Assembly: GCF_900115975.1 (NCBI RefSeq) | Contig: NZ_FOYM01000010.1 | Coordinates: forward strand, 1 to 64,000 | Source of the DNA: Desulfoscipio geothermicus DSM 3669 | Lineage (GTDB): Bacteria > Bacillota > Desulfotomaculia > Desulfotomaculales > Desulfallaceae | Reading direction: 5' to 3' | DNA length: 64,000 nt | In this document: positions 1-64,000 of the stretch, one piece after another | Layout of the letters: each line of letters starts with the position of its first letter | Numbering within the stretch: the first letter of the stretch is position 1 | The notes under the pieces: generated by a model | What the model was told of the DNA's origin: nothing | Database searches by the model: none | What the model saw: only the letters and a program-made list of their open reading frames with translations | Made by a program: the position numbers and the translations under genes

Positions 1-92
1 GGTTTATCAGGAGCCGTATACGAGGCCCGTACGTACGGTTCTGTGAGAGGGATAACGCCGCAGCAAATTACTGCGGCGCTACCCTACTCGAT
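1..92 (+). ncRNA. 3' end of a group II intron (domains V and VI)
   Basis: Positions 12-42 fold like group II intron domain V: GAGCCGTA pairs with TACGGTTC, a CG bulge follows, then a TACG/CGTA upper stem with a five-base loop. The AGC of the catalytic triad lies in the first strand. Positions about 50-87 form a domain VI-like hairpin (CGCCGCAG/CTGCGGCG) with an unpaired A before CCC as candidate branch point. The intron appears to end at about 92 (CTACTCGAT). The reverse transcriptase and the 5' part, if present, lie before the window. Confidence 0.75.
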
Positions 93-195
93 TTTAATGA
101 AAAAACCTCAACAGTCTCCTATGAAGGATAATGGGGTTGCCAAGACGGGTGCAGCTCCCGGTAATACTTCAATAAATTTGATTAAAGGTTGAATT

Positions 196-231
196 CGGAG
201 CAAGGGTACCGATTTTTGGACTCTTGCTCCG
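196..231 (+). terminator. Hairpin, possible terminator
   Basis: CGGAGCAAG (196-204) pairs perfectly with CTTGCTCCG (223-231). The sequence after it (ATAAAATTT) is T-poor, so termination is only possible. The stretch 93-289 holds no other feature I can support. Confidence 0.4.
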
Positions 232-289
232 ATAAAATTTATGAGGTGTATTTCTGCAAAAATTACCTGCAATAGAATCCGCCCAAAAA

Positions 290-466
290 ATGTTAAGCAA
301 AATTGACAAAAAATTAAAAGTAATTGTTGTAATGGTTTTATCCATGTCTTTTTCCGCTATCCATCACATTAGTGCCAAAAGGGTGATCGAGGGTAAAGTG
401 CGGGTGATTGTATACCGGAACAATGAAAAAACGCCGCTTGAAAAAACGATCTATTATTTAAAGTGA
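290..466 (+). CDS. Small hypothetical peptide with signal-like N-terminus
   Basis: This ATG frame gives 58 residues. It has a basic N-terminus (MLSKIDKKLK), a hydrophobic core (VIVVMVLSMSFSA) and a short polar tail ending IYYLK, which looks like a small exported peptide or the remnant of one. No good ribosome binding site precedes the ATG. It sits between a group II intron end and a decayed CPBP-type protease gene, so it may itself be a fragment. I do not recognise a family. Confidence 0.35.
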   Translation: MLSKIDKKLKVIVVMVLSMSFSAIHHISAKRVIEGKVRVIVYRNNEKTPLEKTIYYLK

Positions 467-571
467 ATAGGCTGGAGAACATGTGGCGCGAATGGTAACA
501 AAGCAACACCCTGCACCAACAAACACCAAGGAAATTCCAGGAAGGGAGTGCGTAAAGCTTGGCTGTAAGCC

Positions 572-1028
572 ATGTACCCGGGCAGACCGGCCGGGACGGT
601 ATACCCCCGGGCATTACATTGCCCGGTGAGGCAGGCGGGGCGCAACAAGATCATCCAACCTTTATTAGAATTTATGGTGTTGCGCATCGCCCCCGCCCAC
701 TCCTTCATAAGCGTGAAGGAGGTGCTGCAGAACCTGGTCTACATGGTATTTTTCGTCGGGGTTGGTGAAGAACTGCTATTCCGGGGTTTGATTCAAAATG
801 ACCTGTCGCGCTTTTTCGGCTGGAAATGGGGTCTGTTCGGGGCTTCCGTGTTTGTTCAGCATTATGCACCCGACCTGGCGCTCGGTGCCCGAGTTGCTTT
901 TCGTGTTCATTGCGGGTTATATTTTCGGCGGGCTTTATTTGAGGACCAAAAGTTTGTATCTGCCCATCTGGGTGCACGGCGTCAACAACACCATGCTGGT
1001 GGCCGTATACCCTTACCTGATTAAATGA
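572..1028 (+). pseudogene. CPBP-family intramembrane protease, truncated and frameshifted
   Basis: Two overlapping frames together make the core of a CPBP (CaaX-processing / Abi) membrane protease. The first frame carries motif 1 (EELLFRG, near 767-787) and the motif-2 region with its His (VFVQHYAP, near 848). The second frame carries the later motifs (FIAGYIFGGLYLRT, then WVHGVNN) and ends at 1028. The frame changes at about 880-890. The N-terminal transmembrane part is missing and the upstream sequence resembles nothing in the family. Either the gene is dead or there is a sequencing indel; the neighbouring gene is also frameshifted, which favours decay. Confidence 0.7.
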
Positions 1029-1165
1029 TGGTGCCGGGTGTTGAAAGGCGAAAATATTGAAAGTTACATGCCGGCTTTTTTATCCCCGGTGGATGCAGCG
1101 GTATAGGAAATTAATTATTTGTTAATCGGGAGGGTTTTGACGAATGAAAAAAGCTGGCCGGCGCT

Positions 1166-1558
1166 ATGACCGACGAGGGAAGCAATTCTACCGGTCAGGG
1201 CGGCGGGTTACCGGCTTTGCAACGTTTTAAAGTCAAATTCAGTATTTTGACCTGGATTTTGTTTATTATCTTTATTGGTATCGTGTATACCAAAATTGTC
1301 ATGATTTTAAGCATGAATTATCCGGTTACCATGTGGCGCCCTGGGGGGTGCTGGGGCTCTGGGTGCTGTGGCTGTTTTTGAAACGCAAAGAACTAATAAC
1401 GGGGGCCACGGCAAGCGGGTCTACCGTACTCTTTGCCGCTACCGGGCTGGGGATTGTAGCTCTTTCGTACTTGATTCCCGCTGTGGTACCTGGTGTTTGC
1501 CGCCGTGTATTTCCGGGTGGCGTTAAGCCAAAAAGGGCTACCTGCTGCGGCCTCGTAA
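1166..1558 (+). pseudogene. Small membrane protein gene with two frame changes
   Basis: Hydrophobic segments run through three pieces. The first is FSILTWILFIIFIGIVYT in the frame starting at 1166. The second, in the frame at 1333, includes WGVLGLWVLWLFLKRKEL and VLFAATGLGIVALSYLIP. The third is LWYLVFAAVYFRVAL, back in the first frame from 1481 to the TAA at 1556-1558. Frame changes at about 1330 and 1480 join them into a plausible protein of about 130 residues with four membrane helices. No family is recognised. The stretch 1559-1799 shows nothing further. Confidence 0.5.
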
Positions 1559-1799
1559 CAATGTACATGTATAACAAAGACAGGATTCGCCCCCGTTTTA
1601 CGTGCCATAAATGCTCACCCGGAGCCAGGGTGTTGCAAAGACTGTTTGTGGCAGGTATGCCAATAAATAAACGGCTGTCCGGCGGGTGAAATGGTCCAAA
1701 GGACTTGCAGTTTAACGAAAATAAATGTATAATAGACATTGCGCAGTTGAAGGAGAATCAATCTTACACCGGCGAATACGCTTTTTACATGTAGACCAC

Positions 1800-1893
1800 G
1801 GAGAGATGGCTGAGTTGGTCGAAGGCGCGCGACTGGAAATCGCGTAGGCGGTGTGAAGCCGTCTCGAGGGTTCGAATCCCTCTCTCTCCGCCA
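1800..1893 (+). tRNA. tRNA-Ser (anticodon GGA)
   Basis: This is a class II tRNA with a 7-bp acceptor stem (GGAGAGA, 1800-1806, with TCTCTCC, 1883-1889), discriminator G and encoded CCA. The anticodon loop CTGGAAA gives GGA, reading UCC/UCU. There is a long variable arm (GGCGGTGTGAAGCCGTC) and a TTCGAAT T-loop. tRNA-Ser immediately before the SRP RNA and dnaX is also the B. subtilis order. Confidence 0.95.
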
Positions 1894-1905
1894 TATGTAA
1901 AGCTT

Positions 1906-1930
1906 GGGGACGGACCTGTTGGCCGTCCCC
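1906..1930 (+). terminator. Hairpin after tRNA-Ser
   Basis: GGGGACGG (1906-1913) pairs with CCGTCCCC (1923-1930). No T tract follows, so it may serve in 3'-end formation or processing rather than classic termination. Confidence 0.45.
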
Positions 1931-1957
1931 CATTAGTAAAATTACAAATTAAAGTTT

Positions 1958-2226
1958 GGCCGTGCTAGATGGGGAGGTAGCGGTGCCCTGCACCCGCAAT
2001 CCGCTATAGCGGGGTTGAATTCCTGCCCGAGGGTTTGGCTTGTGGGGTCCGGCTCCTGTAAGGGGTGTTGACGATTGGGTCTTGCGCGACGGAGCCTTTC
2101 GAACCGTGTCAGGTCCTGACGGAAGCAGCACTAAGGAAGTTTCTCCGGGTGCCGCAAGGGCGCCTGATCCGAGCTACCTGCCGGAGTAACGCCTGGAAGT
2201 CAATATTCGACGGCAGGTGCACGGCC
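1958..2226 (+). ncRNA. ffs: Signal recognition particle RNA, large (Bacillus) type
   Basis: The domain IV core CAGGTCCTGACGGAAGCA with the following CACTAAGG is present around 2108-2135. This is the hallmark Ffh-binding hairpin. The ends GGCCGTGC (1958) and GCACGGCC (to 2226) pair, giving a ~268-nt molecule with an Alu-like 5' domain, as in spore-forming Firmicutes. The RNA acts with Ffh in co-translational targeting to the membrane. It lies just before dnaX, as scr does in B. subtilis. Confidence 0.93.
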
Positions 2227-2238
2227 ATCAATTTTATT

Positions 2239-2331
2239 AAAAAGGGTACAGGCACCGTAAAAGGGGGACAGGCACCGATTCACAAAACGAATCGGAGCCA
2301 GTCCCCTTTTACGGTGCCTTCCCCTTTTTAT
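2239..2331 (+). repeat. REP-like palindrome, copy A (nested)
   Basis: A core of GGGGACAGGCACC...GGAGCCAGTCCCC is nested inside a second palindrome (AGGCACCGTAAAAG / CTTTTACGGTGCCT). The innermost stem is GATT/AATC. Within the core arms two A-A mismatches interrupt the pairing, as in the other copies. It lies between the SRP RNA and dnaX and may also work as a terminator. Confidence 0.8.
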
Positions 2332-2411
2332 CCTTTTTATCGGCAGGGAAAACCATGTGTACAGCGAAATAAAGACTGGTAGGTTAATTTAATGAAAGAG
2401 GTGTGGATAAG

Positions 2412-4307
2412 GTGAGTTATCTGGCCCTGTACCGGCAGTGGCGCCCGCAGCGACTGGGTGAAATCGTGGGGCAAAGACATGTGACTGAAACGCTGCGCAA
2501 TGCCCTGGTGACGGGCAAGGTCAGCCATGCCTACCTGTTCTGCGGTCCGCGGGGCACCGGCAAAACCAGTACGGCCAAGGTCTTGGCCCGGGCGATCAAC
2601 TGTCCGGAGCAGCAGCGGGGCGAGCCGTGCAACCAGTGCCGTAACTGCCGGGAAATCCAATCCGGTGCCACCATGGATGTCATTGAAATTGATGCGGCTT
2701 CCAACCGGGGCATTGACGAGATACGCGAACTCAGGGAAAATATCAAATTCTTCCCGTCCCGGGGCAGCAAGCGGATTTACATAGTGGACGAGGTGCACAT
2801 GCTGACCAACGAGGCTTTTAACGCTCTGTTGAAGACGCTGGAGGAACCGCCCGGGCACGTGGTGTTCGTATTGGCCACGACCGAGCCCCACAAGGTGCCG
2901 CTTACCATACTGTCCCGTTGCCAGCGGTTTGATTTCCGCCCCATTCCCGGTGAATTGATTGCTGAGCGCCTGGAAGAGGTGGCTGATAAAAGTGATTTCC
3001 GTGTAGACGGTGCGGCGGTGCGGGCCATCACCAGGGCCGCCGGCGGCAGTTTGCGGGACGCCCTGAGCGTGCTGGATCAGGCGCTGCTGTTGAGCGGAGG
3101 GGCGCCCGTCACGACCGAAATGGTCCACAGTATTCTGGGCACGGTGCGCGAAGATGTGTTGAGCGCCCTGGCCGCGGGGCTGGCGGAAAAGAGGACGGCG
3201 GACGTAATAAAAATGGTGGCTGATATTGCCGCCGAGGGCAAGGACCTGCATTTGTTGGCGGGGGAACTGGCGGAGTACCTGCGGCACTTGCTGGTTATCA
3301 TGTTGACGCCGGAAGGCGCCGGGGAAACAGCCTTTGCCGCCCCGCAGGAAGAAAGCCCGCTGCGCCGGTTTAACCGAAACACGCTGGTGCGGGCCATCGA
3401 CCTGTTGGTGGAGGCTGAACAGAGTATGCGTCGCAGCGCACACCCGCGGGTGCTGCTTGAACTGGCGCTGGTAAGGGCCATGGATGATAGCGGCGGTGCT
3501 GTTCCGGATAACCTTTTGGCCCGGATTGAACGGCTTGAACAGGCCTTGCTGAAGGGCGGCCAAACCGGGAATAATTCTTCAAGCTCGGTGCAACCGGCCC
3601 CACATCGGTCACCGGTTGATAACCCGCGCCTTCAGGTTGATGAAAAACCGTCCCAAACGGGTAATACTAGAGGTAACCGGCGGGGTAAGCGGGATGACCG
3701 GCCGGCTAATGACCAAGATTTGAAAAACGAATCAGGGTCCCCTGAAAAGCCGCGGTTCGAGCCGGAGCCGGGGGAACCGGGCGCCGGTGCGTTGCGCTTG
3801 ACGCAAGCTGAGCCGGATAAAATCCGGGAGCGGGGAGAACCTGCATCAATAACAGCCTCAGGAGGCGAAATTGCTCCAAAGGCCGGTTTGAAAAACAAGG
3901 AAGACGCGCAGAAAAGCGGAGCTGCGGAGGACACTGCCCGCTACAGCGTCGAGCAAATCAGGAAATGGTGGCCGGACATGCTGGATGCATTGAAGAAGAA
4001 AAGCCCGGCTGCATATACCTATTTGTACCAGGCTTGGCCGGCGGAGATTAAGGACCGGTGCCTGGTGCTGGGGGTGCCCAGCGGGGATGTTTTTTTGAAA
4101 CAGATGGTGGAAGACGCGGCCAACCGGGAACTGCTGGCGGAGACATTGCACTCTTTCACCCGTTCGACCTGGCAGGTGCGCTGCGGTTTTTACGACGCAC
4201 CGCCGCCGGGCTGGGGCGAAAAAAACAGCCAGTTGGGTTCTGAAGGGGCGATCAGCCTGTTCCAGGGGGAGGAAGTACCCCTGGAAGAGGATTTGGATAA
4301 AAACTGA
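2412..4307 (+). CDS. dnaX: DNA polymerase III subunits gamma/tau
   Basis: This is the clamp-loader ATPase of the replicative polymerase. The N-terminal AAA+ module has Walker [10 protein letters not shown] (about residue 46), a zinc-binding cluster ([16 protein letters not shown]), the VDEVHM Walker B region and LSRCQRFDF (sensor 1 / arginine finger). A helical lid follows, then a long charged, Pro/Gly-rich linker (about 385-510) and a C-terminal domain. The start chosen is the GTG at 2412 (protein begins [12 protein letters not shown]), because GAAAGAGG lies at normal spacing. An earlier GTG at 2403 overlaps that site. The next gene begins 13 bases downstream, forming the conserved dnaX-ybaB-recR operon. 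Confidence 0.95.
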
Positions 4308-4320
4308 GGAGGTTGTTAAA

Positions 4321-4635
4321 ATGGGCGGCAATATGGCCAAAATGATGAAACAGGTGCAAAAAATGCAGGCGGACATGATGAAGTTGCAGGAAGAGCTGGG
4401 CAATCGTACGGTGGAAAGTTCCGCCGGCGGTGGCGTTGTGCGGGTGGTGGCCAACGGCAAGCAGGAAATCGTAGCCGTTGAGATCAAGCCCGAGGCGGTT
4501 GACCCCGAAGACGTAGAAATGCTTCAGGACCTGGTTTTGACCGCCGTCAACGAGGCGTTGAAGCAGTCCCGGGAAATGGTGTCCAAGGAGATGGGCAAAT
4601 TGACCGGAGGCATGAATATACCCGGATTATTCTAA
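4321..4635 (+). CDS. YbaB/EbfC family nucleoid-associated protein
   Basis: This 104-residue protein has the family architecture. A Met/Gln/Lys-rich N-terminal helix ([19 protein letters not shown]) leads into the beta-sheet core ([19 protein letters not shown]), and a second helix ends in [11 protein letters not shown]. Family members form dimers that bind DNA and sit between dnaX and recR in most bacteria, as here. AGGAGG precedes the ATG. A paralogue with the same LTGGLNIP ending occurs at 38952, in a sporulation-linked cluster. Confidence 0.93.
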
Positions 4636-4646
4636 TAAGGAGTTCT

Positions 4647-5261
4647 ATGGTAGTGAAACAAATGCGTTATGCCGGTGCGGTTTCACGATTGATCGGCGAA
4701 CTGGCCAGGTTACCCGGAATTGGTTCCAAAACGGCGCAACGTCTGGCCTTTTTTCTGTTGAACGCGTCTCCGGAGGTGGCGGAAAGGCTTGCCGACGCCA
4801 TCAGGGAAGCCCGGGCCGTAATTCGGCACTGTTCGGTGTGCGGTAACCTCACCGATGTGGACCCCTGCGGGGTTTGTGCCGACCACGCCCGGGACGGGGG
4901 GGTTATTTGCGTGGTGCAGGACCCCCGGGACGTGGCGGCCATAGAAAAATACCGCGGTTTCAAGGGGGTTTACCACGTATTGCACGGGGCTTTATCGCCC
5001 CTGGCGGGTGTGGGGCCGGAGGAACTTAACATTAAGAGTTTGCTGGCCCGGCTGGGGGACGGTGCAGTGCGGGAAGTGATTCTGGCCACCAACCCCGACG
5101 TTGAGGGCGACGCCACGGCCCTTTACCTGGCCAGGTTGATCAAGCCGCTGGGGGTGAAGGTGACCAGAATCGCTCACGGCTTGCCGGTGGGCGCCCACCT
5201 GGAATATGCGGACGAAATCACTCTGGGCAAGGCCATCGAAGGCCGGCAGGAGATAAAATAA
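4647..5261 (+). CDS. recR: Recombination protein RecR
   Basis: RecR acts with RecF/RecO in loading RecA at gaps. The 204-residue protein shows an N-terminal helix-hairpin-helix (LARLPGIGSKTAQRLAFFLL), a C4 zinc motif (CSVCGNLTDVDPCGVC), then the Toprim domain (VICVVQDPRDVAAIEKY; later ATNPDVEGDATALYLA) and the C-terminal GLPVGAHLEYAD. The length is standard. AAGGAG lies before the ATG, 12 bases after the YbaB stop, so it is co-transcribed with dnaX. Confidence 0.96.
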   Translation: MVVKQMRYAGAVSRLIGELARLPGIGSKTAQRLAFFLLNASPEVAERLADAIREARAVIRHCSVCGNLTDVDPCGVCADHARDGGVICVVQDPRDVAAIEKYRGFKGVYHVLHGALSPLAGVGPEELNIKSLLARLGDGAVREVILATNPDVEGDATALYLARLIKPLGVKVTRIAHGLPVGAHLEYADEITLGKAIEGRQEIK

Positions 5262-5325
5262 AAGTAATTTTTTCCATTTATACCCCATATACCATTTATA
5301 AGAAATAAAGTGGCAGGGGGTGTAA

Positions 5326-5595
5326 ATGATGGAATGGTTTTTGCTTGTTATGGGGTTGGCGATTATACTGTTGGGCCTGTACGTTATCGGGGTGCTGTTT
5401 TACAGGCCGCTTCGTTTATTAATTGGTTTATTGGCCTGTCTGGTAACGGGAACGGTGCTTTTGGCGATATTAAATTTTGTGCTGGGTTTTGTGGATATGC
5501 ATGTGGCCTTCAACCCTTTTACCGTGTTGATTGCCGGCATATTGCAAATACCGGGCCTGGTTATGCTGGTGCTGCTTACCCTGTGGTTTGTCTGA
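5326..5595 (+). CDS. bofA: BofA-family inhibitor of pro-sigma-K processing
   Basis: This 89-residue membrane protein has two or three hydrophobic segments (FLLVMGLAIILLGLYVIGVL; LLIGLLACLVTGTVLLAIL; the C-terminal segment). It has the BofA-type C-terminal region FNPFTVLIAGILQIPGLVMLVLL. In B. subtilis BofA holds the SpoIVFB protease inactive in the outer forespore membrane, controlling sigma-K. The position after recR matches B. subtilis. GGGGGTG precedes tandem ATG codons at 5326/5329. Confidence 0.85.
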   Translation: MMEWFLLVMGLAIILLGLYVIGVLFYRPLRLLIGLLACLVTGTVLLAILNFVLGFVDMHVAFNPFTVLIAGILQIPGLVMLVLLTLWFV

Positions 5596-5789
5596 ATACG
5601 GTATGCAGTATAAAAATTCTGTATAATGCTGGCTTTATTGACGTTTTCCGAATATTGCAATATACTTAAACGGATTGAGAAAACTTTTTCCGAAAATTAT
5701 ATCATAAAATATTTCTAGGTTATTAAAACTATGAAACAAGAATTAGAATTTGGTTTGCGCGGGGGTGAAGACGTATAGGCCCGCGGGTT

Positions 5790-6440
5790 GTGGAAGCTTA
5801 TGTGGGAGAATACGCCAGCGGTAAAAGCGAAGTGGCGGTGAACCGGGCTGTGGATCTGGCTGCCGCCGGGCGGGAAGTAACACTGGTGGACCTGGATATT
5901 GTAGAACCGTGTTACACTCTGCGGCCCATCAAAAGGGAACTGCAGGAACAGGGCATAACAGTGCTGGCCTGGGAAACCGGGGAGACTGTGGGCCTGGGTG
6001 AGACGGGCAATGTGCTCCGGGCGGAGAACCGTTGGGCTTTGCGCCGGAGCGGGGACATTATCCTGGATATCGGTTACGGAGTGGAAGGGGCCAAAACCCT
6101 GAATTTATTGGAAGGTGCGGGGGCGGACCCCGATTTGCAAGTTTTTGCAGTGATCAACATTGCCCGGCCAATGACGGGTAGTGTGCACGATATAGTGGCC
6201 TATGTCCGGGAACTGGGCACAGTGCATGGTTTGATCAACAACAGCCACCTTGGTGATGATACCGATGTGGATATTGTTCAGCAAGGGGCCAGGATTGTCG
6301 ACGAGGCTGCCCGCCAGTTGAATTTGCCGGTGGTGGCCACCACGGCAGTCCCGGAAATGGCGGCATTGATCGGGCCGGTGGATATTGCCGGGCACCCGGT
6401 AAGGAAGCTGGTAAGATATATGCCGCGCACACTGTGGTAG
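5790..6440 (+). CDS. P-loop ATPase (CobQ/MinD-like), start uncertain
   Basis: The protein has a Walker-type loop near its start (GEYASGKSE), then VDLDIVEPCYTLRP, DIILDIGYGVEGAKTLN and VFAVINIARPMTG, consistent with a SIMIBI/CobQ-type nucleotide-binding protein. The function is unknown. Placed just before a 2-oxoacid:ferredoxin oxidoreductase operon, it may serve that enzyme (inference). The only standard start (GTG 5790) has no ribosome site at the right distance. A strong site (GGGGGTGAAG, 5761-5770) is better placed for ATA at 5775, which would add RPRVV-like residues before VEAYVGEY; an in-frame stop at 5766 excludes anything further upstream. Confidence 0.75.
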   Translation: MEAYVGEYASGKSEVAVNRAVDLAAAGREVTLVDLDIVEPCYTLRPIKRELQEQGITVLAWETGETVGLGETGNVLRAENRWALRRSGDIILDIGYGVEGAKTLNLLEGAGADPDLQVFAVINIARPMTGSVHDIVAYVRELGTVHGLINNSHLGDDTDVDIVQQGARIVDEAARQLNLPVVATTAVPEMAALIGPVDIAGHPVRKLVRYMPRTLW

Positions 6441-6489
6441 TTTCAACTAATCTCTCTTTTGGGTCAAGATTTAGGAGGTGTACGACCTG

Positions 6490-7578
6490 ATGCCAGAAAA
6501 ACCTATCCAAGGTGAAAAAAGGGTATTTATGACCGGCAACGAGGTGATTGCCTGGGCGGCCCTGGCGGCTAATGCTGATATCATGTACGGTTACCCCATT
6601 ACGCCGCAAAATGAGATTATGCATTACTGGACCAGGATGATACCCAAGTACAACCGTAAATTTTTACAAACTGAAGATGAACTTTCCGCCGGATTCACCA
6701 CCGTGGGCGGCGTGCTGGCCGGCAGAAGGGCTTTTACCGCCACCGCCGGTCCGGGCAATACTCTGATGCAGGAACCCATGAGCATGGCCGAGGCCATGCG
6801 GCTGCCCGTCGTAGTGGTGGTGCAGCAGCGCGGCGGCCCTTCCACCGCCACGGTGATTTATTCCCAGCAGGAAGTGACCATGACCACGCTGGGCGGCAAC
6901 GGCGAGGGCCTGCGGGTGGTTTATTCCACCGCCACGCACCAGGAACTTTATGATTATACCATCAAGGCATTTAATACCGCGTGGAAATATCGCTTCCCCA
7001 CCTTCGTGCTGGGCGACGGCTACCAGGCCAAAATGCGGGAATCATTAACCATGTATGACCCTGCGGACCGGGGAATAGAAATGGTGGCCACCGAGCCTTA
7101 CGTCGGAAAACCCGGTATGCCGGGGGTGGACAGAGACCCTACCCACCTGCGGAATACCTATAACGTGGAAGAAGAACTGTACGAGGTGCTGGAGCAGTAC
7201 CTGGCGGACTATGCCAAAGCTGCGCCTGAAATAGCGGAATATGAGGCTTTTGACACCGATGATGCCGAACTGGTGGTCATTTCCCACGGCGTGGTATCCC
7301 GGGCCGGTAAGGCGGCTGTACAGGAACTGCGGCAGGCGGGCTATAAGGTCGGCTACTTCCGTCCTATTACCCTGCGCCCGCTGCCGGTGGACCAATTGCG
7401 GGAAGTGGCCAACAAGGCTAAGCAGTTCCTGGTGGTGGAATCCGCCAACGGGCAGCTGGACAGGCTGGTCAAAGAAGCCACCTTCGGCTGCCCCGTGGAA
7501 ATGCTGCCGCTGTTCAAGCCGGGCGTGGGCATTACCACCGAGGAAGTGGTGGCCCGGGTCAAGGAAATCAAGGGTTAA
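6490..7578 (+). CDS. 2-oxoacid:ferredoxin oxidoreductase, alpha subunit
   Basis: This is the first of four subunits of a CoA-acylating 2-oxoacid (KorA/VorB type) oxidoreductase. The enzyme moves electrons between ferredoxin and a 2-oxoacid/acyl-CoA pair. The N-terminal pyrimidine-binding domain shows ANADIMYGYPITPQNEI and TEDELSAGFTTVGGVLAGRR. Domain II shows AELVVISHGVVSRAGKAAV and VGYFRPITLRPLP. The length (362 aa) and subunit order fit the 2-oxoglutarate or branched-chain class rather than pyruvate enzymes, but the substrate is not settled by sequence. AGGAGG lies 11 bases before the ATG; a GTG at 6478 overlaps that site and was rejected. Confidence 0.92.
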   Translation: MPEKPIQGEKRVFMTGNEVIAWAALAANADIMYGYPITPQNEIMHYWTRMIPKYNRKFLQTEDELSAGFTTVGGVLAGRRAFTATAGPGNTLMQEPMSMAEAMRLPVVVVVQQRGGPSTATVIYSQQEVTMTTLGGNGEGLRVVYSTATHQELYDYTIKAFNTAWKYRFPTFVLGDGYQAKMRESLTMYDPADRGIEMVATEPYVGKPGMPGVDRDPTHLRNTYNVEEELYEVLEQYLADYAKAAPEIAEYEAFDTDDAELVVISHGVVSRAGKAAVQELRQAGYKVGYFRPITLRPLPVDQLREVANKAKQFLVVESANGQLDRLVKEATFGCPVEMLPLFKPGVGITTEEVVARVKEIKG

Positions 7579-7735
7579 GAAGCATTATACAAATCAATAC
7601 TGAAGATGTTGACGGCTGGTATATATATAAAATATAAATTGCTGCAGAGCTTAAGAAAGAAACAATAAGGCGACATTTTATAAGATCACTGAAGATATTA
7701 TTTACGCTGAGAGATTTGAAAGGGGGCTTTTACAG

Positions 7736-8494
7736 ATGTCAGTACAGCCTGCCATGCCCAAGTGCTGGAACATGGAAACCAAACCCCATAAATTCTGCCC
7801 GGGCTGTGGTCACGGCCTGGTGCTGAAGGCACTGGGACAGGCCATTGATGAGCTGGGCATTCAGGATAAGGTTGTTTTCGGCTGTGACATTGGCTGCTCA
7901 CTGCTTTCCTGGGACTTTTTCAAAGTGGATACCGTGCAGACCCACCATGGTCGCACAACGCCGGTAATTACCGGTATTAAACGGGCCAATCCCGCAATGC
8001 TGGGTATCGCCTACATGGGTGACGGGGGCGGTTACGCCATTGGCGCGCAGCATCTGGTCAGCGCCGCCACCCGCAACGAGCGTATCACGGTTATCCTGGT
8101 TAACAATACCCAGTACGGTATGACCGGCGGCCAGATGGCGCCTACCACCATGCCGGGCCAGAAAACGGAAACTTCACCCTACGGCCGTGACGAAGAGTCC
8201 ACCGGTTACCCCACCCAGGGGCCGGAAATGGTGGCGGCCATTACCCCGGAAGGCGCTTATGTGGCCAGGGGCACGGTGGCCAACGTGAAGCAACTGAAAG
8301 GATTTATTAAAAAAGCACTGGAAAACCAGATGGCCGGGAACGGGTTCAGCTTTGTGGAGGCTTTGTCCACCTGCCCCACCAACTGGCGTACCAACGCCGA
8401 AGATACCTGGAAGTTTGTTGAAGAAAAAATGACCAAATATTTTAAGGTTGGGGAAATTAAAGTACCCGGTCCCCGGGAGAAGGAGGGACAATAA
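7736..8494 (+). CDS. 2-oxoacid:ferredoxin oxidoreductase, beta subunit (TPP-binding)
   Basis: This subunit binds thiamine pyrophosphate. Visible signatures are KFCPGCGHGLVLKAL at the N-terminus, the GDIGCS-like segment VFGCDIGCSLLSW, the TPP/Mg2+ motif MGDGGGYAIGAQHL and NNTQYGMTGGQMAPTT. At 252 residues it is the standard size for KorB/VorA-type subunits. It follows the alpha gene after 157 untranslated bases and has AAAGGGGG before the ATG. The stop is one base from the gamma ATG. Confidence 0.93.
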   Translation: MSVQPAMPKCWNMETKPHKFCPGCGHGLVLKALGQAIDELGIQDKVVFGCDIGCSLLSWDFFKVDTVQTHHGRTTPVITGIKRANPAMLGIAYMGDGGGYAIGAQHLVSAATRNERITVILVNNTQYGMTGGQMAPTTMPGQKTETSPYGRDEESTGYPTQGPEMVAAITPEGAYVARGTVANVKQLKGFIKKALENQMAGNGFSFVEALSTCPTNWRTNAEDTWKFVEEKMTKYFKVGEIKVPGPREKEGQ

Positions 8495-8495
8495 T

Positions 8496-9062
8496 ATGGC
8501 TAAGCCGGTTAAAATCATTCTGGCCGGTGAAGGCGGTCAGGGAGTGCAGTCGGTGGCCGAAATCATCGCCGAGGCGGCCAACGAGGAAGGACGCGAGGCG
8601 CTCTATATACCGAACTTTGGCGTGGAGCAGCGGGGCGGCGTTTCGGTGGCCTACTTGCAAATTGGTGACGAGCCCATCGGGGCGCCCAAGTTTCAGATCG
8701 GCGACATTGTGGTGGCGCTGAGCGACAGGGCGGTACACCGCACCAAACAATACGTAGGGCCTGAAACCATTTTCGTATACGACACCAACATTGAGGGTAT
8801 TGAAGACGATCTGCCCAGGAACGCCAAAAAGGTGCTGGGTATTCCGGCCATTGACGTGTCCAAAAAAGAGCTGCATCCCCGGGTATTCAACATTATTATC
8901 ATGGGCGCGGTAATCAAGGCCACCGAGGTGGTGGCCGTGGAGGACGCCAAGCAGGCCATTGAGAAAAAGTTGGGTTATAAATTTGAAAAGAACCCGAAAC
9001 TCCGGGATATGAATTTCCGGGCTATTGAACGCGGCATGGAATTGGTGGCCAGCATACTGTAA
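8496..9062 (+). CDS. 2-oxoacid:ferredoxin oxidoreductase, gamma subunit
   Basis: The 188-residue gamma subunit has the typical N-terminal motif ILAGEGGQGVQSVAEII, then FGVEQRGGVSVAYLQIG and a C-terminal helix. AGGAGG precedes the ATG at 8496, which nearly touches the beta-subunit stop, implying translational coupling. The four-gene set alpha-beta-gamma-delta lies between bofA and gin, a place where B. subtilis has no such operon, so it is a lineage-specific insertion into conserved gene order. Confidence 0.92.
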   Translation: MAKPVKIILAGEGGQGVQSVAEIIAEAANEEGREALYIPNFGVEQRGGVSVAYLQIGDEPIGAPKFQIGDIVVALSDRAVHRTKQYVGPETIFVYDTNIEGIEDDLPRNAKKVLGIPAIDVSKKELHPRVFNIIIMGAVIKATEVVAVEDAKQAIEKKLGYKFEKNPKLRDMNFRAIERGMELVASIL

Positions 9063-9077
9063 AGGGGGTATTTGGTA

Positions 9078-9341
9078 ATGGCTCAAACCTTTAAAGGGCG
9101 TACCCTGGAAGTGGAAAAAGGTTTTTGGACTTTGTTTCCCGGGCTTTGCAAGGGCTGCGGCCTGTGCATTCAAAAGTGTCCCAAGAAATGCATGAGCTGG
9201 TCGGATGTGCTGGGGGTTTACGGTACGCCTTCGGTGGAAATAAACGATGAATGTATCGCCTGCGGCATCTGCCAGATTTTCTGCCCGGACTGCGCCATTA
9301 ACGTGGAAAAAAAGAAGGGTCTAAAGGAAGAAAAAAATTAA
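9078..9341 (+). CDS. 2-oxoacid:ferredoxin oxidoreductase, delta subunit (2x[4Fe-4S])
   Basis: This 87-residue ferredoxin-like subunit has two CxxCxxCxxxC clusters (CKGCGLCIQKCPKKC; CIACGICQIFCPDC) that should bind two [4Fe-4S] centres passing electrons from the TPP site to free ferredoxin. It follows the gamma gene by 15 bases, with AAGGGGG before the ATG. It is the last gene before a terminator hairpin at 9364. Confidence 0.92.
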   Translation: MAQTFKGRTLEVEKGFWTLFPGLCKGCGLCIQKCPKKCMSWSDVLGVYGTPSVEINDECIACGICQIFCPDCAINVEKKKGLKEEKN

Positions 9342-9363
9342 ACTAAAGATCACCGAAATAAAA

Positions 9364-9394
9364 GCTGCGGGTTGGATTATCTCCGCAGCTTTTT
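9364..9394 (+). terminator. Rho-independent terminator of the oxidoreductase operon
   Basis: GCTGCGG (9364-9370) pairs with CCGCAGC (9383-9389), followed by TTTTTG. Confidence 0.8.
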
Positions 9395-9457
9395 GTATTG
9401 TCACGGATTGTCACGGCGGGTTGTCAAGGTACATATATTATTTAAGGGTGATGCCAT

Positions 9458-9688
9458 ATGAATTACGGTAACTGTGTGATTTGCGGCAATTTACGGGGTG
9501 CGGGGGAAGGTTTGATTATTAGGGAGTGTTATATTTGCCCGCAATGCGAGCTGGAAATAGCCGGCTTATCCATTGACGATCCGGATTACGAATACTACAT
9601 AAGCGGCCTTAAAAGAATATGGCGTTTTGTATGCAACTGTACATCCGCTGATACACCCCTTTTTCTTTCCAGCCTGGCCCGCCGGTGA
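9458..9688 (+). CDS. gin: Gin/CsfB-type anti-sigma-G factor
   Basis: Two zinc-knuckle pairs (CVICG at the start, then CYICPQCE) are followed by DDPDYEYYISGLKRIW, the arrangement of Gin, which blocks premature sigma-G activity in the forespore. Gin normally ends near LKRIW. This frame continues about 20 more residues, overlapping the converging gene at 9595-9849. In B. subtilis csfB also lies between bofA and yaaO, which supports the call. Upstream, TTGTCA is repeated three times (9398, 9408, 9421). Confidence 0.8.
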   Translation: MNYGNCVICGNLRGAGEGLIIRECYICPQCELEIAGLSIDDPDYEYYISGLKRIWRFVCNCTSADTPLFLSSLARR

Positions 9689-9849
9689 GCCAGTTCAATG
9701 TCCGATTTGATCCGGTTCAGAGTAATCAGGTCGACACCGGTCCGGTAAGAAATTTCCAGATCGGAAACCCCCTTTTTCCAGGCCCGGATCAGGCTGGGCA
9801 CGTTGGTGCGGTACTTTTTGGAAAGTTTATCAGTATTTATAATTTGCAA
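9595..9849 (-). CDS. Small helix-turn-helix-like protein, convergent with gin
   Basis: This is an 84-residue, highly basic protein. The segment TNVPSLIRAWKKGVSDLEISYRTGVDLITLNRIKSDIELAHRRARLER looks like a Trp/Arg-rich helix-turn-helix unit. A ribosome site (AAAGGAGCG) precedes the TTG start. Its last third overlaps the end of gin on the other strand by 94 bases, so one of the two C-termini is constrained by the other. No family name can be assigned. Confidence 0.6.
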   Translation of the reverse strand: MQIINTDKLSKKYRTNVPSLIRAWKKGVSDLEISYRTGVDLITLNRIKSDIELAHRRARLERKRGVSADVQLHTKRHILLRPLM

Positions 9850-9996
9850 TTGCTATCACGCTCCTTTAAATTTATTTTGACCACCGTAATGATCTTTATT
9901 ATGTTAATGAATTGCAAAACAGGGTACAGGTTCTGGTTCGTATTCACGCAATATGATAAAATAACTTGTTAATATATTTTTAAAGCGGTGAAATAA

Positions 9997-11460
9997 TTGC
10001 CTGAAAATCAAATAAAAGCTCCCCTGGTGGAAGCTTTGCAGAAATATAGCCGAAAAAATCCCGTGCGGCTGCACGTACCGGGGCACGGCGGGGGGCGTTC
10101 CCTGGACCCGGCCATGCGCAGGGGAGTTGCACCCGGCTGGGACGTTACGGAAATAGAAGGTTTGGATGATTTGCACAATGCCGCCGGCGTTATTGCCCGG
10201 GCCCAGGAAAAAGCCGCCGGGCTTTACGGGGCCCGGCATACATTTTTTTTGGTGAACGGAACCACGGTGGGGCTGCACGCCTTAATTGCCGCCACCTGTA
10301 GCGAGGACGATGTTCTGGTATTGCCGCGCAACGCGCACCGCTCCGTGCTGGGCGGTCTGGTGATCAGCGGGGCCCGCCCGGTTTTTGTTGAACCCGATGT
10401 GGTTCCCGGATTCGGCTTCGCTGCCGGCTTCGGGCCGGACAAGCTGGAAGCCGTTCTGCGGGCAAACTGCAAAGTTGGGGCTGTGCTGGCGGTGCACCCC
10501 TGTTATTATGGGGTGGTGGGCGATCTGGCCGGGGTTAAAGAGGTTTGCCGCCGGTACAAGGTGCCTTTGCTGGTGGACGAGGCCCACGGCACCCACTTGC
10601 GCTTTCATCCGGATTTACCTGCCGATGCGCTGTCCCTGGGGGCCGACGCGGTGGTACAGAGCGTGCACAAAACCGGCGGTGCTCTTACGCAGGCTTCCTG
10701 GCTGCACCTGGGCAGCGGGTTGGTGGAACGGGAACGGGTGGCCGGGGTGCTGCGCTTGTTGCAGACTACCAGCCCCTCCTATATTTTAATGGCTTCTCTA
10801 GACAGCGCCAGGCGGCAGCTGGCTATGCGCGGCGGAACATTATTGACGGAGCTGTTGAACGTGGTGCGAGGGGCGGCACGGGAAATCAATACATTGCCCG
10901 GTCTGACGGTGCTGGGTCAAGAACACCTGGGCACCCCCGGCGCGCTGGAACACGATCCCACCCGCCTGGTGTTATCGGTCCGGGGGTTGGGCTTGGACGG
11001 ACATGCCGTTGGTTGTAAATTGGCGGAATCCGGGATATACGTAGAAATGACAGATGCCCGTAACGTGGTGGCGGTATTTCCCCTGGGTACGGGCCCGGCA
11101 CAAGCCCGGGCGCTGGTACAAGCCCTGGCTCAAATCTGCCGGCAGCCGGGGGCGGCGGAAAGCCAGGCCGGGTGCGGGTGCGCAATGCCGCATCCGGCCG
11201 GGCCGCCGCTGCCGCCCCAGGTGATGACACCGCGCCGGGCCTGGCTGGCCCCGCAGCGAAAGGTGCTGCTGGAAGAAGCGCCGGGTCGGGTGAGCGCGGA
11301 AATTATTGCGGTTTACCCGCCGGGAACAGCGGCTATTTATCCCGGGGAGGAATTTACTCCCGAGGTTGTAGAATACTTAATACAGATGAGGTTCCGGGGC
11401 GTGCACCACCAGGGTGCCGCCGATCCGACGCTGTGCACGGTAAGAGTAATTGATATATAA
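9997..11460 (+). CDS. PLP-dependent Orn/Lys/Arg decarboxylase family (YaaO/SpeA type)
   Basis: The 487-residue enzyme belongs to fold-type I amino-acid decarboxylases. It shows HVPGHGGG near the N-terminus, FFLVNGTTVGLHALI, LPRNAHRSVLGGL, the PLP aspartate in LLVDEAHGTHL and the Schiff-base lysine in VQSVHKTGG. The C-terminal domain ends with PGTAAIYPGE. Substrates in this family are arginine, lysine or ornithine, giving polyamine precursors; the sequence alone does not choose. The TTG start follows AAGCGGTGAAATA. Its place before tmk matches yaaO in B. subtilis. Confidence 0.88.
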   Translation: MPENQIKAPLVEALQKYSRKNPVRLHVPGHGGGRSLDPAMRRGVAPGWDVTEIEGLDDLHNAAGVIARAQEKAAGLYGARHTFFLVNGTTVGLHALIAATCSEDDVLVLPRNAHRSVLGGLVISGARPVFVEPDVVPGFGFAAGFGPDKLEAVLRANCKVGAVLAVHPCYYGVVGDLAGVKEVCRRYKVPLLVDEAHGTHLRFHPDLPADALSLGADAVVQSVHKTGGALTQASWLHLGSGLVERERVAGVLRLLQTTSPSYILMASLDSARRQLAMRGGTLLTELLNVVRGAAREINTLPGLTVLGQEHLGTPGALEHDPTRLVLSVRGLGLDGHAVGCKLAESGIYVEMTDARNVVAVFPLGTGPAQARALVQALAQICRQPGAAESQAGCGCAMPHPAGPPLPPQVMTPRRAWLAPQRKVLLEEAPGRVSAEIIAVYPPGTAAIYPGEEFTPEVVEYLIQMRFRGVHHQGAADPTLCTVRVIDI

Positions 11461-11480
11461 TGCAGTGGAGTTGAAGTTGA

Positions 11481-12113
11481 TTGGCTACCGGTAAATTTAT
11501 TGTTTTTGAGGGAATAGACGGTGCGGGCAAAACCACCCAGATGGATTTGCTGGCCCGCCTGCTGCGGGAGCGGGGGATGCAGGTGCTCTGCACCCGGGAG
11601 CCCGGCGGCACGGGAATCGGCGCCAGGCTGCGCGAAATACTTCTTGATCCGGCCTGCCGGAACCTGGACCATCGCACCGAGGCGTTTTTGTACGCGGCCG
11701 ACCGGGCCCAGCATGTGCATGAAAAAATACTCCCCGCTCTGCACCGGGGCGAAACCGTGCTTTGTGACCGGTATTGCTATTCCACCCTGGCTTACCAGGG
11801 CTGGGGGCGGGGCATGGATATGGAGTTTATTGCCGGTCTGAATGAACTGGCTTCCGGAGGCTTGGCGCCCGATATGGTTGTTTTGCTGGATATCGAAGTG
11901 GAGGGCGGTCTGGCCCGGGTCCTGGGGCGGCACCTGCCCGACCGGCTGGAAGGAGAAAAATTGGCATTCTTCCGGCAGGTGCGCCGGGGCTACCTGGAAC
12001 AGGCGGCCAAACAGCCGGAATTATTCCGGGTGGTGCGGGCGGACGTGTCGGTGCAGGAAGTTCACCGGCGGGTACTGGCGGCGGTGGCTGAGGTCCTGGG
12101 GCTTGCTGAGTGA
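11481..12113 (+). CDS. tmk: Thymidylate kinase
   Basis: This enzyme phosphorylates dTMP to dTDP. The P-loop FEGIDGAGKTTQ is near residue 10, the DR-type motif is in CTREPGGTGIG, and LCDRYCYSTLAYQG and LLDIEVEGGLARV follow. At 210 residues it is standard. The start is TTG after a GGAG site. It sits between the decarboxylase and holB, as in B. subtilis (yaaO-tmk-...-holB). Confidence 0.95.
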   Translation: MATGKFIVFEGIDGAGKTTQMDLLARLLRERGMQVLCTREPGGTGIGARLREILLDPACRNLDHRTEAFLYAADRAQHVHEKILPALHRGETVLCDRYCYSTLAYQGWGRGMDMEFIAGLNELASGGLAPDMVVLLDIEVEGGLARVLGRHLPDRLEGEKLAFFRQVRRGYLEQAAKQPELFRVVRADVSVQEVHRRVLAAVAEVLGLAE

Positions 12114-12160
12114 ACGCGGACCGGGCAGTGGTTAAAAGCGTATTTTTACGGAGGATTGTC

Positions 12161-13132
12161 ATGCCTACCTTGCGTGACGTGGTTGGACACGAAAAAATAA
12201 AAGAAAGGCTGGCCGCCGCTTTAGCCGGCGACCGTTTATCTCATGCCTACCTGTTCGGTGGGCCGGCCGGTGTGGGCAAAAAAACGACCGGGCTGGCCTT
12301 TGCCCGGGCTTTGTTGTGCAGTCATGGCGACAATGACGCCTGTGGTGTCTGCGGTGACTGCACCCGGTCGGCGCGGGGGGTACATCCCGATTTACACGTA
12401 ATTCGCCCCGACGGCGCATTCATTAAAATCCACCAATTGCGGTCCGTCCAGGACGGCGCTGCTGTTACTCCCTTTGGCGGGGACAGGCAGGTTTACCTGG
12501 TGGAGCGGGCGGAGAAAATGACTCTGGAAGCGGCCAACGCTTTTTTGAAAGTGCTGGAAGAACCGCCCGCCGGGGTGATTTTTATTTTGGTTTCCGACGA
12601 CCCGGCCGCTATACTGCCCACGGTGCTATCCCGCTGCCAGCGGTACCGGTTTATGCGCCTGTCCGAGGAAGAGGTGCTGCGGGTGGTGGCCCGGGAGACC
12701 GGGGGAATCACGGAACAGGTTCGGGCGGCGGCCAGGCTGTCGGGGGGCTGCCCGGGGCTGGCTTTAGAGTTGCTTGACAGGATGGGCAGGCGCGACCGGA
12801 TGCGGGAGTTGCTCATGCGCCTGGTTCGGCAGCGCCCGGCAAGTACGCTGTTGCCGCTGGACGAATTTTCCGGCCGGGCGGATTTGGAGGAATTCTTCAA
12901 TTACTTGATCCTTCTTTTCCGGGATGTCATGGTTCGTCAAAAAGCCGGTGGCGACGATTTGCTGGTAAATATTGATTGCCGGCGGGATGTCGATGAACTG
13001 GCCCGGACTTATGCCGCAGAGGAAGTATTGGATATACTGATAACGGCGGAAAATGCGTCCCGCAAGCTGGCGGCCAATACCAACCAGCGCCTGCTGCTGG
13101 ACACCGTTTTGTTTAAAATTGCTGGGTTTTAA
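12161..13132 (+). CDS. holB: DNA polymerase III subunit delta'
   Basis: This clamp-loader subunit resembles DnaX but is shorter (323 aa). It shows LSHAYLFGGPAGVGKKTTGLAFAR, a cysteine cluster (CGVCGDCTRSARGVHPDLHV), LEAANAFLKVLEEPP and LSRCQRYRF. ATG 12161 is the start because GGAGG lies just before it. Longer readings starting near 12110 would overlap tmk and lack a ribosome site. Confidence 0.92.
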   Translation: MPTLRDVVGHEKIKERLAAALAGDRLSHAYLFGGPAGVGKKTTGLAFARALLCSHGDNDACGVCGDCTRSARGVHPDLHVIRPDGAFIKIHQLRSVQDGAAVTPFGGDRQVYLVERAEKMTLEAANAFLKVLEEPPAGVIFILVSDDPAAILPTVLSRCQRYRFMRLSEEEVLRVVARETGGITEQVRAAARLSGGCPGLALELLDRMGRRDRMRELLMRLVRQRPASTLLPLDEFSGRADLEEFFNYLILLFRDVMVRQKAGGDDLLVNIDCRRDVDELARTYAAEEVLDILITAENASRKLAANTNQRLLLDTVLFKIAGF

Positions 13133-13158
13133 GGGACGATGATCGGGGGTAATCAATA

Positions 13159-14121
13159 ATGTTTTACAATGTAGTAGGAATCCGGTTTAAACCGGCTGGA
13201 AAAATATATTACTTCGATCCCGGAGATTTGCATTTGGCTGTGGGCGACGGTGTGATTGTGGAAACATCCAGGGGCGTTGAGTACGGCACGGTGGTTATTG
13301 ATGCCAGGGAGGTGCCCGAAGACGAAGTGGTGGGACCCCTTAAAAAGGTGCTGCGCACGGCTACTGACGAAGATTATGAACGGCTGCGGGAAAACAAGGC
13401 CAAGGAGAAAAAGGCATTTGATATTTGTCTGGAAAAGATAGCCGCCCACGAACTGCCCATGAAACTGGTGGACGTTGAGCAGACCTTTGACGGTAACAAG
13501 ATAATCTTTTACTTTACCGCCGACGGGCGCATAGATTTCCGGGAACTGGTCAAGGACCTGGCTGCGGTGTTCCGCATCCGCATTGAATTGCGCCAGATCG
13601 GAGTGCGGGATGAAGCCAAGATGATGGGGGGGTTGGGTTGCTGCGGCAGGGAGCTTTGCTGCGCCAGTTGGCTGGCCGATTTTGCTTCGGTTTCTATCCG
13701 CATGGCCAAGGATCAAAACCTTTCTCTGAATCCCACCAAGATATCCGGCATCTGCGGCCGGTTGATGTGCTGTCTTAAGTTCGAAAACGAATCTTATGAA
13801 CAGGCCAAGGAAAGGTTTCCCGAGCCGGGCAAGCGGGTAATTACCCCGGACGGGGATGGCAGGGTGAGCGGAATAAATATTTTCAAGGATTCAGTCAGCG
13901 TAGAACTGCGGGAGAGCAAGCTGGTCAAGGAATATCCTTTACGCGTGATAAAAGTTGAAGCTGCGGTAGGTGATCAAATTGAAGCCATTAACACTAAAAA
14001 TGAAGGTACTGGAGTCCAGGGCCCAGGACCTGCTGGCCGAGATCAAAAGCCTGAAAAATCTGGTCGATGTGCTGGAAACAGAAAATGTAAAGCTAAGGCA
14101 TCAACTGGCCCTGGTATATGA
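13159..14121 (+). CDS. ricT: PSP1-domain protein RicT (YaaT)
   Basis: The family signature is clear: the PSP1 domain ([38 protein letters not shown]) is followed by the cysteine-rich [13 protein letters not shown] and [11 protein letters not shown], which hold Fe-S clusters in the RicAFT complex. In B. subtilis RicT acts in RNase Y-dependent mRNA maturation and sporulation. The conserved part ends near [13 protein letters not shown]. The last ~40 codons overlap yabA in another frame and look like passenger sequence. Confidence 0.93.
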
Positions 14122-14299
14122 TGCGCAGGGGTCAACAGAAATTGACCGGGGCGGTTTTCCCCCGGACCGGGTTGCGGGGCGGCAAAACCTGGCCAACCTG
14201 TACAAAGAAGGTTTTCACGTTTGCAATATCAGTTTCGGGCAAACACGGGAGGGAGAATGTTTGTTTTGCACGGCTTTCTTGCGCCGCAAGCAGGGGTGA
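14000..14299 (+). CDS. yabA: Replication initiation control protein YabA
   Basis: An N-terminal coiled coil ([19 protein letters not shown]) is followed by the zinc-type C-terminal domain [17 protein letters not shown]...CLFCTAFL, the YabA signature. YabA ties DnaA to the clamp DnaN and limits initiation. I use ATG 14000; a GTG at 13970 would add ten residues. Either way it overlaps ricT by at least 120 bases. It lies between ricT and rsmI, as in B. subtilis. Confidence 0.88.
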
Positions 14300-14304
14300 A
14301 GGGT

Positions 14305-15177
14305 ATGGCGGATAAGTATAAGGCCGGTGTTTTATATCTCTGTCCCACCCCCATCGGTAACCTGGAAGATATTACACTGCGGGTGTTGCGGGTGCTGCGG
14401 GAAGTGGACTTGATAGCGGCGGAGGATACCCGCCGGACCCGTAAATTACTCAGTCATTATGATATCCACACCAGCCTTACCAGCTATCATGAACACAGCC
14501 GGCGCAGCAAGGGCGACTACCTGTTGGACCGGCTCTGCCGGGGGCAAAGCGTGGCCCTGGTAAGTGACGCCGGCACGCCGGGCATTTCCGACCCCGGCGA
14601 AGAACTGGTATCGGCGGCGCTGGACAGGGGGGTTCCGGTGGTATCATTGCCCGGGCCCAGCGCTCTGTTGACAGCTCTTACGGTTTCGGGCCTGCCGCTG
14701 GCCAGGTTTGCCTTTGAGGGTTTTTTGCCTGTTAAAAGCAAAGAGCGGCGTCAACGCTTGGCCGCACTGGCCGGGGAAACCAGGACGATGATCCTGTACG
14801 AATCGCCGCACAGGTTATGTAAAACCCTGGATGAGTTGGCCGGTGCCCTGGGGGGAAACCGGCTGGCGTGCGCGGCCCGGGAATTGACCAAGCTGCATGA
14901 AGAAGTGCGGCGCGGCACGCTGGACGAACTGCGGGAGCACTTCAGCAATCGACCGCCGCAGGGGGAATTTGTGTTGGTGGTCGAAGGCGGCGCGAAAACC
15001 GGCCCGGACAGCCTGCAGGTGGAACAGACACACCTTTCGCCGGAAGAGCATGTGCGGTTGCTGAAAAATGAGGGCTTGCCGCCGAGCCAGGCCGTAAAAA
15101 CAGTAGCCCGCCTGCGGAATATACCACGGCGGGAGTTGTATAAGCGGTTCAATAAATTGAACGATACGGATACTTAA
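14305..15177 (+). CDS. rsmI: 16S rRNA 2'-O-methyltransferase RsmI
   Basis: This SAM-dependent tetrapyrrole-methylase-fold enzyme modifies C1402 of 16S rRNA. Motifs are LYLCPTPIGNLEDITLR, AAEDTRRTRKLL, LVSDAGTPGISDPG, SLPGPSALLTAL and FEGFLP. At 290 residues it has the normal length. ATG 14305 gives the family N-terminus; it lies six bases after the yabA stop, with GGGGTGAAG upstream. Confidence 0.95.
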   Translation: MADKYKAGVLYLCPTPIGNLEDITLRVLRVLREVDLIAAEDTRRTRKLLSHYDIHTSLTSYHEHSRRSKGDYLLDRLCRGQSVALVSDAGTPGISDPGEELVSAALDRGVPVVSLPGPSALLTALTVSGLPLARFAFEGFLPVKSKERRQRLAALAGETRTMILYESPHRLCKTLDELAGALGGNRLACAARELTKLHEEVRRGTLDELREHFSNRPPQGEFVLVVEGGAKTGPDSLQVEQTHLSPEEHVRLLKNEGLPPSQAVKTVARLRNIPRRELYKRFNKLNDTDT

Positions 15178-15194
15178 TCTGTATAAACTATGTA

Positions 15195-15452
15195 CTACAT
15201 GGCCGCCTTTACATTTTCAAACATATCCGACACACAGTTCCTGCATACCAGTTTGCCCTTGTAATGCTGTACATCGGCGGCATTGCCGCAGAAAACACAA
15301 GCGGGTTCGTACTTTTTCAGGATAATCTTTTCGTTATCGACGTAAATTTCCAGGGCATCCTTTTCGTCGATACCGAGGGTGCGGCGTAATTCGATAGGAA
15401 TAACCACGCGCCCCAGCTCGTCCACTTTTCTTACAATACCGGTTGACTTCAT
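15195..15452 (-). CDS. abrB: AbrB-family transition-state regulator with CxxC tail
   Basis: The N-terminal swapped-hairpin DNA-binding domain (STGIVRKVDELGRVVIPIELRR) is that of AbrB/SpoVT. The C-terminal part carries two CxxC pairs (CVFCG and CRNC), as in many clostridial AbrB proteins. It is transcribed away from the T-box leader of metG, with GGGAGGGGGAG before the ATG. Sitting between rsmI and metG matches the B. subtilis abrB position. It probably represses post-exponential genes. Confidence 0.9.
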   Translation of the reverse strand: MKSTGIVRKVDELGRVVIPIELRRTLGIDEKDALEIYVDNEKIILKKYEPACVFCGNAADVQHYKGKLVCRNCVSDMFENVKAAM

Positions 15453-15604
15453 GACTCTCCCCCTCCCTTCAAAAACTTTATGTCATTCGACATAAAATGA
15501 TTTTATTGTACAAGTAAATGGTACCAATGGTGGGATTAAAAGTCAACATATTTTTTGAAAAAAGTTGGATTTTTTTGTATAAAGAGTACTGTTTTGGGGA
15601 AAAC

Positions 15605-15634
15605 TTGACAGGATGAACTATTTTACCTTACAAT
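15605..15634 (+). promoter_or_regulatory. Sigma-A-type promoter of the metG T-box transcript
   Basis: TTGACA (15605-15610), 18 bases, TACAAT (15629-15634). Transcription would begin near 15641, just before the T-box stem I. Confidence 0.75.
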
Positions 15635-15640
15635 CATACT

Positions 15641-15931
15641 GTCGATAAAGGCGATGACGGAGAGGAGTAAATTCGGGGGAACCGAACAGAGAGCGGGGCG
15701 AGGTGAGAGCCCGCCGGGGGGACCGGATTGAATATGGCTTCGGAGCCGTTGGCTGAACGGAAATATTTTCCCAGTAGGCCGTACCGGGCTAAGCACCGTT
15801 ACCAGCGCTTGGGGCATCGGGAATGAATTTTCCCCGTGCCTTAAACGAGGCCTTTCTCTACGGGGAAAGGTGAATAGGGTGGTACCGCGAATATTTTCGC
15901 CCCTGGGCAAACCGGGGGCGTTTTATTTTGG
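15641..15931 (+). promoter_or_regulatory. T-box riboswitch controlling metG
   Basis: The T-box consensus AGGGTGGTACCGCG lies at 15876-15889, followed by a terminator (CGCCCCTGG/CCGGGGGCG then TTTTATTTT, about 15899-15931). The leader of about 240 bases before it contains a GAATATGGC segment whose ATG is the likely methionine specifier, in agreement with the downstream methionyl-tRNA synthetase. Uncharged tRNA-Met would stabilise the antiterminator and allow read-through. Confidence 0.9.
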
Positions 15932-15987
15932 TTTCCGGGTACTCCGAAAGATATCTTAATATTACAAAATAAAGGAAGGAGATTACC

Positions 15988-17544
15988 ATGTCGGAAAAGA
16001 AAACATTCTATATTACCACACCAATTTACTATCCCAGCGACAACCTGCACATCGGGCACGCTTATACCACGGTGGCGGCCGACGCTATGGCCCGGTTCAA
16101 AAAACTTACCGGTTACGATGTCCGGTTCCTGACCGGCTCCGACGAACACGGCCAGAAAATCGAGCGCTCGGCCCGGGAGCGGGGTCAAACCCCCAAAGAA
16201 TACGTGGATAAAATAGTGGCCGGCTTCCAGCACCTCTGGCGTATGCTCGACATCAGTAACGACGACTTCATCCGCACCACCGAAGACAGGCATAAGCGGG
16301 TGGTGCAAAGGATATTCCAAAAACTCTACGACCAGGGGGACATTTACAAGGCCGGCTATGAGGGCTGGTACTGCACCCCTTGCGAAACTTTCTGGACCGA
16401 GGGCCGCCTGGAAGAGGGGAACTGCCCCGATTGCGGCCGGCCGGTGGAGTTTATGGAAGAAGAAAGTTATTTCTTTAAAATGTCCAAGTACGCCGACCGG
16501 ATGCTCAAGCATATTGAAGACAATCCTGATTTTATCCAGCCCGTGTCCCGGCGCAATGAAATGGTCAGTTTCATTAAAAGCGGTCTCGAGGACCTGTGCG
16601 TATCGCGTACCACCTTTGACTGGGGCATTCCGGTACCCTTTGACCCCAAGCATGTAATTTACGTGTGGGTGGACGCGCTGACCAACTATATTTCCGCCCT
16701 GGGTTACGGGGAGGAAAATGACGATTTGTACCAAAAATACTGGCCGGCGGACGTGCACCTGGTGGGCAAGGACATTGTGCGTTTCCATACCATCATCTGG
16801 CCCATCATGCTGATGGCTGCCGGACTGCCCCTGCCCAAGCAGGTGGTGGGGCACGGCTGGCTGTTGCTGGAAAGCGGTAAGATGAGCAAGTCCAAGGGCA
16901 ACGTGGTGGACCCGCTGGTGCTCATCGACAAGTACGGCGTGGACGCCATCCGCTATTACCTGCTCAGGGAAATGCCCTACGGAGCGGACGCGTATTATTC
17001 GGAGGAGGCGCTGGTGCACCGGATCAACCAGGACCTGGCCAACGATTTCGGCAACCTGTTCAATCGCACCTGCGCCATGGTTAATAAATATTTCAAGGGG
17101 AGGCTGGAAGCCCCGTCCTTGCCCGAGGGGCCGGACGAAGAACTTATCGAACTGGCCCGGTCCACGCCTGAAACGGTGGAAGAATTGATGAACCGCCGGG
17201 AGATCGCCAACGCCGTGGCCGCCATCATCCGCCTGGCGGGCCGGGCCAACAAGTACCTGGAGGAAACGGCTCCGTGGGCGCTGGCCAAGGACCCGGAAAA
17301 GCAGGACCGCCTGAATACAGTGCTGTACAATGTGGCCGAGGCGTTGCGTTTCGCCACCGTCATGGCGTCGCCCTTTATGCCCGGTTTGCCCGGGCGGGTC
17401 TGGCCGCTTTTAGGCATTGAGGACCGGCCCGAACTGCATACCTGGGAATCGCTGCAGTGGGGTAAACTGCCCGGCGGCACGGTGCTGAAGCGGGGCGAGC
17501 CGCTGTTCCCGCGCATTGACCCGGCGACTTTGGGGGAAGCGTAA
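15988..17544 (+). CDS. metG: Methionyl-tRNA synthetase
   Basis: This class I synthetase shows HIGH (NLHIGHAYT, about residue 21), a zinc knuckle (CTPCETFW...CPDC) and KMSKSKGN (about residue 298). It ends after the anticodon-binding helical domain at 518 residues. The C-terminal Trbp111-like tRNA-binding domain found in B. subtilis MetS (about 660 aa) is absent. It is preceded by a T-box leader and AGGAAGGAG, and its stop is one base before tatD. Confidence 0.95.
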   Translation: MSEKKTFYITTPIYYPSDNLHIGHAYTTVAADAMARFKKLTGYDVRFLTGSDEHGQKIERSARERGQTPKEYVDKIVAGFQHLWRMLDISNDDFIRTTEDRHKRVVQRIFQKLYDQGDIYKAGYEGWYCTPCETFWTEGRLEEGNCPDCGRPVEFMEEESYFFKMSKYADRMLKHIEDNPDFIQPVSRRNEMVSFIKSGLEDLCVSRTTFDWGIPVPFDPKHVIYVWVDALTNYISALGYGEENDDLYQKYWPADVHLVGKDIVRFHTIIWPIMLMAAGLPLPKQVVGHGWLLLESGKMSKSKGNVVDPLVLIDKYGVDAIRYYLLREMPYGADAYYSEEALVHRINQDLANDFGNLFNRTCAMVNKYFKGRLEAPSLPEGPDEELIELARSTPETVEELMNRREIANAVAAIIRLAGRANKYLEETAPWALAKDPEKQDRLNTVLYNVAEALRFATVMASPFMPGLPGRVWPLLGIEDRPELHTWESLQWGKLPGGTVLKRGEPLFPRIDPATLGEA

Positions 17545-17545
17545 C

Positions 17546-18322
17546 ATGCAAGCGGAACTTTTTGACACCCACGTACATTTAAACGACGTGCAGTTTGCAA
17601 ATGATTTGGAGCAAGTATTCCAGCGCATGGCTGAAGCCGGCGTTACCAGGGCATTGTGCGTGGCTTTTGATGTACCTTCATCGGAAGAAACGGCGGCCAT
17701 GGCGCAAAGCCGGCCCGGGGTGTACGCCTCGGCGGGGGTGCACCCGCATGACGCCGGGGATGTGCCGGAGGACTACCTGACCCGGCTGGCCGAACTGGCC
17801 CGCCGCCCCGGGGTGGTGGCATTGGGGGAAATGGGCCTCGACTACTACCGGGACCTTTCTCCGCGTCCGGTACAGCAAAAAGTCTTTCGAGAACAGCTGG
17901 CCCTGGCGCGGGAACTGGAAATGCCGGTCATCATTCACGCCCGGGACGCCTTCGGCGATCTGCTGGACATTTTGCGCTCCGACGGTATCAGCCCGGCGGG
18001 CGGGGTGATGCACTGCTTCAGTGGCAGCTGGGAAGTGGCCAGGGATTGCCTGGACATGGGCTTTTACATTTCCCTGGCCGGGCCGGTGACGTTTAAAAAC
18101 GCGCCCAAGTTAAAGGATATTGCCGCGCGGGTGCCGGCGGAACGCCTGCTGATTGAGACAGACTGTCCTTATCTGGCGCCGGAACCCTGCCGGGGGCGCC
18201 GCAACGAGCCCGCTTACGTGCGCTATGTGGCTGAGCACATTGCCGCCCTGCGGGACACCCCGGTTGAGGAACTGGCCCGTATTACCACCGCCAACGCCCT
18301 AAGGCTTTTCCGTATAGAGTAA
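17546..18322 (+). CDS. tatD: TatD-family metal-dependent hydrolase
   Basis: This 258-residue TIM-barrel nuclease/hydrolase has metal ligands in FDTHVHLND, GEMGLDYYRD, IIHARDAFGD, MHCFSGS and IETDCPYLAPEP. Family members act as 3'-5' exonucleases in DNA repair or as deacylases. It follows metG as yabD does in B. subtilis and starts one base after the metG stop; an SD-like GGGGGAAG lies before the ATG. Confidence 0.93.
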   Translation: MQAELFDTHVHLNDVQFANDLEQVFQRMAEAGVTRALCVAFDVPSSEETAAMAQSRPGVYASAGVHPHDAGDVPEDYLTRLAELARRPGVVALGEMGLDYYRDLSPRPVQQKVFREQLALARELEMPVIIHARDAFGDLLDILRSDGISPAGGVMHCFSGSWEVARDCLDMGFYISLAGPVTFKNAPKLKDIAARVPAERLLIETDCPYLAPEPCRGRRNEPAYVRYVAEHIAALRDTPVEELARITTANALRLFRIE

Positions 18323-18428
18323 AAGACAGTACCGCGCGAGGTGTTGTATTAACCGTGTTGAAAATAAGGCAGCGTCCGGCAGTATCCACAAGTGATGTTA
18401 TCAAGTTTATTGTAAGGAGGGGGCTGGA

Positions 18429-18965
18429 ATGGACAATCAAACCAGGGGGTTAACCCTGGTATTTACCGGGAACGGCAAAGGGAAAACCACCGCCGCGCTG
18501 GGTATGGCCATGCGCGCCTGGGGACAGGGCATGAAGGTCCTGGTGCTGCAGTTTATCAAAGGCGGCTGGAAGTACGGCGAGCTGAGGGCGGCTGAGAAAC
18601 TGGGGCCCGCCTTTGAAATGCGGCAGATGGGCGAAGGCTTTATCAGGGACAGCGGGGAAGAAGGCTTGAAAGCGCACCGCGCCGCTGCGCAGGAAGCGCT
18701 GGTTGAGGCCCGTCGCGCCGTGCAGGAAGAAGATTACGATATGATAATTCTGGACGAAATCAATTACGCCGTAAATTACGGGCTGGTGGACCTGGCCGAC
18801 GTACTGGATTTAATCCGCAGCAAACCGCCCCGGCTGCACCTGGTGCTTACCGGGCGCAACGCGGCCGATGAGGTGGTGGACCTGGCCGACCTGGTCACCG
18901 AAATGCGGGAAGTAAAGCATCCTTTTGCCGCCGGCATTCCGGCCCAGAAGGGAATAGAATTTTAA
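18429..18965 (+). CDS. Cob(I)alamin adenosyltransferase, CobA/BtuR type
   Basis: An atypical P-loop near the N-terminus (FTGNGKGKTTAALGMAMRAWG) is followed by VLVLQFIKGGWKYGE, IILDEINYAVNYGLV and LVLTGRNA. This matches the CobA/CobO family that adenosylates corrinoids to make coenzyme B12. AAGGAGGGGG precedes the ATG. The gene is not part of the B. subtilis order here. No cobalamin riboswitch is seen upstream. Confidence 0.92.
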   Translation: MDNQTRGLTLVFTGNGKGKTTAALGMAMRAWGQGMKVLVLQFIKGGWKYGELRAAEKLGPAFEMRQMGEGFIRDSGEEGLKAHRAAAQEALVEARRAVQEEDYDMIILDEINYAVNYGLVDLADVLDLIRSKPPRLHLVLTGRNAADEVVDLADLVTEMREVKHPFAAGIPAQKGIEF

Positions 18966-19020
18966 ACAGACGCCCATGCCGCTGGCGCGGCACAATCAGG
19001 GGATGAAAAGCGGTATGGAG

Positions 19021-19247
19021 GGCCGGCGGCTCCCCGCAAGTGACGTACTGGAGCGCCGGTAACAGCACCCGGCGCAGCGAGGTTGCGAAACCGGACGAGC
19101 GGCTACCCGTTCCGGGCACAAGCAGGATGGCCGCGAGAGGCTGAAACTGAGCCATGGACGGCGAATTGAAGCCGTTCCGGTTTCGCCTGAAGCAAGCCGC
19201 TGGTGCTGTCGGCGCGGAAGTTCGGAACGCAGCGGGGACCGCCGGCC
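19021..19247 (+). repeat. Structured dispersed element, copy 1
   Basis: An outer stem joins 19021-19037 (GGCCGGCGGCTCCCCGC) to 19232-19247 (GCGGGGACCGCCGGCC). The conserved CAAGTGA follows the left arm. An inner stem GCGCCG/CGGCGC continues into ACAGCACC (19062-19069) pairing with GGTGCTGT (19202-19209). A third stem pairs GAAACCGGA with TCCGGTTTC. No reading frame fits. It shares the layout and conserved GAAGCAAG segment with the other five copies. Confidence 0.8.
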
Positions 19248-19438
19248 CTAAAAGGGAGATACTTTTTTCAGAGAGTAGGCAGTTGAATTAAAGTGGTAAT
19301 GCAAATACGGCAGTTGCTTTATGGCAATTGCTGTATTTTTTTGACATATTTTTATGGAAAGGTTTTCAAGTTTTTCCAAAAATGATACAGTTAATATATA
19401 TTACGATAAATATATGCTTTCCATGGGGAGGGATTTTT

Positions 19439-20182
19439 GTGAATAGATCAAAACCCTCAATAACCACAAATGTGCGCTCGGCAGCAGGCAACCCCGTTGA
19501 TTTGCGGGTTGTGGCGGCTGTGCTGATGCTGGCACTGTTGTCCCTGGCCGTTTTTGCTACTTATAACGCCGCGTTGAAGGAAGTCAACCTGTCAGTTGAC
19601 GGAAAACCGCGGCGGGTCTGTACCTTTTCCGGGGATGTGCACGGGCTGTTAAAAGAACAGGGTATAATTCCAGGCGCAAAAGTCAAGGTGTATCCGGCTC
19701 CCCAAACCCGCCTGGATGACGGGATGACGGTAAAAATTGTGCAGCAGAAAGGCAGCTACGGATTCTTCTGTGGAAACTGGCAAGCAGCGCACCGGGACGA
19801 TCACCCGGTGGAAAAACACCCGCCGGCAGGTACCGCAATGAAGTGGACCGGGGACCGGGCGGTCATGGTAGGCGCCAACCGGATCGTTTCCCGGAGTGGC
19901 CGTGAAATAAGGTTTTCCCGGGTGTATGATATGGTGGCCACAGCGTACACATATACCGGTTACAATACCGCCACCGGGGTGCCGCCACGGGTGGGGACAG
20001 TGGCCGTGGACCCGTCGGTGATACCCCTGGGCAGCCGGCTTTTCGTCGAGGGATATGGTCTTTGTAAAGCCATGGACACCGGGGGTTATATCAAGGGGCA
20101 TAAGATAGATGTTTTCCTGGAAACAAAAAACCAGGCATTAAGCTGGGGCAAGCAGAAAGTAAAAGTATATTTGCTGGAGTGA
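19439..20182 (+). CDS. DUF348 / 3D-domain protein (YabE-like)
   Basis: After an N-terminal membrane anchor (VVAAVLMLALLSLAVFATY) comes one DUF348 unit (VNLSVDGKPRRVCTFSGDVHGLLKEQG). A C-terminal 3D domain carries its three aspartates (VAVDPSVIPLG, KAMDTGGYIKG, KIDVFLE). The fold is the double-psi barrel of lytic transglycosylases such as MltA, so a cell-wall hydrolase role is likely. The GTG at 19439 has GGAGGG before it. Between tatD and rsmA it takes the place of yabE in B. subtilis, but lacks a G5 domain. Confidence 0.88.
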   Translation: MNRSKPSITTNVRSAAGNPVDLRVVAAVLMLALLSLAVFATYNAALKEVNLSVDGKPRRVCTFSGDVHGLLKEQGIIPGAKVKVYPAPQTRLDDGMTVKIVQQKGSYGFFCGNWQAAHRDDHPVEKHPPAGTAMKWTGDRAVMVGANRIVSRSGREIRFSRVYDMVATAYTYTGYNTATGVPPRVGTVAVDPSVIPLGSRLFVEGYGLCKAMDTGGYIKGHKIDVFLETKNQALSWGKQKVKVYLLE

Positions 20183-20205
20183 AAAGAGGGCTGTTTTTTT
20201 ATTGT

Positions 20206-20294
20206 TAAAGGGGACTGGCTCCGGTAAAAGGGGGACAGGCACTGATTCACAAAACGAATCGGAGCCAGTCCCTTTTTATGGCCTGTCCCCTTTT
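20206..20294 (+). repeat. REP-like palindrome, copy B (double)
   Basis: GGGGACTGGCTCC is followed by GGGGGACAGGCACTGATT...AATCGGAGCCAGTCCC and then GGCCTGTCCCC. Two interleaved core units are present in opposite directions, so several alternative hairpins are possible. It lies between the yabE-like gene and rsmA. Confidence 0.8.
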
Positions 20295-20366
20295 AGTTTT
20301 TTTAGCCTTCTTTTTTTGACTTTGCCCGGGAAACGGGTATGATATAAGTAAAACGGAGGAATAATT

Positions 20367-21233
20367 ATGGACCCTGCGTCTCCCGGAGTGATCAGGCGGC
20401 TCATTGAGGAGCATCAATTTAAGATTAAAAAAAGTTTAGGGCAAAATTTTCTTACCGATGGTAATATAATAAATAAGATAGTGGATACTGTCGAGTTGAC
20501 CCCCGGCGAAGTGGTGGTGGAAATCGGCCCGGGTTTGGGCGCTCTTACCCGGCGTCTGGCCTCAAAAGCCCGGCGGGTGATAGCGGTGGAAATAGACCGG
20601 AGCGTATTCCCCATCCTGGCAGAAACTTTGGCCGGGCTGGACAATGTTGTACTGGTACAGGCAGACGCCCTGAAGACCGACTTTGACCGCCTGGTGCAAG
20701 ACAACGCCGGCGGGCCGGCGGGTAAATTCAAGGTGGCGGCCAATTTGCCGTATTATATCACGACCCCGTTGATTATGCATTTGCTGGAAGGACGTTTTGC
20801 CATTGACAAAGCGGTGGTAATGGTGCAGGAAGAGGTGGCCCGTCGGCTTACCGCTGCCCCGGGTACCAGGGAGTATGGCGCCCTGACCGTGGCGGCCAAC
20901 TTTTACGCGGAGGTCAAGACCGCTTTCAAGGTGCCGCGGACCGTTTTCATCCCCCGGCCGGAAGTAGATTCGGCGGTGGTGAGTTTGACGGTAAGAAACG
21001 CCCCGGCTGTACCCGTGCTTGATGAGGCGGATTATTTCGCCCTGGTCCGGGCGGCGTTTCAACAGCGGCGTAAAACGCTTTTAAACGCTTTAAGCAGTGC
21101 GCAGAGTTGCGTAAGCAGGGAAAAGTGGCTGAATATTCTCCGACAGGCCGGCATAAACCCGGCTCGCCGGGGCGAAACACTGAGCATGCAGGAATTTGCC
21201 CGCCTGGCTGATGCATATAGCAGAACCAGGTAA
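20367..21233 (+). CDS. rsmA: 16S rRNA dimethyladenosine transferase (KsgA)
   Basis: This enzyme dimethylates A1518/A1519 of 16S rRNA. It shows KKSLGQNFLTDGNII, the SAM motif VVEIGPGLGALTRRLA, the catalytic NLPYYITTPLI and VPRTVFIPRPEVDSAVV. At 288 residues it is standard. A possible TTGACT...TATGATAT promoter and CGGAGG lie upstream. The gene follows the yabE-like gene as in B. subtilis, though rnmV is missing between them. Confidence 0.96.
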   Translation: MDPASPGVIRRLIEEHQFKIKKSLGQNFLTDGNIINKIVDTVELTPGEVVVEIGPGLGALTRRLASKARRVIAVEIDRSVFPILAETLAGLDNVVLVQADALKTDFDRLVQDNAGGPAGKFKVAANLPYYITTPLIMHLLEGRFAIDKAVVMVQEEVARRLTAAPGTREYGALTVAANFYAEVKTAFKVPRTVFIPRPEVDSAVVSLTVRNAPAVPVLDEADYFALVRAAFQQRRKTLLNALSSAQSCVSREKWLNILRQAGINPARRGETLSMQEFARLADAYSRTR

Positions 21234-21260
21234 ACATAACATCAAAGGAGATGGACCAAT

Positions 21261-21731
21261 TTGTTTTTTATCAGTCCGTCCAAGGGGAAGCTGTCTTTTA
21301 CCGAAATGATGCGGGACATTACCGGTTACATCAGGGGCCTGCCCAGTTCGTCTTACAAGATAATCATCGGCACTGACTCCATGGTTAGGGACGAAACTTG
21401 CTTCGTCACCGCCGTGGTGGTGCACCGTCTGGGCAAAGGGGCGCGATATTACTATCGGAAAAAGATTCAGCGTAAAATAAAAAGCCTGCGGCAAAAAATA
21501 TTTTATGAAACGGCCCTCAGCCTGGAGTTGGGCGGCAAGATAGCGGAGCATTTTTCTGAAAGCGGTTTTGCCGACATGCCGGTTGAGATACATATTGACG
21601 TGGGTAAACAGGGGGAAACCCGCGACCTGATCAAGGAAGTGGTAGGGATGGTCATTGGGAGCGGCTTTCAGGCGAAAATCAAACCCGAGGCTTACGGGGC
21701 CACATCCGTGGCGGATAAGCATACCAAGTGA
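21261..21731 (+). CDS. DUF458 (YkuK-like) RNase H-fold protein
   Basis: The segment YKIIIGTDSMVRDETCFVTAVVV followed by YYYRKKIQRKIKSLRQKIFYETALSLEL, and EIHIDVGKQGETRDLIKEVVGMV, match the DUF458 family with a predicted RNase H-like fold; its function is unknown. The 156-residue protein starts with TTG after AAAGGAGATGG, 27 bases after rsmA, so the two probably share a transcript. Confidence 0.85.
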   Translation: MFFISPSKGKLSFTEMMRDITGYIRGLPSSSYKIIIGTDSMVRDETCFVTAVVVHRLGKGARYYYRKKIQRKIKSLRQKIFYETALSLELGGKIAEHFSESGFADMPVEIHIDVGKQGETRDLIKEVVGMVIGSGFQAKIKPEAYGATSVADKHTK

Positions 21732-21744
21732 AAGTATACCCGGG

Positions 21745-21802
21745 CAAAAAAGGGGACAGGCACTTTTTTCAAAAAACGAAAAAAGAGCCAGTCCCCTTTT
21801 TA
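21745..21802 (+). repeat. REP-like palindrome, copy C
   Basis: GGGGACAGGCAC and GAGCCAGTCCCC flank an inner TTTTTTC/GAAAAAA stem and end in a T-rich tail. It lies between converging genes and could terminate both. Confidence 0.8.
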
Positions 21803-21820
21803 TTTTTTGGGTATGCCGGC

Positions 21821-22639
21821 TTAAAAACAATCGGCGTTCAATTTGCCGCTAATAAACGCTTCCAGCAGGTCCCAGCGCCGTTCCCCGTGGTAGCCGACAT
21901 AATCCCGGCCGTCCAGGGTACGGCTGCCGGGTTTGCCTCCCCGGGCGTTAAGCGCGGCCAGGCAATCGCCGATAATAGTCTCCAAGATTTTGCGGGTGTG
22001 GTCGTGTCCCCGCAGAGGGGACCCCAGGTGCAGGTGGGGGATTTCTGCCGCTACCCCGATTTTCAGCCCGGACCGGGCGGCATGGGCCAGCATTAGCGGG
22101 GGCACGGCAAAATCAGCGGGTGCAACTGTCCGGAGCAGGCGGCGGGAAATTGCATGCGGGCCATGTGACGGTGTGGCGTGGCCGATTTTATTTTGCAAGT
22201 GCAAATGCCGGTTCAGTTCTTCCCTCATTTTAAGGAGGTAGACGGCTTGTGTACTTATATGGCGCTGGAAGTGCGGCGGATAGCAATTAGTTAAAGCCAG
22301 ATCAACCTGCCCGTCCCGTACGGAGTGGACCAGCTTTCGCAATATGCCGGCGCCGACGCCGTGCATATCCCCATCCAGGAAAAGCACCCCGCCGGCATCC
22401 AGCAGCCGGGCCAGCGCCGCCCCCACCGCCCGGGGGACATCTATCCCCAGGGGCTCGTTAAAACAAAGCGGGGCCAGGCGGGGGCAATTGATCTGTTCCA
22501 GAACGGAAAGCGAATTGTCGGTGCAGCCGTTTAAAACCGGAACAACAAAATCCAGATCGTCCGCAGGCAGGTTGGCGATAACTTTAGGCAAGCTGGGCGC
22601 CTCGTTTTTGGCGGGTATGACTGCTAAAAACACGGGCAT
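21821..22639 (-). CDS. Family 2 glycosyltransferase
   Basis: The N-terminus (LAVIPAKNEAPSLPKVIANL) is that of a GT-A nucleotide-sugar transferase, with VPVLNGCTDNSLSVL and the DxD-like FLDGDMHGV. There are no membrane segments, so it is a cytoplasmic enzyme of 272 residues. The donor and acceptor are unknown. The gene faces the DUF458 gene and diverges from yabG. It is not part of the B. subtilis order. Confidence 0.8.
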   Translation of the reverse strand: MPVFLAVIPAKNEAPSLPKVIANLPADDLDFVVPVLNGCTDNSLSVLEQINCPRLAPLCFNEPLGIDVPRAVGAALARLLDAGGVLFLDGDMHGVGAGILRKLVHSVRDGQVDLALTNCYPPHFQRHISTQAVYLLKMREELNRHLHLQNKIGHATPSHGPHAISRRLLRTVAPADFAVPPLMLAHAARSGLKIGVAAEIPHLHLGSPLRGHDHTRKILETIIGDCLAALNARGGKPGSRTLDGRDYVGYHGERRWDLLEAFISGKLNADCF

Positions 22640-22738
22640 CTCTCCTTATTCCAGCAAGTGGAAAGATTATTTTAGAATATGCTGCTTTTGCAAGAAAGTT
22701 TAATGTATGGCCGGTCCTTTCACGTCGCCGGGATTCAC

Positions 22739-22764
22739 ACCTTTAACCCCTTTATTCATAAAAT
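22739..22764 (+). promoter_or_regulatory. Candidate sigma-K promoter for yabG
   Basis: AC (22739-22740), 16 bases, CATAAAAT (22757-22764) fits AC-N16/17-CATANNNT. yabG is a sigma-K gene in B. subtilis. The consensus is short, so chance matches are possible. Confidence 0.5.
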
Positions 22765-22789
22765 GTAAGAAAAAATGAGGGGGCATATT

Positions 22790-23668
22790 ATGGGTATCAA
22801 AGTGGGTGATGTGGTAGGACGCAAATCATATGGGCTTGACGTTTACTTTAAGGTAATGGAGATAATGGAGGACGACAGTGGTATACCATCAGCCCGGTTA
22901 AAAGGGCTGGATATGCGACTGTGCGCCAGTGCGCCGCTGGATGACCTGGTGAAAATAGAGCCGGGCAAGGTGGCGGATTACTGGCGAATGCTCATGACCA
23001 AAAATCACGAGGCCATGCGCAAAGTTTTCTCCCGCCGGCAGAAAGACCGGGAAAGGGTTTTGACGCGTTCGGTGCCCGATGCCGGTGATGCAGCAGGTTT
23101 GGAAGGTTTCGATGTGCCGGGCAGGGTGCTGCATATTGACGGGGACGGAGAATACCTGGACCTGTGTATGACAACTTATCGCCAGTTGCAAATTCCGGCG
23201 GATGGCTACCACATTCCCGAAAAGCAGCAGGCGGAAAGGATTTACGACCTGCTGATGGAACATCGTCCCGATTTGCTGGTAATTACCGGGCATGACGGCT
23301 TTAAAAAAGGTACTAAGGATTTCTCAGATATCAACAATTATCATAATTCGGCATATTTTGTGGATGCAGTTAAGGCGGCCCGGCGTTATGAAAAAAGCAG
23401 GGATGACCTGGTGATATTTGCCGGGGCCTGCCAATCCCATTACGAAGATTTGTTAAAGGCCGGGGCCAATTTTGCCAGTTCACCGAAACGGGTATTGATT
23501 CACGCCTTCGACCCGGTTTTTATCATGGAGAAAATTGCCTATACCTCCATTTACGACCCTATCAGCCTGCGGGATATTATAGCCGGGACAATTACCGGCT
23601 TTGACGGAGTAGGGGGGATGGAAACAAGGGGCAGGCACCGTCTGGGCGTGCCCCGTTCACCATATTAA
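22790..23668 (+). CDS. yabG: Sporulation-specific protease YabG
   Basis: YabG is a mother-cell cysteine-type protease that trims coat proteins. The N-terminus IKVGDVVGRKSYGLDVYFKV, then VLHIDGDGEYLDLCMTTYRQL, LVITGHDGFKKGTKDF, NSAYFVDAVKAARRYE and FAGACQSHYEDLLKAGANFASSPKR are the family core, with the expected His and Cys in the TGHDG and GACQS segments. GAGGGGG precedes ATG 22790. The next gene is the split protease at 23727. Confidence 0.93.
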   Translation: MGIKVGDVVGRKSYGLDVYFKVMEIMEDDSGIPSARLKGLDMRLCASAPLDDLVKIEPGKVADYWRMLMTKNHEAMRKVFSRRQKDRERVLTRSVPDAGDAAGLEGFDVPGRVLHIDGDGEYLDLCMTTYRQLQIPADGYHIPEKQQAERIYDLLMEHRPDLLVITGHDGFKKGTKDFSDINNYHNSAYFVDAVKAARRYEKSRDDLVIFAGACQSHYEDLLKAGANFASSPKRVLIHAFDPVFIMEKIAYTSIYDPISLRDIIAGTITGFDGVGGMETRGRHRLGVPRSPY

Positions 23669-23675
23669 GCGGGTA

Positions 23676-23702
23676 ACCCTTTTTCATTTGCATGCATAAG
23701 AT
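23676..23702 (+). promoter_or_regulatory. Candidate sigma-K promoter for the interrupted protease gene
   Basis: AC (23676-23677), exactly 17 bases, CATAAGAT (23695-23702) matches AC-N17-CATANNNT. The predicted start near 23709 leaves room for AAAGGAGGGGG before the ATG at 23727. Confidence 0.5.
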
Positions 23703-23726
23703 GGCATCAGTAAAGGAGGGGGTGCC

Positions 23727-24194
23727 ATGGAAAGGCATTATCGCGCCCTGGAAAAAGTGCGCCGGCGCATTTTACAAATGCCCAATGTCCGGGGTGTGGG
23801 AGTTGGCTACAAACAGGTGGGCTCGACCCGCACCGATAAGCCCGCAATAATCGTTTTTGTGGAAAAAAAGGTGTCAGTAAAAGATTTAAGCCGTGGAGAA
23901 CGGATACCCGGGAAAATAAACGGGTTGGAAACGGATGTTATAGAGATCGGCCGGGTGCGGTTAATGGAGAGGGTCCAAAAGATACGACCCGCCCTGCCCG
24001 GCAGCAGCATCGGGCATTATAAAATCAGTGCGGGAACCTTCGGCGCGGTGGTAAAGGATAAAAAAACCGGCGAAAAACTAATATTATCCAACAATCACAT
24101 TTTAGCGAACGGCAGCAACGGCAGTGACGGGAGGGCCATGATCGGTGACCCTATATTGCAACCCGGGGCTTGTGACACTTTATTGAAAAAATGA
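23727..24194 (+). pseudogene. Serine protease gene, 5' part (interrupted by the 8.85-kb element)
   Basis: Host sequence runs to 24166. The last codons, to the TGA at 24192, belong to the inserted element. The N-terminal part has a conserved basic region, RGVGVGYKQVG, and the trypsin-fold segment LILSNNHILANG containing His124 of the catalytic triad, then GDPILQPG. The Asp and Ser of the triad are in the 3' part at 33013-33582, so this fragment alone cannot be active. AAAGGAGGGGG and a sigma-K-like promoter precede it. Rejoining at CAACCCGG restores 333 residues in frame. Confidence 0.9.
24159..24187 (+). other. Left attachment junction (attL)
   Basis: The core CAACCCGG (24159-24166) joins the host codons ...GAC CCT ATA TTG to the element arm TTGTGACACTTTATTGAA (24170-24187). 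The symmetric centre of the reconstructed site falls on the last GG of the core, the likely crossover dinucleotide. Confidence 0.85.
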
Positions 24195-24316
24195 AAAATA
24201 ATCTTTTATAGTTGCAGGATTATCCGGTTTTGTACATAAGTTAAATATATAAATGGCGGGAGATGCCGGTTGTGCCTAATTTGGTCCTGCCTGAACAAGT
24301 TGTTTAACGAAAGGGC

Positions 24317-24343
24317 CTCCGGGCTCTTTTTTTTACGCGGTAA
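24317..24343 (+). terminator. Possible terminator inside the element's left end
   Basis: AGGGCC and GGCTCT pair around a short loop and are followed by eight T residues. It would stop transcription arriving from the protease promoter before it enters the cargo. The rest of 24195-24425 shows no gene. Confidence 0.55.
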
Positions 24344-24425
24344 TTTGCGGCCGGCGCAGGAACGGTGCCGGCGACTGTCGAATATTGTTGGATGCGTAAG
24401 CAGCTTTTGAGTCTGGAGGTAGATT

Positions 24426-25517
24426 ATGCAACGCAAAATTTCACCCGGCATTTATGTCCGGGAAGCCGGGATAGTGGAGCGGGTGGCGGAATACTGCGGC
24501 CCGCAAGGCACCAGGGCCGCGCTGATTGGCGGTAAAACAGCCCTTTCCGTGGCCGGTGAAGGAATAATTGGCGGGTGTAAACAAAAAGGCATTGTGATAA
24601 GCGATGAATACTGGTACGGAGGCCAGTGTTCCTTGTCCAATATACAAAAGCTGGCGGAGGAAATAAAGGGCCGGGCGGACATAATTATCGGAGTGGGCGG
24701 GGGTAAGGCGCTGGATACGGCCAAGGCCACCGCCTTCCGGTTGGATATGCCGGTGATTTCCGTGCCCACCATTGCCGCGACGTGCGCGGCCTGGACACCG
24801 CTGTCGGTTACCTACACCGACGACGGCATTTTTATAGAATTGTCACCCATGGCGCAAACGCCGTCGGCGGTACTGGTGGATACCGATATTATTGCTGCGG
24901 CTCCGGTGCGGCTTCTGGCCGCCGGGGTGGGGGACACCCTGGCCAAGTGGTACGAGGTGGACACCACTTCCCGCCGTTCCACCGGAGCCGTAATTATGGC
25001 TGCCAGGGAAACGGCGCATATATGCCGCAAGGTGCTGCTGGAATACGGCAGCGAGGCCATTTTGTCCGTTAAAAGGCGGGAAGTGACCTTTGCCCTGGAA
25101 CAGGTGGTTGACGCCATAATCATGTTAAGCGGAATGGTTAGCGGCCTGGGCGGGGACGAATGCCGCACCGCCGCGGCCCATGCCATTTACTCGGGGCTAA
25201 CCTGTCTGCCCCGGGTTCACGAGGTTTATCACGGGGAAACGGTGGCTTTCGGCATTTTGGGTCAGCTGATGCTGGAGGATCGCCCCATGGACGCCGAGGA
25301 ACTGGCCGCCGGGCTCATCCCCATGGGGCTGCCCGTTACCCTGGCCCAGTTGGGCGTCCATAACCCTTCGCCGGAGGATTTGCAACACGTCGGTAAAGGG
25401 TCGGTGGAGGCCGAAGATATGCGTAACATGCCCTTTACGGTAACGCCCGAGATGGTGGTGGAGGCTATTTTGGCCGCCGACCGCGTGGGCCGCAAGTGCC
25501 TGGGGCAGGGCAGATAA
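24426..25517 (+). CDS. Iron-containing alcohol dehydrogenase / glycerol dehydrogenase family
   Basis: The 363-residue protein has the GGGK nucleotide loop (IIGVGGGKALDTAKATA). The metal-ligand segments are GVGDTLAKWYE, AAAHAIYSGL and HEVYHGETVAFG, as in GldA-like enzymes and the related 2-hydroxycarboxylate dehydrogenases. The substrate cannot be read from sequence. Being followed by an aminotransferase, it could act on 2-oxo acids (inference). TCTGGAGG precedes the ATG. It is the first cargo gene of the element. Confidence 0.85.
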   Translation: MQRKISPGIYVREAGIVERVAEYCGPQGTRAALIGGKTALSVAGEGIIGGCKQKGIVISDEYWYGGQCSLSNIQKLAEEIKGRADIIIGVGGGKALDTAKATAFRLDMPVISVPTIAATCAAWTPLSVTYTDDGIFIELSPMAQTPSAVLVDTDIIAAAPVRLLAAGVGDTLAKWYEVDTTSRRSTGAVIMAARETAHICRKVLLEYGSEAILSVKRREVTFALEQVVDAIIMLSGMVSGLGGDECRTAAAHAIYSGLTCLPRVHEVYHGETVAFGILGQLMLEDRPMDAEELAAGLIPMGLPVTLAQLGVHNPSPEDLQHVGKGSVEAEDMRNMPFTVTPEMVVEAILAADRVGRKCLGQGR

Positions 25518-25530
25518 TGTTATCCTGGTA

Positions 25531-25722
25531 CCGGGGTCGTTAGTCCCTGCTGCGTTCAGAATGCTCCGCGCCGACGGGACTATGACTCGCTTCGGGCCGG
25601 ATTTGGCGGTCCTGCATAATGCGTGCATGGTTTTGCCTTGATTGGATAGCTTAACATGTCGCATTCATTTTTTCGGCTGCCAAAGCGATATCTGCGCGAT
25701 TCGTCCCGCCAATCCGGCGACC
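25531..25722 (-). repeat. Structured dispersed element, copy 2 (truncated, minus strand)
   Basis: On the minus strand the right arm is present (conserved GAAGCGAGTC, GTCCCGTCGGCGCG, CTGAACGCAGCAGGGACTA, up to 25531), as is the inner stem pair GCCGGATT/AAATCCGGC. The outer left arm beyond GGTCGCCGGATT is missing. It lies inside the recombinase element between two cargo genes, showing that this repeat family is found both in the host backbone and in the element. Confidence 0.7.
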
Positions 25723-25782
25723 AGGGCTATTTTTGAACATCTTACTTCCAACCAGGACTCTTTTATGAAAGGATAATCTATT

Positions 25783-26895
25783 ATGAGCGTTTCGGATTTG
25801 GTGCGTCCCAATGTGCGGGAATTGAAACCCTTTCCCCGGGAATTGCCGGACCTGCCCGGAGAGGAAATAAAAAAACGGCTGGGGTTGACGCACGTGGACA
25901 AGCTCTCTTTCAATGAGAATTTAAACGGCCCCTCGCCGCTGGCCGTGGAAGCCATGCAAAAGGCGGCTCAAGAGGTGCACCTTTATCCATCTTCTTACGG
26001 TGATGCGCTCTGCCGGGCGCTGGCGGAGTTTTACGGGGTGGAAACCGGCAACCTGTTATTGAGCAACGGGGCGGACGAAATGATCTACCTGGCGGCGCAA
26101 ACCTTTGCCGGCCCCGGCGATGCGGTGGTTTTTTCCACGCCTTCCTTTGGCGCTTACGCTGTGGCCGCCCGCCTGTTGGGAGCCGACCCGCTGCCGGTGC
26201 CCCTGACCGGTTACGCGGTGGATTTGACTGCCATGCTGGCCAGGGCGCAGGATCCCGGGGTCGGGTTGATTTTTATCTGCAACCCCAACAATCCCACCGG
26301 TACAATGGTGGCGCCGGAGGATATCCGGGACTTTATGCAAAATGTTCCCTCCAACATTGTGGTGATGGTTGACGAAGCGTACATGGAATATACCCGGGAC
26401 CCGGCGGGTTTGTCAGCCGTCAGTTTAATTAACCGGTTTCCCAATCTCGGTGTTATCAGGACTTTTTCCAAAATTTACGGTTTGGCCGGGGCACGGGTGG
26501 GTTACCTGGTGGCCGGGCGGGAAATCACCCAAATGATGCACCGGGTGCGCCTGCCCTTTAATGTGAATGGAATTGCCCAGGCGGGGGCTCTGGCGGCTTT
26601 GCGGGACCGCGGGCACGTCGAACGGGTGCGGCAATTGAATGACGGGCAGCGCCGCTACCTGGAAAGCGCGTTCGAGCGCCTGGGTTTAAAATATGTACCC
26701 TCCTGCACGAATTTCATTCTGGTGGATACGGGCCGGGACAGCCGGACGGTGTTTGCGGAGCTGGCCCAACGGGGCGTTATTGTGCGTCCGGGGTTCCAGT
26801 TCGGGCTGGATACCTTTTTGCGGGTCAGCATCGGTACGGAGGAGGCCAACCGGCGGTTTATAGTATCCCTGCAGGAGATTTTATTTTCGGAATAG
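25783..26895 (+). CDS. Histidinol-phosphate aminotransferase-like (HisC family)
   Basis: This fold-type I aminotransferase shows LSFNENLNGPSPLAVEAM, LLSNGADEMIYLAAQTF, FICNPNNPTGTMV, VMVDEAYMEY and the PLP lysine in TFSKIYGLAGARVGYLV. It ends with VIVRPGFQFG and FLRVSIGT. At 370 residues it is standard for HisC. No other histidine genes are near, so it may act on another amino acid or phosphonate-type substrate. GAAAGGA lies before the ATG. It is element cargo. Confidence 0.88.
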   Translation: MSVSDLVRPNVRELKPFPRELPDLPGEEIKKRLGLTHVDKLSFNENLNGPSPLAVEAMQKAAQEVHLYPSSYGDALCRALAEFYGVETGNLLLSNGADEMIYLAAQTFAGPGDAVVFSTPSFGAYAVAARLLGADPLPVPLTGYAVDLTAMLARAQDPGVGLIFICNPNNPTGTMVAPEDIRDFMQNVPSNIVVMVDEAYMEYTRDPAGLSAVSLINRFPNLGVIRTFSKIYGLAGARVGYLVAGREITQMMHRVRLPFNVNGIAQAGALAALRDRGHVERVRQLNDGQRRYLESAFERLGLKYVPSCTNFILVDTGRDSRTVFAELAQRGVIVRPGFQFGLDTFLRVSIGTEEANRRFIVSLQEILFSE

Positions 26896-27051
26896 TCGCC
26901 GGTGGTGCTTTTGGGGGAAACTGGCAAGTTAAAAAAGTGTGTTTCCAATTAAATTTTAAATTTGTGTTAAACAGTTTAAAGGAAAAATGTGCAGGTTTGT
27001 CGAAATTGCTTTAACACACTAAATTATTAACTGATTTAGGAGGATGTAACA

Positions 27052-28071
27052 TTGAGGATGCGCGTTTATAAGATGGTTGCGCTGGTGCTGGTGATGAGCC
27101 TGGTACTGGCCCTGGCCGGCTGTGGGGGCGAGGAAAACCAGTCTGCGGGAGACAACCAGCAGGCCGGGGAAAAACCAGAAAAACTGGATAAGGTAAGAAT
27201 CACCCTGACCACCTGGCCGGGTTACGGCCCGCTGTTCCTGGCACGGGACAAGGGGTTCTTCAAGGAAGAGGGCCTGGAGGAAGTGGAAATCAGCATTATC
27301 CAGGGGCTGGCCGAACGCAAACAGGCCCTGGCGGGCAACAAAGTGGACGGAATGGCCACCACCCTGGACATTGAAACCACCCTGGAAGACGCCGGAATCC
27401 CGGTGACCATTATCTGGGCGCTGGATGATTCATACGGTGGCGACGGCATCCTGGCCAAAAAGGAAATTGCCGGCCTGAAGGACTTGCAAGGCAAGACTGT
27501 GGCCCTGGACGTGGGCACCACCAGCCATATTTTCCTGCTTACCGCCTTGGACAAAGTGGGGCTTTCCGACAGCGACATCACCATGGTGCCGGTTAGTTCC
27601 GCCGGCGACGCGGGCGCCGCGTTTGTGGCCGGTAAAGTGGACGCGGCCGTGACTTGGGAGCCCTGGCTGACCAGGGGGGTAAACGAAGGGAACGGCCACC
27701 TGCTGATTACTTCCAGAGAGACCCCGGGCCTGATTGTTGACGCTCTGGCCTTCCGCAAAGATTATGCGGACAGCCATCCCCGGGAAATGCAGGCCCTGGT
27801 GAACGGTCTGGCCAAGGCCATGAATTATTTTGCAGAGAACCGGGAAGATGCCGTTAAAATCATGGCTGAAGGTTTGGATATGAAGCCGGACAATTTCCTG
27901 GCAGGCATCAAGTTATATAACTACGAGGAAAATGTTGAGCTGTTCAATGGCAAAATCCAGGAAACCTTGAATAAGGCCGCTGACTTCTACCTGGAAAAAG
28001 AGGTCATCAGTAAAAAGCCCGATACGGAGAGAATGGTTGACGGCAGTTACCTGGCCAATGTTGTCAAATAA
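27052..28071 (+). CDS. ABC transporter substrate-binding lipoprotein (SsuA/TauA/ThiY-like)
   Basis: The signal peptide ends in a lipobox (LALAGC, Cys24), so the protein should be anchored outside the membrane. The mature part begins VRITLTTWPGYGPLFLARDKGFFKEEGL, the hallmark of NitT/TauT/ThiY-type binding proteins (NMT1/SsuA family). The ligand could be an aliphatic sulfonate, a nitrogen compound or a thiamine precursor. AGGAGG precedes the TTG start (an ATG at 27058 is possible). Permease, ATPase and a DUF77 gene follow. Confidence 0.9.
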   Translation: MRMRVYKMVALVLVMSLVLALAGCGGEENQSAGDNQQAGEKPEKLDKVRITLTTWPGYGPLFLARDKGFFKEEGLEEVEISIIQGLAERKQALAGNKVDGMATTLDIETTLEDAGIPVTIIWALDDSYGGDGILAKKEIAGLKDLQGKTVALDVGTTSHIFLLTALDKVGLSDSDITMVPVSSAGDAGAAFVAGKVDAAVTWEPWLTRGVNEGNGHLLITSRETPGLIVDALAFRKDYADSHPREMQALVNGLAKAMNYFAENREDAVKIMAEGLDMKPDNFLAGIKLYNYEENVELFNGKIQETLNKAADFYLEKEVISKKPDTERMVDGSYLANVVK

Positions 28072-28218
28072 TAACAGGACCTGGTTTTGACGGGGGGCTT
28101 GTCCCCCCTTTATTATACTTATAAAATTAGTTATAACATTGATTGCTAATTTAAGATTTTGGGGGAGCCGAGGTTATGCCCGACTTCTTTTTTATTGAGG
28201 GTTAATGAGGGTGAAAAA

Positions 28219-29022
28219 ATGGATGGTGGATTATTAAACAGTAAAAATATGTATAAAAGCTGGACCGACTGTCTGGGCGCCGCGCACTTTGCCCTGGTAT
28301 TTGCTCTGTGGTCCGCCCTGGCCTACGCGGGGGTTGTTTCCAATACTTTCCTGCCAACTCCCGACCAGGTTTTGCAAACAGCTTATCGGATGGTTGTGGA
28401 CCCGGCTGGGGATAATCTTTTGCACCATGCTTTGATCAGCACGCTCAGGGTAACTGTCGGGTTTTTTATTTCCGCTGTTTTGGCGGTGCCCCTGGGGATA
28501 TTTATGGGAACGCTGCCCAAAGTACGGGCGTTTTTTGAGCCCATGATGGGATTTATCCGGTATATGCCGGCATCGGCGTTCATTCCCCTGTTTATTCTGT
28601 GGATCGGACTTGGAGAGCCGGAAAAGGTGATGGTTATTTTTTGGGGCACCTTTTTCCAGCAGGCCTTGATGGTCATGGACGTCACCAAGAATGTGGCCGG
28701 GGAACTGGTGGAAGTATCCTACACTTTGGGCGCCAAAAAACTGGCTGTTTTCAGCAAAATCATTTTGCCCGCTTCCCTGCCCGGCATCATAGACACGTTG
28801 CGCATTACCTTCGGCTGGGCCTGGACCTACCTCATCGTAGCGGAACTGGTCGGCGCCAGCTCGGGGTTGGGCTATGTGATTATCCAGGCCGGCCGGTTTT
28901 TGAAAACCGATGTGATTTTTGTGGGCATTTTGGTTATCGGGCTTCTGGGGATGCTCACTGATTTGATTTTTAAACTGCTGTACAGGGTAATGTTCCCCTG
29001 GCTGACCAGGGAGGGAGCATGA
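28219..29022 (+). CDS. ABC transporter permease (SsuC/TauC family)
   Basis: This 267-residue membrane protein has about six helices and the permease coupling segment (VSYTLGAKKLAVFSKIILPASLPGIIDTLR, the EAA-like loop) contacting the ATPase. ATG 28219 is chosen, with GAGGGTGAA upstream; earlier frame extension lacks a ribosome site. It overlaps the ATPase ATG by four bases. Confidence 0.9.
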   Translation: MDGGLLNSKNMYKSWTDCLGAAHFALVFALWSALAYAGVVSNTFLPTPDQVLQTAYRMVVDPAGDNLLHHALISTLRVTVGFFISAVLAVPLGIFMGTLPKVRAFFEPMMGFIRYMPASAFIPLFILWIGLGEPEKVMVIFWGTFFQQALMVMDVTKNVAGELVEVSYTLGAKKLAVFSKIILPASLPGIIDTLRITFGWAWTYLIVAELVGASSGLGYVIIQAGRFLKTDVIFVGILVIGLLGMLTDLIFKLLYRVMFPWLTREGA

Positions 29023-29813
29023 TGCCGGATAATGGCCATAAACTGGTAATCAAGTCGGTTTCCAAGACATTTCAAACCAAAAAGGCCCGGGTGACGGCCC
29101 TGCAGGAAACCACCTTTGACGTGCGGGAAGGGGAATTTGTCACTATTTTGGGGCCTTCGGGCTGCGGAAAGTCCACCATATTGCGGGTGGTTGCCGGGCT
29201 GGTGGAACCTTCTTCCGGGCAGGTGCTGCTGGACGGCCGGGAAATTAAATCGCCCGGCGCGGACAGGGGGATGGTATTCCAGTCTTATACTTTGTTCCCC
29301 TGGTTGACGGTGCAAAAAAACATTGAATTCGGCTTGGAACTGAAAAATGTGGATAAGAGAGCCAGGGCGGAAATAGCACAGCATTACTTGAAGCTGATTG
29401 GCTTGAGCGGTTTTGAAAATGTTTACCCGGTTAATCTGAGCGGGGGTATGAAACAGCGGGTGGCCATTGCCCGGGCGCTGGCCAATGAGCCGGAAATCCT
29501 GTTGATGGATGAGCCTTTCGGGGCCCTGGACGCCCAGACCAGGACAATTATGCAGGAACTGTTGCTCAGTATTTGGGAGGAGACTAAGAAAACCATCATG
29601 TTCGTTACCCACGACGTGGAGGAGGCCATTTTCCTGGGAGACACCATTTACATCATGACTGCCCGGCCCGGCCGGATCAAGGAAAAAATCCGGGTTGGCC
29701 TGCCCCGGCCCCGGGATTATGCGGTTAAAGACGCGCCGGAATTTTTGGAGATAAAAAGGCGTATACTGGAATTGATCAGGGAGGAAAGCATCAAGGCGGC
29801 CAATGCCGTATAA
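29019..29813 (+). CDS. ABC transporter ATP-binding protein (SsuB/TauB family)
   Basis: Walker A is GPSGCGKST, the Q-loop is MVFQSYTLFPW, the signature is NLSGGMKQRVAIARAL, Walker B is ILLMDEPFGALD and the H-loop is FVTHDVEEA, all in a 264-residue protein typical of nitrate/sulfonate/taurine importers. The start overlaps the permease stop (ATGATG), indicating translational coupling. Confidence 0.93.
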   Translation: MMPDNGHKLVIKSVSKTFQTKKARVTALQETTFDVREGEFVTILGPSGCGKSTILRVVAGLVEPSSGQVLLDGREIKSPGADRGMVFQSYTLFPWLTVQKNIEFGLELKNVDKRARAEIAQHYLKLIGLSGFENVYPVNLSGGMKQRVAIARALANEPEILLMDEPFGALDAQTRTIMQELLLSIWEETKKTIMFVTHDVEEAIFLGDTIYIMTARPGRIKEKIRVGLPRPRDYAVKDAPEFLEIKRRILELIREESIKAANAV

Positions 29814-29839
29814 AAAGATTACCGGAGGTGTTGTAAAAG

Positions 29840-30139
29840 ATGGCGGTGGTCGAGGTCAGCGTGGTGCCCATCGGTACATCAACCCCCGGCTTGAGCGCAT
29901 ATGTGGCTGACTGCCTCAAGGTGCTGCAGCAGGCCGAGGGTATAAAGTATGAACTCACCTCCATGGGTACCATTATTGAGGGCGAGTTGGACCGGGTGCT
30001 GGACGTGGTCAGGCAGATGCACGAAGTGCCCTTTGCCGGGGGCGTGAGCCGGGTGGTCACTACAGTTAAAATCGACGACAGGCGCGACAAGGCTCATACC
30101 ATGGCCGGCAAGGTATCCGCCGTAAAGTCCAAATTATAA
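29840..30139 (+). CDS. DUF77 / MTH1187-YkoF-like thiamine-binding family protein
   Basis: The 99-residue protein begins VVEVSVVPIGTSTPGLSAYVADCLKVL and continues ELTSMGTIIEGELDRVLDVVRQMHE, the ferredoxin-like fold of the DUF77 family, members of which bind thiamine or its pyrimidine part. Its place right after an ABC importer suggests that the importer handles a thiamine precursor (inference). However, I see no TPP riboswitch upstream of the operon. CGGAGGTG precedes the ATG. Confidence 0.85.
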   Translation: MAVVEVSVVPIGTSTPGLSAYVADCLKVLQQAEGIKYELTSMGTIIEGELDRVLDVVRQMHEVPFAGGVSRVVTTVKIDDRRDKAHTMAGKVSAVKSKL

Positions 30140-30148
30140 ATGTATTGG

Positions 30149-30250
30149 TAAAAAAGGGGACAGGCACCTTTTTCAAAAAACGAAAAAGGAGCCAGTCCCC
30201 TTTTTTGTCCGGGCACCTTTTTCAAAAAAACGAAAAAGAACGGGGTGCTT
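30149..30250 (+). repeat. REP-like palindrome, copy D, with a second partial unit
   Basis: The first unit (30149-30206) has GGGGACAGGCACC and GGAGCCAGTCCCC around TTTTTC/GAAAAA. A second unit (30208-30250) repeats GGCACCTTTTTC...GAAAAAGAACGGGGTGC with a different outer arm. It lies inside the recombinase element after the transporter operon. Confidence 0.75.
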
Positions 30251-30281
30251 TGTGGGCGCGTTTATAAATAAATTTTCTTAT

Positions 30282-30307
30282 AAACCCCCGGTAAAACGGG
30301 GGTTTTC
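30282..30307. terminator. Bidirectional terminator
   Basis: AAACCCCCG and CGGGGGTTT pair around GTAAAA. It is flanked by A and T runs, so it can serve both the transporter operon and the minus-strand MNT gene. Confidence 0.6.
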
Positions 30308-30312
30308 GCAAA

Positions 30313-30651
30313 TTAAAATTGATATTCAATAGTCTGTGGTTCAGTCAGCACTTCGTAAAGGAAGCTGGCTTTTTGTTTTTGTACATCGAATTCCTCGGGG
30401 GTGTAAGCTAAAGGCTCGATAGGTTCCATAATTTCCGCAATAGCACGACCTAGTAATTCACAACGTTGCATAAAATCTAAACCTTTGAAGCTATTGGAGA
30501 TAACAACAAGGTCGATATCACTATGCTCTCCTGCTGTTCCTTTGGCCTGGGAGCCAAACAAGAAAATCTTTTCTGTTTTTATACCTTGCTTTGCCAGGGC
30601 TTTGTTAAATGCTATGATTATCGTTTCAATTTCGGGTCTAGGGCTATACAT
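30313..30651 (-). CDS. MNT-type minimal nucleotidyltransferase (antitoxin of a HEPN/MNT pair)
   Basis: The 112-residue protein carries the pol-beta nucleotidyltransferase motif GSQAKGTAGEHSDIDLVVI. MNT antitoxins neutralise HEPN toxins, in studied cases by adding AMP to the toxin. The gene overlaps the end of the HEPN gene by 34 bases on the same strand. The pair is oriented opposite to the transporter cargo. Confidence 0.85.
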   Translation of the reverse strand: MYSPRPEIETIIIAFNKALAKQGIKTEKIFLFGSQAKGTAGEHSDIDLVVISNSFKGLDFMQRCELLGRAIAEIMEPIEPLAYTPEEFDVQKQKASFLYEVLTEPQTIEYQF

Positions 30652-31010
30652 TTTATCACATCCTCGGATTTAACCAGATAATCTTTAGCAATGACTTTAT
30701 TGAATTTTGCCAATGCAGATTTCAGTTCTTCCGGATATCTGGTGGTAATGGCAGCTGTATTGATTGTTGCAAGGAATTCTTTTTGCTCCTTGGTTAACTC
30801 GGCTGATGCCAGCTGCATTAACCTGATGAGGTTATGTATTTTAGGCGGGATTTTTCCGGTTGATGCGTTTACCAGTGCTTTTAACGCTTTTTCAATGGCC
30901 AGGTGGCACATATAAACGGTGTAAATATACCTGCCGGCGTTAAACATATCCTTGGCTGTCATTAAGTCATATTCGGCCTGTGTGAGCCATTCAAAAAGGT
31001 CTTGCGTCAT
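30618..31010 (-). CDS. HEPN-domain protein (toxin of a HEPN/MNT pair)
   Basis: This helical 130-residue protein has the HEPN (PF05168-type) pattern AEYDLMTAKDMFNAGRYIYTVYMCHLAIEKALKALV followed by KIPPKIHNLIRLMQLA and TTRYPEEL. The usual RNase motif Rx4-6H is not evident, so nuclease activity is uncertain. With the overlapping MNT gene it forms a probable toxin-antitoxin module that could help keep the element in the population (inference). Confidence 0.8.
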   Translation of the reverse strand: MTQDLFEWLTQAEYDLMTAKDMFNAGRYIYTVYMCHLAIEKALKALVNASTGKIPPKIHNLIRLMQLASAELTKEQKEFLATINTAAITTRYPEELKSALAKFNKVIAKDYLVKSEDVIKCIALDPKLKR

Positions 31011-31094
31011 ACAGTTTTTTCCACCCCCTTGGCACTATTTTAGCATGCCAAGGAAATTAAAATCAACGCCAATTTAGAGTTATGGTTGGACAAC

Positions 31095-31123
31095 ATATTT
31101 CAAATTTTGTAAACGCATATTGT
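31095..31123 (+). promoter_or_regulatory. Candidate sigma-E promoter for the recombinase operon
   Basis: ATATT (31095-31099) and CATATTGT (31116-31123) fit the mother-cell sigma-E pattern (ATA-N16/18-CATANNNT, spacer 18). The region is AT-rich, so the match could be chance. Confidence 0.4.
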
Positions 31124-31144
31124 TATAACAGGAGGTGTAAGAGC

Positions 31145-31297
31145 ATGAGGACGGAAGGCAGGCAGGTACAGGTAATGGAGAGGCAAGAGCACATTGCGGT
31201 ACTCGCCGGTGAAAAGAAAATAAGCGATATGCTGGTTTTCTTGATGTACCGGAAGTTGAAAAATACCCGGGGTAGCCGAACAGGGCTAAATCAATAG
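31145..31297 (+). CDS. 50-residue protein upstream of the recombinase
   Basis: A strong ribosome site (ACAGGAGGTG) lies seven bases before the ATG. The basic protein reads EHIAVLAGEKKISDMLVFLMYRKLKN in its middle, resembling the short SHOCT-like proteins often found beside serine recombinases. It ends 36 bases before the recombinase GTG and probably shares its transcript. It is a candidate directionality factor or regulator of excision, but nothing in the sequence proves that. Confidence 0.6.
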   Translation: MRTEGRQVQVMERQEHIAVLAGEKKISDMLVFLMYRKLKNTRGSRTGLNQ

Positions 31298-31332
31298 GTA
31301 AAAAGGAAGTAAATCCTTTTGGAGGGGTTGGG

Positions 31333-32973
31333 GTGAGTATTGGTATTACTTCCGGCAACGAAACAACAATGGTGGCAATATACGCCCGGCTTAGCGTGAA
31401 CGAAAACGGCGAGCGGGATGAAAGTCTGGAAACCCAGCGTGATTTGCTGGTCGGATACGTGTTGGAAAATGGTTGGCGATGTTACAAAGTGTACGTTGAC
31501 AACGATATGTCCGGGGTATATTTCGACCGTCCGGGGCTGATGGAATTGATTAACGATATCAATAACGGCATTATAAAAATCGCAGTGGTTAAAGACCTGT
31601 CCAGACTGGGACGAAATAACGGGGAAACGTTAACTTTTCTCGATTTCCTGGCGGAAAAGAATGTCCGGTTGATTGCCCTGGCGGACAACTATGACAGCTT
31701 TCGGGATGACGATGAGATCATCGGTATTAGGACCTGGGTGAACGAACATTACGCCCGGGATATTTCAAAAAAGGTGCGGTACAACCTGAAAAAGAAGATG
31801 CAGAAAGGCGAGCACCTGGGGCGGCCTCATTTTGGTTATCGGAAATCATCCACTGAAAAAAATAAGCTGGTGGTGGATGAACGTTACCGGGAGATTATTA
31901 GAAATATTTTTGAGCTGTATGTCAAGGGTTGGGGATACCGGGCGCTGGCGAATTATGTCCAGAGTCTGGGCGTCCCCACACCCAGCCAGGATAAAGGTTA
32001 TGCTAAAAGGCCCCAATCCGACCGGTGGAACGAGCAGCATATCCGGCGGATCATCACCAGTCGGGTTTACTGCGGGGACAGCGTGCAGGGGGTAAGCGAA
32101 AAAATTTCGTTTAAATCCCGGAAAACTCGGCGAACCGCCAGCGAAAAATGGATAGTCGTGCGCGACGCGCATGAGGCGATCGTAAGCAGGGAAACCTGGG
32201 AACTGGCCCAGCGGGTTCGGATGAAGCGGTGGCTTAAAGGAGGGGGACGCAAGAGGAACACAGACAGTCAGCCGCACCTGTTCACGGGTTTTATCGCCTG
32301 CGCGACCTGCGGTACATATCATGTATATCGAAAAAAGCAGGGGCGACCGGCGGTTTACGTTTGCGGAAAATACAACAAATACGGGCGTAGCGGCTGTACC
32401 AGTCACTACGTCACGGAAGAAAAACTGGTCCAACACATCATCCAGGACGTACAAACCATGGCTGAAGGCGTTTTATTTCATCACCAGTTAGTTGAAAAAT
32501 ATAAAAAGAATGCCTCTTCTATTCACGGTGCTGTCGAAAAAATTAATAAACTGGAAGGTGAAATAGCTGCCAAAAAGAACCAACTGCAAGCGGCCTATCT
32601 GGATAAAATTAGGGGAATTATTTCGGAGGAATTGTTTCTTGTAACCAATTCGTTATTGCAAAAAGAAATTGGCCTACTGGCGGGCCGGTTAAGCAAACTA
32701 CAGGCGGATGTGGCTAATGTTCAGCAGGTTGACCAAAACATTGAGAGGATCAACAATATGAAGCCGGAGCTGTTGAGCGCCGGCGACATCGACAGGGTTT
32801 TCCTGGAAAAGTATGTTAAAAAAATAATTGTCCTGGAAGAGGGTGAGGGGATAAGCGAAAAAGTGGCTGAAAAGTATGGACTGGATTTGGTTTTCAGCCG
32901 GGATAAGTTGGCGGACATGTCCCGCAAGAGAATCCGGTTAGTAATTCATTACAATTTATTGCCGGAGGCCTAA
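31333..32973 (+). CDS. Large serine recombinase
   Basis: The 546-residue protein has an N-terminal resolvase domain with nucleophile Ser21 (IYARLSVNENGE), DMSGVYFDRPGL and KDLSRLGRNNGE. A recombinase domain follows (GKPxFGY-like HLGRPHFGYRKS, then GWGYRALANYVQSLGVPTP). A zinc ribbon (CATCG...CGKYNKYGRSGC, about 323-357) leads to a coiled coil (about 385-465). This is the architecture of SpoIVCA, TnpX and phage integrases. GGAGG precedes GTG 31333. The stop lies 40 bases from the right attachment core, typical of an integrase beside its own att site. Confidence 0.95.
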   Translation: MSIGITSGNETTMVAIYARLSVNENGERDESLETQRDLLVGYVLENGWRCYKVYVDNDMSGVYFDRPGLMELINDINNGIIKIAVVKDLSRLGRNNGETLTFLDFLAEKNVRLIALADNYDSFRDDDEIIGIRTWVNEHYARDISKKVRYNLKKKMQKGEHLGRPHFGYRKSSTEKNKLVVDERYREIIRNIFELYVKGWGYRALANYVQSLGVPTPSQDKGYAKRPQSDRWNEQHIRRIITSRVYCGDSVQGVSEKISFKSRKTRRTASEKWIVVRDAHEAIVSRETWELAQRVRMKRWLKGGGRKRNTDSQPHLFTGFIACATCGTYHVYRKKQGRPAVYVCGKYNKYGRSGCTSHYVTEEKLVQHIIQDVQTMAEGVLFHHQLVEKYKKNASSIHGAVEKINKLEGEIAAKKNQLQAAYLDKIRGIISEELFLVTNSLLQKEIGLLAGRLSKLQADVANVQQVDQNIERINNMKPELLSAGDIDRVFLEKYVKKIIVLEEGEGISEKVAEKYGLDLVFSRDKLADMSRKRIRLVIHYNLLPEA

Positions 32974-32997
32974 AAAAATATCTTGAAAACCTGCAGG

Positions 32998-33020
32998 TTC
33001 AATATAGTATCACAACCCGG
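32998..33020 (+). other. Right attachment junction (attR)
   Basis: The element arm TTCAATATAGTATCACAA (32998-33015) runs through the core CAACCCGG (33013-33020) into host codons CCT TAT GAC GGG. This arm is the inverted partner of the arm at 24170-24187. Confidence 0.85.
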
Positions 33021-33582
33021 CCCTTATGACGGGGGTGAAAAGGGTGACCGGATTGCCGAACTTGTTAGGTTTGTGCCCCTGATCAGAAGTTCTCAGGAAG
33101 CCTCCTGCCCGGTGGCCTCGGGGGTGGCCGCCGTGGGCAACCGGCTGCTTAAGATGGTGCGTCCGGCTTATGAATTGCGGTTTTACAAGTATAGCCGGGC
33201 CATAAATATTGTGGATTGCGCCGTGGCCAAACCAGTGGATCCCGGCTTGATCGGTGATCAAGTTATCGAGCTGGGCGCCATTTCCGGCGTGAGCCAGGCC
33301 CGGGAAGGCATGCGGGTGCAAAAGAGCGGCCGGACCAGCGGGGTCACTTCCGGAGACGTTACCGCCATGGGGGTTACTTTGCAGGTGGACCTTTCTGATG
33401 AAGAAACGGGTTGGTTCAGCGACCAGGTGGTATCTGATGTAATGTGCAAGCCGGGTGACAGCGGCTCACTAATCCTGGACAAAGAGAATAATGCTGTGGG
33501 CTTGCTTTTTGCCGGTTCCGACTCGCATTGCATTTTCAACCGTATTCAAAATGTTATGGAAATGCTGGAAGTGGAGTTTTAA
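33013..33582 (+). pseudogene. Serine protease gene, 3' part
   Basis: From the core the frame reads QPGPYDGGEKGD, then INIVDCAVAKP (Asp212 of the rejoined protein), GMRVQKSGRTSG and VMCKPGDSGSLIL (Ser294), the standard order of the trypsin fold. An ATG at 32983 inside the element could open a shorter frame but would give a protein without the catalytic His. The gene ends in EMLEVEF, with no sign of decay such as stops or frameshifts, which suggests the split gene is still under selection or was split recently. Confidence 0.9.
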
Positions 33583-33644
33583 AAATAAGTGTCTTTATAC
33601 GTTTAGGTGCTTATGTTTTTGCCTTGCCGGGGAGGTTTGTGTGG

Positions 33645-34034
33645 GTGAAAATTTATCAAACAAATGATGTGGCTCTGACATTTTTTAATGAAATACCGGC
33701 TATCGGTCCACGCCTGCCCAGTAAGGAAGATGCTCTGAAAGTGGCCGGCAGTTACCTGCGCCTGATTGAAAAACTTTCCAAGGAAAAGAAGGGCAATCCC
33801 AGGTGCAGCATACGCTTTTTAAGGCAGGCCGACGGTCGCTACACACTGGTGTTGAAAGGTTCCGGCATGGCCCTGGAAACGCTGAGCAACCTGGATGAGT
33901 TGATGTTGCAAAGGTTCAAGCGCGGGTTGAAGAATAAACTGTTTATATTAACCTGCTTTTTTGAGGATAAGGAAGGAACGGTGGTCTGCCTGGCCCTGAC
34001 CGAAGGGGTGGGGGCGGTGCTCTATTCCCCGTAA
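33645..34034 (+). CDS. Hypothetical protein, 129 aa
   Basis: The protein reads VKIYQTNDVALTFFNEIPAI at its start and later GRYTLVLKGSGMALETLSNLDELMLQRF, with a mixed alpha/beta look and no membrane segment. GGAGG lies nine bases before GTG 33645. It follows the 3' half of the split protease by 62 bases and may be in its transcript. I do not recognise the family. Confidence 0.65.
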   Translation: MKIYQTNDVALTFFNEIPAIGPRLPSKEDALKVAGSYLRLIEKLSKEKKGNPRCSIRFLRQADGRYTLVLKGSGMALETLSNLDELMLQRFKRGLKNKLFILTCFFEDKEGTVVCLALTEGVGAVLYSP

Positions 34035-34169
34035 AACCAGGGTCGGGCAACACCTCTTTATTCATTTGGTCATAATTCCCATGGATCCGGGATTTTACGT
34101 CAGCTTACATTTCCACCAGATATTATAAATATAACAAATTTTATGAGGCATGGCCTTTATTTTCCCAAA

Positions 34170-34300
34170 TTGCTACCCTTAGTATGTACTGGTACTATTA
34201 TAGTCAGGCATCCATAGGTTGGACAGGCATACCCCTGTCCGCTGCGGGTGTGTCGCCGAAAACTGAGGGATCGGGTTTTGGCGCAAAATAGACATCATGA
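34170..34300 (+). promoter_or_regulatory. Promoter and hairpin-rich leader of the CAP-domain gene
   Basis: TTGCTA (34170-34175), 17 bases, TACTAT (34193-34198) suggests a start near 34205. The ~110-base leader then holds GGACAGG/CCTGTCC (34218-34240 region) and CGCCGAAAAC/GTTTTGGCG (34254-34284 region) hairpins. I could not match it to a known riboswitch class. Confidence 0.45.
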
Positions 34301-34315
34301 AAGGAGAGTGTTAAT

Positions 34316-35962
34316 TTGCACTCGCGGACAAAATGGTTGGCGTTGATCCCTGTACTGGCGGTGTTGATGGCCGTTACCCTGCTGGTCGGAGCGGCTCTGG
34401 CCGAGGACGGCCCGAATAAGATGGCGGGCCAGGCTCTACAGCCAGCTGAAATAGCTTTGGCAGATGAAAATCCGGCAATAAATAGTGACACTGCGCAGGT
34501 CCAGGCGGCAGCGCAGACAAAAGACGGCATCGCTTTGGGCATGCCTTTGGCCGTAGCCGGCACGGAAAATGTACGGATGTCGGCCGAAGACGCCGAGTTG
34601 TTGGAACTGATCAACGGGGAAAGGCGGGAAGCCGGCCTGGAACCGCTGGTAGCGGATAATATGCTCATGGTCATGGCCCGGCTGAAAGCCCAAGACATGG
34701 CTGAAAAAGGCTACTTGTCCCACCGGTCGCCCGTTTACGGCACCATGGAGGATATGCTGCGCGAGGCAGGTTACAGTTACCGGGAAATGGAGGAAAGCCT
34801 GGCCCGGGCTTACGATGCGTCGTCCGCCCATCGCCTGTTTATGCGCTACAGCAGCCTGAAAGCACGCGTCCTGAGCCCGGATTTCGACCGCATCGGCGTT
34901 TCGGTGGTGCCGGCGGACGGCTATTCCTACGTGGTGGAAGTTTTTGTTGATCTGGAAGATGGGGAGCAGCCGCAAGAACCGCCTGCGGACGCAGGGCGCG
35001 ACAATGACGGCGACTCGAACTCCGGCCAAAACAACAGCGGGGGCAGTGGCGGCACTGAACGCCCGGCGCTCGAGCCCCGTTCCAACCCGCAGCCCGCACC
35101 CGGCGCGAATGATGACGAGCGGGAAATGCTTAATCTGGTCAACCGGGAAAGGGTGCAACGGGGCCTGGAACCCCTGCAGTTTGATAGCAGGTTAACGCAA
35201 CTGGCGCGCCTCAAGGCGCAGGATATGGTGGAAAACAATTACTTCAGCCATACCTCGCCCACTTACGGTTCACCCTTTGAAATGATGCGGGAGGCCGGCA
35301 TCCGGTACGTTTACGCCGGGGAAAACTTGGCCATGGCGCCGTCGGTGCAGCGGGCCCACGATGGGCTGATGAATTCCAGCGGCCACCGGGCCAACATATT
35401 GAGTGATAACTTTGACCGGGTGGGCATTGGCGTGGTCAGCCGGGGTTATTACAAGTACTTCGTTCAGATGTTTACCGGCGGGCAGCGGGATGCGAGCCCC
35501 GCACCGGCTCCCCGGCCACAGCCCGAGCCGAGCCCGCAGCCTGAACCCCAGCCTCAGCCCGGCTCCGGTGTTGATTATTTGACACAAGATGAGCGGCAAA
35601 TGTTCCAACTGGTTAACCAGGAACGGGCCCGGTACGGGGTACCTGCCCTGCGGCCCAACTATGAACTGGTCAAGCTGGCCAGGCTGAAAGCCGGTGACAT
35701 GATCGAGAAGAACTATTTCAGTCATACTTCACCCACTTACGGGTCGCCATTCGACATGATGCGGCAGTTCGGCATCAGTTACAGTTACGCCGGGGAAAAC
35801 CTGGCCGGCGCGCCCTCGGTAAGCATGGCGCATGAGAATTTGATGAATTCTTCCGGCCACCGGCGCAATATTTTAAACAGCAACTTCACGGAAGTGGGTA
35901 TCGGCATAGTAAACGGCGGCCCCTACGGTAAAATGTTTGTCCAGATGTTTATTCAACCATAA
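34316..35962 (+). CDS. Exported protein with three CAP/SCP (YkwD-like) domains
   Basis: After a signal peptide (LIPVLAVLMAVTLLVGAALAED) come three CAP domains at about residues 90-210, 265-385 and 425-548, joined by Pro/Gln/Ser-rich linkers (PRPQPEPSPQPEPQPQP). Domains 2 and 3 keep the cavity residues (FSHTSPTYGSPF, YAGENLA, LMNSSGHR). Domain 1 is degenerate (LSHRSPVYGT, ESLARAYDASS) and lacks the GEN motif. The near-identity of domains 2 and 3 points to a recent internal duplication. YkwD-like proteins occur in spore and cell-wall contexts. The start is TTG after AAAGGAGAG. Confidence 0.9.
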   Translation: MHSRTKWLALIPVLAVLMAVTLLVGAALAEDGPNKMAGQALQPAEIALADENPAINSDTAQVQAAAQTKDGIALGMPLAVAGTENVRMSAEDAELLELINGERREAGLEPLVADNMLMVMARLKAQDMAEKGYLSHRSPVYGTMEDMLREAGYSYREMEESLARAYDASSAHRLFMRYSSLKARVLSPDFDRIGVSVVPADGYSYVVEVFVDLEDGEQPQEPPADAGRDNDGDSNSGQNNSGGSGGTERPALEPRSNPQPAPGANDDEREMLNLVNRERVQRGLEPLQFDSRLTQLARLKAQDMVENNYFSHTSPTYGSPFEMMREAGIRYVYAGENLAMAPSVQRAHDGLMNSSGHRANILSDNFDRVGIGVVSRGYYKYFVQMFTGGQRDASPAPAPRPQPEPSPQPEPQPQPGSGVDYLTQDERQMFQLVNQERARYGVPALRPNYELVKLARLKAGDMIEKNYFSHTSPTYGSPFDMMRQFGISYSYAGENLAGAPSVSMAHENLMNSSGHRRNILNSNFTEVGIGIVNGGPYGKMFVQMFIQP

Positions 35963-36047
35963 ATATCAAATTAAACTAAAAAATACAAAGAAGGACTGTA
36001 TTGTCCTTCTTTTTTTTTCCTTTTAGGTTGTCAGGGCAAATTTCTGC

Positions 36048-36074
36048 ACATTTCAAATTCTCATTCATATACTA
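36048..36074 (+). promoter_or_regulatory. Candidate mother-cell (sigma-K/E) promoter for the SPOCS-LysM gene
   Basis: AC (36048-36049), 16 bases, CATATACTA (36066-36074). This fits AC-N16-CATANNNTA for sigma-K and the shared -10 of sigma-E. Confidence 0.45.
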
Positions 36075-36105
36075 TTATAGAACTCTCATGAAAGGAGGAG
36101 ATTGC

Positions 36106-37647
36106 ATGGTTGCTGCCAATAGTCCGGTTAAGGAAAGAATCACCGTTAATCAAGTTGTAGCCGAAAATTCCCAGCAGGCTGTGGTACGCGGAACCATTAA
36201 AGTGCCTGACCCCAAACCGGATGTGGATCAAATCATTTCCACGGATAAAACGGCCAGCGTTAAAAACACCAGCCTTTTACCGGATAAAGTCGTAGTCGAG
36301 GGAATGCTCACCCTGCAGGTTGTATACGTAGCTTTTAAGCCCGACCAGGCGGTGCACCACATGCACGGGCAAGTTCCTTTTACCGCCTATGTTGACCTGC
36401 CGGGGGCGCTGCCCGGCATGGATGTGAAGGTAAATGTCGTGGTGGAAGACATCAAGTTAAACCGGAGCAATAAAGACCCCCGAAAATTTGAAGTGGTGGC
36501 TGTGCTGGATGTAGAAGCCAAAGTTACCGAAACCCAGGAAGTGGAAGTACTTGTTGAAGCACCTGACGATATGAACGCCAACTACGATATTATTCATATT
36601 GACGATGTGGTTGGCCGGGAAACATCACAGGTAATAGTCAGCGACGAGTTTGACAATCCCCCGGAAAAGCCCGAGCCGGAAAAGATTTTGGATGTCGACA
36701 GCACCGTCACCATCACCGATGCGCGCATTGTGGCGGATAAAGTGGTTGTGGACGGCGAGGTTACCCTGCAGATCATGTATGTAGCCGCGGTGCCTGAACA
36801 GTCCGTGCATGACATGCACCAGACCATCAAGTTTACCGACTATATCGAGGTACCCGGGGCTGAACCGGACATGAATGCGGTCGTGGATGCCATGGTGGAG
36901 AACTGTGATGTGGAGATCAAAGGTGATCCCTGGTTTATGGCCGATTGTGTCGTTAAGCTGGATGCCAGGGTTACCGAGCCCAGGGAGGTCAAGGTCGTTA
37001 CTGATTGTGCCGGCGCTACTGTGGATACCGTAGAGTTGAACGTCGAACAATTAATAGGTGAAAAAACCTCACAGGTAGTGGTCCGGGAAAGCTTTGAAAC
37101 CCCTGAGCCCAAACCGTGCCCGGAGAAAATCCTTAATGTGACCATTGATGAGATTAAGGTCACGGAAAAGAAAATCATCAAGAATAAGGTCATCACCCGC
37201 GGCTACGTCAACGTGAAGATTATATACGTATCGGCCAAACCCGACCAGGCTGTGCATGCCATGCACCAGCAGTTGAATTTCCGTACTTTTGTGGAAATAA
37301 AAGGGGCTGTGGAAGGCATGGACGTTGTTGTCAAGCCCATGGTGGAGTATATAAATGCCGAAGCCCAGGCCTGCGACGTAAATATAGAAGCGGTCATCAA
37401 GGTGAAGGCGCGGGTTACCCAAACGATGCGGCGGACGGTTTGCGCCGGCATAGTGGCCGAAGAGGAGGAGTGCACTTACCCGGGCGAGATTATCAGTTAT
37501 ACCATCAAACCCGGTGATACGTTCTTTACTCTGGCCCAGAAATACGGCACCACCGTCAATCAAATTCAAAAAGCCAACCCGGGGGTTGACCCGAATAATT
37601 TAAAGGTCGGTCAGGTCATCAAAATCCCCTGCGGGGCCAAAGGTTAA
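36106..37647 (+). CDS. sipL: SipL-like spore coat protein: three SPOCS (DUF3794) domains plus LysM
   Basis: Three repeats share the pattern VxxGxVxxxIxYVxxxPxQxVHxMHxxxxF (at about residues 65, 210 and 365), i.e. SPOCS/DUF3794 domains. A C-terminal LysM (YTIKPGDTFFTLAQKYGTTV, about 463-510) completes the SipL architecture. In Clostridioides difficile SipL binds SpoIVA and ties coat to cortex around the forespore. AAAGGAGGAG precedes ATG 36106. The start of the reading frame further upstream lacks a ribosome site. Confidence 0.88.
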   Translation: MVAANSPVKERITVNQVVAENSQQAVVRGTIKVPDPKPDVDQIISTDKTASVKNTSLLPDKVVVEGMLTLQVVYVAFKPDQAVHHMHGQVPFTAYVDLPGALPGMDVKVNVVVEDIKLNRSNKDPRKFEVVAVLDVEAKVTETQEVEVLVEAPDDMNANYDIIHIDDVVGRETSQVIVSDEFDNPPEKPEPEKILDVDSTVTITDARIVADKVVVDGEVTLQIMYVAAVPEQSVHDMHQTIKFTDYIEVPGAEPDMNAVVDAMVENCDVEIKGDPWFMADCVVKLDARVTEPREVKVVTDCAGATVDTVELNVEQLIGEKTSQVVVRESFETPEPKPCPEKILNVTIDEIKVTEKKIIKNKVITRGYVNVKIIYVSAKPDQAVHAMHQQLNFRTFVEIKGAVEGMDVVVKPMVEYINAEAQACDVNIEAVIKVKARVTQTMRRTVCAGIVAEEEECTYPGEIISYTIKPGDTFFTLAQKYGTTVNQIQKANPGVDPNNLKVGQVIKIPCGAKG

Positions 37648-37684
37648 TTTTACTAATAAAGCCATAAAAAGGAGGTTTAAATAC

Positions 37685-38794
37685 ATGCCCATTCAATACT
37701 TCTACAGCGAACCGGATAATGTTTTATGCGTTAAAATCAAGGTTCCGGTGGTTTTGGCAGAAGAGGAAATTCAGGTTATTGTAGATAATATTACTACTTT
37801 ACCGGAACTGGCTCAAAAAGTTGATCATATCGACGCCCGCCTGGATGATTTCAGGGCCAGGCCGGTATTTATCCACGAAAACGGTGATAAATGGGTCAGT
37901 GTTATCGAGGAAGAGGGCTGGGAGCGTTTTGGCTGGAAATGGTCGGAACACCGGCAGCCCGCGGTTAAGAAGGTGCTGATTGAAGGTACCCTGCACAAGC
38001 AAATTTATTACGTTGATAAAAATGACCATGTCAAGCACGTTGGTGAGGATATCCCCTTTGCCGACGATGTAACCCTGGATGTGGCCCAGCCCGTGGTTGA
38101 CGAGGATGACGTATTTGTTCAGCTGCATAACAAAAAAATTGATATGCGCTGGGACTTAAGGCGTGGTTCCCGGTTGCAGCAGACCGGGGTCATGATTTTC
38201 CAGATCAAGGTAGTGGAAGAGCGTCAAATATTTGTTCAGGTCTGCCCGCAGCTGGACCGCAAGTGCATGCGGGGTGTCAACCTGGTAAAAGACGGTACCT
38301 TCGAGGCCTGGGCCACCAACACCAACCCCGTTTTCTGGGGCGCCAGCAATGTGCTGCGCTATAATAACGCTGCCTTGCTGGGCAATATTCCCAACGAGCC
38401 GGCTGCCCTGTTCCAGTATGTGGACCGGCAGACCCCGAACATCGTGCCCACCGGTGTGTATCGGTTATGCTTTGACGCCCAGGAAGTGCCCGGTTTCCGG
38501 GAAGTGCTGGGCGGCACTGCGTCCTTTACTCTGACGGCGGAACTGTTCTTTTATGATCAATTCGGTAATCTAATCATCGGCGAAACGCAGAGCTGGGGCG
38601 CCACCCAAATCCCGGATGCCAGCTTCCAGAACTTCTGCCTAAACGCGGTAGCTCCTGAGGAAGCCAGGGAAGCCTTGGTCCGGTTCTCTTTCGACCCCAA
38701 CGCGCTGAATACCAGCGCTGTGGTTATCGACAATGTCAAACTGGAATGCCTCCGGGTACAGAACCAGTTTTTCGAGCCGTTTACCCAGGGATAA
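37685..38794 (+). CDS. SPOCS-domain protein with C-terminal jelly-roll-like domain
   Basis: The middle part (KKVLIEGTLHKQIYYVDKNDHVKHVGEDIPFADDV) is a SPOCS/DUF3794 unit. The C-terminal ~170 residues (NLVKDGTFEAWATNTNPVFWG through SAVVIDNVKLEC) look like a carbohydrate-binding-type beta sandwich. It follows the SipL-like gene by 37 bases, with AAAGGAGG before its ATG, so the two are probably co-expressed in the mother cell. A coat-surface role is inferred from domains and context. Confidence 0.82.
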   Translation: MPIQYFYSEPDNVLCVKIKVPVVLAEEEIQVIVDNITTLPELAQKVDHIDARLDDFRARPVFIHENGDKWVSVIEEEGWERFGWKWSEHRQPAVKKVLIEGTLHKQIYYVDKNDHVKHVGEDIPFADDVTLDVAQPVVDEDDVFVQLHNKKIDMRWDLRRGSRLQQTGVMIFQIKVVEERQIFVQVCPQLDRKCMRGVNLVKDGTFEAWATNTNPVFWGASNVLRYNNAALLGNIPNEPAALFQYVDRQTPNIVPTGVYRLCFDAQEVPGFREVLGGTASFTLTAELFFYDQFGNLIIGETQSWGATQIPDASFQNFCLNAVAPEEAREALVRFSFDPNALNTSAVVIDNVKLECLRVQNQFFEPFTQG

Positions 38795-38821
38795 CCACCT
38801 TGCTTGATACATTTTCCGTTA

Positions 38822-38848
38822 AGAGATGGTTCAAGGCCATCTCTTTTT
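38822..38848 (+). terminator. Terminator after the SPOCS genes
   Basis: AGAGATGG (38822-38829) pairs with CCATCTCT (38837-38844), then TTTTA. Confidence 0.8.
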
Positions 38849-38951
38849 ATTTAATCAAATAACAGGAATTTTTTGTTAGCTGCTAATTTAACTATTTTCT
38901 ATTTTCAGGCATATATTTGATAAGAGCTCTTTTTTAAAAGGAGGAAAGCAA

Positions 38952-39254
38952 ATGAATAATTCGCCGAATATGGCCGGCTTTATGCCGTTAATCCAACAAC
39001 TCCAGGAACAATTAAAGCAGATGACGGTTAAAATAAGCGCCGGTGAGGGGGCGGTGCAACTGATCATGAACGGCAACCAGGAAGTAGTGCAACTCCACTT
39101 CAAACCCGATTTGCTGAAAGACCCGGCCAGGCTGGCCGAGTTGACGGTGGAGGCTTTCAACGAGGGTATGAGAGAGTCCAAGAAGATGGTGCGGGAACAA
39201 TTATCCAAGCTGACCGGCGGCCTGAATATTCCTTCGGTGCCGGGATTGATCTAA
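38952..39254 (+). CDS. Second YbaB/EbfC-like protein
   Basis: The 100-residue protein keeps the YbaB plan: an N-terminal helix (FMPLIQQLQEQLKQM), a short beta core (VQLIMNGNQEVVQLHFKP) and a C-terminal helix ending LSKLTGGLNIPSVPGLI. It is clearly related to the YbaB at 4321 but more diverged. AAAGGAGGAAAG precedes the ATG. Set in a group of uncharacterised genes after two SPOCS genes, it may serve a sporulation-stage role (inference). Confidence 0.82.
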   Translation: MNNSPNMAGFMPLIQQLQEQLKQMTVKISAGEGAVQLIMNGNQEVVQLHFKPDLLKDPARLAELTVEAFNEGMRESKKMVREQLSKLTGGLNIPSVPGLI

Positions 39255-39270
39255 ACGGGGTGATAAGCTA

Positions 39271-39513
39271 ATGCCCGGTTTGGAAAAGGGCCTGGAAAAA
39301 AGGTTGGTTGACTTGTTGGAGATTAAAAAAAAGCATGACCTGGAAAACGACAAATTTCTGCTATTGCTGGGCATGGTAAACCTGATGGGCATCATCAATA
39401 TGCTGGAAGAGCGGACGGCGGACGCCGGGCCGGGAAGGGGCGCCCGCCGCCCCCCGGCGCCTTCGGAGATGGCGCCCTTGATGGGTATGTTCGGCCCCAA
39501 AGGCAAGCAGTAG
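39271..39513 (+). CDS. Small protein with LVNLMG motif
   Basis: The 80-residue protein begins with charged helices (LEKRLVDLLEIKKKHDLENDKF), then LLLLGMVNLMGIINMLEERTAD and a Gly/Arg/Pro tail ending MGMFGPKGKQ. The middle segment closely resembles ILIMLSLLNLMGMVEALNRDGAAD in the protein at 40178, so the two are paralogues. It starts 16 bases after the YbaB-like gene. The family is not recognised. Confidence 0.65.
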   Translation: MPGLEKGLEKRLVDLLEIKKKHDLENDKFLLLLGMVNLMGIINMLEERTADAGPGRGARRPPAPSEMAPLMGMFGPKGKQ

Positions 39514-39583
39514 AACGACGGCACGGTCAGATGAAATAAAAAAGGGCGCATGGGTATGCTGCCCTGAAAACAAAAAACGAACA

Positions 39584-40060
39584 TTATTTTGTTTTTCCCG
39601 TATCATCATCCAGTTTTTCCGGTAATTCCACCGGCAGTACCGATGGAGATGGAGTTGTATTGGTGCTGGTGGTAATTTGCTGGTCGCCGGGTGTAGGATG
39701 GTTGCCGGCATTTTCAATGGATGTTCCCGGTTGGTTAATTTCCCAGGGTTGTTCTGAATTTGCATTATCTGGAGCATTATGGGAAACCTGTTCCGCCATC
39801 GGCTGGTCATCCGCAGATGTCTCCGTGTTTTGCTCGGCCCCGGGCCCGGCCTGGGGCGTATTACTTTGCGGAGGCAGTATTAGTTGAAATATCCCCTGAT
39901 GGAAAGTGTGCAGGCCTTTTTGCATTTTCGTTACGGAATTTTGGGTGCCCTCAATTAACTCAATCAGCCGGCGCAACCAGGGGTCCAGTTGTTTGCCTCC
40001 GAAGGCCAGCATAATTATAAAAGGTAACATTTCCATGGGGTTCCACTGCGGGCGGGTCAA
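39584..40060 (-). CDS. Hypothetical protein with low-complexity tail
   Basis: The TTG at 40060 follows an excellent AAAGGAGGAGG site. The protein (158 aa) has a hydrophobic start (NPMEMLPFIIMLAFGGKQLDPWL), a helical part and a long Gln/Asn/Thr/Pro-rich tail. It lies on the minus strand between the two LxNLMG-motif genes and may be a spore-associated protein by context only. Confidence 0.6.
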   Translation of the reverse strand: MTRPQWNPMEMLPFIIMLAFGGKQLDPWLRRLIELIEGTQNSVTKMQKGLHTFHQGIFQLILPPQSNTPQAGPGAEQNTETSADDQPMAEQVSHNAPDNANSEQPWEINQPGTSIENAGNHPTPGDQQITTSTNTTPSPSVLPVELPEKLDDDTGKTK

Positions 40061-40177
40061 TAAACCTCCTCCTTTCACGAGAATAAATTGCTTAATTAAA
40101 AGCCCTGAAATATCTTATGTGGAAAGATCGTGATCTGTTACTTTATGGCAAAATCCTTTTATGAAAGGGGTACTGGC

Positions 40178-40765
40178 ATGGACGGTGATAAGTGCAAAAT
40201 GGAACAGATATTACTGAAATTGATGGACTATAAATCGCAACAAGGCGTGGACCAGGACGGTATACTGATTATGCTCAGTTTGTTAAACTTAATGGGGATG
40301 GTTGAAGCGCTGAACCGCGACGGCGCTGCCGATGCCGCCGGAGAGGGGACCGGCGGCATGGAAGCGCTCCTGGGCTCGCTCATGGCATTGATGGCCGCCG
40401 GCAGTATGGGCGGGTCGCGGGCCGGTTCCGGGGGGCAGGCGCCGTTTAACCCGGCGGCACTGCTAAGCCTGTTGGGAAGCCTGGGCGGCAAGGGCGGCTC
40501 ACCCGACCTGTCCGGCCTGCTGGGGCTTTTAGGGCCGCTGATGGGGGCCTCGGGGCCCTCATTAGCGGGCCAGCAGGTACCGAACAACCGGAACGGGCAT
40601 GCCGCCGGTCAAAAATCCCGCCCGGTGCAGCGGGAAATCAACCTGGATGCAAAAAGTAAACCCGCTAACGGCAAAAATGAAACCGCTGTACAGCGGCCGC
40701 CCCAAAAAGCTTCGGAACAACCGCCCAAACCCGGTGAGGTATTGAAATGGGACTTTGGGACATGA
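40178..40765 (+). CDS. Gly/Leu-rich protein with LLNLMG motif
   Basis: The N-terminal ~50 residues (MEQILLKLMDYKSQQGVDQDG, then LLNLMGMVEALN) match the small protein at 39271. A Gly/Ala/Leu-rich middle follows with repeated LLGSL/LLGLLGPLMG units, then a basic tail ending VLKWDFGT. GAAAGGGG precedes ATG 40178. The repeats may form an extended hydrophobic scaffold. The function is unknown. Confidence 0.65.
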   Translation: MDGDKCKMEQILLKLMDYKSQQGVDQDGILIMLSLLNLMGMVEALNRDGAADAAGEGTGGMEALLGSLMALMAAGSMGGSRAGSGGQAPFNPAALLSLLGSLGGKGGSPDLSGLLGLLGPLMGASGPSLAGQQVPNNRNGHAAGQKSRPVQREINLDAKSKPANGKNETAVQRPPQKASEQPPKPGEVLKWDFGT

Positions 40766-40798
40766 TACACATGAAAACTACTTCCGGAGGTGGGCACT

Positions 40799-41032
40799 GT
40801 GAACGATCCCGGCAATACCGTCCGGGAAACCATCTGGTTGGGCGGACTGCGCGATGAGGACGGTAGCAAGGAAGTTGAACATAATTTAATTCAGGTGGAC
40901 GGAGTGAAGGATGTGGCTGTATCGCTGGACGACGGGGCGGTGACCGTCGCCTACGACGCATCGGTGATTAGCGGCGACTACATTCGCCGCACCCTCAATT
41001 CCCTGGGTTATTCACCGTACGTACGCTACTAA
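40799..41032 (+). CDS. HMA-like small protein lacking the CxxC motif
   Basis: The 77-residue protein has the beta-alpha-beta pattern of heavy-metal-associated domains (VEHNLIQVDGVKDVAVSLDDGAVTVAYDA, then LNSLGYSPYV). The CxxC metal-binding loop is replaced by GLRDEDGS, so copper binding of the usual type is unlikely. CGGAGGTG lies before GTG 40799. A terminator follows. Confidence 0.65.
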   Translation: MNDPGNTVRETIWLGGLRDEDGSKEVEHNLIQVDGVKDVAVSLDDGAVTVAYDASVISGDYIRRTLNSLGYSPYVRY

Positions 41033-41033
41033 C

Positions 41034-41056
41034 GGGCCTGCCTGCCAGGCCCGTTT
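41034..41056 (+). terminator. Terminator hairpin
   Basis: ACGGGCCTG and CAGGCCCGT pair across CCTGC just after the stop at 41032, with a short TTT. Confidence 0.6.
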
Positions 41057-41100
41057 ACAATTCCAAGTATCCAAGTCCCGTTGCGTTATAGAAGCATTAT

Positions 41101-41361
41101 AATCGGGTTTGGTAGTCCCCGTAAGTGATGTTGCGGAGCGCCGGTAACGGGACTTGACGAAGCTGAGGTTGCCGGATTGGCGGGACGAATCGCGCAGGTA
41201 TAGCTTAACTTTGTAGATAATTGAATGCAATTGTTAATAGTAGACCAATTATAACTATCACGTTGCGCGCAATATGCAGGACCGCCAAATCCGGCCCGAA
41301 GCAAGTCATAGTTCCGTCGGCGCGTAGCACCTGAACGTAACGGGGACTACCAAACCCAATT
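41101..41361 (+). repeat. Structured dispersed element, copy 3 (best full-length example)
   Basis: The outer stem pairs AATCGGGTTTGGTAGTCC (41101-) with GGACTACCAAACCCAATT (to 41361), one mismatch. The second stem is GCGCCG (41138-41143) with CGGCGC (41318-41323), continuing ACGGGAC with GTTCCGT. The third is GCCGGATTGGCGG (41171-41183) with CCGCCAAATCCGGC (41282-41295). The fourth is CGCGCA with TGCGCG. The centre is AT-rich and variable. There is no plausible open frame. Confidence 0.85.
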
Positions 41362-41453
41362 ACCAGGCATAAGTAACAAAAATTCCAAACATTTTTGTGG
41401 GCGTTGTGGCAAATAATAACCCTTGCGGAACTTGATACGAAAAGGGGATTTTT

Positions 41454-41900
41454 ATGAACATCAAGCTACTGGCCCTGGCCATAGCCGCCCTGTCCGGCGT
41501 GACCATGGCGCTGCAGGGCTCCGTCAACAGCGTTCTGGGCAAAATAATCGGCCTTCTGGAGGCCACTTTCATAGTGCACGTGGTGGGGCTGGTGCTGGTG
41601 TCCGTGCTGCTGTTTGTTTTTCACCTGGGTGACGGAAACTGGCAGCAGATTGCGGAAGCGCCCTGGTATACCTACCTGGGCGGGGTTCTGGGGGTGGCGA
41701 TTTTATACGGGGTGGTGCGCACCATTCCCGTCTTGGGGGTGGCGGCGGCCACCACCGCCATTATTGTAGGCCAGGTGTTGACGGCGGCCCTGGTGGACCA
41801 CCTGGGCCTGTTCGGCCTGGAAAAAATGTCATTCAGCTGGTACCGGGTGGCCGGCACCGTTTTGATGGCCTCGGGGGCTTTTATGCTGTTAAAAAAGTGA
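41454..41900 (+). CDS. DMT-superfamily membrane protein (DUF606/YdcZ type)
   Basis: This 148-residue protein has five predicted membrane helices, with the family pattern ALSGVTMALQGSVNSVLGKIIG at the start, WYTYLGGVLGVAILYGVV and ATTAIIVGQVLTAALVDHLG. Members are paired or dimeric EamA-like half transporters of unknown substrate. It converges with the ZIP gene, sharing 12 bases at the ends. Confidence 0.85.
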   Translation: MNIKLLALAIAALSGVTMALQGSVNSVLGKIIGLLEATFIVHVVGLVLVSVLLFVFHLGDGNWQQIAEAPWYTYLGGVLGVAILYGVVRTIPVLGVAAATTAIIVGQVLTAALVDHLGLFGLEKMSFSWYRVAGTVLMASGAFMLLKK

Positions 41901-42608
41901 ATTCAAACGGAGCATAAAGATAAATCCGCCGGCCATGCCGGCCAGCGCAAATATGCCGTGATTGTTAAGCGCGGCGGGCACCAGCTTTTCAACCACGATA
42001 TAGAGCATCGTCCCGGCGGCCAGGGCCAGCAGCAGGGCGTTGGTGGCGGGGGAAACCCGCAAAATATAGAGGCCCAGCAAAGTGCCCAGCGGGGTGATCA
42101 GGCTGACCAGGGCGCTTATGGCCAGCACCCGGCCACCGCCCATGCCGCCGGCACGCAAGGGGGCCGCGGTGGCCATGCCTTCCGGAATGTTGTGCAGCCC
42201 GATGGCCAGGGCCAGTACCGGACCCAGGGCAGTGCTGGCGGAATAGCCTGCCGCGATGGCGATTCCTTCCGGTAAGTCATGCAGCGCGATGCCAAGGGCG
42301 ATCAAATAGCCCATGCGCCGGTAAGCCTGGCTGGAATGACGGCCGGGCAGCAGGGTGTTTAGTGAGTAGTCCAGGGCGGTAACCAGCAAAAAACCGCCCA
42401 CAAAACCCGACAGGCAAATGGCCGGGCCGCTGTAATAAAGGGAGGACGGCAGCAGGTCCACGATCACCACCGCCCCCATGACACCCGAGGCAAAACCCAG
42501 CAGCAGGGATAGCGCATGGTCTTTCATTCGCCCGAACAGCACGACCACGGCAGCCCCCAGGCAGGTGCCCAGACCTGCGATCAGGGCCTCAAAAAGTATT
42601 TCAAACAA
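41889..42608 (-). CDS. ZIP-family divalent metal transporter
   Basis: Eight hydrophobic segments and the two metal-site motifs (ALHDLPEGIAIAAG and GLHNIPEGMATAAP) place it with GufA/ZupT-like ZIP proteins that import zinc or related metals. At 239 residues it is standard. Its start lies 21 bases after the L,D-transpeptidase stop on the minus strand; GGGAAGGTG precedes it, so the two form an operon. Confidence 0.9.
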   Translation of the reverse strand: MFEILFEALIAGLGTCLGAAVVVLFGRMKDHALSLLLGFASGVMGAVVIVDLLPSSLYYSGPAICLSGFVGGFLLVTALDYSLNTLLPGRHSSQAYRRMGYLIALGIALHDLPEGIAIAAGYSASTALGPVLALAIGLHNIPEGMATAAPLRAGGMGGGRVLAISALVSLITPLGTLLGLYILRVSPATNALLLALAAGTMLYIVVEKLVPAALNNHGIFALAGMAGGFIFMLRLNSLF

Positions 42609-42629
42609 TTTATCACCTTCCCGCCGGGG

Positions 42630-43175
42630 TCATGGAATGACAATGACCTGCCCCGGAACGATCCGGTCGGGGTCGGCCAGGTTATTGGCTGCAACCAGCG
42701 CTTCCAGGGAAACATTAAATGATTGGGCAATTTGCCAGAGGGTATCTCCGGGCTTAACGGTATAGGTTTTCCCCCCGCCGCCGGTTTTGTGAGCGGGGTT
42801 GCTGCTTGGCCCGGAACGGGCGTAAATATGTACCGGGGTGCCGATGGAAATTTGCGGAAACAGTTCTTCCACATGATGGTTATACATACGGACGCAGCCA
42901 TGGGATACGGCCTGCCCGATGGACGACGGGTTGTTGGTGCCGTGGATGCCGTAATTGCCGCCGGGTATGCTCATGCCCATCCAGCGGGTGCCCAGCATTC
43001 CGCCGGGGTTGACGATTTTGTTTTTAATATGGTAGTCGCCCGGGGGCGTCGGGGTGGACGGTTTGCCCACGGCCACCGGGTATTCTTTGATCAGCCGGTC
43101 ACCGTTATAGTGGTGCAGGCGGCGCGCTACGGTATTTATTTTAATCCGGCTCCCACCGCCTCGCTTGTTGGTCAT
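42630..43175 (-). CDS. L,D-transpeptidase (YkuD) with C-terminal LysM
   Basis: The YkuD domain (residues ~10-120) has the catalytic stretch GIHGTNNPSSIGQAVSHGCV with the His and Cys. A Gly/Ser linker leads to a LysM (YTVKPGDTLWQIAQSFNVSL). There is no signal peptide in this frame, as in B. subtilis YkuD of the spore coat. ATG 43175 is set by AAGGAG seven bases upstream. It could form 3-3 crosslinks in cortex or wall. Confidence 0.9.
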   Translation of the reverse strand: MTNKRGGGSRIKINTVARRLHHYNGDRLIKEYPVAVGKPSTPTPPGDYHIKNKIVNPGGMLGTRWMGMSIPGGNYGIHGTNNPSSIGQAVSHGCVRMYNHHVEELFPQISIGTPVHIYARSGPSSNPAHKTGGGGKTYTVKPGDTLWQIAQSFNVSLEALVAANNLADPDRIVPGQVIVIP

Positions 43176-43203
43176 TGGATCACTCCTTGACAAATTCTAA
43201 ACC

Positions 43204-43289
43204 GGGGGGCGGCAGTCCACGCAAGTGATGTTGCGGAGCAGTCCCGTCGGCGCGTAGCATTCTGAACGCAGCGGGGACTACCGCCCCCC
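43204..43289 (+). repeat. Structured dispersed element, copy 4 (86-nt mini form)
   Basis: Only the outer stem (GGGGGGCGGCAGTCCACGC with GCGGGGACTACCGCCCCCC), CAAGTGATGTTGCGGAGC and GTCCCGTCGGCGCGTAGCA remain. The whole interior between GGAGC and GTCCCGTC is deleted. The outer arms still pair although their sequence differs from the other copies. Confidence 0.8.
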
Positions 43290-43434
43290 ATAACTGATTT
43301 CAACCACGCTATAAATATATGAACCGCCGTGGACAAAAATGTCTTTTGGCAGATATGCCTGCCGGTACTTGTATCTCCGGTATTTTTTGGATATACTTAA
43401 AAGCGTTAACTATTTTTGATCAAAGGAGACAACC

Positions 43435-44289
43435 ATGCTGGTTAAAGCCCACGCCAAGATAAACCTGGCGCTGGATGTGCTGGGCACGCGGCCGGACGGA
43501 TACCATGAACTGGAAACAATCATGCAGACCCTGGAGCTGCACGATGAACTGGAAATAACTACGGCGCCGGATATAACACTGGCCGTGCAGGGGGCGGATT
43601 TGCCCGCCGGGCCGGAAAACCTGGCCTACCGGGCAGCGGCGCTCCTGCGGGAGCGGGCCGAGTATGCCGGCGGGGCTGAAATAAGGCTGGTCAAGCGCAT
43701 CCCCCTGGCGGCGGGTTTGGCCGGGGGGTCGGCGGATGCGGCGGCGGTGCTGCGCGGTTTGAACAAATTGTGGCACCTGGGCCTGGGGCCGGCGGAGCTG
43801 GCGGCATTGGGAGCTGAAATAGGCTCGGATGTGCCGTTTTGCCTGTACGGCGGTACCGCCCTGGTTCGGGGACGCGGCGAAGCGGTCACCCCCCTGCGTG
43901 ATCTGCCGCCGCTGGGGGTGGTGCTGGTCAAACCGCCCTTTGGTGTGAGCACGGCGGAGGTTTACCGGCGTTACGACGCGCTGGTAAATCCGCCGCAGCC
44001 CGGTTGCCGAAGGATGCTGGCGGCCGCAAAGCGGGGTGATGCGGCGGATCTGGCCGCCTGCCTGGTCAATTCCCTGGAACCGGTGACCATGTCGTTGCAC
44101 CCGGTCATTGGTGCAATCAAGCGGGAGTTGTCCGCCGCCGGCGCGCTGGGGGTTTTGATGAGCGGCAGCGGGCCCACCGTGTTTGGTTTGTTTAAAAGCC
44201 GGGCATCGGCGGAGCGGGCCGCCGGTATGATACGGCAAGAAGATTGTTGGGTTACCGCCACCTGTTTTCACGGTGCCGGGCGGGAATAA
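43435..44289 (+). CDS. ispE: 4-diphosphocytidyl-2-C-methyl-D-erythritol kinase
   Basis: This GHMP kinase of the MEP isoprenoid pathway has KAHAKINLALDVLGTRPDGYHELETIM at its start. The ATP loop is IPLAAGLAGGSADAAAVL, and the C-terminal motif LMSGSGPTVFGLF is present. At 284 residues it is standard. AAAGGAG lies before the ATG. In B. subtilis ispE also follows the yabG region. Confidence 0.95.
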   Translation: MLVKAHAKINLALDVLGTRPDGYHELETIMQTLELHDELEITTAPDITLAVQGADLPAGPENLAYRAAALLRERAEYAGGAEIRLVKRIPLAAGLAGGSADAAAVLRGLNKLWHLGLGPAELAALGAEIGSDVPFCLYGGTALVRGRGEAVTPLRDLPPLGVVLVKPPFGVSTAEVYRRYDALVNPPQPGCRRMLAAAKRGDAADLAACLVNSLEPVTMSLHPVIGAIKRELSAAGALGVLMSGSGPTVFGLFKSRASAERAAGMIRQEDCWVTATCFHGAGRE

Positions 44290-44359
44290 GTACCAACCTT
44301 GCGCATAACATTTAAAAAATGGTAAAATAAAATGCAGTAATCGAAGGAGGCGGGGGAAT

Positions 44360-45049
44360 ATGGACGAACCCAGATTGATACCCATTAAATTAGATAATTA
44401 TAAGCCCCTGCGGGAACTGGTTTTTGAAACATTACGGGAAGCGATAATTCAGGGCCGGCTCAAGCCGGGTGAAAGATTGATGGAGATTCAACTGGCGGAA
44501 GAAATGGGGGTTAGCCGCACGCCGGTGCGGGAGGCCATCAGAAAGCTGGAGTTGGAAGGCTTTGTGGTTATGGTGCCCCGCAAGGGGGCCTACGTGGCGG
44601 GCATCTCCGTCAAGGACATCGTGGACATTTTTGAGATACGGGCGTCGCTGGAAGCCCTGGCGGCGGGCCTGGCGGCCGAAAGGGCCACCGCCGAGGAATT
44701 GGAGGAGATGGAACGGGCCGTATTACAAAATTATGAGGTAAGCAACAGCCAGAGTTTGGATACCGTAGTGGAAAGGGATATCAATTTCCACGATTTAATA
44801 TACAAAGCCAGCAGGAACCAGCGTCTGGTGCAGATTATCATTCATTTGAAGGAACAAATCCAGCGTTTCCGAACCACGTCGCTTTCCCAGCCCGGGCGGA
44901 TCAAAGAAGCGGTGCATGAACACAAAAATATAGTGGAGGCCATCAACGACCGCAATGTGGAGCTGGCCGCCACCCTGGCCCGGGAACATATTGAAACGGC
45001 GGAACAAATATTCCTGAATGCCATGGGGGAGGCCAAAAAAATTGATTGA
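44360..45049 (+). CDS. GntR-family regulator (FadR/FCD subgroup)
   Basis: The N-terminal winged helix (LREAIIQGRLKPGERLMEIQLAEEMGVSRTPVREAIRKLELEGFV) is followed by a helical FCD ligand domain containing DINFHDLIYKASRNQRL and HEHKNIVEAI, with His residues suited to metal and ligand binding. The effector is unknown. It overlaps the next gene by eight bases. This GntR gene between ispE and a nucleotidyltransferase is not in B. subtilis. Confidence 0.92.
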   Translation: MDEPRLIPIKLDNYKPLRELVFETLREAIIQGRLKPGERLMEIQLAEEMGVSRTPVREAIRKLELEGFVVMVPRKGAYVAGISVKDIVDIFEIRASLEALAAGLAAERATAEELEEMERAVLQNYEVSNSQSLDTVVERDINFHDLIYKASRNQRLVQIIIHLKEQIQRFRTTSLSQPGRIKEAVHEHKNIVEAINDRNVELAATLAREHIETAEQIFLNAMGEAKKID

Positions 45050-45800
45050 CGCGCTGGTACTGGCCGGCAGTCCCAACGACGGCCCTCTGCGGTCCTGTAG
45101 CCCGGCCAGGTACGAAGCCTTGATTCCGATTCGGGGTAAATTAATGGTGGAATACGTGGTGGAGGCGCTCAGGCAGTGCAAGCGCATCGACCGGGTCGTC
45201 ATTGTGGGCCCCCGTGAAGAGCTGGCGGCCAATTTAAAGCTGAACAGCAGGGAATGCGTGGTTGACCACGGCGGCGACCTTACGGAAAATGTGCTGCGGG
45301 GGTTGAAATGCCTGCCCGGCGCCGAAAGGGTTTTGCTGGTGACCTCGGATATTCCGCTGATTAACAGCCAGGCCATCGATAATTTCCTGGACCTGTGCAG
45401 CGAAGAGGAGGCGGACCTGTACTACCCCATCGTGCGCCGCGAAGTGGTGGAAAGGCGGTATGCCGCCTCCATGCGGACCTACGTGCAGCTGAAGGACGGC
45501 GTATACACCGGCGGCAACATTTTTTTGTTCAACCCCGGCGTTGTGGAGGATTGCATGCCCCGGGGGCAAAAGCTGGTGGATGCCCGGAAGAGCCCTCTGA
45601 AGCTATGCCGCCTGGTCGGTTTTATATTTTTAATAAAGTTTTTGATGAAGAATGTTTCCCTGCAGGAAGCCCAGAAAAAGGTGTCCCGCCTGCTGGGCAT
45701 CAAGGGCCGGGTGGTGGTCAGCATGTACCCGGAAGTGGGTGTGGATGTGGATAAACCCAGTGACCTGGAACTGGTTAACAAGCTGCTGGATCTGGCATGA
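45042..45800 (+). CDS. MobA-like nucleotidyltransferase
   Basis: The start (LIDALVLAGSPNDGPLR), IRGKLMVEYVVEAL, VLLVTSDIPLINSQAI and VGVDVDKPSDLELV are those of NTP_transf_3 enzymes related to MobA, GlmU and IspD. The N-terminal loop lacks the usual GGxSxRMG. Its job is unknown; coupling to a GntR regulator and closeness to ispE, glmU and prs hint at precursor metabolism. The TTG start lies inside the end of the upstream gene after GGGGAGG. Confidence 0.8.
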   Translation: MIDALVLAGSPNDGPLRSCSPARYEALIPIRGKLMVEYVVEALRQCKRIDRVVIVGPREELAANLKLNSRECVVDHGGDLTENVLRGLKCLPGAERVLLVTSDIPLINSQAIDNFLDLCSEEEADLYYPIVRREVVERRYAASMRTYVQLKDGVYTGGNIFLFNPGVVEDCMPRGQKLVDARKSPLKLCRLVGFIFLIKFLMKNVSLQEAQKKVSRLLGIKGRVVVSMYPEVGVDVDKPSDLELVNKLLDLA

Positions 45801-45808
45801 TAAGTTTT

Positions 45809-45841
45809 CCCCGGGGTTTTAATCCCGGGGTTTGATTTTTT
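45809..45841 (+). terminator. Rho-independent terminator
   Basis: CCCCGGG (45809-45815) pairs with CCCGGGG (45824-45830), followed by TTTGATTTTTT. Confidence 0.75.
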
Positions 45842-45863
45842 ATTGTTAAGGAAAGTATACGCG

Positions 45864-45919
45864 AAAAAGGGGACTGGCTCCTTTTTCGTATTTTGAAAAA
45901 GGTGCCTGTCCCCTTTTTC
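45864..45919 (-). repeat. REP-like palindrome, copy E (reversed)
   Basis: GGGGACTGGCTCC, an inner TTTTTC/GAAAAA stem and GGTGCCTGTCCCC appear in reverse order relative to copies C and D. It lies between the nucleotidyltransferase and ilvA. Confidence 0.8.
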
Positions 45920-45988
45920 TTGGAGAAAATGTATATTCTTATCAAAGGATGGGGGAAAATAGTGGAAACAAAGGAAAGGAAGGATGTC

Positions 45989-47197
45989 ATGCCCCTGTCT
46001 GCCAGCCGGGTTGATGACGCGGCGTCAGTGCTGGCGGGGATCGTCCACCGCACGGCCGTAGATTATTCCAGCACGTTCAGTGAACTGACCGGCAGCCAGG
46101 TTTACTTCAAGACTGAGAACCTGCAGAAGACCGGTTCTTTTAAGATAAGGGGCGCCTACTATAAAATATCCCGACTCACCGAGGCGCAGCGCGCCCGGGG
46201 GGTGATTACCGCTTCCGCCGGAAACCATGCCCAGGGCGTGGCTTATGCCGCGGCCCGGGCCGGCATCGGCGCCACTGTGGTCATGCCGTTGACCGCCCCC
46301 ATAGCCAAGGTGGAAGCCACCAGAGGTTACGGGGCTGAAGTGGTGCTGGCGGGGCGGGGTTACGACGAGGCTTTCGCAGAGGCCCGGGAACTGCAGGCCA
46401 AAACCGGGGCGACGTTCATCCATGGGTTTGACGACCCGGACATTATCGCCGGGCAGGGGACGGTGGGCCTGGAGATACTGGAACAGCTGCCCCATGCGGA
46501 CGCTGTTATATTACCCGTGGGTGGCGGGGGGCTTGTTGCCGGGACTGCGCTGGCGGTCAAATCCCGCCGTCCGGCGGTAAAGGTCATCGGGGTGCAGTCT
46601 GAAGGGGCGCCGGCCATGTGTTTGAGCCACCAGGCCCGTTGCCTGCAAGAATCCGGGAGTGCCTGTACACTGGCCGACGGTATTGCGGTACGCCGCCCCG
46701 GCCGGTTGACCTTTGAGCTGGTTTGCCGGTACGTGGACGATGTGGTTACCGTAAGTGACGAGGAAATAGCCCGGGCCATCACCATGCTGCTGGAACGTTC
46801 CAAACTGGTGGTGGAAGGAGCCGGCGCGGCGGGACTGGCCGCCTTGATGCAAAAACGGGTGGTTTTGCCGGGTGCAACCGTGGTGGTGGTGCTCAGCGGC
46901 GGCAATATTGATATCAATACGGTTTCCATTTTGATTGAACGGGGCTTGCTGCAATCGGGGCGGCGGGTGTACATCCGGGCGATGGTGGACGACCGGCCGG
47001 GGATGCTGCAGAAATTGCTGGGTGCCATTGCCGATATGCAGGCCAATATTATCACCGTGGCCCATGACCGGGTTGACCCGCGGGTGCCCCTGAAGAAGGC
47101 CGAGGTGAAACTGCTTTTGGAAACGCGCAGCCGGTCGCACGTGCGCGACATCATCAACCGGTTGCGGGAAATTGGCTGGGAAGTGGAGCAAATTTGA
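45989..47197 (+). CDS. ilvA: Threonine ammonia-lyase (threonine dehydratase) with ACT domain
   Basis: This PLP enzyme converts threonine to 2-oxobutyrate and ammonia. The PLP lysine lies in KTGSFKIRGAYYKI. The phosphate-binding ASAGNHAQGVAYAA and the GGGGL loop (ILPVGGGGLVAGTAL) follow, and a single ACT domain forms the C-terminus (YIRAMVDDRPGMLQKLLG). At 402 residues it matches the short, catabolic-type enzymes. ATG 45989 has GGAAGGA before it; a GTG at 45962 would add nine residues. Confidence 0.92.
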   Translation: MPLSASRVDDAASVLAGIVHRTAVDYSSTFSELTGSQVYFKTENLQKTGSFKIRGAYYKISRLTEAQRARGVITASAGNHAQGVAYAAARAGIGATVVMPLTAPIAKVEATRGYGAEVVLAGRGYDEAFAEARELQAKTGATFIHGFDDPDIIAGQGTVGLEILEQLPHADAVILPVGGGGLVAGTALAVKSRRPAVKVIGVQSEGAPAMCLSHQARCLQESGSACTLADGIAVRRPGRLTFELVCRYVDDVVTVSDEEIARAITMLLERSKLVVEGAGAAGLAALMQKRVVLPGATVVVVLSGGNIDINTVSILIERGLLQSGRRVYIRAMVDDRPGMLQKLLGAIADMQANIITVAHDRVDPRVPLKKAEVKLLLETRSRSHVRDIINRLREIGWEVEQI

Positions 47198-47236
47198 AAA
47201 TTTTCAGGTATAATTTTCTAATATTTTTGGAAAAAT

Positions 47237-47266
47237 GCAGGAATTTTTATCGTTAGATAGAAAATA
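47237..47266 (+). promoter_or_regulatory. Candidate sigma-H promoter of spoVG
   Basis: GCAGGAATT (47237-47245), 11 bases, then ATAGAAA (47257-) resembles the sigma-H pattern RNAGGAWWW-N11/12-RNNGAAT. spoVG of B. subtilis is a classic sigma-H gene. Confidence 0.5.
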
Positions 47267-47313
47267 TTAATCATAAAACTTGGCATAATTGGCTTACGGA
47301 AGGTGGTGAGTTC

Positions 47314-47583
47314 ATGCACGTTACCGATGTCAGAGTGCGCAAGGTGCTCACGGAAGGGAAGATGAAGGCGATTGTTTCGGTAACACTGGATGACATGTTT
47401 GTCATTCATGATGTGAAGGTGGTGGAAGGACAGAACGGGCTATTTGTGGCCATGCCCAGCCGGAAAACCCCCGCCGGGGAATTCAGGGACATTGCCCACC
47501 CTATCAATACCGCTGCCCGGGAAATTATCCAGAATGCAGTGCTTGAGGCTTACAACAATGCCACTTATAACAATGCAGTATGA
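47314..47583 (+). CDS. spoVG: SpoVG
   Basis: The 89-residue protein is readily recognised: [20 protein letters not shown], then [38 protein letters not shown] and [10 protein letters not shown]. SpoVG is an RNA/DNA-binding regulator affecting septation and sporulation. GAAGGTGGTGAG precedes the ATG. It sits upstream of glmU as in B. subtilis and has its own terminator. Confidence 0.97.
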
Positions 47584-47587
47584 TGAT

Positions 47588-47612
47588 AAGAGAGCGCACC
47601 GCTCTCTTTTTA
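47588..47612 (+). terminator. spoVG terminator
   Basis: AGAGAGC and GCTCTCT pair around GCACC, followed by TTTTTA. Confidence 0.85.
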
Positions 47613-47740
47613 TATGAAATTACCGGGCATGGAAAAACGGCGGTTTGATAGAGGGAAACAGTGTTTTTTGTTGAATAGAAAATGCGTGTGTCACAATATC
47701 AAGTGTCATAATATAATGAAATGGGGGGGTTTTGAACCTG

Positions 47741-49123
47741 ATGCAGTTGGCGGCGGTTATTTTGGCGGCGGGGAAAGGGACCCGGATGAAGTCCGATTTG
47801 CCCAAAGTGTTGCACCGGGTTTGCGGTCGGCCCATGGTGGAGCATGTCTTGCGGGCGGTTAAAAATATAGCTTTACATAAGATTGTGCTGGTGGTAGGTC
47901 ACCAGGGTGAACGGGTGGCGGAATGCATCGGCGGCGGAGTGGAGTTCGCCTTTCAAACCGAGCAACTGGGTACGGCCCACGCGCTCTTGCAAGCCCGTTC
48001 CGCACTGGATGGCTTTGACGGTCACATACTGGTTTTGTGCGGGGATACTCCCCTGGTACGGCCTCGAACCCTGGAAGACCTCTGCCGGGAACACGGCCGA
48101 AAAAAGAACGCCGCTACTGTGCTGACTGCTATTTTGCCTGACCCCACGGGGTACGGGCGGGTAATCCGTTTTTCCGGCGGCCAGGTGCAAAAAATTGTCG
48201 AACAAAAGGACGCCGGCCCGGCGGAACTGGCAGTGCGGGAAATCAATACGGGGATTTATTGTTTCCAGGCCCGGGGGCTTTTTGAGGCTCTGGCCAATTT
48301 GCGCCCGGATAACGCCCAGGGTGAATATTACCTTACCGATATCATTGAGTTTTACATGTCGCAGGGCAGGCCGGTGGGCGCCGTGAGCATTGATGATCCC
48401 GCCGAAATAACGGGTATCAACGACCGGTGCCAGCTGGCCGCCGCGGAGAAATTATTGCGCCGTCGCGTTCTGGATAAACTAATGCAATCGGGCGTTACCG
48501 TGTTGGACCCGGATTCCACCTTCATTGATGATACCGTAGAAATCGGAGCGGATTCAGTTATTTATCCTTTTACAATAATAGAAGGAAAATCGAACATTGG
48601 CGAGAATTGTACTATAGGGCCGTCTTCCCGCCTGGTCAACGCCCATCTGGGCGACCGTATTATTGTACAAAACTCCGTTATTTTGGACAGCCGGGTGGGG
48701 GATGGATGCAGCATCGGTCCCTTTGCCTATATTCGCCCGGGCTGTGTGCTGGAGCGAAACATCAAGGTGGGGGATTTTGTGGAATTGAAAAACTCCCGGT
48801 TGGCTGACGGCTGTAAAGTACCCCACTTAAGTTACGTCGGCGACGCCGAGGTGGGTCGGGGAGCCAATATCGGTGCCGGCACCATCACCTGTAACTACGA
48901 CGGGGAAAAGAAGTCGCGCACCCGGATCGGCGACCACGCTTTTATCGGCAGCAATACCAACCTGGTAGCCCCCGTGGAAGTTGGTGACGGGGCGGTGACC
49001 GGCGCGGGTTCCACCATCACCCGCGATGTGCCGCCCGGAGCGCTGGGAGTGGCTCGGGGAAAACAAAAAAATATTAGCGGCTGGGCTGCTAAAAAGAAAA
49101 AAACGGCTTGTCCTGATAAGTAA
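47741..49123 (+). CDS. glmU: Bifunctional GlcNAc-1-P uridyltransferase / GlcN-1-P acetyltransferase
   Basis: This makes UDP-GlcNAc for cell wall and spore cortex. The N-terminal pyrophosphorylase domain has AAVILAAGKGTRMKSDLPKV and LVLCGDTPLV. The C-terminal left-handed beta helix has hexapeptide repeats (IGADSVIYPF, IGENCTIGP, VGDGCSIGP) and the acetyltransferase part GRGANIGAGTITCNYDG. It is 460 residues long. I use ATG 47741; a TTG at 47732 is closer to the GGGGGGG site and would add MNL. Confidence 0.95.
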   Translation: MQLAAVILAAGKGTRMKSDLPKVLHRVCGRPMVEHVLRAVKNIALHKIVLVVGHQGERVAECIGGGVEFAFQTEQLGTAHALLQARSALDGFDGHILVLCGDTPLVRPRTLEDLCREHGRKKNAATVLTAILPDPTGYGRVIRFSGGQVQKIVEQKDAGPAELAVREINTGIYCFQARGLFEALANLRPDNAQGEYYLTDIIEFYMSQGRPVGAVSIDDPAEITGINDRCQLAAAEKLLRRRVLDKLMQSGVTVLDPDSTFIDDTVEIGADSVIYPFTIIEGKSNIGENCTIGPSSRLVNAHLGDRIIVQNSVILDSRVGDGCSIGPFAYIRPGCVLERNIKVGDFVELKNSRLADGCKVPHLSYVGDAEVGRGANIGAGTITCNYDGEKKSRTRIGDHAFIGSNTNLVAPVEVGDGAVTGAGSTITRDVPPGALGVARGKQKNISGWAAKKKKTACPDK

Positions 49124-49147
49124 CTTATATAGTGGAGGTAAAAGCAG

Positions 49148-50092
49148 ATGTCATCCCGACAACGGTTAAAAATATTCACTGGAAACGCCAATGCCGCCCT
49201 GGCGGAGGAAATAGCCCATTACCTGGGGGTCTCCGTGGGGGCGGCGAAGGTTAGCCGTTTCAGTGACGGGGAGATTCAGGTTAAAATTAACGAAAGCGTG
49301 CGGGGGGCGGATGTTTTTATCATCCAGCCCACCTGTGAGCCGGTCAACGAACACCTGATGGAACTGCTGGTTATGGTGGACGCCGTACGCCGGGCGTCAG
49401 CCCGCAGGATTACCGCGGTGATGCCCTATTACGGTTATGCGCGCCAGGACCGTAAAACCCGCGCCCGGGATCCCATCACAGCCAAACTGGTGGCCAACCT
49501 GCTTTTTGCCAGCGGGGCCCGGCGGGTTATTACCATGGACCTGCATGCCGGGCAAATCCAAGGTTTTTTTGATATACCGGTGGACCACCTCCCCGGGGTG
49601 CCGCTGCTGGCCCAGTACTTCATGCAGCAGAAATTGAAAGACGTGGTGGTGGTGAGCCCCGACCTGGGCGGCGTGCAGCGGGCCCGGGATTTGGCGGAAA
49701 GAATCGGCGCTCCCATTGCCATCATCGATAAGCGGCGCCCGGAGCCCAATGTGGCCGAAATTATGAATATTATCGGCGATATTCGCGGCAAAAAGGTGAT
49801 CATGATTGATGATATTATCGATACGGCCGGCACCATCACCCAAGGGGCGGCCGCCCTGAAGGAGTGGGGGGCGACTGATATTTATGTGTGCTGCACCCAC
49901 CCCGTACTGAGCGGCCCGGCGGTGGACAGGCTGGTCGGAGCGCCGATCAAGGAAGTGCTGGTTACCAACACCATACCGTTGCCCGAGGACAAAACTTTAG
50001 AAAAAATTAAGATTCTTTCCGTGGCTCCGCTGCTGGGCGAGGCAATTATTCGCATTCATGAAGATTTGTCGGTGAGTAAACTTTTTGACTGA
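49148..50092 (+). CDS. prs: Ribose-phosphate pyrophosphokinase
   Basis: This makes PRPP from ribose-5-phosphate and ATP. It has [53 protein letters not shown] and the PRPP loop [18 protein letters not shown]. At 314 residues it is standard. Its position after glmU is the same as in B. subtilis. AGTGGAGGT precedes the ATG. Confidence 0.97.
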
Positions 50093-50159
50093 AAGTGTGC
50101 GTTTGAAAAGGAGCACGGCAGGCTCGAGAACTTCAAGGCGGCGAGGGCCTTGAGAAAAA

Positions 50160-50182
50160 GAAGCCCCGCTTGGCGGGGCTTC
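50160..50182. terminator. Hairpin between prs and the PRC-barrel gene
   Basis: GAAGCCCCGC (50160-50169) and GCGGGGCTTC (50173-50182) form a strong stem with a TTG-containing loop. A residues lie before it and few T residues after, so it best terminates the minus-strand PRC-barrel gene. Confidence 0.6.
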
Positions 50183-50219
50183 TCGGTGATTGGCCGTTTG
50201 CGGTTGGTGATATGGCGGT

Positions 50220-50942
50220 CTACTCTTTGCCGGGTGGATTGTCGGTATGAGCCGGCTGTTCCTGGTTCGGTTTCGCGCCAACCGGAGTGCTATCCGGCTT
50301 ATCCTCCGTTTTGTTGCGCTTTAGTTTACCGATGGACTGGTTGACGCTGGAACTAAGTCCCCTGGTTTTCTGAACGGTTGTTTCCCACAGGTTACCGGTG
50401 GTATCCTTGATACCGCGCAATTTTTCCTGCAGCCCGCCCTCGAGCTTGATAGTTTTTTCCAGTGCCTGATCGGAACAAACAATCATTTCCTTGCCAACGG
50501 TAAGGACGTGGTCGACATCCAAAAAAGCCCTGCCGCTTACTATGCCGCTGATGTAACCACCGCTGAACTCTATGCCCACCAGTTCACCCGAGTCCAGGTT
50601 TACGTAATAATCGTCAACTTCACCCAGTATAGTACCGCTTTCGGTTACGACGCGCGTTCCGGTAATTTTGATGTTGTTTTTCACCAGGTTGATGATTTCC
50701 GGCAGACTACCGCCTTTTTGTACCGCGGTGCCCTGGTTGACGGTCACGGCATCCTCACCCACACTGCGGACATGGTTGTAAGGGATGAATTTTTGTTCCT
50801 GAAACCAACCCTTTTGTTCTATGATCAGGGCGGCCACCCTTTTTGCGATGGGATCAACCACCAGACCCTTGATGGTGCCGATTTGCTGCCCCTCTTGCAG
50901 GCTGATTACCGGCATGGAGATAAATTGTTTACTTTTGCGCAT
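50220..50942 (-). CDS. PRC-barrel domain protein (YrrD-like)
   Basis: Two PRC-barrel units are visible: MPVISLQEGQQIGTIKGLVVDPIAKRVAALI and TRVVTESGTILGEVDDYYVNLDSGELVGIEFSGG. A helical, basic tail ends in a Pro/Asn-rich stretch. Such proteins occur widely in spore formers, but their role is not established. The start is either ATG 50942 or the in-frame ATG 50948; GGGGGTGGG is better spaced for 50942. Confidence 0.82.
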   Translation of the reverse strand: MRKSKQFISMPVISLQEGQQIGTIKGLVVDPIAKRVAALIIEQKGWFQEQKFIPYNHVRSVGEDAVTVNQGTAVQKGGSLPEIINLVKNNIKITGTRVVTESGTILGEVDDYYVNLDSGELVGIEFSGGYISGIVSGRAFLDVDHVLTVGKEMIVCSDQALEKTIKLEGGLQEKLRGIKDTTGNLWETTVQKTRGLSSSVNQSIGKLKRNKTEDKPDSTPVGAKPNQEQPAHTDNPPGKE

Positions 50943-51050
50943 TGTCATCCCACCCCCTGACGCCCAAAAGTTTTTTTATTTAATGTTATGTCGGGTGGCT
51001 GTTTGATATAACCGCTAACAGGGAATATTATCCCAGAGGAGGTTTTTAAT

Positions 51051-51671
51051 ATGTCAGATTTTAATTTACAAGTAAACTATCGGGAAAAGAAAGGTAAGAG
51101 CTACCGTAAGGAGTTGGCCCGCCGGGAAATGGTGCCCGGAGTTGTTTACGGTAAGGGGGCGGGCAGTATTCCGGTTGAACTGGAATACAGGTCCTTGCGT
51201 ACTATATTGCAGCGGGGCGGCAAGCCGGTAATCGACCTGACCGTGCAGGGGCCGGGCGCCGGCGAAACCCGCAATTACAAGGTATTGATCAAGGAAATGC
51301 AATACGACCCGATCAAGGGGGACTTGATGAACATAGACTTTCACCAGATCTCCCTGGATGACGATATCCAGACCGCTGTGCCCATCAACTATGTTACCGG
51401 CAAGGTAAACGGTATTGTGCAGTACTTGCTGAGGGAATTGCAGGTGTCCTGCCTGCCCGGCGACATCCCGCAGGAAGTAACGGTAAATGTTGACGGCCTG
51501 GCGGTCGGGGACACCATCACCGTGCAGGACATCGCGGTGCCGGATAAAGTCACCGTGCTGGATGAGCCTGATACGGCGGTGGTTACCGTGGTGGCGCAGC
51601 AGGCAGAAGATAAGCCCGCCGCTGAAGAAGAGGCGGAAGGCGCCGCAGAAGCCGAAGCGCAAGAAGAGTAA
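51051..51671 (+). CDS. rplY: 50S ribosomal protein L25 / general stress protein Ctc
   Basis: The N-terminal 5S-rRNA-binding L25 domain (YREKKGKSYRKELARREMVPGVVYGKG) is followed by the TL5-type C-terminal domain (INYVTGKVNGIVQYLLRELQVSCLPGDIPQ) and an acidic Glu/Ala tail. It is 206 residues long. AGAGGAGG precedes the ATG. It lies between prs and pth, where ctc is found in B. subtilis. Confidence 0.96.
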   Translation: MSDFNLQVNYREKKGKSYRKELARREMVPGVVYGKGAGSIPVELEYRSLRTILQRGGKPVIDLTVQGPGAGETRNYKVLIKEMQYDPIKGDLMNIDFHQISLDDDIQTAVPINYVTGKVNGIVQYLLRELQVSCLPGDIPQEVTVNVDGLAVGDTITVQDIAVPDKVTVLDEPDTAVVTVVAQQAEDKPAAEEEAEGAAEAEAQEE

Positions 51672-51678
51672 TTGCGTA

Positions 51679-51729
51679 ACCATTCCTCCTTATCCTGCAT
51701 ACTCTGGATAAAGTATAATGATAAGGAGG
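51679..51729 (+). promoter_or_regulatory. Candidate sigma-K promoter within an SD-sequestering hairpin
   Basis: AC (51679-51680), 17 bases, CATACTCT (51698-51705) fits sigma-K, with a start near 51712. CCTCCTTATC (51685-51694) is perfectly complementary to GATAAGGAGG (51720-51729), which is the ribosome site of the next gene. Only transcripts that begin upstream would contain both arms. Confidence 0.5.
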
Positions 51730-51736
51730 GGATAAA

Positions 51737-51985
51737 ATGGCAGACAGTATCAGTTACCCCGGTCCCGGGTACGGCCCGGGTTACGGCATGACCTTCACAG
51801 AACGGCTCAGCAGCTGCGTCAGAAGGAATGTTACTGTTTATATAGGCGAAGAGAATACTCCCGTCGCGGGTATGTTGCATGCCGTGGGATCCAACTACGT
51901 GGAAATACACCGGATGACCGGCAATACGACAGAAGCGATAATTGTTCCGATCCATTCTATCTCAGCAATTTCCTGTCCTGTTTAA
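51737..51985 (+). CDS. Small spore-coat-like protein (LSM-like, DUF2642-type)
   Basis: The protein (82 aa) has a Tyr/Gly/Pro-rich start (PGPGYGPGYGMTF) and an Sm-like beta part (CVRRNVTVYIGEENTPVAGMLHAVGSNYVEIHRM...IVPIHSISAI). This resembles small coat proteins of the YuzF/CotB type. A sigma-K-like promoter upstream agrees with a coat role. ATAAGGAGGGG precedes the ATG and is masked by an upstream complementary arm. Confidence 0.65.
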   Translation: MADSISYPGPGYGPGYGMTFTERLSSCVRRNVTVYIGEENTPVAGMLHAVGSNYVEIHRMTGNTTEAIIVPIHSISAISCPV

Positions 51986-52003
51986 GGTGAAAGTGCCTTT
52001 AGG

Positions 52004-52029
52004 AATACCCCCTCCAGCGAGGGGGTATT
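52004..52029 (+). terminator. Terminator
   Basis: AATACCCCCTC pairs with GAGGGGGTATT around CAGC. Only a weak T tail follows. Confidence 0.7.
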
Positions 52030-52071
52030 AAGTTTATGATATTATATAACTATTAACCGAAACATTTGACT

Positions 52072-52330
52072 GCTGTGGTATTGCCCATAAGTGAACGACT
52101 TGCGTAGCGCCGGTAACAGCACCCGGCGAAGCTTCGGGTAACCGGATAGCGGCGCGAAACCAGCGGCTCACTAACAGTTTGCGATTTTAAACAGATGAGC
52201 TCTAAAGTCAATATATCATAAAATATGAAAACATATCACGCCGCCTTTGCAGCGCCGCTAATCCGGTCCGAAGCAAGCCGTAGTGCTGTCGGCGCGAAGC
52301 ACTGGAGTGAGCGTTGGGCAATACTGCAGC
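52072..52330 (+). repeat. Structured dispersed element, copy 5 (diverged)
   Basis: The outer arms GCTGTGGTATTGCCCA (52072-52087) and TGGGCAATACTGCAGC (52315-52330) pair except for two internal bases. GCGCCGGTAACAGCAC pairs with GTGCTGTCGGCGC, and CCGGATAGCGGC with GCCGCTAATCCGG. Primary sequence is far from copy 3, yet each stem is kept. Confidence 0.8.
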
Positions 52331-52403
52331 GGGCTTACTGAATAATAATGGTATGATGAAATACAACTGTTGAGAGATTTTTGAATTAACGGGGGTATTT
52401 ATA

Positions 52404-52979
52404 TTGAAGCTGGTAGTGGGGCTGGGCAACCCGGGTCATAAATATGTCGCAACCAGGCATAATGTCGGTTTTCAGGCGGTGGACCTGGTGGCCCGGGCAT
52501 TGGAAACAGTAATTGATCGCCCGTTTTTGCGTTCCCTGGTGGGACAAGGCGTGTATCACGGCGAGAAAATCATTTTGGCCAAACCGCAGACTTACATGAA
52601 CCTGAGCGGGGAAGCGGTAATCCGGCTGTTACAGTGGTATAAACTGGATCCACCCGACCTGGTGGTTATCTATGACGACCTGGACCTGGAACCGGGCCGG
52701 CTGCGAATCCGCGACCGCGGCGGCGCAGGCGGGCACCGGGGCGTGGCGTCTATTATCCGGATGCTGGGCGCCGCTGATTTTGTCCGGGTGCGTGTGGGCA
52801 TCGGCCGGCCGTCGGCCCGGGGTCCGGAAGTGGTGGACTGGGTGCTGGGACGGCCTTTGCCCGATGAAGCCCGGGCCATTGACCGGGCGCTGCAGGTGGT
52901 GCCCGAGGTGGTGTGGGAACTGGTGGATGGCGGCGTCACGGCGGCCATGAACAAGTTTAATCGCCGCGAACCGGTATAA
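52404..52979 (+). CDS. pth: Peptidyl-tRNA hydrolase
   Basis: This releases tRNA from stalled peptidyl-tRNA. It has LVVGLGNPGHKYVATRHNVGFQ with the catalytic His, KPQTYMNLSGEAV, VVIYDDLDLEPGRLRIR and GGAGGHRGVASII. At 191 residues it is standard. The TTG start follows GGGGGT. It is the first gene of the pth-fin-mfd run shared with B. subtilis. Confidence 0.96.
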   Translation: MKLVVGLGNPGHKYVATRHNVGFQAVDLVARALETVIDRPFLRSLVGQGVYHGEKIILAKPQTYMNLSGEAVIRLLQWYKLDPPDLVVIYDDLDLEPGRLRIRDRGGAGGHRGVASIIRMLGAADFVRVRVGIGRPSARGPEVVDWVLGRPLPDEARAIDRALQVVPEVVWELVDGGVTAAMNKFNRREPV

Positions 52980-53020
52980 CGGTCTTACATGATGTCAATA
53001 TTATTATATAGGGGATCATT

Positions 53021-53404
53021 TTGCACATTTTTGCCGGCCTGTTTGCCGCACTGGCGGCGCGCGTTATGCTGGGCCTGGTCCGCCGCAGCGACACCCGGGC
53101 GGTGATAACGCTGGTGGCGCCGGCGGTGGAGGAATTGGCCAAAACGGGTCTGGCGTTGTTTTGGGGCGCTGATATATTTTACACCCATGTAGTTTTCGGC
53201 GGAGCCGAACTGGCGGCGGATTCCCTCAAACGGCGCGGCATCTGGCCGGGGCTGGCGGCCCTGGCCCTGCACAGCGCGCTGGGTTTTGTCACCGTGTGGC
53301 TGGCGGCTTACACCGGCGTGGTGGCTTTGGCCGCGGTCGCGGCGACGGTGCTGCACTCGCTGTGGAACTACGCGGCCGTCACGCTGTTGGGACCGCGGGT
53401 TTAG
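53021..53404 (+). CDS. PrsW-like membrane protein
   Basis: A 127-residue protein with three to four hydrophobic segments contains VEELAKTGLALFWG, FGGAELAAD, ALHSALG and HSLWNYAAV. The EExxK, E, H and HxxWN residues are arranged as in PrsW-type glutamic intramembrane proteases (RsiW/RsiV cleavage family), but the protein is shorter than usual. It lies between pth and fin, so a part in forespore signalling is tempting but unproven. TTG start after AGGGGA. Confidence 0.6.
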   Translation: MHIFAGLFAALAARVMLGLVRRSDTRAVITLVAPAVEELAKTGLALFWGADIFYTHVVFGGAELAADSLKRRGIWPGLAALALHSALGFVTVWLAAYTGVVALAAVAATVLHSLWNYAAVTLLGPRV

Positions 53405-53437
53405 TTTTAGTTTACTTGTTATAGGAGAGGGCGTCCA

Positions 53438-53659
53438 ATGAAGAAATACCATGTATGTGATTGCTGCGACCGGATTTTCAATATTACGGAATCCGCGGAC
53501 CGGGGCGATGCCGGCCACTTGACTGGAGCTATGGCCGGGGATATAATGATCGAAGAATTTGAAAACGACGGCAGCCTGGTGCCGGGTTTGTGCGCGGAAT
53601 GCCGGGAGGAAGTGTACGGCCCCGCGCAGCAGTTTATCTACCCCCACAGGCTGCACTGA
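53438..53659 (+). CDS. fin: Anti-sigma-F factor Fin
   Basis: The 73-residue protein has an N-terminal zinc knuckle (CDCCDRIFN) and a C-terminal one (GLCAEC), separated by GDAGHLTGAMAGDIMIEEFE. Fin (YabK) helps switch the forespore from sigma-F to sigma-G. In B. subtilis it also lies between pth and mfd. AGGAGAGGG precedes the ATG. With gin at 9458, this window carries both small zinc-type sigma antagonists. Confidence 0.85.
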   Translation: MKKYHVCDCCDRIFNITESADRGDAGHLTGAMAGDIMIEEFENDGSLVPGLCAECREEVYGPAQQFIYPHRLH

Positions 53660-53676
53660 CTACAGCAACAAGGCCG

Positions 53677-53712
53677 GAGCTTTAGCCCTGATGGCGCTAA
53701 AGCTCTTTTTGT
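53677..53712 (+). terminator. Terminator between fin and mfd
   Basis: GAGCTTTAGC (53677-53686) pairs with GCTAAAGCTC (53696-53705), followed by TTTTTG. Confidence 0.85.
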
Positions 53713-53736
53713 GATGCCTTTTTGGTTGGTGAACCA

Positions 53737-56700
53737 ATGCAGGGATTATTAAAATTAATTAAACAAACAAAAGAATATACCGTTCTGGGCAAGGGGTTGA
53801 ATACCGGCCGGGGCCAGCAGCAGGTGTTCGGTTTGACCGGGGCCCAGCGCAACTTGCTGATAGCGGGGCTGGCCGGGGAAACCGGTTCCACTACGCTTAT
53901 TGTTACGCCTGGTGAGGTGGAAGCCGGCCAGGTTTGTGATGACCTGTCCGCGCTGTTGCCACGGGTCAAAGTCAAGCAACTCCCGGTGTACGAGCTATTA
54001 CCCTACCAGGTGTTGGCTCACGGCAAGGAGGTTACGGCCTCCCGTCTGGAAGTGCTGGAGGGGTTGTGCCGGGCCGAGCCCATGGTGGTGGTGGCGCCCG
54101 TGGAGGCGCTGATGCGCCGGCTCAGCCCCCCGGATGTTTTTGCTGCGACCGGGCTGGAACTGGCGGTGGGGGACCGGCAGGACCCCGATGCACTGGGCCG
54201 GCGGCTGCTGGCCATGGGCTACGAAAGGGTAGACCTGGTGGAAAGGGCCGGTCAGTTCAGCGTGCGGGGCGGCATCGTGGATGTTTTCCCCATGACACGG
54301 GAAGTACCCGCACGGCTTGAGTTTTTCGATGACGAAGTGGATTCTGTCCGCCTGTTTGACGTAGAGACCCAGCGATCCGAAGAAAAGATCGAGCGGCTGG
54401 CGGTTTATCCCGCCACGGAAATGGTGGTGTCCGAGAGCCAGTGGTCGCTGGGGCGGGGTGCGGTTAAGGCGGAATACCGCGTTCAGCGCCGCAAGCTGGA
54501 AAAAAGCGGTGACCCCTCCGCACTCCGGTTTTTTGATGAACACTTCGGTCGCTTGCTTGATATGTTGGAAAGCGAAGTATTCGACCCGGGGCTGGAAATT
54601 TTCTTGCCTTATTTCCACCCGCGGCCCGTCAGTTTGTTGGATTACCTGCCTCGGAACGCGGCTGTGTTTGTTGACGAGCCGCAGAAAATCAGGGAAGTGG
54701 TGCAGAGCATTCAACGGGAACGGGCCGAAACCTACGCCGACCTCCTTACCAGGGGTAAGGTGCTGCCGGGGCAGTCGGCCGGTTATCTGGATTGGGAGCA
54801 TCTATACGAGGGTTTAAACGGGCGGCGGTCGGTGTTTTTCTCCTTTATGCCACGCCAGGCAACATTTATCCGCCCGCATAACATCGTTAATTTCACCGCC
54901 AAGTCCATGCACAGTTTTTTGGGCCACATGGACATGCTGGCGGAAGAAATTCGCCAGTGGCGTCGCAACGGTAATGCTGTGGTTCTGCTGGTAACGGGTC
55001 AGGACCGGGGCCGGCATTTGTTGGATGCCCTCCGGGAAGAAAAAGTGGATGTGTTTTATGTTTCGTCCCTGGACCGGGAGGTGCAGCCGGGCAACGTGGT
55101 AATCAGCCACGGGCAGCTGTCCGCCGGGTTTGAACTGGTCAACGCCCGGTTGGTGGTGATCACCGAAGGGGAGATTTTCGGCCAGCGCAAGCGTAGAAGG
55201 CGGGAACAGCCCCGGGAGGCGGGCACCCGGCTGGAACCCTTCACCGACCTGAAAGTGGGAGATTACGTTGTGCACGTCAACCATGGAATCGGCCGGTACA
55301 GAGGGGTCGTACCCCTGGACATCGGCGGTATCCGCAAGGATTACCTGCTGATCAAGTACGCAGGCGAAGACAAGCTATACGTTCCCACCGACCAGGTTTC
55401 TTTACTGCAGAAATACCTGGGTGCCGAGGCCGACAGCCCGCGCCTGTCCAAGCTGGGCGGCGCGGAGTGGAACCGGGTCAAAAGCCGGGTCCGCGAGGCG
55501 GTCCGGGACATGGCCCAGGAATTGCTGGCCCTTTACGCTGCCCGGGAAACAGTTGAGGGCTACAGCTTCGGGCCTGATACGGTTTGGCAAAAGGAATTTG
55601 AGGACGCGTTTCCTTATGAAGAAACGCCGGATCAACTGCGGGCCATCAGGGAAGTGAAGCGGGACATGGAAAACCGGCGGCCCATGGACCGGTTGCTTTG
55701 CGGCGATGTGGGTTACGGCAAAACCGAGGTGGCGCTGCGGGCGGCCTTTAAAGCGGTGATGGAGGGCAAGCAGGTGGCCGTGCTGGTGCCCACCACCATT
55801 TTGGCCCAGCAGCATTACAATACCTTCCGGGAACGGTTCGCCAATTATCCGGTACAGGTGGAAATGCTCAGCCGGTTCAGGTCGCCCCGGGAACAACGCC
55901 GGATCATCCAGGATTTAAAAGAGGGCCGTGCGGATATTGTTATCGGCACCCACCGGCTGGTGCAGGACGATATTATTTTCAAGGACCTGGGCCTTTTGGT
56001 GGTGGACGAGGAACAGCGCTTTGGCGTGGCCCACAAGGAAAAATTAAAGAAACTGCGCACCAATGTGGATGTGCTGACGCTTACCGCCACTCCGATTCCC
56101 CGTACCCTGCACATGTCCCTGGTGGGTGTGCGGGATACCAGCCTGCTGGAAACGCCGCCGGAAAACCGGTTTCCGGTACAGACCTACGTGCTGGAGGAGG
56201 ACCCGGTGATGATCCGCGAGGCCATTCGGCGGGAACTGGCCCGGGACGGGCAGGTTTATTTCGTGCATAACCGGGTGGCCGATTTGGACAATGTGGCCCT
56301 GTGGCTCAAATCACTGGTGCCCGAGGCCCGCATTATCACCGCCCACGGGCAGATGCGGGAGGAAGAGTTGGAGCAAATCATGCTGGATTTTATAGACGGA
56401 GCTTATGATATACTGGTATGCACCACCATCATCGAGAGCGGACTGGATATTCCCAATGTTAATACGTTAATTATTAAAGAAGCGAATAATTTCGGGCTGG
56501 CCCAGCTTTACCAGCTGCGCGGGCGCGTGGGGCGGGCCAACCGCCTGTCTTACGCTTACCTTACCTTCCGTAAGGACCGGGTTTTAAATGAAGTGGCGGA
56601 AAAAAGGCTGGCGGCCATCCGGGAATTTACCGAATTCGGGTCGGGCTACAAGATCGCCATGCGGGACCTGGAAATTAGGGGCGCCGGCAACCTGTTAGGT

Positions 56701-57255
56701 GCCGAGCAGCACGGGCACATTGCCGCTGTGGGATTTGACCTGTACTGCCGGTTGCTGGAGGAGGCCGTTCAGGAAGCCCGGGGCCAGCGGGTGGAACAAC
56801 CCGTGGAGACCGTGGTGGAACTGCCTGTGGAAGCCTATATCCCCGACAATTACATTTCTGATACCAGCCAGAAGGTGGAACTGTACAGGCGTATCGCTTC
56901 CCTGAGAAAGGAAAGCGAGATTGCCGAACTGGAGGAAGAATTGGTGGACCGCTTCGGCGATCTGCCCCGACCGGTGCGGAACCTGCTATGGGTATCCCGC
57001 ATCAAGGTGATGGCCGGGCGTTTAAAAATTAAATCCCTCAGCCGGCAGCAGGGCTTATACCGGCTGGTGCTGGCGCCCAATCACCCCCTTACCGGGGAAA
57101 AGCTGGTGTCGGTTGGGGAACTTTACCGCAATAAGGTCAAATTCAGCAACGCCGACGAAGAATTCGAGATTCGTTACAAGTTCCGGGAAGCCGGGCGCAC
57201 CCCCGACGAACAGCTCTTCGAACTGGAAAAATTCCTGGAAAATTTGGCGGGGTAG
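53737..57255 (+). CDS. mfd: Transcription-repair coupling factor
   Basis: Mfd removes RNA polymerase stalled at lesions and recruits UvrA. The 1172-residue protein has the UvrB-like N-terminal region (RGGIVDVFPMTREVPARLEFF), the polymerase-interaction domain (GDYVVHVNHGIGRYRG), the translocase with Walker A GDVGYGKTEVALRAAFK, VVDEEQRFG, TATPIPRTLHMS and HNRVADLD, the GRVGRANR motif, and a TRCF C-terminal domain. ATG 53737 gives MQGLLKLIKQ; the ribosome site is weak. Confidence 0.97.
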   Translation: MQGLLKLIKQTKEYTVLGKGLNTGRGQQQVFGLTGAQRNLLIAGLAGETGSTTLIVTPGEVEAGQVCDDLSALLPRVKVKQLPVYELLPYQVLAHGKEVTASRLEVLEGLCRAEPMVVVAPVEALMRRLSPPDVFAATGLELAVGDRQDPDALGRRLLAMGYERVDLVERAGQFSVRGGIVDVFPMTREVPARLEFFDDEVDSVRLFDVETQRSEEKIERLAVYPATEMVVSESQWSLGRGAVKAEYRVQRRKLEKSGDPSALRFFDEHFGRLLDMLESEVFDPGLEIFLPYFHPRPVSLLDYLPRNAAVFVDEPQKIREVVQSIQRERAETYADLLTRGKVLPGQSAGYLDWEHLYEGLNGRRSVFFSFMPRQATFIRPHNIVNFTAKSMHSFLGHMDMLAEEIRQWRRNGNAVVLLVTGQDRGRHLLDALREEKVDVFYVSSLDREVQPGNVVISHGQLSAGFELVNARLVVITEGEIFGQRKRRRREQPREAGTRLEPFTDLKVGDYVVHVNHGIGRYRGVVPLDIGGIRKDYLLIKYAGEDKLYVPTDQVSLLQKYLGAEADSPRLSKLGGAEWNRVKSRVREAVRDMAQELLALYAARETVEGYSFGPDTVWQKEFEDAFPYEETPDQLRAIREVKRDMENRRPMDRLLCGDVGYGKTEVALRAAFKAVMEGKQVAVLVPTTILAQQHYNTFRERFANYPVQVEMLSRFRSPREQRRIIQDLKEGRADIVIGTHRLVQDDIIFKDLGLLVVDEEQRFGVAHKEKLKKLRTNVDVLTLTATPIPRTLHMSLVGVRDTSLLETPPENRFPVQTYVLEEDPVMIREAIRRELARDGQVYFVHNRVADLDNVALWLKSLVPEARIITAHGQMREEELEQIMLDFIDGAYDILVCTTIIESGLDIPNVNTLIIKEANNFGLAQLYQLRGRVGRANRLSYAYLTFRKDRVLNEVAEKRLAAIREFTEFGSGYKIAMRDLEIRGAGNLLGAEQHGHIAAVGFDLYCRLLEEAVQEARGQRVEQPVETVVELPVEAYIPDNYISDTSQKVELYRRIASLRKESEIAELEEELVDRFGDLPRPVRNLLWVSRIKVMAGRLKIKSLSRQQGLYRLVLAPNHPLTGEKLVSVGELYRNKVKFSNADEEFEIRYKFREAGRTPDEQLFELEKFLENLAG

Positions 57256-57292
57256 GTATACACGATGCCAAATATACGCATCGGTTGGCCTA

Positions 57293-57321
57293 TTGTCGCG
57301 CCCGGTTGTTTGCTATATAAT
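57293..57321 (+). promoter_or_regulatory. Sigma-A-like promoter of the PrsA-like gene
   Basis: TTGTCG (57293-57298), 17 bases, TATAAT (57316-57321). Confidence 0.65.
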
Positions 57322-57377
57322 TGAGTGAGTTGGTGCCGCCCGAATAAGGTGGCGTATATTTTGGGGAGGAGATTGAT

Positions 57378-58406
57378 TTGCGAAAAAATATTTATATTTT
57401 AATCTCGATGCTTTTGCTGGCTTCCCTGGTTCTTGGGGGCTGCGGCAGCAACGTAGTGGCCACGGTGAACGGCGAAAAAATCACCGCCCGGGAACTGGAC
57501 GAGCAAGTGAACGCCTTGAAGGACACTCTGACGCAGCAGGGCTTGAACTTCGAGGGCGAGCAGGCCAAGGATATTGAGCAAATGCTGCGCCGGGACGTGC
57601 TCAACCAGATGATTGACCGCGAACTGGTCATGGCGGAAATTAAGCGCCTGGATTTAATGCCCACCGATAAAGAAGTGCGGGAAGAAATTGAAAACCTCAA
57701 AAAACAGCTGGGTTCGGAAGGGGACTTTAAAAAATACCTGGCGGCCAACGGGGTTAACGAACCCAAGCTGGAGGAATATATTAAGCAGCAACTGGCCGTA
57801 ACCAAGCTGCAGGAGAAAATCAGCTCCGAGGTGCCCCAGCCGACTGATGCAGAGATACAGGCTTATTACGACGCCCATAAGGAACAGTTCAGCCAGCCCG
57901 AACAGCGGCAGGTCAGCCATATATTAATAGGTGCCGGGGATTATTCGGGCGGTAAAAACCGCAGCGAAATGGAAGCCAAGGTGCTGGCGCTGCAGGTGGT
58001 GGACAAGCTGAAAGCGGGCGCTGATTTTGCCGAACTGGCCAAGCAGTACAGCGACGACCCGGGCAGCAAAGATAACGGTGGCCAGTACCCGCCATTCAGC
58101 AAAAACAGCGGTTTTGCCAAAGAATTTGAAGATGCCGCTTTTAGCCTGCAGGAAGGGCAATACACCGCCGAGCCGGTGAAGACCATGTTTGGTTACCATA
58201 TTATTCGGCTGGACAAGGTGATACCCGCCAAAAATTATAGTTTGGCCGAGGTTAAGGATAATATAACGGCCAGTTTGCATCAGGAAGCGGTAACCAAAAA
58301 AATCGATGAGCTGCTGCAGGACTTGCGGGATAAGGCTGAAATTGTAAATAAGCTGGCAGAAGAACCCAAGACCAAAAAGGACGGCGAACAATCGACAAAA
58401 AAATAA
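57378..58406 (+). CDS. PrsA/SurA-like peptidyl-prolyl isomerase lipoprotein
   Basis: The lipobox LVLGGC places Cys22 at the membrane surface. The SurA_N-like helical part (VVATVNGEKITARELDEQVNALKD) and a parvulin domain (VSHILIGAGDY to MFGYHIIRLDKVI, about 176-275) follow, then a basic tail. It should help fold exported proteins. The start is TTG after GGGGAGGAG. The gene lies between mfd and spoVT. Confidence 0.92.
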   Translation: MRKNIYILISMLLLASLVLGGCGSNVVATVNGEKITARELDEQVNALKDTLTQQGLNFEGEQAKDIEQMLRRDVLNQMIDRELVMAEIKRLDLMPTDKEVREEIENLKKQLGSEGDFKKYLAANGVNEPKLEEYIKQQLAVTKLQEKISSEVPQPTDAEIQAYYDAHKEQFSQPEQRQVSHILIGAGDYSGGKNRSEMEAKVLALQVVDKLKAGADFAELAKQYSDDPGSKDNGGQYPPFSKNSGFAKEFEDAAFSLQEGQYTAEPVKTMFGYHIIRLDKVIPAKNYSLAEVKDNITASLHQEAVTKKIDELLQDLRDKAEIVNKLAEEPKTKKDGEQSTKK

Positions 58407-58455
58407 CCTTTTCCTGGAAAGGTGAAAATAATTTTACTTTTGATTGGAAAAAAAT

Positions 58456-58485
58456 GAATAATTCCTACCCTCCGGTTATATACTA
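58456..58485 (+). promoter_or_regulatory. Candidate sigma-G promoter of spoVT
   Basis: GAATA (58456-58460), 18 bases, TATACTA (58479-58485) differs from GHATR-N18-CATWHTA by one base. B. subtilis spoVT is transcribed by sigma-G. Confidence 0.55.
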
Positions 58486-58538
58486 AGATTGAAAGATTTT
58501 TCGTGATTATCTTCTGGTAAAGGAGGGAAGGGCGGCCC

Positions 58539-59099
58539 ATGAAAGCAACGGGTATTGTACGTCGTATAGATGATCTTGGCAGGGTGGTAATTCCCAAAGA
58601 GATAAGGAGAACCCTCAGGATTCGGGAAGGCGATCCCCTGGAAATTTTTGTCGATCGAGAAGGCGAAGTAATTTTAAAAAAATATTCTCCCATCGGTGAG
58701 TTGGGTGATTTTGCAAAAGAATACGCAGATTCGTTGCACGAAGCACTGGGGCATATAGCTTGTATTGCTGATCGGGATACTATCATTGCCGTTTCCGGAG
58801 CACCGAAAAAAGAATTCTTAAACAAGCCGGTAAGCAATGCCATAGAAAAGGTGATGGAAGAGCGAAAGGCGGTAATTATCAACAATCCAGGCAATGATCC
58901 TTATTGTGCGGAGTGCATGGTTATAGAGGACGGTGACTGCAAGTATTCATCTGAAGTGATTGCACCGATCATATCTGAAGGCGATCCCATCGGAGCGGTA
59001 ATTTTGGCTTCACGTGAATCGAATGTAAAAATGGGGGAACTGGAGTTAAAACTGGCGGAAACCGCGGCAGGATTTCTGGCCAAACAAATGGAACAGTAG
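58539..59099 (+). CDS. spoVT: Stage V sporulation regulator SpoVT
   Basis: The N-terminal AbrB-type DNA-binding domain (KATGIVRRIDDLGRVVIPKEIRRTLRIREGDPLEIFVDREGEVILKKYSP in shape) is joined to a C-terminal GAF-like domain (HIACIADRDTIIAVSG...). At 186 residues it matches SpoVT and is distinct from the shorter AbrB at 15195. SpoVT tunes forespore sigma-G genes. AAAGGAGGG precedes the ATG. Confidence 0.96.
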   Translation: MKATGIVRRIDDLGRVVIPKEIRRTLRIREGDPLEIFVDREGEVILKKYSPIGELGDFAKEYADSLHEALGHIACIADRDTIIAVSGAPKKEFLNKPVSNAIEKVMEERKAVIINNPGNDPYCAECMVIEDGDCKYSSEVIAPIISEGDPIGAVILASRESNVKMGELELKLAETAAGFLAKQMEQ

Positions 59100-59127
59100 C
59101 GGCCCGGAGCAAGGGCCGCCTTTTTTT
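59099..59127 (+). terminator. spoVT terminator
   Basis: GCGGCCC and GGGCCGC pair around GGAGCAA, followed by C and seven T residues. The stem overlaps the spoVT stop codon. Confidence 0.85.
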
Positions 59128-59146
59128 GCCTTAAAAAGGCAAAGCC

Positions 59147-59486
59147 GGCGGGGTCAGTAGTCCTTGCAAGTGATGTATCGGAGCGACGGTAACGGGACTT
59201 GGCGAAGCTGAGGATGCCGGATTGGCGGGACGAATCGCGCAGGTACAACTTACTTGATAATACCTTGATATGCGAAAGTAAATAAACGAACCAAGTATAA
59301 CTGTAACGTTGCGCGCAATATGCAGGACCACCAAATCCGGCCCGAAGCAAGAGTGGCAGCGGCGCATATTATTTAACATACCATACTTGAACTTTATTTT
59401 CTGGCCGCTGCATCAGAAAACATGTCTTAATTGATAACTTTTGGGGCGCGGAGATTCTGAACGTAGCGAGGACTACTGGCCCCGCC
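59147..59486 (+). repeat. Structured dispersed element, copy 6 (with extra hairpin)
   Basis: The outer arms GGCGGGGTCAGTAGTCCT and GGACTACTGGCCCCGCC pair. The left half is nearly identical to copy 3 (GCCGGATTGGCGGGACGAAT and CGCGCAGGTA). The right arm carries an extra ~90 bases between GCAGCGGC and the terminal GATTCTGAACG, bounded by GCAGCGGC and GCCGCTGC, which pair with each other. Confidence 0.8.
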
Positions 59487-59593
59487 CTAGATAAAAATAA
59501 AGTTTTTGCGCGTTTTGCCAAAAGGAATCAGTTAATTCTTGTGTAATTGGTAAGAATAGCGGTAATATAGAATTTAAAGGAAGGGTGTAACCA

Positions 59594-61075
59594 TTGACAG
59601 CCAAGATAAGCATAGTGGGGCTGGGGCCGGGCGGCACGGATTATTTGCCGCCGGCGAACCTGGCCATGCTGCGGGACGCCCGCCGGCTTTTTTTGCGCAC
59701 TGAAATCCATCCCGTGGTGGAGTGGCTCAAAGGGCGGGGAATTGCATTTGCGTCCTTTGACAGGTACTACGAGCAGGCGGACAGCTTTGAAGAGGTTTAC
59801 AGGAGGATCAAGGATGATGTACTGGCTGCCGCCGAAGCAGGCCCGGTGGTTTATGCCGTACCCGGCCATCCGCTGGTGGCGGAGTCCGCCGTGGACCTGA
59901 TTTTACAAGAGGCGCAGCGCCGGGGGGTTTCCACTGTGGTGGCCCCGGCCATGAGTTTTCTGGATGCCGTTTATGCCGTGCTCAGGATTGACCCGGTTCA
60001 GGGTTTGCAGATAGTTGACGGGTTGCAGCCGGCCGGCCCGGATTTGGACCCCTCCAAGGGAGCGGTGGTGGTTCAGGTATACAATCAACTGGTGGCTTCG
60101 GATATTAAGCTGACCTTATTGGAGATGTACCCGGCGGAACATGAGGTGGCCGTTGTGCGGGCCGCCGGCGTGCCCGGTGAGGAAAAGGTGGAGTATCTAC
60201 CCTTGTATGAAATAGACCGGCTGAACTGGGTGGACCATTTAACCACCCTGTATGTGCCTCCGCTGACCGGGGGGGCTTTGCATAACAGCGGCAAGTTTGG
60301 TTTTGACAGGCTTGTGGACATCATGGCCCGGTTGCGCAGTGAGAACGGTTGCCCCTGGGACCGGGAGCAGGATCATCATACGTTAACCCCTTACTTGTTG
60401 GAAGAAACTTATGAAGTGCTGGCGGCCATTCAGCAGGAAGATATGTATAATATTTGTGAAGAATTGGGAGACTTATTACTACAAATAGTATTTCATGCTC
60501 AAATAGCCAGGGAGCGCGGTTTCTTTAATATTCACGACGTGGTGGAAGGAATTTGCCGGAAGATGATCCACCGCCACCCGCATGTTTTCGGCGACCTGGA
60601 AGTGCGGGACAGCAGTGAGGTGTTGATCAATTGGGAAAAAATTAAGCGAAGTGAGAAGGACGGTGATACAAAAGTAAAACAATCGGTTCTGGACGGGGTG
60701 CCCCGCGGGTTACCGGCCCTCCTGCGTTCTTGGAAGATTCAAGCCAGGGCCGCCCGGGTTGGTTTTGACTGGCCTGATTACCAGGGTGCGCTGAATAAAG
60801 TGGAAGAAGAACTGAATGAATTGAAGGAAGCATTGGAAAGCGGCGGGCGCAAAAAAATAGAACTGGAAACCGGTGATATTTTGTTTGCGGTAGTGAACAC
60901 GGCCCGGTTGCTGGGGATTGACCCCGAAGCAGCCCTGACCGCTACCACGGAAAAGTTTATCCGGCGTTTTCAAAAAATTGAACGCAATGCCGCACTATCG
61001 GGTAAGGAATTATATAATATGACTTTACAAGAAATGGATATTTTTTGGGAGCAGGCCAAGAAAGACGAAAATTAA
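59594..61075 (+). CDS. YabN-like fusion: tetrapyrrole-methylase domain + MazG pyrophosphohydrolase
   Basis: Residues ~1-220 form a SAM-dependent methylase fold (ISIVGLGPGGTDYLPP, VVYAVPGHPLVAESAV). Residues ~250-480 hold tandem MazG units (NGCPWDREQDHHTL, EETYEVLAAI, EELGDLLLQIVFHAQIA). MazG removes pyrophosphate from aberrant dNTPs. The fusion at 493 residues is standard for yabN, which lies after spoVT in B. subtilis. The TTG start follows AAAGGAAGGG. Confidence 0.93.
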   Translation: MTAKISIVGLGPGGTDYLPPANLAMLRDARRLFLRTEIHPVVEWLKGRGIAFASFDRYYEQADSFEEVYRRIKDDVLAAAEAGPVVYAVPGHPLVAESAVDLILQEAQRRGVSTVVAPAMSFLDAVYAVLRIDPVQGLQIVDGLQPAGPDLDPSKGAVVVQVYNQLVASDIKLTLLEMYPAEHEVAVVRAAGVPGEEKVEYLPLYEIDRLNWVDHLTTLYVPPLTGGALHNSGKFGFDRLVDIMARLRSENGCPWDREQDHHTLTPYLLEETYEVLAAIQQEDMYNICEELGDLLLQIVFHAQIARERGFFNIHDVVEGICRKMIHRHPHVFGDLEVRDSSEVLINWEKIKRSEKDGDTKVKQSVLDGVPRGLPALLRSWKIQARAARVGFDWPDYQGALNKVEEELNELKEALESGGRKKIELETGDILFAVVNTARLLGIDPEAALTATTEKFIRRFQKIERNAALSGKELYNMTLQEMDIFWEQAKKDEN

Positions 61076-61177
61076 GGGAAAAAAGTAGGAAAAATTTACT
61101 TTAAAGAAGGAACTTATAGATAAGCGGCGAATTGTATACTGCACGTTGTTACGTTTAATTTACTTAGGGGGGTAATT

Positions 61178-61450
61178 ATGAACAAGGCAGAGTTAATTGC
61201 CAGTGTGGCAGAGAAGTCCGAATTAACCAAAAAAGATGCTGAAAAAGCTGTGGCAGCAGTTTTGGCAACTATTGAAGAGGCGCTTGTAGAAGGTGACAAG
61301 GTCCAGTTGGTTGGATTCGGAACCTTTGAAATCAGGGAAAGAGCCGCCCGTAAGGGACGCAACCCGCAGACCGGGGAAGAAATTCAAATTGCCGCCGCCC
61401 GGGTTCCGGTGTTTAAAGCCGGCAAACAGTTGCGCGAGTCAGTATCGTAA
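61178..61450 (+). CDS. hup: HU-family nucleoid protein
   Basis: The 90-residue protein is a standard [42 protein letters not shown], and [10 protein letters not shown]. It compacts and bends DNA as a dimer. TAGGGGGG precedes the ATG. Between mazG and rqcP. Confidence 0.97.
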
Positions 61451-61490
61451 AACAGTGAATCAAGGGATTTCATTTATGGGGTTTTAAGTA

Positions 61491-61754
61491 TTGCGACTGG
61501 ATAAATTTCTTAAAGTTTCCCGGGTGGTCAAACGGCGCACGCTGGCCAAGGAGGTATGCGACCGTCGGCAGGTGACGGTGAACGGTCGGGTAGCGAAAGC
61601 AGGAACGGTTGTGCAGCCGGGAGACGTGGTGGAAGTGATGTTTGGACAGCGCCGCCTGAAAGTGCAGATAGTAAGTTTGCGGGAAACTGTACCGGCCAAG
61701 CAAGCGGCGGAATTATATGCAGTGCTTGAAGATGAAAAAATAGTGGAAGAATAA
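61491..61754 (+). CDS. rqcP: S4-domain protein RqcP (YabO)
   Basis: The 87-residue S4 RNA-binding protein (MRLDKFLKVSRVVKRRTLAKEVCDRRQVTVNG) matches RqcP, which works with RqcH in adding alanine tails on stalled 50S subunits. The TTG start has no strong site. It follows hup, as in many Firmicutes. Confidence 0.93.
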   Translation: MRLDKFLKVSRVVKRRTLAKEVCDRRQVTVNGRVAKAGTVVQPGDVVEVMFGQRRLKVQIVSLRETVPAKQAAELYAVLEDEKIVEE

Positions 61755-61764
61755 CTTACCAAGT

Positions 61765-61791
61765 AAAGGTCCTTTGGGGCCTTTTTTATTT
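61765..61791 (+). terminator. Terminator after rqcP
   Basis: AAAGGTCC and GGGCCTTT pair around TTTG, followed by TTTTATTTTT. Confidence 0.8.
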
Positions 61792-61967
61792 TTTCCGGGA
61801 AAGTATGCGCAAAAAGCAAACAGGGGGCTATATGGGCGTGTACAGGATATTTACGGGTCTATATGCGTGATAAACATAAAATTTGGCTGAATACGCCTGA
61901 TTATGGATCTTGCATCAATGTGTTAGTATTAACAAAAAATGGAATTTAGGTTGGGAGTGTGTTCAAG

Positions 61968-62273
61968 ATGTTTTGGATGTCCTGGATCAAGCAACAGGTG
62001 GATAATATTTGGGCGGTAATGCCCAGGCACGGGGTGGTGCCCGGCAGGAAAAAACTTTTGGGCTGGTTGGTGGGTAAAAATGGTTGCTTACAGGCGGCAA
62101 CCGGCGGTCCGGTGGCGGAGACGATACTGCCCATATGCCCGGCCACGGCGGTCCCGGCGAGGGAACCCTCCTTTGCGGGGGGGGTAAGGCCCGGAGGGGC
62201 GGCGCGGCTGACGGGGGTGCTGCATTATTTCACCAGGGGGCCCGACGGATCGTGCCGGTTTTGTATAATTTAA
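61968..62273 (+). CDS. Doubtful 101-residue frame
   Basis: An ATG after TTGGGAGTG opens a frame starting MFWMSWIKQQVDNIW and ending in CRFCII. The amino-acid make-up is not clearly protein-like after residue 50, and no family is recognised. It fills the gap between rqcP and spoIID. It could be a lineage-specific small gene or noise. Confidence 0.3.
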   Translation: MFWMSWIKQQVDNIWAVMPRHGVVPGRKKLLGWLVGKNGCLQAATGGPVAETILPICPATAVPAREPSFAGGVRPGGAARLTGVLHYFTRGPDGSCRFCII

Positions 62274-62314
62274 ATCCATCCCACAAAAAATAAAAAAAAC
62301 ACGGAGGGTGGGGG

Positions 62315-63277
62315 ATGGATTTGCAAAGGTTTGACAAGCTAAAAATATTACTTGTTATTGTAATGGTAATAGGGCTGGTATGGGGTTGCGCAAGGGGGCC
62401 CCAGCGCAAACCCGTGGAACCTGTCCCCGGCGCGCCGGACAGGGAGCCAACCATAAGCCTGTACATCAAGGAGCAGGACAAAAAAAAGGACATCAAGCTG
62501 GAAGAGTACTTGGCCGGCGTAGTGGCGGCGGAGATGGAACCCAGTTGGCCGGTTAACGCCCTGGCCGCCCAGGCTATTGTGGCCCGCACATTCACCATGG
62601 AAAATATCAAGGCCGGTCGGGTGAAAAAGCTGCATGGCACGGACGCATCCACCGATGTGGAGGAATTTCAGGCCTATGACCCCTCCCGGATCAATGACAA
62701 TGTGCGAAAAGCGGTGCAATCCACCAGGGGAAAAGTGATTACTTACCGGGGCAAATACGTAAAGGGATGGTTTTCAGCCTGTGACGGCGGGATTTCCGCC
62801 TCCGCGCAAGAGGGGCTGGCATTTAATAAAGGGCCCACGCCATACATTAAGGCCGGAGCGCGGGATGAATGCCTATCGATTACTGTACCGGAAAACCGGC
62901 ACTGGCGGGCTGAAATACCCCTGGACCAGGTGCGTGCGGCGGTCCGGGAAAACAGCGGAAAAGATCCGGGAGATATCAGCGCGGTAAAGATAACGGAAAG
63001 GGGGCCTTCGGGAAGGGTCACCATGCTGCAAATCGGTTCGGCAGCGGTGAGCGGCCCGGGTTTGAGACTGGCGTTGGGCAGCGACAAGGTGCGGTCCATG
63101 CTGCTGTCCAAGGCCGCAGTGCAGGGCGGCAACCTGGTTTTGGAGGGTAAGGGATACGGTCACGGGGTTGGATTGTGTCAATGGGGTGCCAAGAAAATGG
63201 CCGTGGAAGGAAAATCGCCGGAAGAGATCATTAAATTTTATTACCGGAATGTCGACATCCAAAAATTATGGAATTAA
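62315..63277 (+). CDS. spoIID: SpoIID/LytB-domain protein
   Basis: After a single N-terminal membrane helix (ILLVIVMVIGLVWGC) comes the SpoIID domain: IKLEEYLAGVVAAEMEPSWPVNALAAQAIVARTF, FSACDGG, and GKGYGHGVGLCQWGAKKMA near the end. SpoIID is the lytic transglycosylase that, with SpoIIM/SpoIIP, thins septal wall and drives engulfment. Other SpoIID paralogues exist in such genomes, so this could be one of them. GGAGGGTGG precedes the ATG. Confidence 0.85.
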   Translation: MDLQRFDKLKILLVIVMVIGLVWGCARGPQRKPVEPVPGAPDREPTISLYIKEQDKKKDIKLEEYLAGVVAAEMEPSWPVNALAAQAIVARTFTMENIKAGRVKKLHGTDASTDVEEFQAYDPSRINDNVRKAVQSTRGKVITYRGKYVKGWFSACDGGISASAQEGLAFNKGPTPYIKAGARDECLSITVPENRHWRAEIPLDQVRAAVRENSGKDPGDISAVKITERGPSGRVTMLQIGSAAVSGPGLRLALGSDKVRSMLLSKAAVQGGNLVLEGKGYGHGVGLCQWGAKKMAVEGKSPEEIIKFYYRNVDIQKLWN

Positions 63278-63284
63278 CAGTTTT

Positions 63285-63317
63285 AACGGTGGCCCGGAAC
63301 AGGGCCACCGTTTTTTG
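63285..63317 (+). terminator. spoIID terminator
   Basis: AACGGTGGCCC (63285-63295) pairs with GGGCCACCGTT (63302-63312), then TTTTGC. Confidence 0.85.
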
Positions 63318-63394
63318 CATAATTATGGATTAGCGGCATAGATATAATTTGAATAGGTTTATCCGTGCTTTTTCAGGCCGGGAGGTGAAACAAA

Positions 63395-63679
63395 ATGGAG
63401 CAGAAACAAGCGTTCAGCAACCGGCTGGTCCTTACTGACCGCAGGTATTTGCAGGTGGACGGGGTGGAGCATGTAGGCAATTTCAACGAAAAGGAAATCA
63501 CTCTGGACACCAATATGGGGTTTCTTACCCTCCGGGGAGAGGGGTTGCATATTACTCAACTGAACCTGGAAAGCGGCAATCTGGTGGTGGAGGGTAAAAT
63601 CAACTTTATGGAATTTACCGATGGCAAAGGTTCCGGTGGATTCCGCGGCAAGGGCATGTTGAACAGGATTTTTAAATAA
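63395..63679 (+). CDS. yabP: Sporulation protein YabP
   Basis: The 94-residue protein matches the YabP family: NRLVLTDRRYLQVDGVEHVGNFNEKEITLDTNMGFLTLRGEGLHITQLNLESGNLVVEG. It is a mother-cell protein of the spore coat/cortex stage. GGGAGGTG precedes the ATG, and the yabQ gene follows, the same pair as in B. subtilis. Confidence 0.95.
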   Translation: MEQKQAFSNRLVLTDRRYLQVDGVEHVGNFNEKEITLDTNMGFLTLRGEGLHITQLNLESGNLVVEGKINFMEFTDGKGSGGFRGKGMLNRIFK

Positions 63680-63730
63680 CCCGTACCCGGTAACGTGCTG
63701 CCCGGGGGAAAGTTTTGGAGGTTGAAGCTT

Positions 63731-64000
63731 GTGACGGAGCCGGTAACCAGTCAATTTATGGTATTTATATACACCATTTTGACCGGAGCGCTGGCCGGGT
63801 TTTTATTTGATATTTACGCCGGGGTCGGCCAAGTTTGGCGGCTGAGAAAAACCGGCATTTTTTTCGGTGACGTGGTGTACTGGCTGGTATTGACGGCGCT
63901 GGTTTACGGGTTAATATTGCACTATAACCAGGGGGAAGTGCGTTTTTTTGTGCTCCTGGGGTTGGGCATGGGCGCCGCGCTTTATTTTCAACTCAGCCGC
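63731..64000 (+). CDS. yabQ: Sporulation membrane protein YabQ (cut by window end)
   Basis: The first 90 codons of a membrane protein start with GTG after GGAGG. The sequence TEPVTSQFMVFIYTILTGAL, then AGFLFDIYAGVGQVWRLRKT and VYWLVLTALVYGLIL, fits YabQ, a mother-cell protein needed for cortex formation. The frame is still open at base 64000. In B. subtilis divIC follows next. Confidence 0.92.
   Translation, partial: MTEPVTSQFMVFIYTILTGALAGFLFDIYAGVGQVWRLRKTGIFFGDVVYWLVLTALVYGLILHYNQGEVRFFVLLGLGMGAALYFQLSR

Follow-up and report, generated by a model that had tools for sequence, protein, structure and literature searches.

Developmental genes often lie behind growth genes with no terminator in between. 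In the insertion sequences IS10, IS50 and IS200, RNA that is initiated outside the element folds and hides the start of the transposase gene. For sigG (spoIIIG) of Bacillus subtilis, PMC5942855 describes a large hairpin that is predicted to make PspoIIG read-through RNA untranslatable and that cannot form in RNA made from PsigG. A comparable logic is reported in PMC2988022 for late genes of phage T4 (I-TevI, I-TevII, I-TevIII and segB, as well as soc and e), where early or middle read-through RNA hides the ribosome-binding site and the position of the late promoter leaves the blocking sequence out of late RNA.

Here, we examine the leader of an 82-aa coat-like gene of Desulfoscipio geothermicus DSM 3669, located in a 64,000-nt stretch of contig NZ_FOYM01000010.1 (the window). 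Like sigG, it appears to be a sporulation gene behind a co-directional operon, with a hairpin that would block read-through and would be absent from RNA of its own promoter. Unlike sigG, which has a forespore promoter, it has a putative mother-cell-type promoter, a product with a predicted Sm fold and a ribosomal protein gene as its neighbour, it belongs to a different lineage, and its conservation could be tested across four families. A sequence-only reading of the window had likened the arrangement to T4 late genes. This is a fair analogue in the placement of the promoter, but sigG is nearer, as the gene studied here is developmental, lies on the chromosome and has a putative promoter of sporulation type, with no phage and no endonuclease involved. 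The arms of IS10, IS50 and IS200 belong to the end of the element, whereas those described here belong to a fixed chromosomal leader. Our literature search, with subscription journals mostly outside it, returned no description of this leader or of its recurrence. Within the literature searched, the mechanism is already known, and what appears new is this member of the class, its order-wide conservation and its recurrence at nrdG-LysM and yqfC, as read from sequence comparison.

Locus layout and the predicted leader hairpin

The coat-like gene begins with an ATG at 51737, and the co-directional rplY gene, with its stop codon at 51669-51671, ends 65 nt upstream. A pattern scan of the region found no terminator-like site in this gap. 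The features of the locus are as follows.

51051-51671, + strand: rplY (bL25/Ctc), with Pfam Ribosomal_L25p, Ribosomal_TL5_C and TIGR00731 all above cut-off
51679-51680, + strand: -35 AC of the putative sigma-K-type promoter, with AC-N17-CATA kept in 31/32 leaders
51685-51694, + strand: predicted blocking arm (anti-SD) CCTCCTTATC, exact complement of 51720-51729, covarying with the Shine-Dalgarno sequence (SD) in relatives
51698-51705, + strand: putative -10 CATACTCT, followed by GG, with CATAnnnTG in 32/32 leaders listed
51699-51716, + strand: upper stem of the MFE fold, ATACT (51699-51703) with AGTAT (51712-51716)
51712, + strand: predicted transcription start, approximate, 6-7 nt 3' of the -10
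51720-51729, + strand: SD arm GATAAGGAGG, exact reverse complement of the blocking arm
51737-51985, + strand: coat-like gene, 82 aa, GY-rich N-terminus and Sm-like domain
52009-52025, + strand: terminator-like stem 3' of the coat-like gene, from the pattern scan only
52404-52979, + strand: pth (spoVC), the downstream neighbour, TIGR00447 above cut-off

The same scan gave 3 terminator-like stems in the region against 1.6 expected from shuffles. Divergent from rplY is a PRC-barrel gene (50220-50948, - strand), which is present at 15/15 family loci and scores below the cut-off for the YlmC/YmxH spore family. The stretch between the coat-like gene and pth (52030-52400) looks repeat-like by eye.

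The ten-base complementarity that the sequence-only reading had noticed between the SD and an upstream arm is exact, although the two arms are separated by 25 nt rather than the 26 nt that it gave. The promoter motif that it placed between the arms is likewise present, with 17 nt between AC and CATACTCT, and the blocking arm sits inside this promoter spacer. The predicted start near 51712 follows from the usual distance between a -10 and a transcription start. The MFE fold of the leader (-18.9 kcal/mol) consists of an 11-pair stem with one U-G pair and the ATACT/AGTAT upper stem, and the ten-pair blocker alone accounts for -13.7 kcal/mol. As the folding z-score of the whole leader in the window is modest (-1.5 to -2.6), the statistical weight of the hairpin comes instead from its relatives and from its local rarity: among 68 GGAGG-plus-start sites in the window, that of the coat-like gene is the only one with an upstream helix of at least 7 exact pairs over the SD.

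Three other candidates in this stretch were set aside. The competing hairpin that had been proposed (TTATCC/GGATAA, 51690-51695 with 51706-51711, -5.1 kcal/mol) was dropped as a conserved structure and is ascribed to chance, since a helix of at least 6 pairs occurs at that place in 1/32 leaders, namely the window's own. A sigma-A -10-like TATAAT is found at 51714-51719, where no fitting promoter was called, and the best Rfam match (17.3 bits against a gathering score of 47) is located outside the leader.

The blocking arm follows the Shine-Dalgarno sequence across families

Our target set comprises 32 leaders of four families (f1, f5, f9 and f18), drawn from 44 matching genomes. Left out of it are G074, in which the start was not found, G103 and G104, which match weakly and contain a stop, and, in G013, a second copy that is degenerate, has an internal stop and lies about 1.6 kb 3' of the intact one (L028). 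As a control group, we used 11 homologues (eight of f12 together with L060, L064 and L076) that were chosen after the leaders had been inspected and thus not blind; one of these, L060, does show short arm pairing. Upstream of the f12 homologues (L059-L071), the sequence is a different one (TTTTACATTT..ATATAGC), and their SD is surrounded by a short repeat, CAAATCCT..AGGAGGTTTG.

The promoter AC-N17-CATAnnnTG is intact in 31 of the 32 leaders, sites having been picked by CATA...T with no requirement for the G after the T. In f1, AC-N17-CATAnnnTGG lies between the arms in 15/15 leaders. The arm itself differs completely by family (CTCCTTAT, CCCCC, CCCTCCC and CCTCCCTTG), and it tracks the SD, with CCTCC opposite GGAGG, CCCCC opposite GGGGG and CCCTCC opposite GGAGGG. 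In f5, the SD has become GGGGG and the arm CCCCC, with TTTAACCCCCTTGC versus GCAAGGGGGTTAAA in the single case of L072. The f9 leaders combine CCCTCC/GGAGGG with a CATAAA/TTTATG stem above, and L049 of f18 pairs CCTCCCTTG with CAAGGGAGG. Upper stems in relatives are TGCATA/TATGCA or CATAAA/TTTATG. Not every leader conforms: L048 and L058 are without a strong hairpin, and those of L009 and L006 are weak.

Within the alignment of the 15 f1 leaders, 93.9% of cells pair, and 4 of the 9 pairs have changed on both sides. Of 500 shuffles, 0-5 match these pair counts; no slid version does, the slid registers reaching 33-74%. The spacer between a -35 and a -10 needs no particular letters for the sigma factor, so that a spacer arm that nevertheless changes along with the SD indicates RNA pairing. 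Conserved, with compensatory change, are the blocking arm, a promoter motif that lies between the two arms and hence the predicted absence of the blocking arm from RNA of this promoter. Judged by its relatives, the predicted leader hairpin is a selected structure, and comparison lends good support to the main idea of the sequence-only reading.

The same comparison bears on whether the inverted repeat is instead a DNA operator, with a dimeric regulator bound to the dyad around the -10 and the RNA pairing as a by-product. The dyad does span the promoter and is also retained in leaders that lack a co-directional gene upstream, but a complete change of arm sequence between families that follows the SD is hard to reconcile with a fixed protein site, as are the range of -10-to-SD distances (24-35 nt) and the tolerance of bulges and G-U pairs. 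We consider an operator unlikely.

Upstream genes and the source of read-through RNA

A co-directional gene lies upstream in 25 of the 32 leaders; in 23, it is rplY. L053 is preceded by a LivF-like ABC-transporter gene, which scores below its NCBIfam cut-off, and L073 by a co-directional ORF. By our own reading, in which ORFs antisense to an opposite gene are taken as spurious, seven leaders (L050, L051, L052, L054, L056, L057 and L058) have no near co-directional gene. In f9, the divergent neighbour of the coat-like gene is a malic-enzyme gene (Pfam malic, L050) or, at L057, what reads as the PRC-barrel gene. Six of the seven retain a stable hairpin; L058 has lost it. Read-through from rplY, which the sequence-only reading had put forward as the reason for the hairpin, is thus not the whole story. 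In these leaders, the hairpin may act on RNA that comes from a more distant gene or from pervasive transcription, or else it may be a relic or have a second role.

These neighbourhoods also speak to the idea that the hairpin mainly serves the rplY mRNA as a 3' stabiliser or terminator, its overlap with the SD being secondary. The frequency of rplY upstream would suit such a role, as would the position of the hairpin in the window, where it begins 14 nt past the rplY stop. However, it is not called as a terminator, it is kept where rplY is not upstream, and its 3' arm coincides with the SD in each family, which together make this role quite improbable.

Predicted exposure of the Shine-Dalgarno sequence

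We compared the predicted unpaired fraction of the SD in read-through RNA with that in promoter RNA, the latter taken from 6 nt after the -10. Over the 32 leaders, read-through RNA has a value of 0.08 and promoter RNA one of 0.48, with the higher value in promoter RNA in 31/32; in the window, the values are 0.01 and 0.43. With 5' halves from a foreign genus, exposure is 0.195, and with shuffled 5' halves it is 0.316, as truncation from the 5' end raises exposure somewhat in any leader.

A different outcome is expected if transcription starts 5' of 51685, such that every transcript carries the hairpin and a constitutive attenuator or sensor damps or switches translation. A small hairpin at the ribosome-binding site of promoter-initiated RNA is known for B. 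subtilis sigG, according to PMC5942855. At the coat-like gene, a promoter motif is instead found between the arms at fixed spacing in 31/32 leaders, and we find no conserved alternative switch helix and no Rfam family at gathering score. We therefore regard an attenuator as very improbable.

When the 3' halves of the 32 leaders are swapped, the native mean of -20.8 kcal/mol compares with -14.9 kcal/mol for permuted leaders and is reached by 0/20,000 permutations, a significance that is overstated in that the leaders share ancestry. Restricting the set to a single leader from each genus (14 in all) again gives 0/20,000, and swaps within families reach the native value in 3 (f1), 231 (f5) and 148 (f9) of 20,000 each. 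Base composition is not the cause, since letter-shuffled 5' halves remove the effect (native minus chimera of -0.16, sd 0.40, versus -6.0). A swap of pairs in fixed register within f1 was weak (397/20,000), as arms and SD are both conserved there, and the energy swaps were used instead. The mean folding z-score is -3.6 in 25 leaders and -0.9 in the 11 control homologues, a grouping that was not blind. Chance complementarity between common SD-like and anti-SD-like strings, for which one may cite that CTCCTT..AAGGAG is not enriched genome-wide (3 places against 8 in the reversed control), is contradicted by the conservation, the covariation and the swap tests and is scarcely credible.

The coat-like protein and its sigma factor

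Relatives of the coat-like protein occur in 15/16 genomes of the family and 44/113 genomes of the order, those with names being Desulfoscipio, Sporotomaculum, Desulfallas and Desulfotruncus. Searches of Pfam and NCBIfam match the protein to no family, and Pfam still gives none at an E-value of 5. In its AlphaFold model (mean pLDDT of 79, pTM of 0.59), the protein forms an Sm-like barrel, with low confidence at the N-terminus. Foldseek returned nothing at E <= 0.001 with this model, and a second comparison, with the GerQ coat filament (8zra), gives a Z-score of 10.4 and an rmsd of 1.9 over 67 residues, tied by Hfq. GerQ of Bacillus is a spore coat protein that shares the Sm-like fold with the model, but identity is 13% with no sequence-family match, and Hfq chains score equally; in the absence of such a match, we do not file the protein as GerQ. 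The label "coat-like", first given in the sequence-only reading, gains from the GerQ/Hfq-type Sm fold and from the fact that the genome also encodes sigma-K, and this identity of the modelled protein is plausible, not proved.

The letters of sigma-K promoters are AC at -35 and CATAnnnTA at -10. The last letter of CATAnnnTG is a G in place of this A. If AC is taken as letters 2-3 of the -35 element and CATA as starting from letter 2 of the -10, AC-N17-CATACTCT would fit a 14-nt gap. PMC517825 gives sigma-K promoters 5-nt -35 and 10-nt -10 elements that are 14-16 nt apart; the passages of PMC7438776 and PMC3789829 do not settle the promoter letters. The genome encodes sigK, which scores 338 bits where the cut-off is 298.65. 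The factor that would drive the leader promoter is most likely sigma-K, and sigma-E may be an alternative.

Recurrence at other genes

In the family, a gene with LysM/BsuPI domains that follows nrdG (TIGR02491 above cut-off, L182) has the same layout, with a promoter in a hairpin. The predicted SD exposure is 0.05 versus 0.44 from the promoter and is higher from the promoter in 12/13 leaders; the energy swap is borderline (976/20,000). One leader (L195, the G001 copy) has 12 exact pairs, and at L190, a co-directional gene other than nrdG precedes the LysM gene. In this set (L182-L196), L194 was not located and L184 had no CATA...T match, and the paralogues L198-L201 were unused.

For yqfC (TIGR02856 above cut-off), our 85 loci consist of 16 from the family, the best 29 of the phylum matches and 40 picked by hand (187 matching genomes), of which 75 were used, 3 being without a start and 7 skipped. 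In the family, predicted exposure is 0.014 versus 0.648 from the promoter, higher in 16/16. Outside the family, 17/59 leaders are strongly sequestered by arm sequences of their own, with 0/10,000 in the swap and a composition control of -0.39 versus -2.6. Among the yqfC leaders (L203-L218 and L221-L289), a sigma-E-looking -10 lies inside the SD-covering hairpin throughout the family and in a number of distant spore formers, whose arm sequences differ.

A search of four genomes for AC-N17-CATAnnnT..GGAGG gave 99 sites, 95 of them non-target. At least 8 exact pairs are present at 4/95, compared with a permuted mean of 0.62, and 2/2,000 permutations reach 4; since a single LysM gene, seen in three genomes, accounts for three of these sites, they represent about two independent genes. 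A broader pattern, applied to 113 genomes, gave many chance matches, and 14 places were picked by eye among the matches listed. Several conserved-looking matches to it had no start codon behind them. A form similar to TCCTTACCATATTCATAAAATAATATACCAC..ATATTGTCAAGGA (L115, L116, L126 and similar) is seen in eight genomes of the family, with no start codon and SD behind it on the same strand.

A short membrane protein gene, which we take to be YjcZ-like and which had no family match in profile searches, has a hairpin in one genome (L122, TCCTTAGC/GCTAAGGA) and weaker forms elsewhere. In genes of this kind at L122, L124 and L121, the SD is AAGGAGG and the promoter spacer contains TTTCCTT or something close to it, and two copies are located on contig C66 of this genome.

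On balance, these cases tilt us toward the view that endospore formers repeatedly place sigma-E or sigma-K promoters in SD-covering inverted repeats, such that developmental genes behind growth genes are translated from their own promoter only. As part of this reading, the yqfC version would reach well past the order, with arms that differ from lineage to lineage.

Proposed role and implications

We consider it probable, from the comparative evidence, that the leader, with its promoter inside a hairpin, serves to insulate the coat-like gene. The arms, the promoter motif, their conservation and covariation and the predicted SD exposure can be read from the sequences; from these, we infer the following sequence of events. 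RNA entering from upstream, here from rplY, would carry the anti-SD arm, which would fold onto the SD so that the coat-like protein is not made from read-through RNA. A mother-cell sigma factor, likely sigma-K, would initiate 3' of the arm near 51712, and the late transcripts, free of the blocking arm, would have an open SD. Because the hairpin would block read-through RNA, we propose that protein output depends on the gene's own sporulation promoter, and the benefit may be that coat protein is kept from growing cells.

If this is true, such leaders would explain the silence of coat genes in dense operons, and the hairpin would offer a signature by which sporulation promoters could be recognised in sequence. 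The single case of sigG would then become a testable rule for endospore formers.
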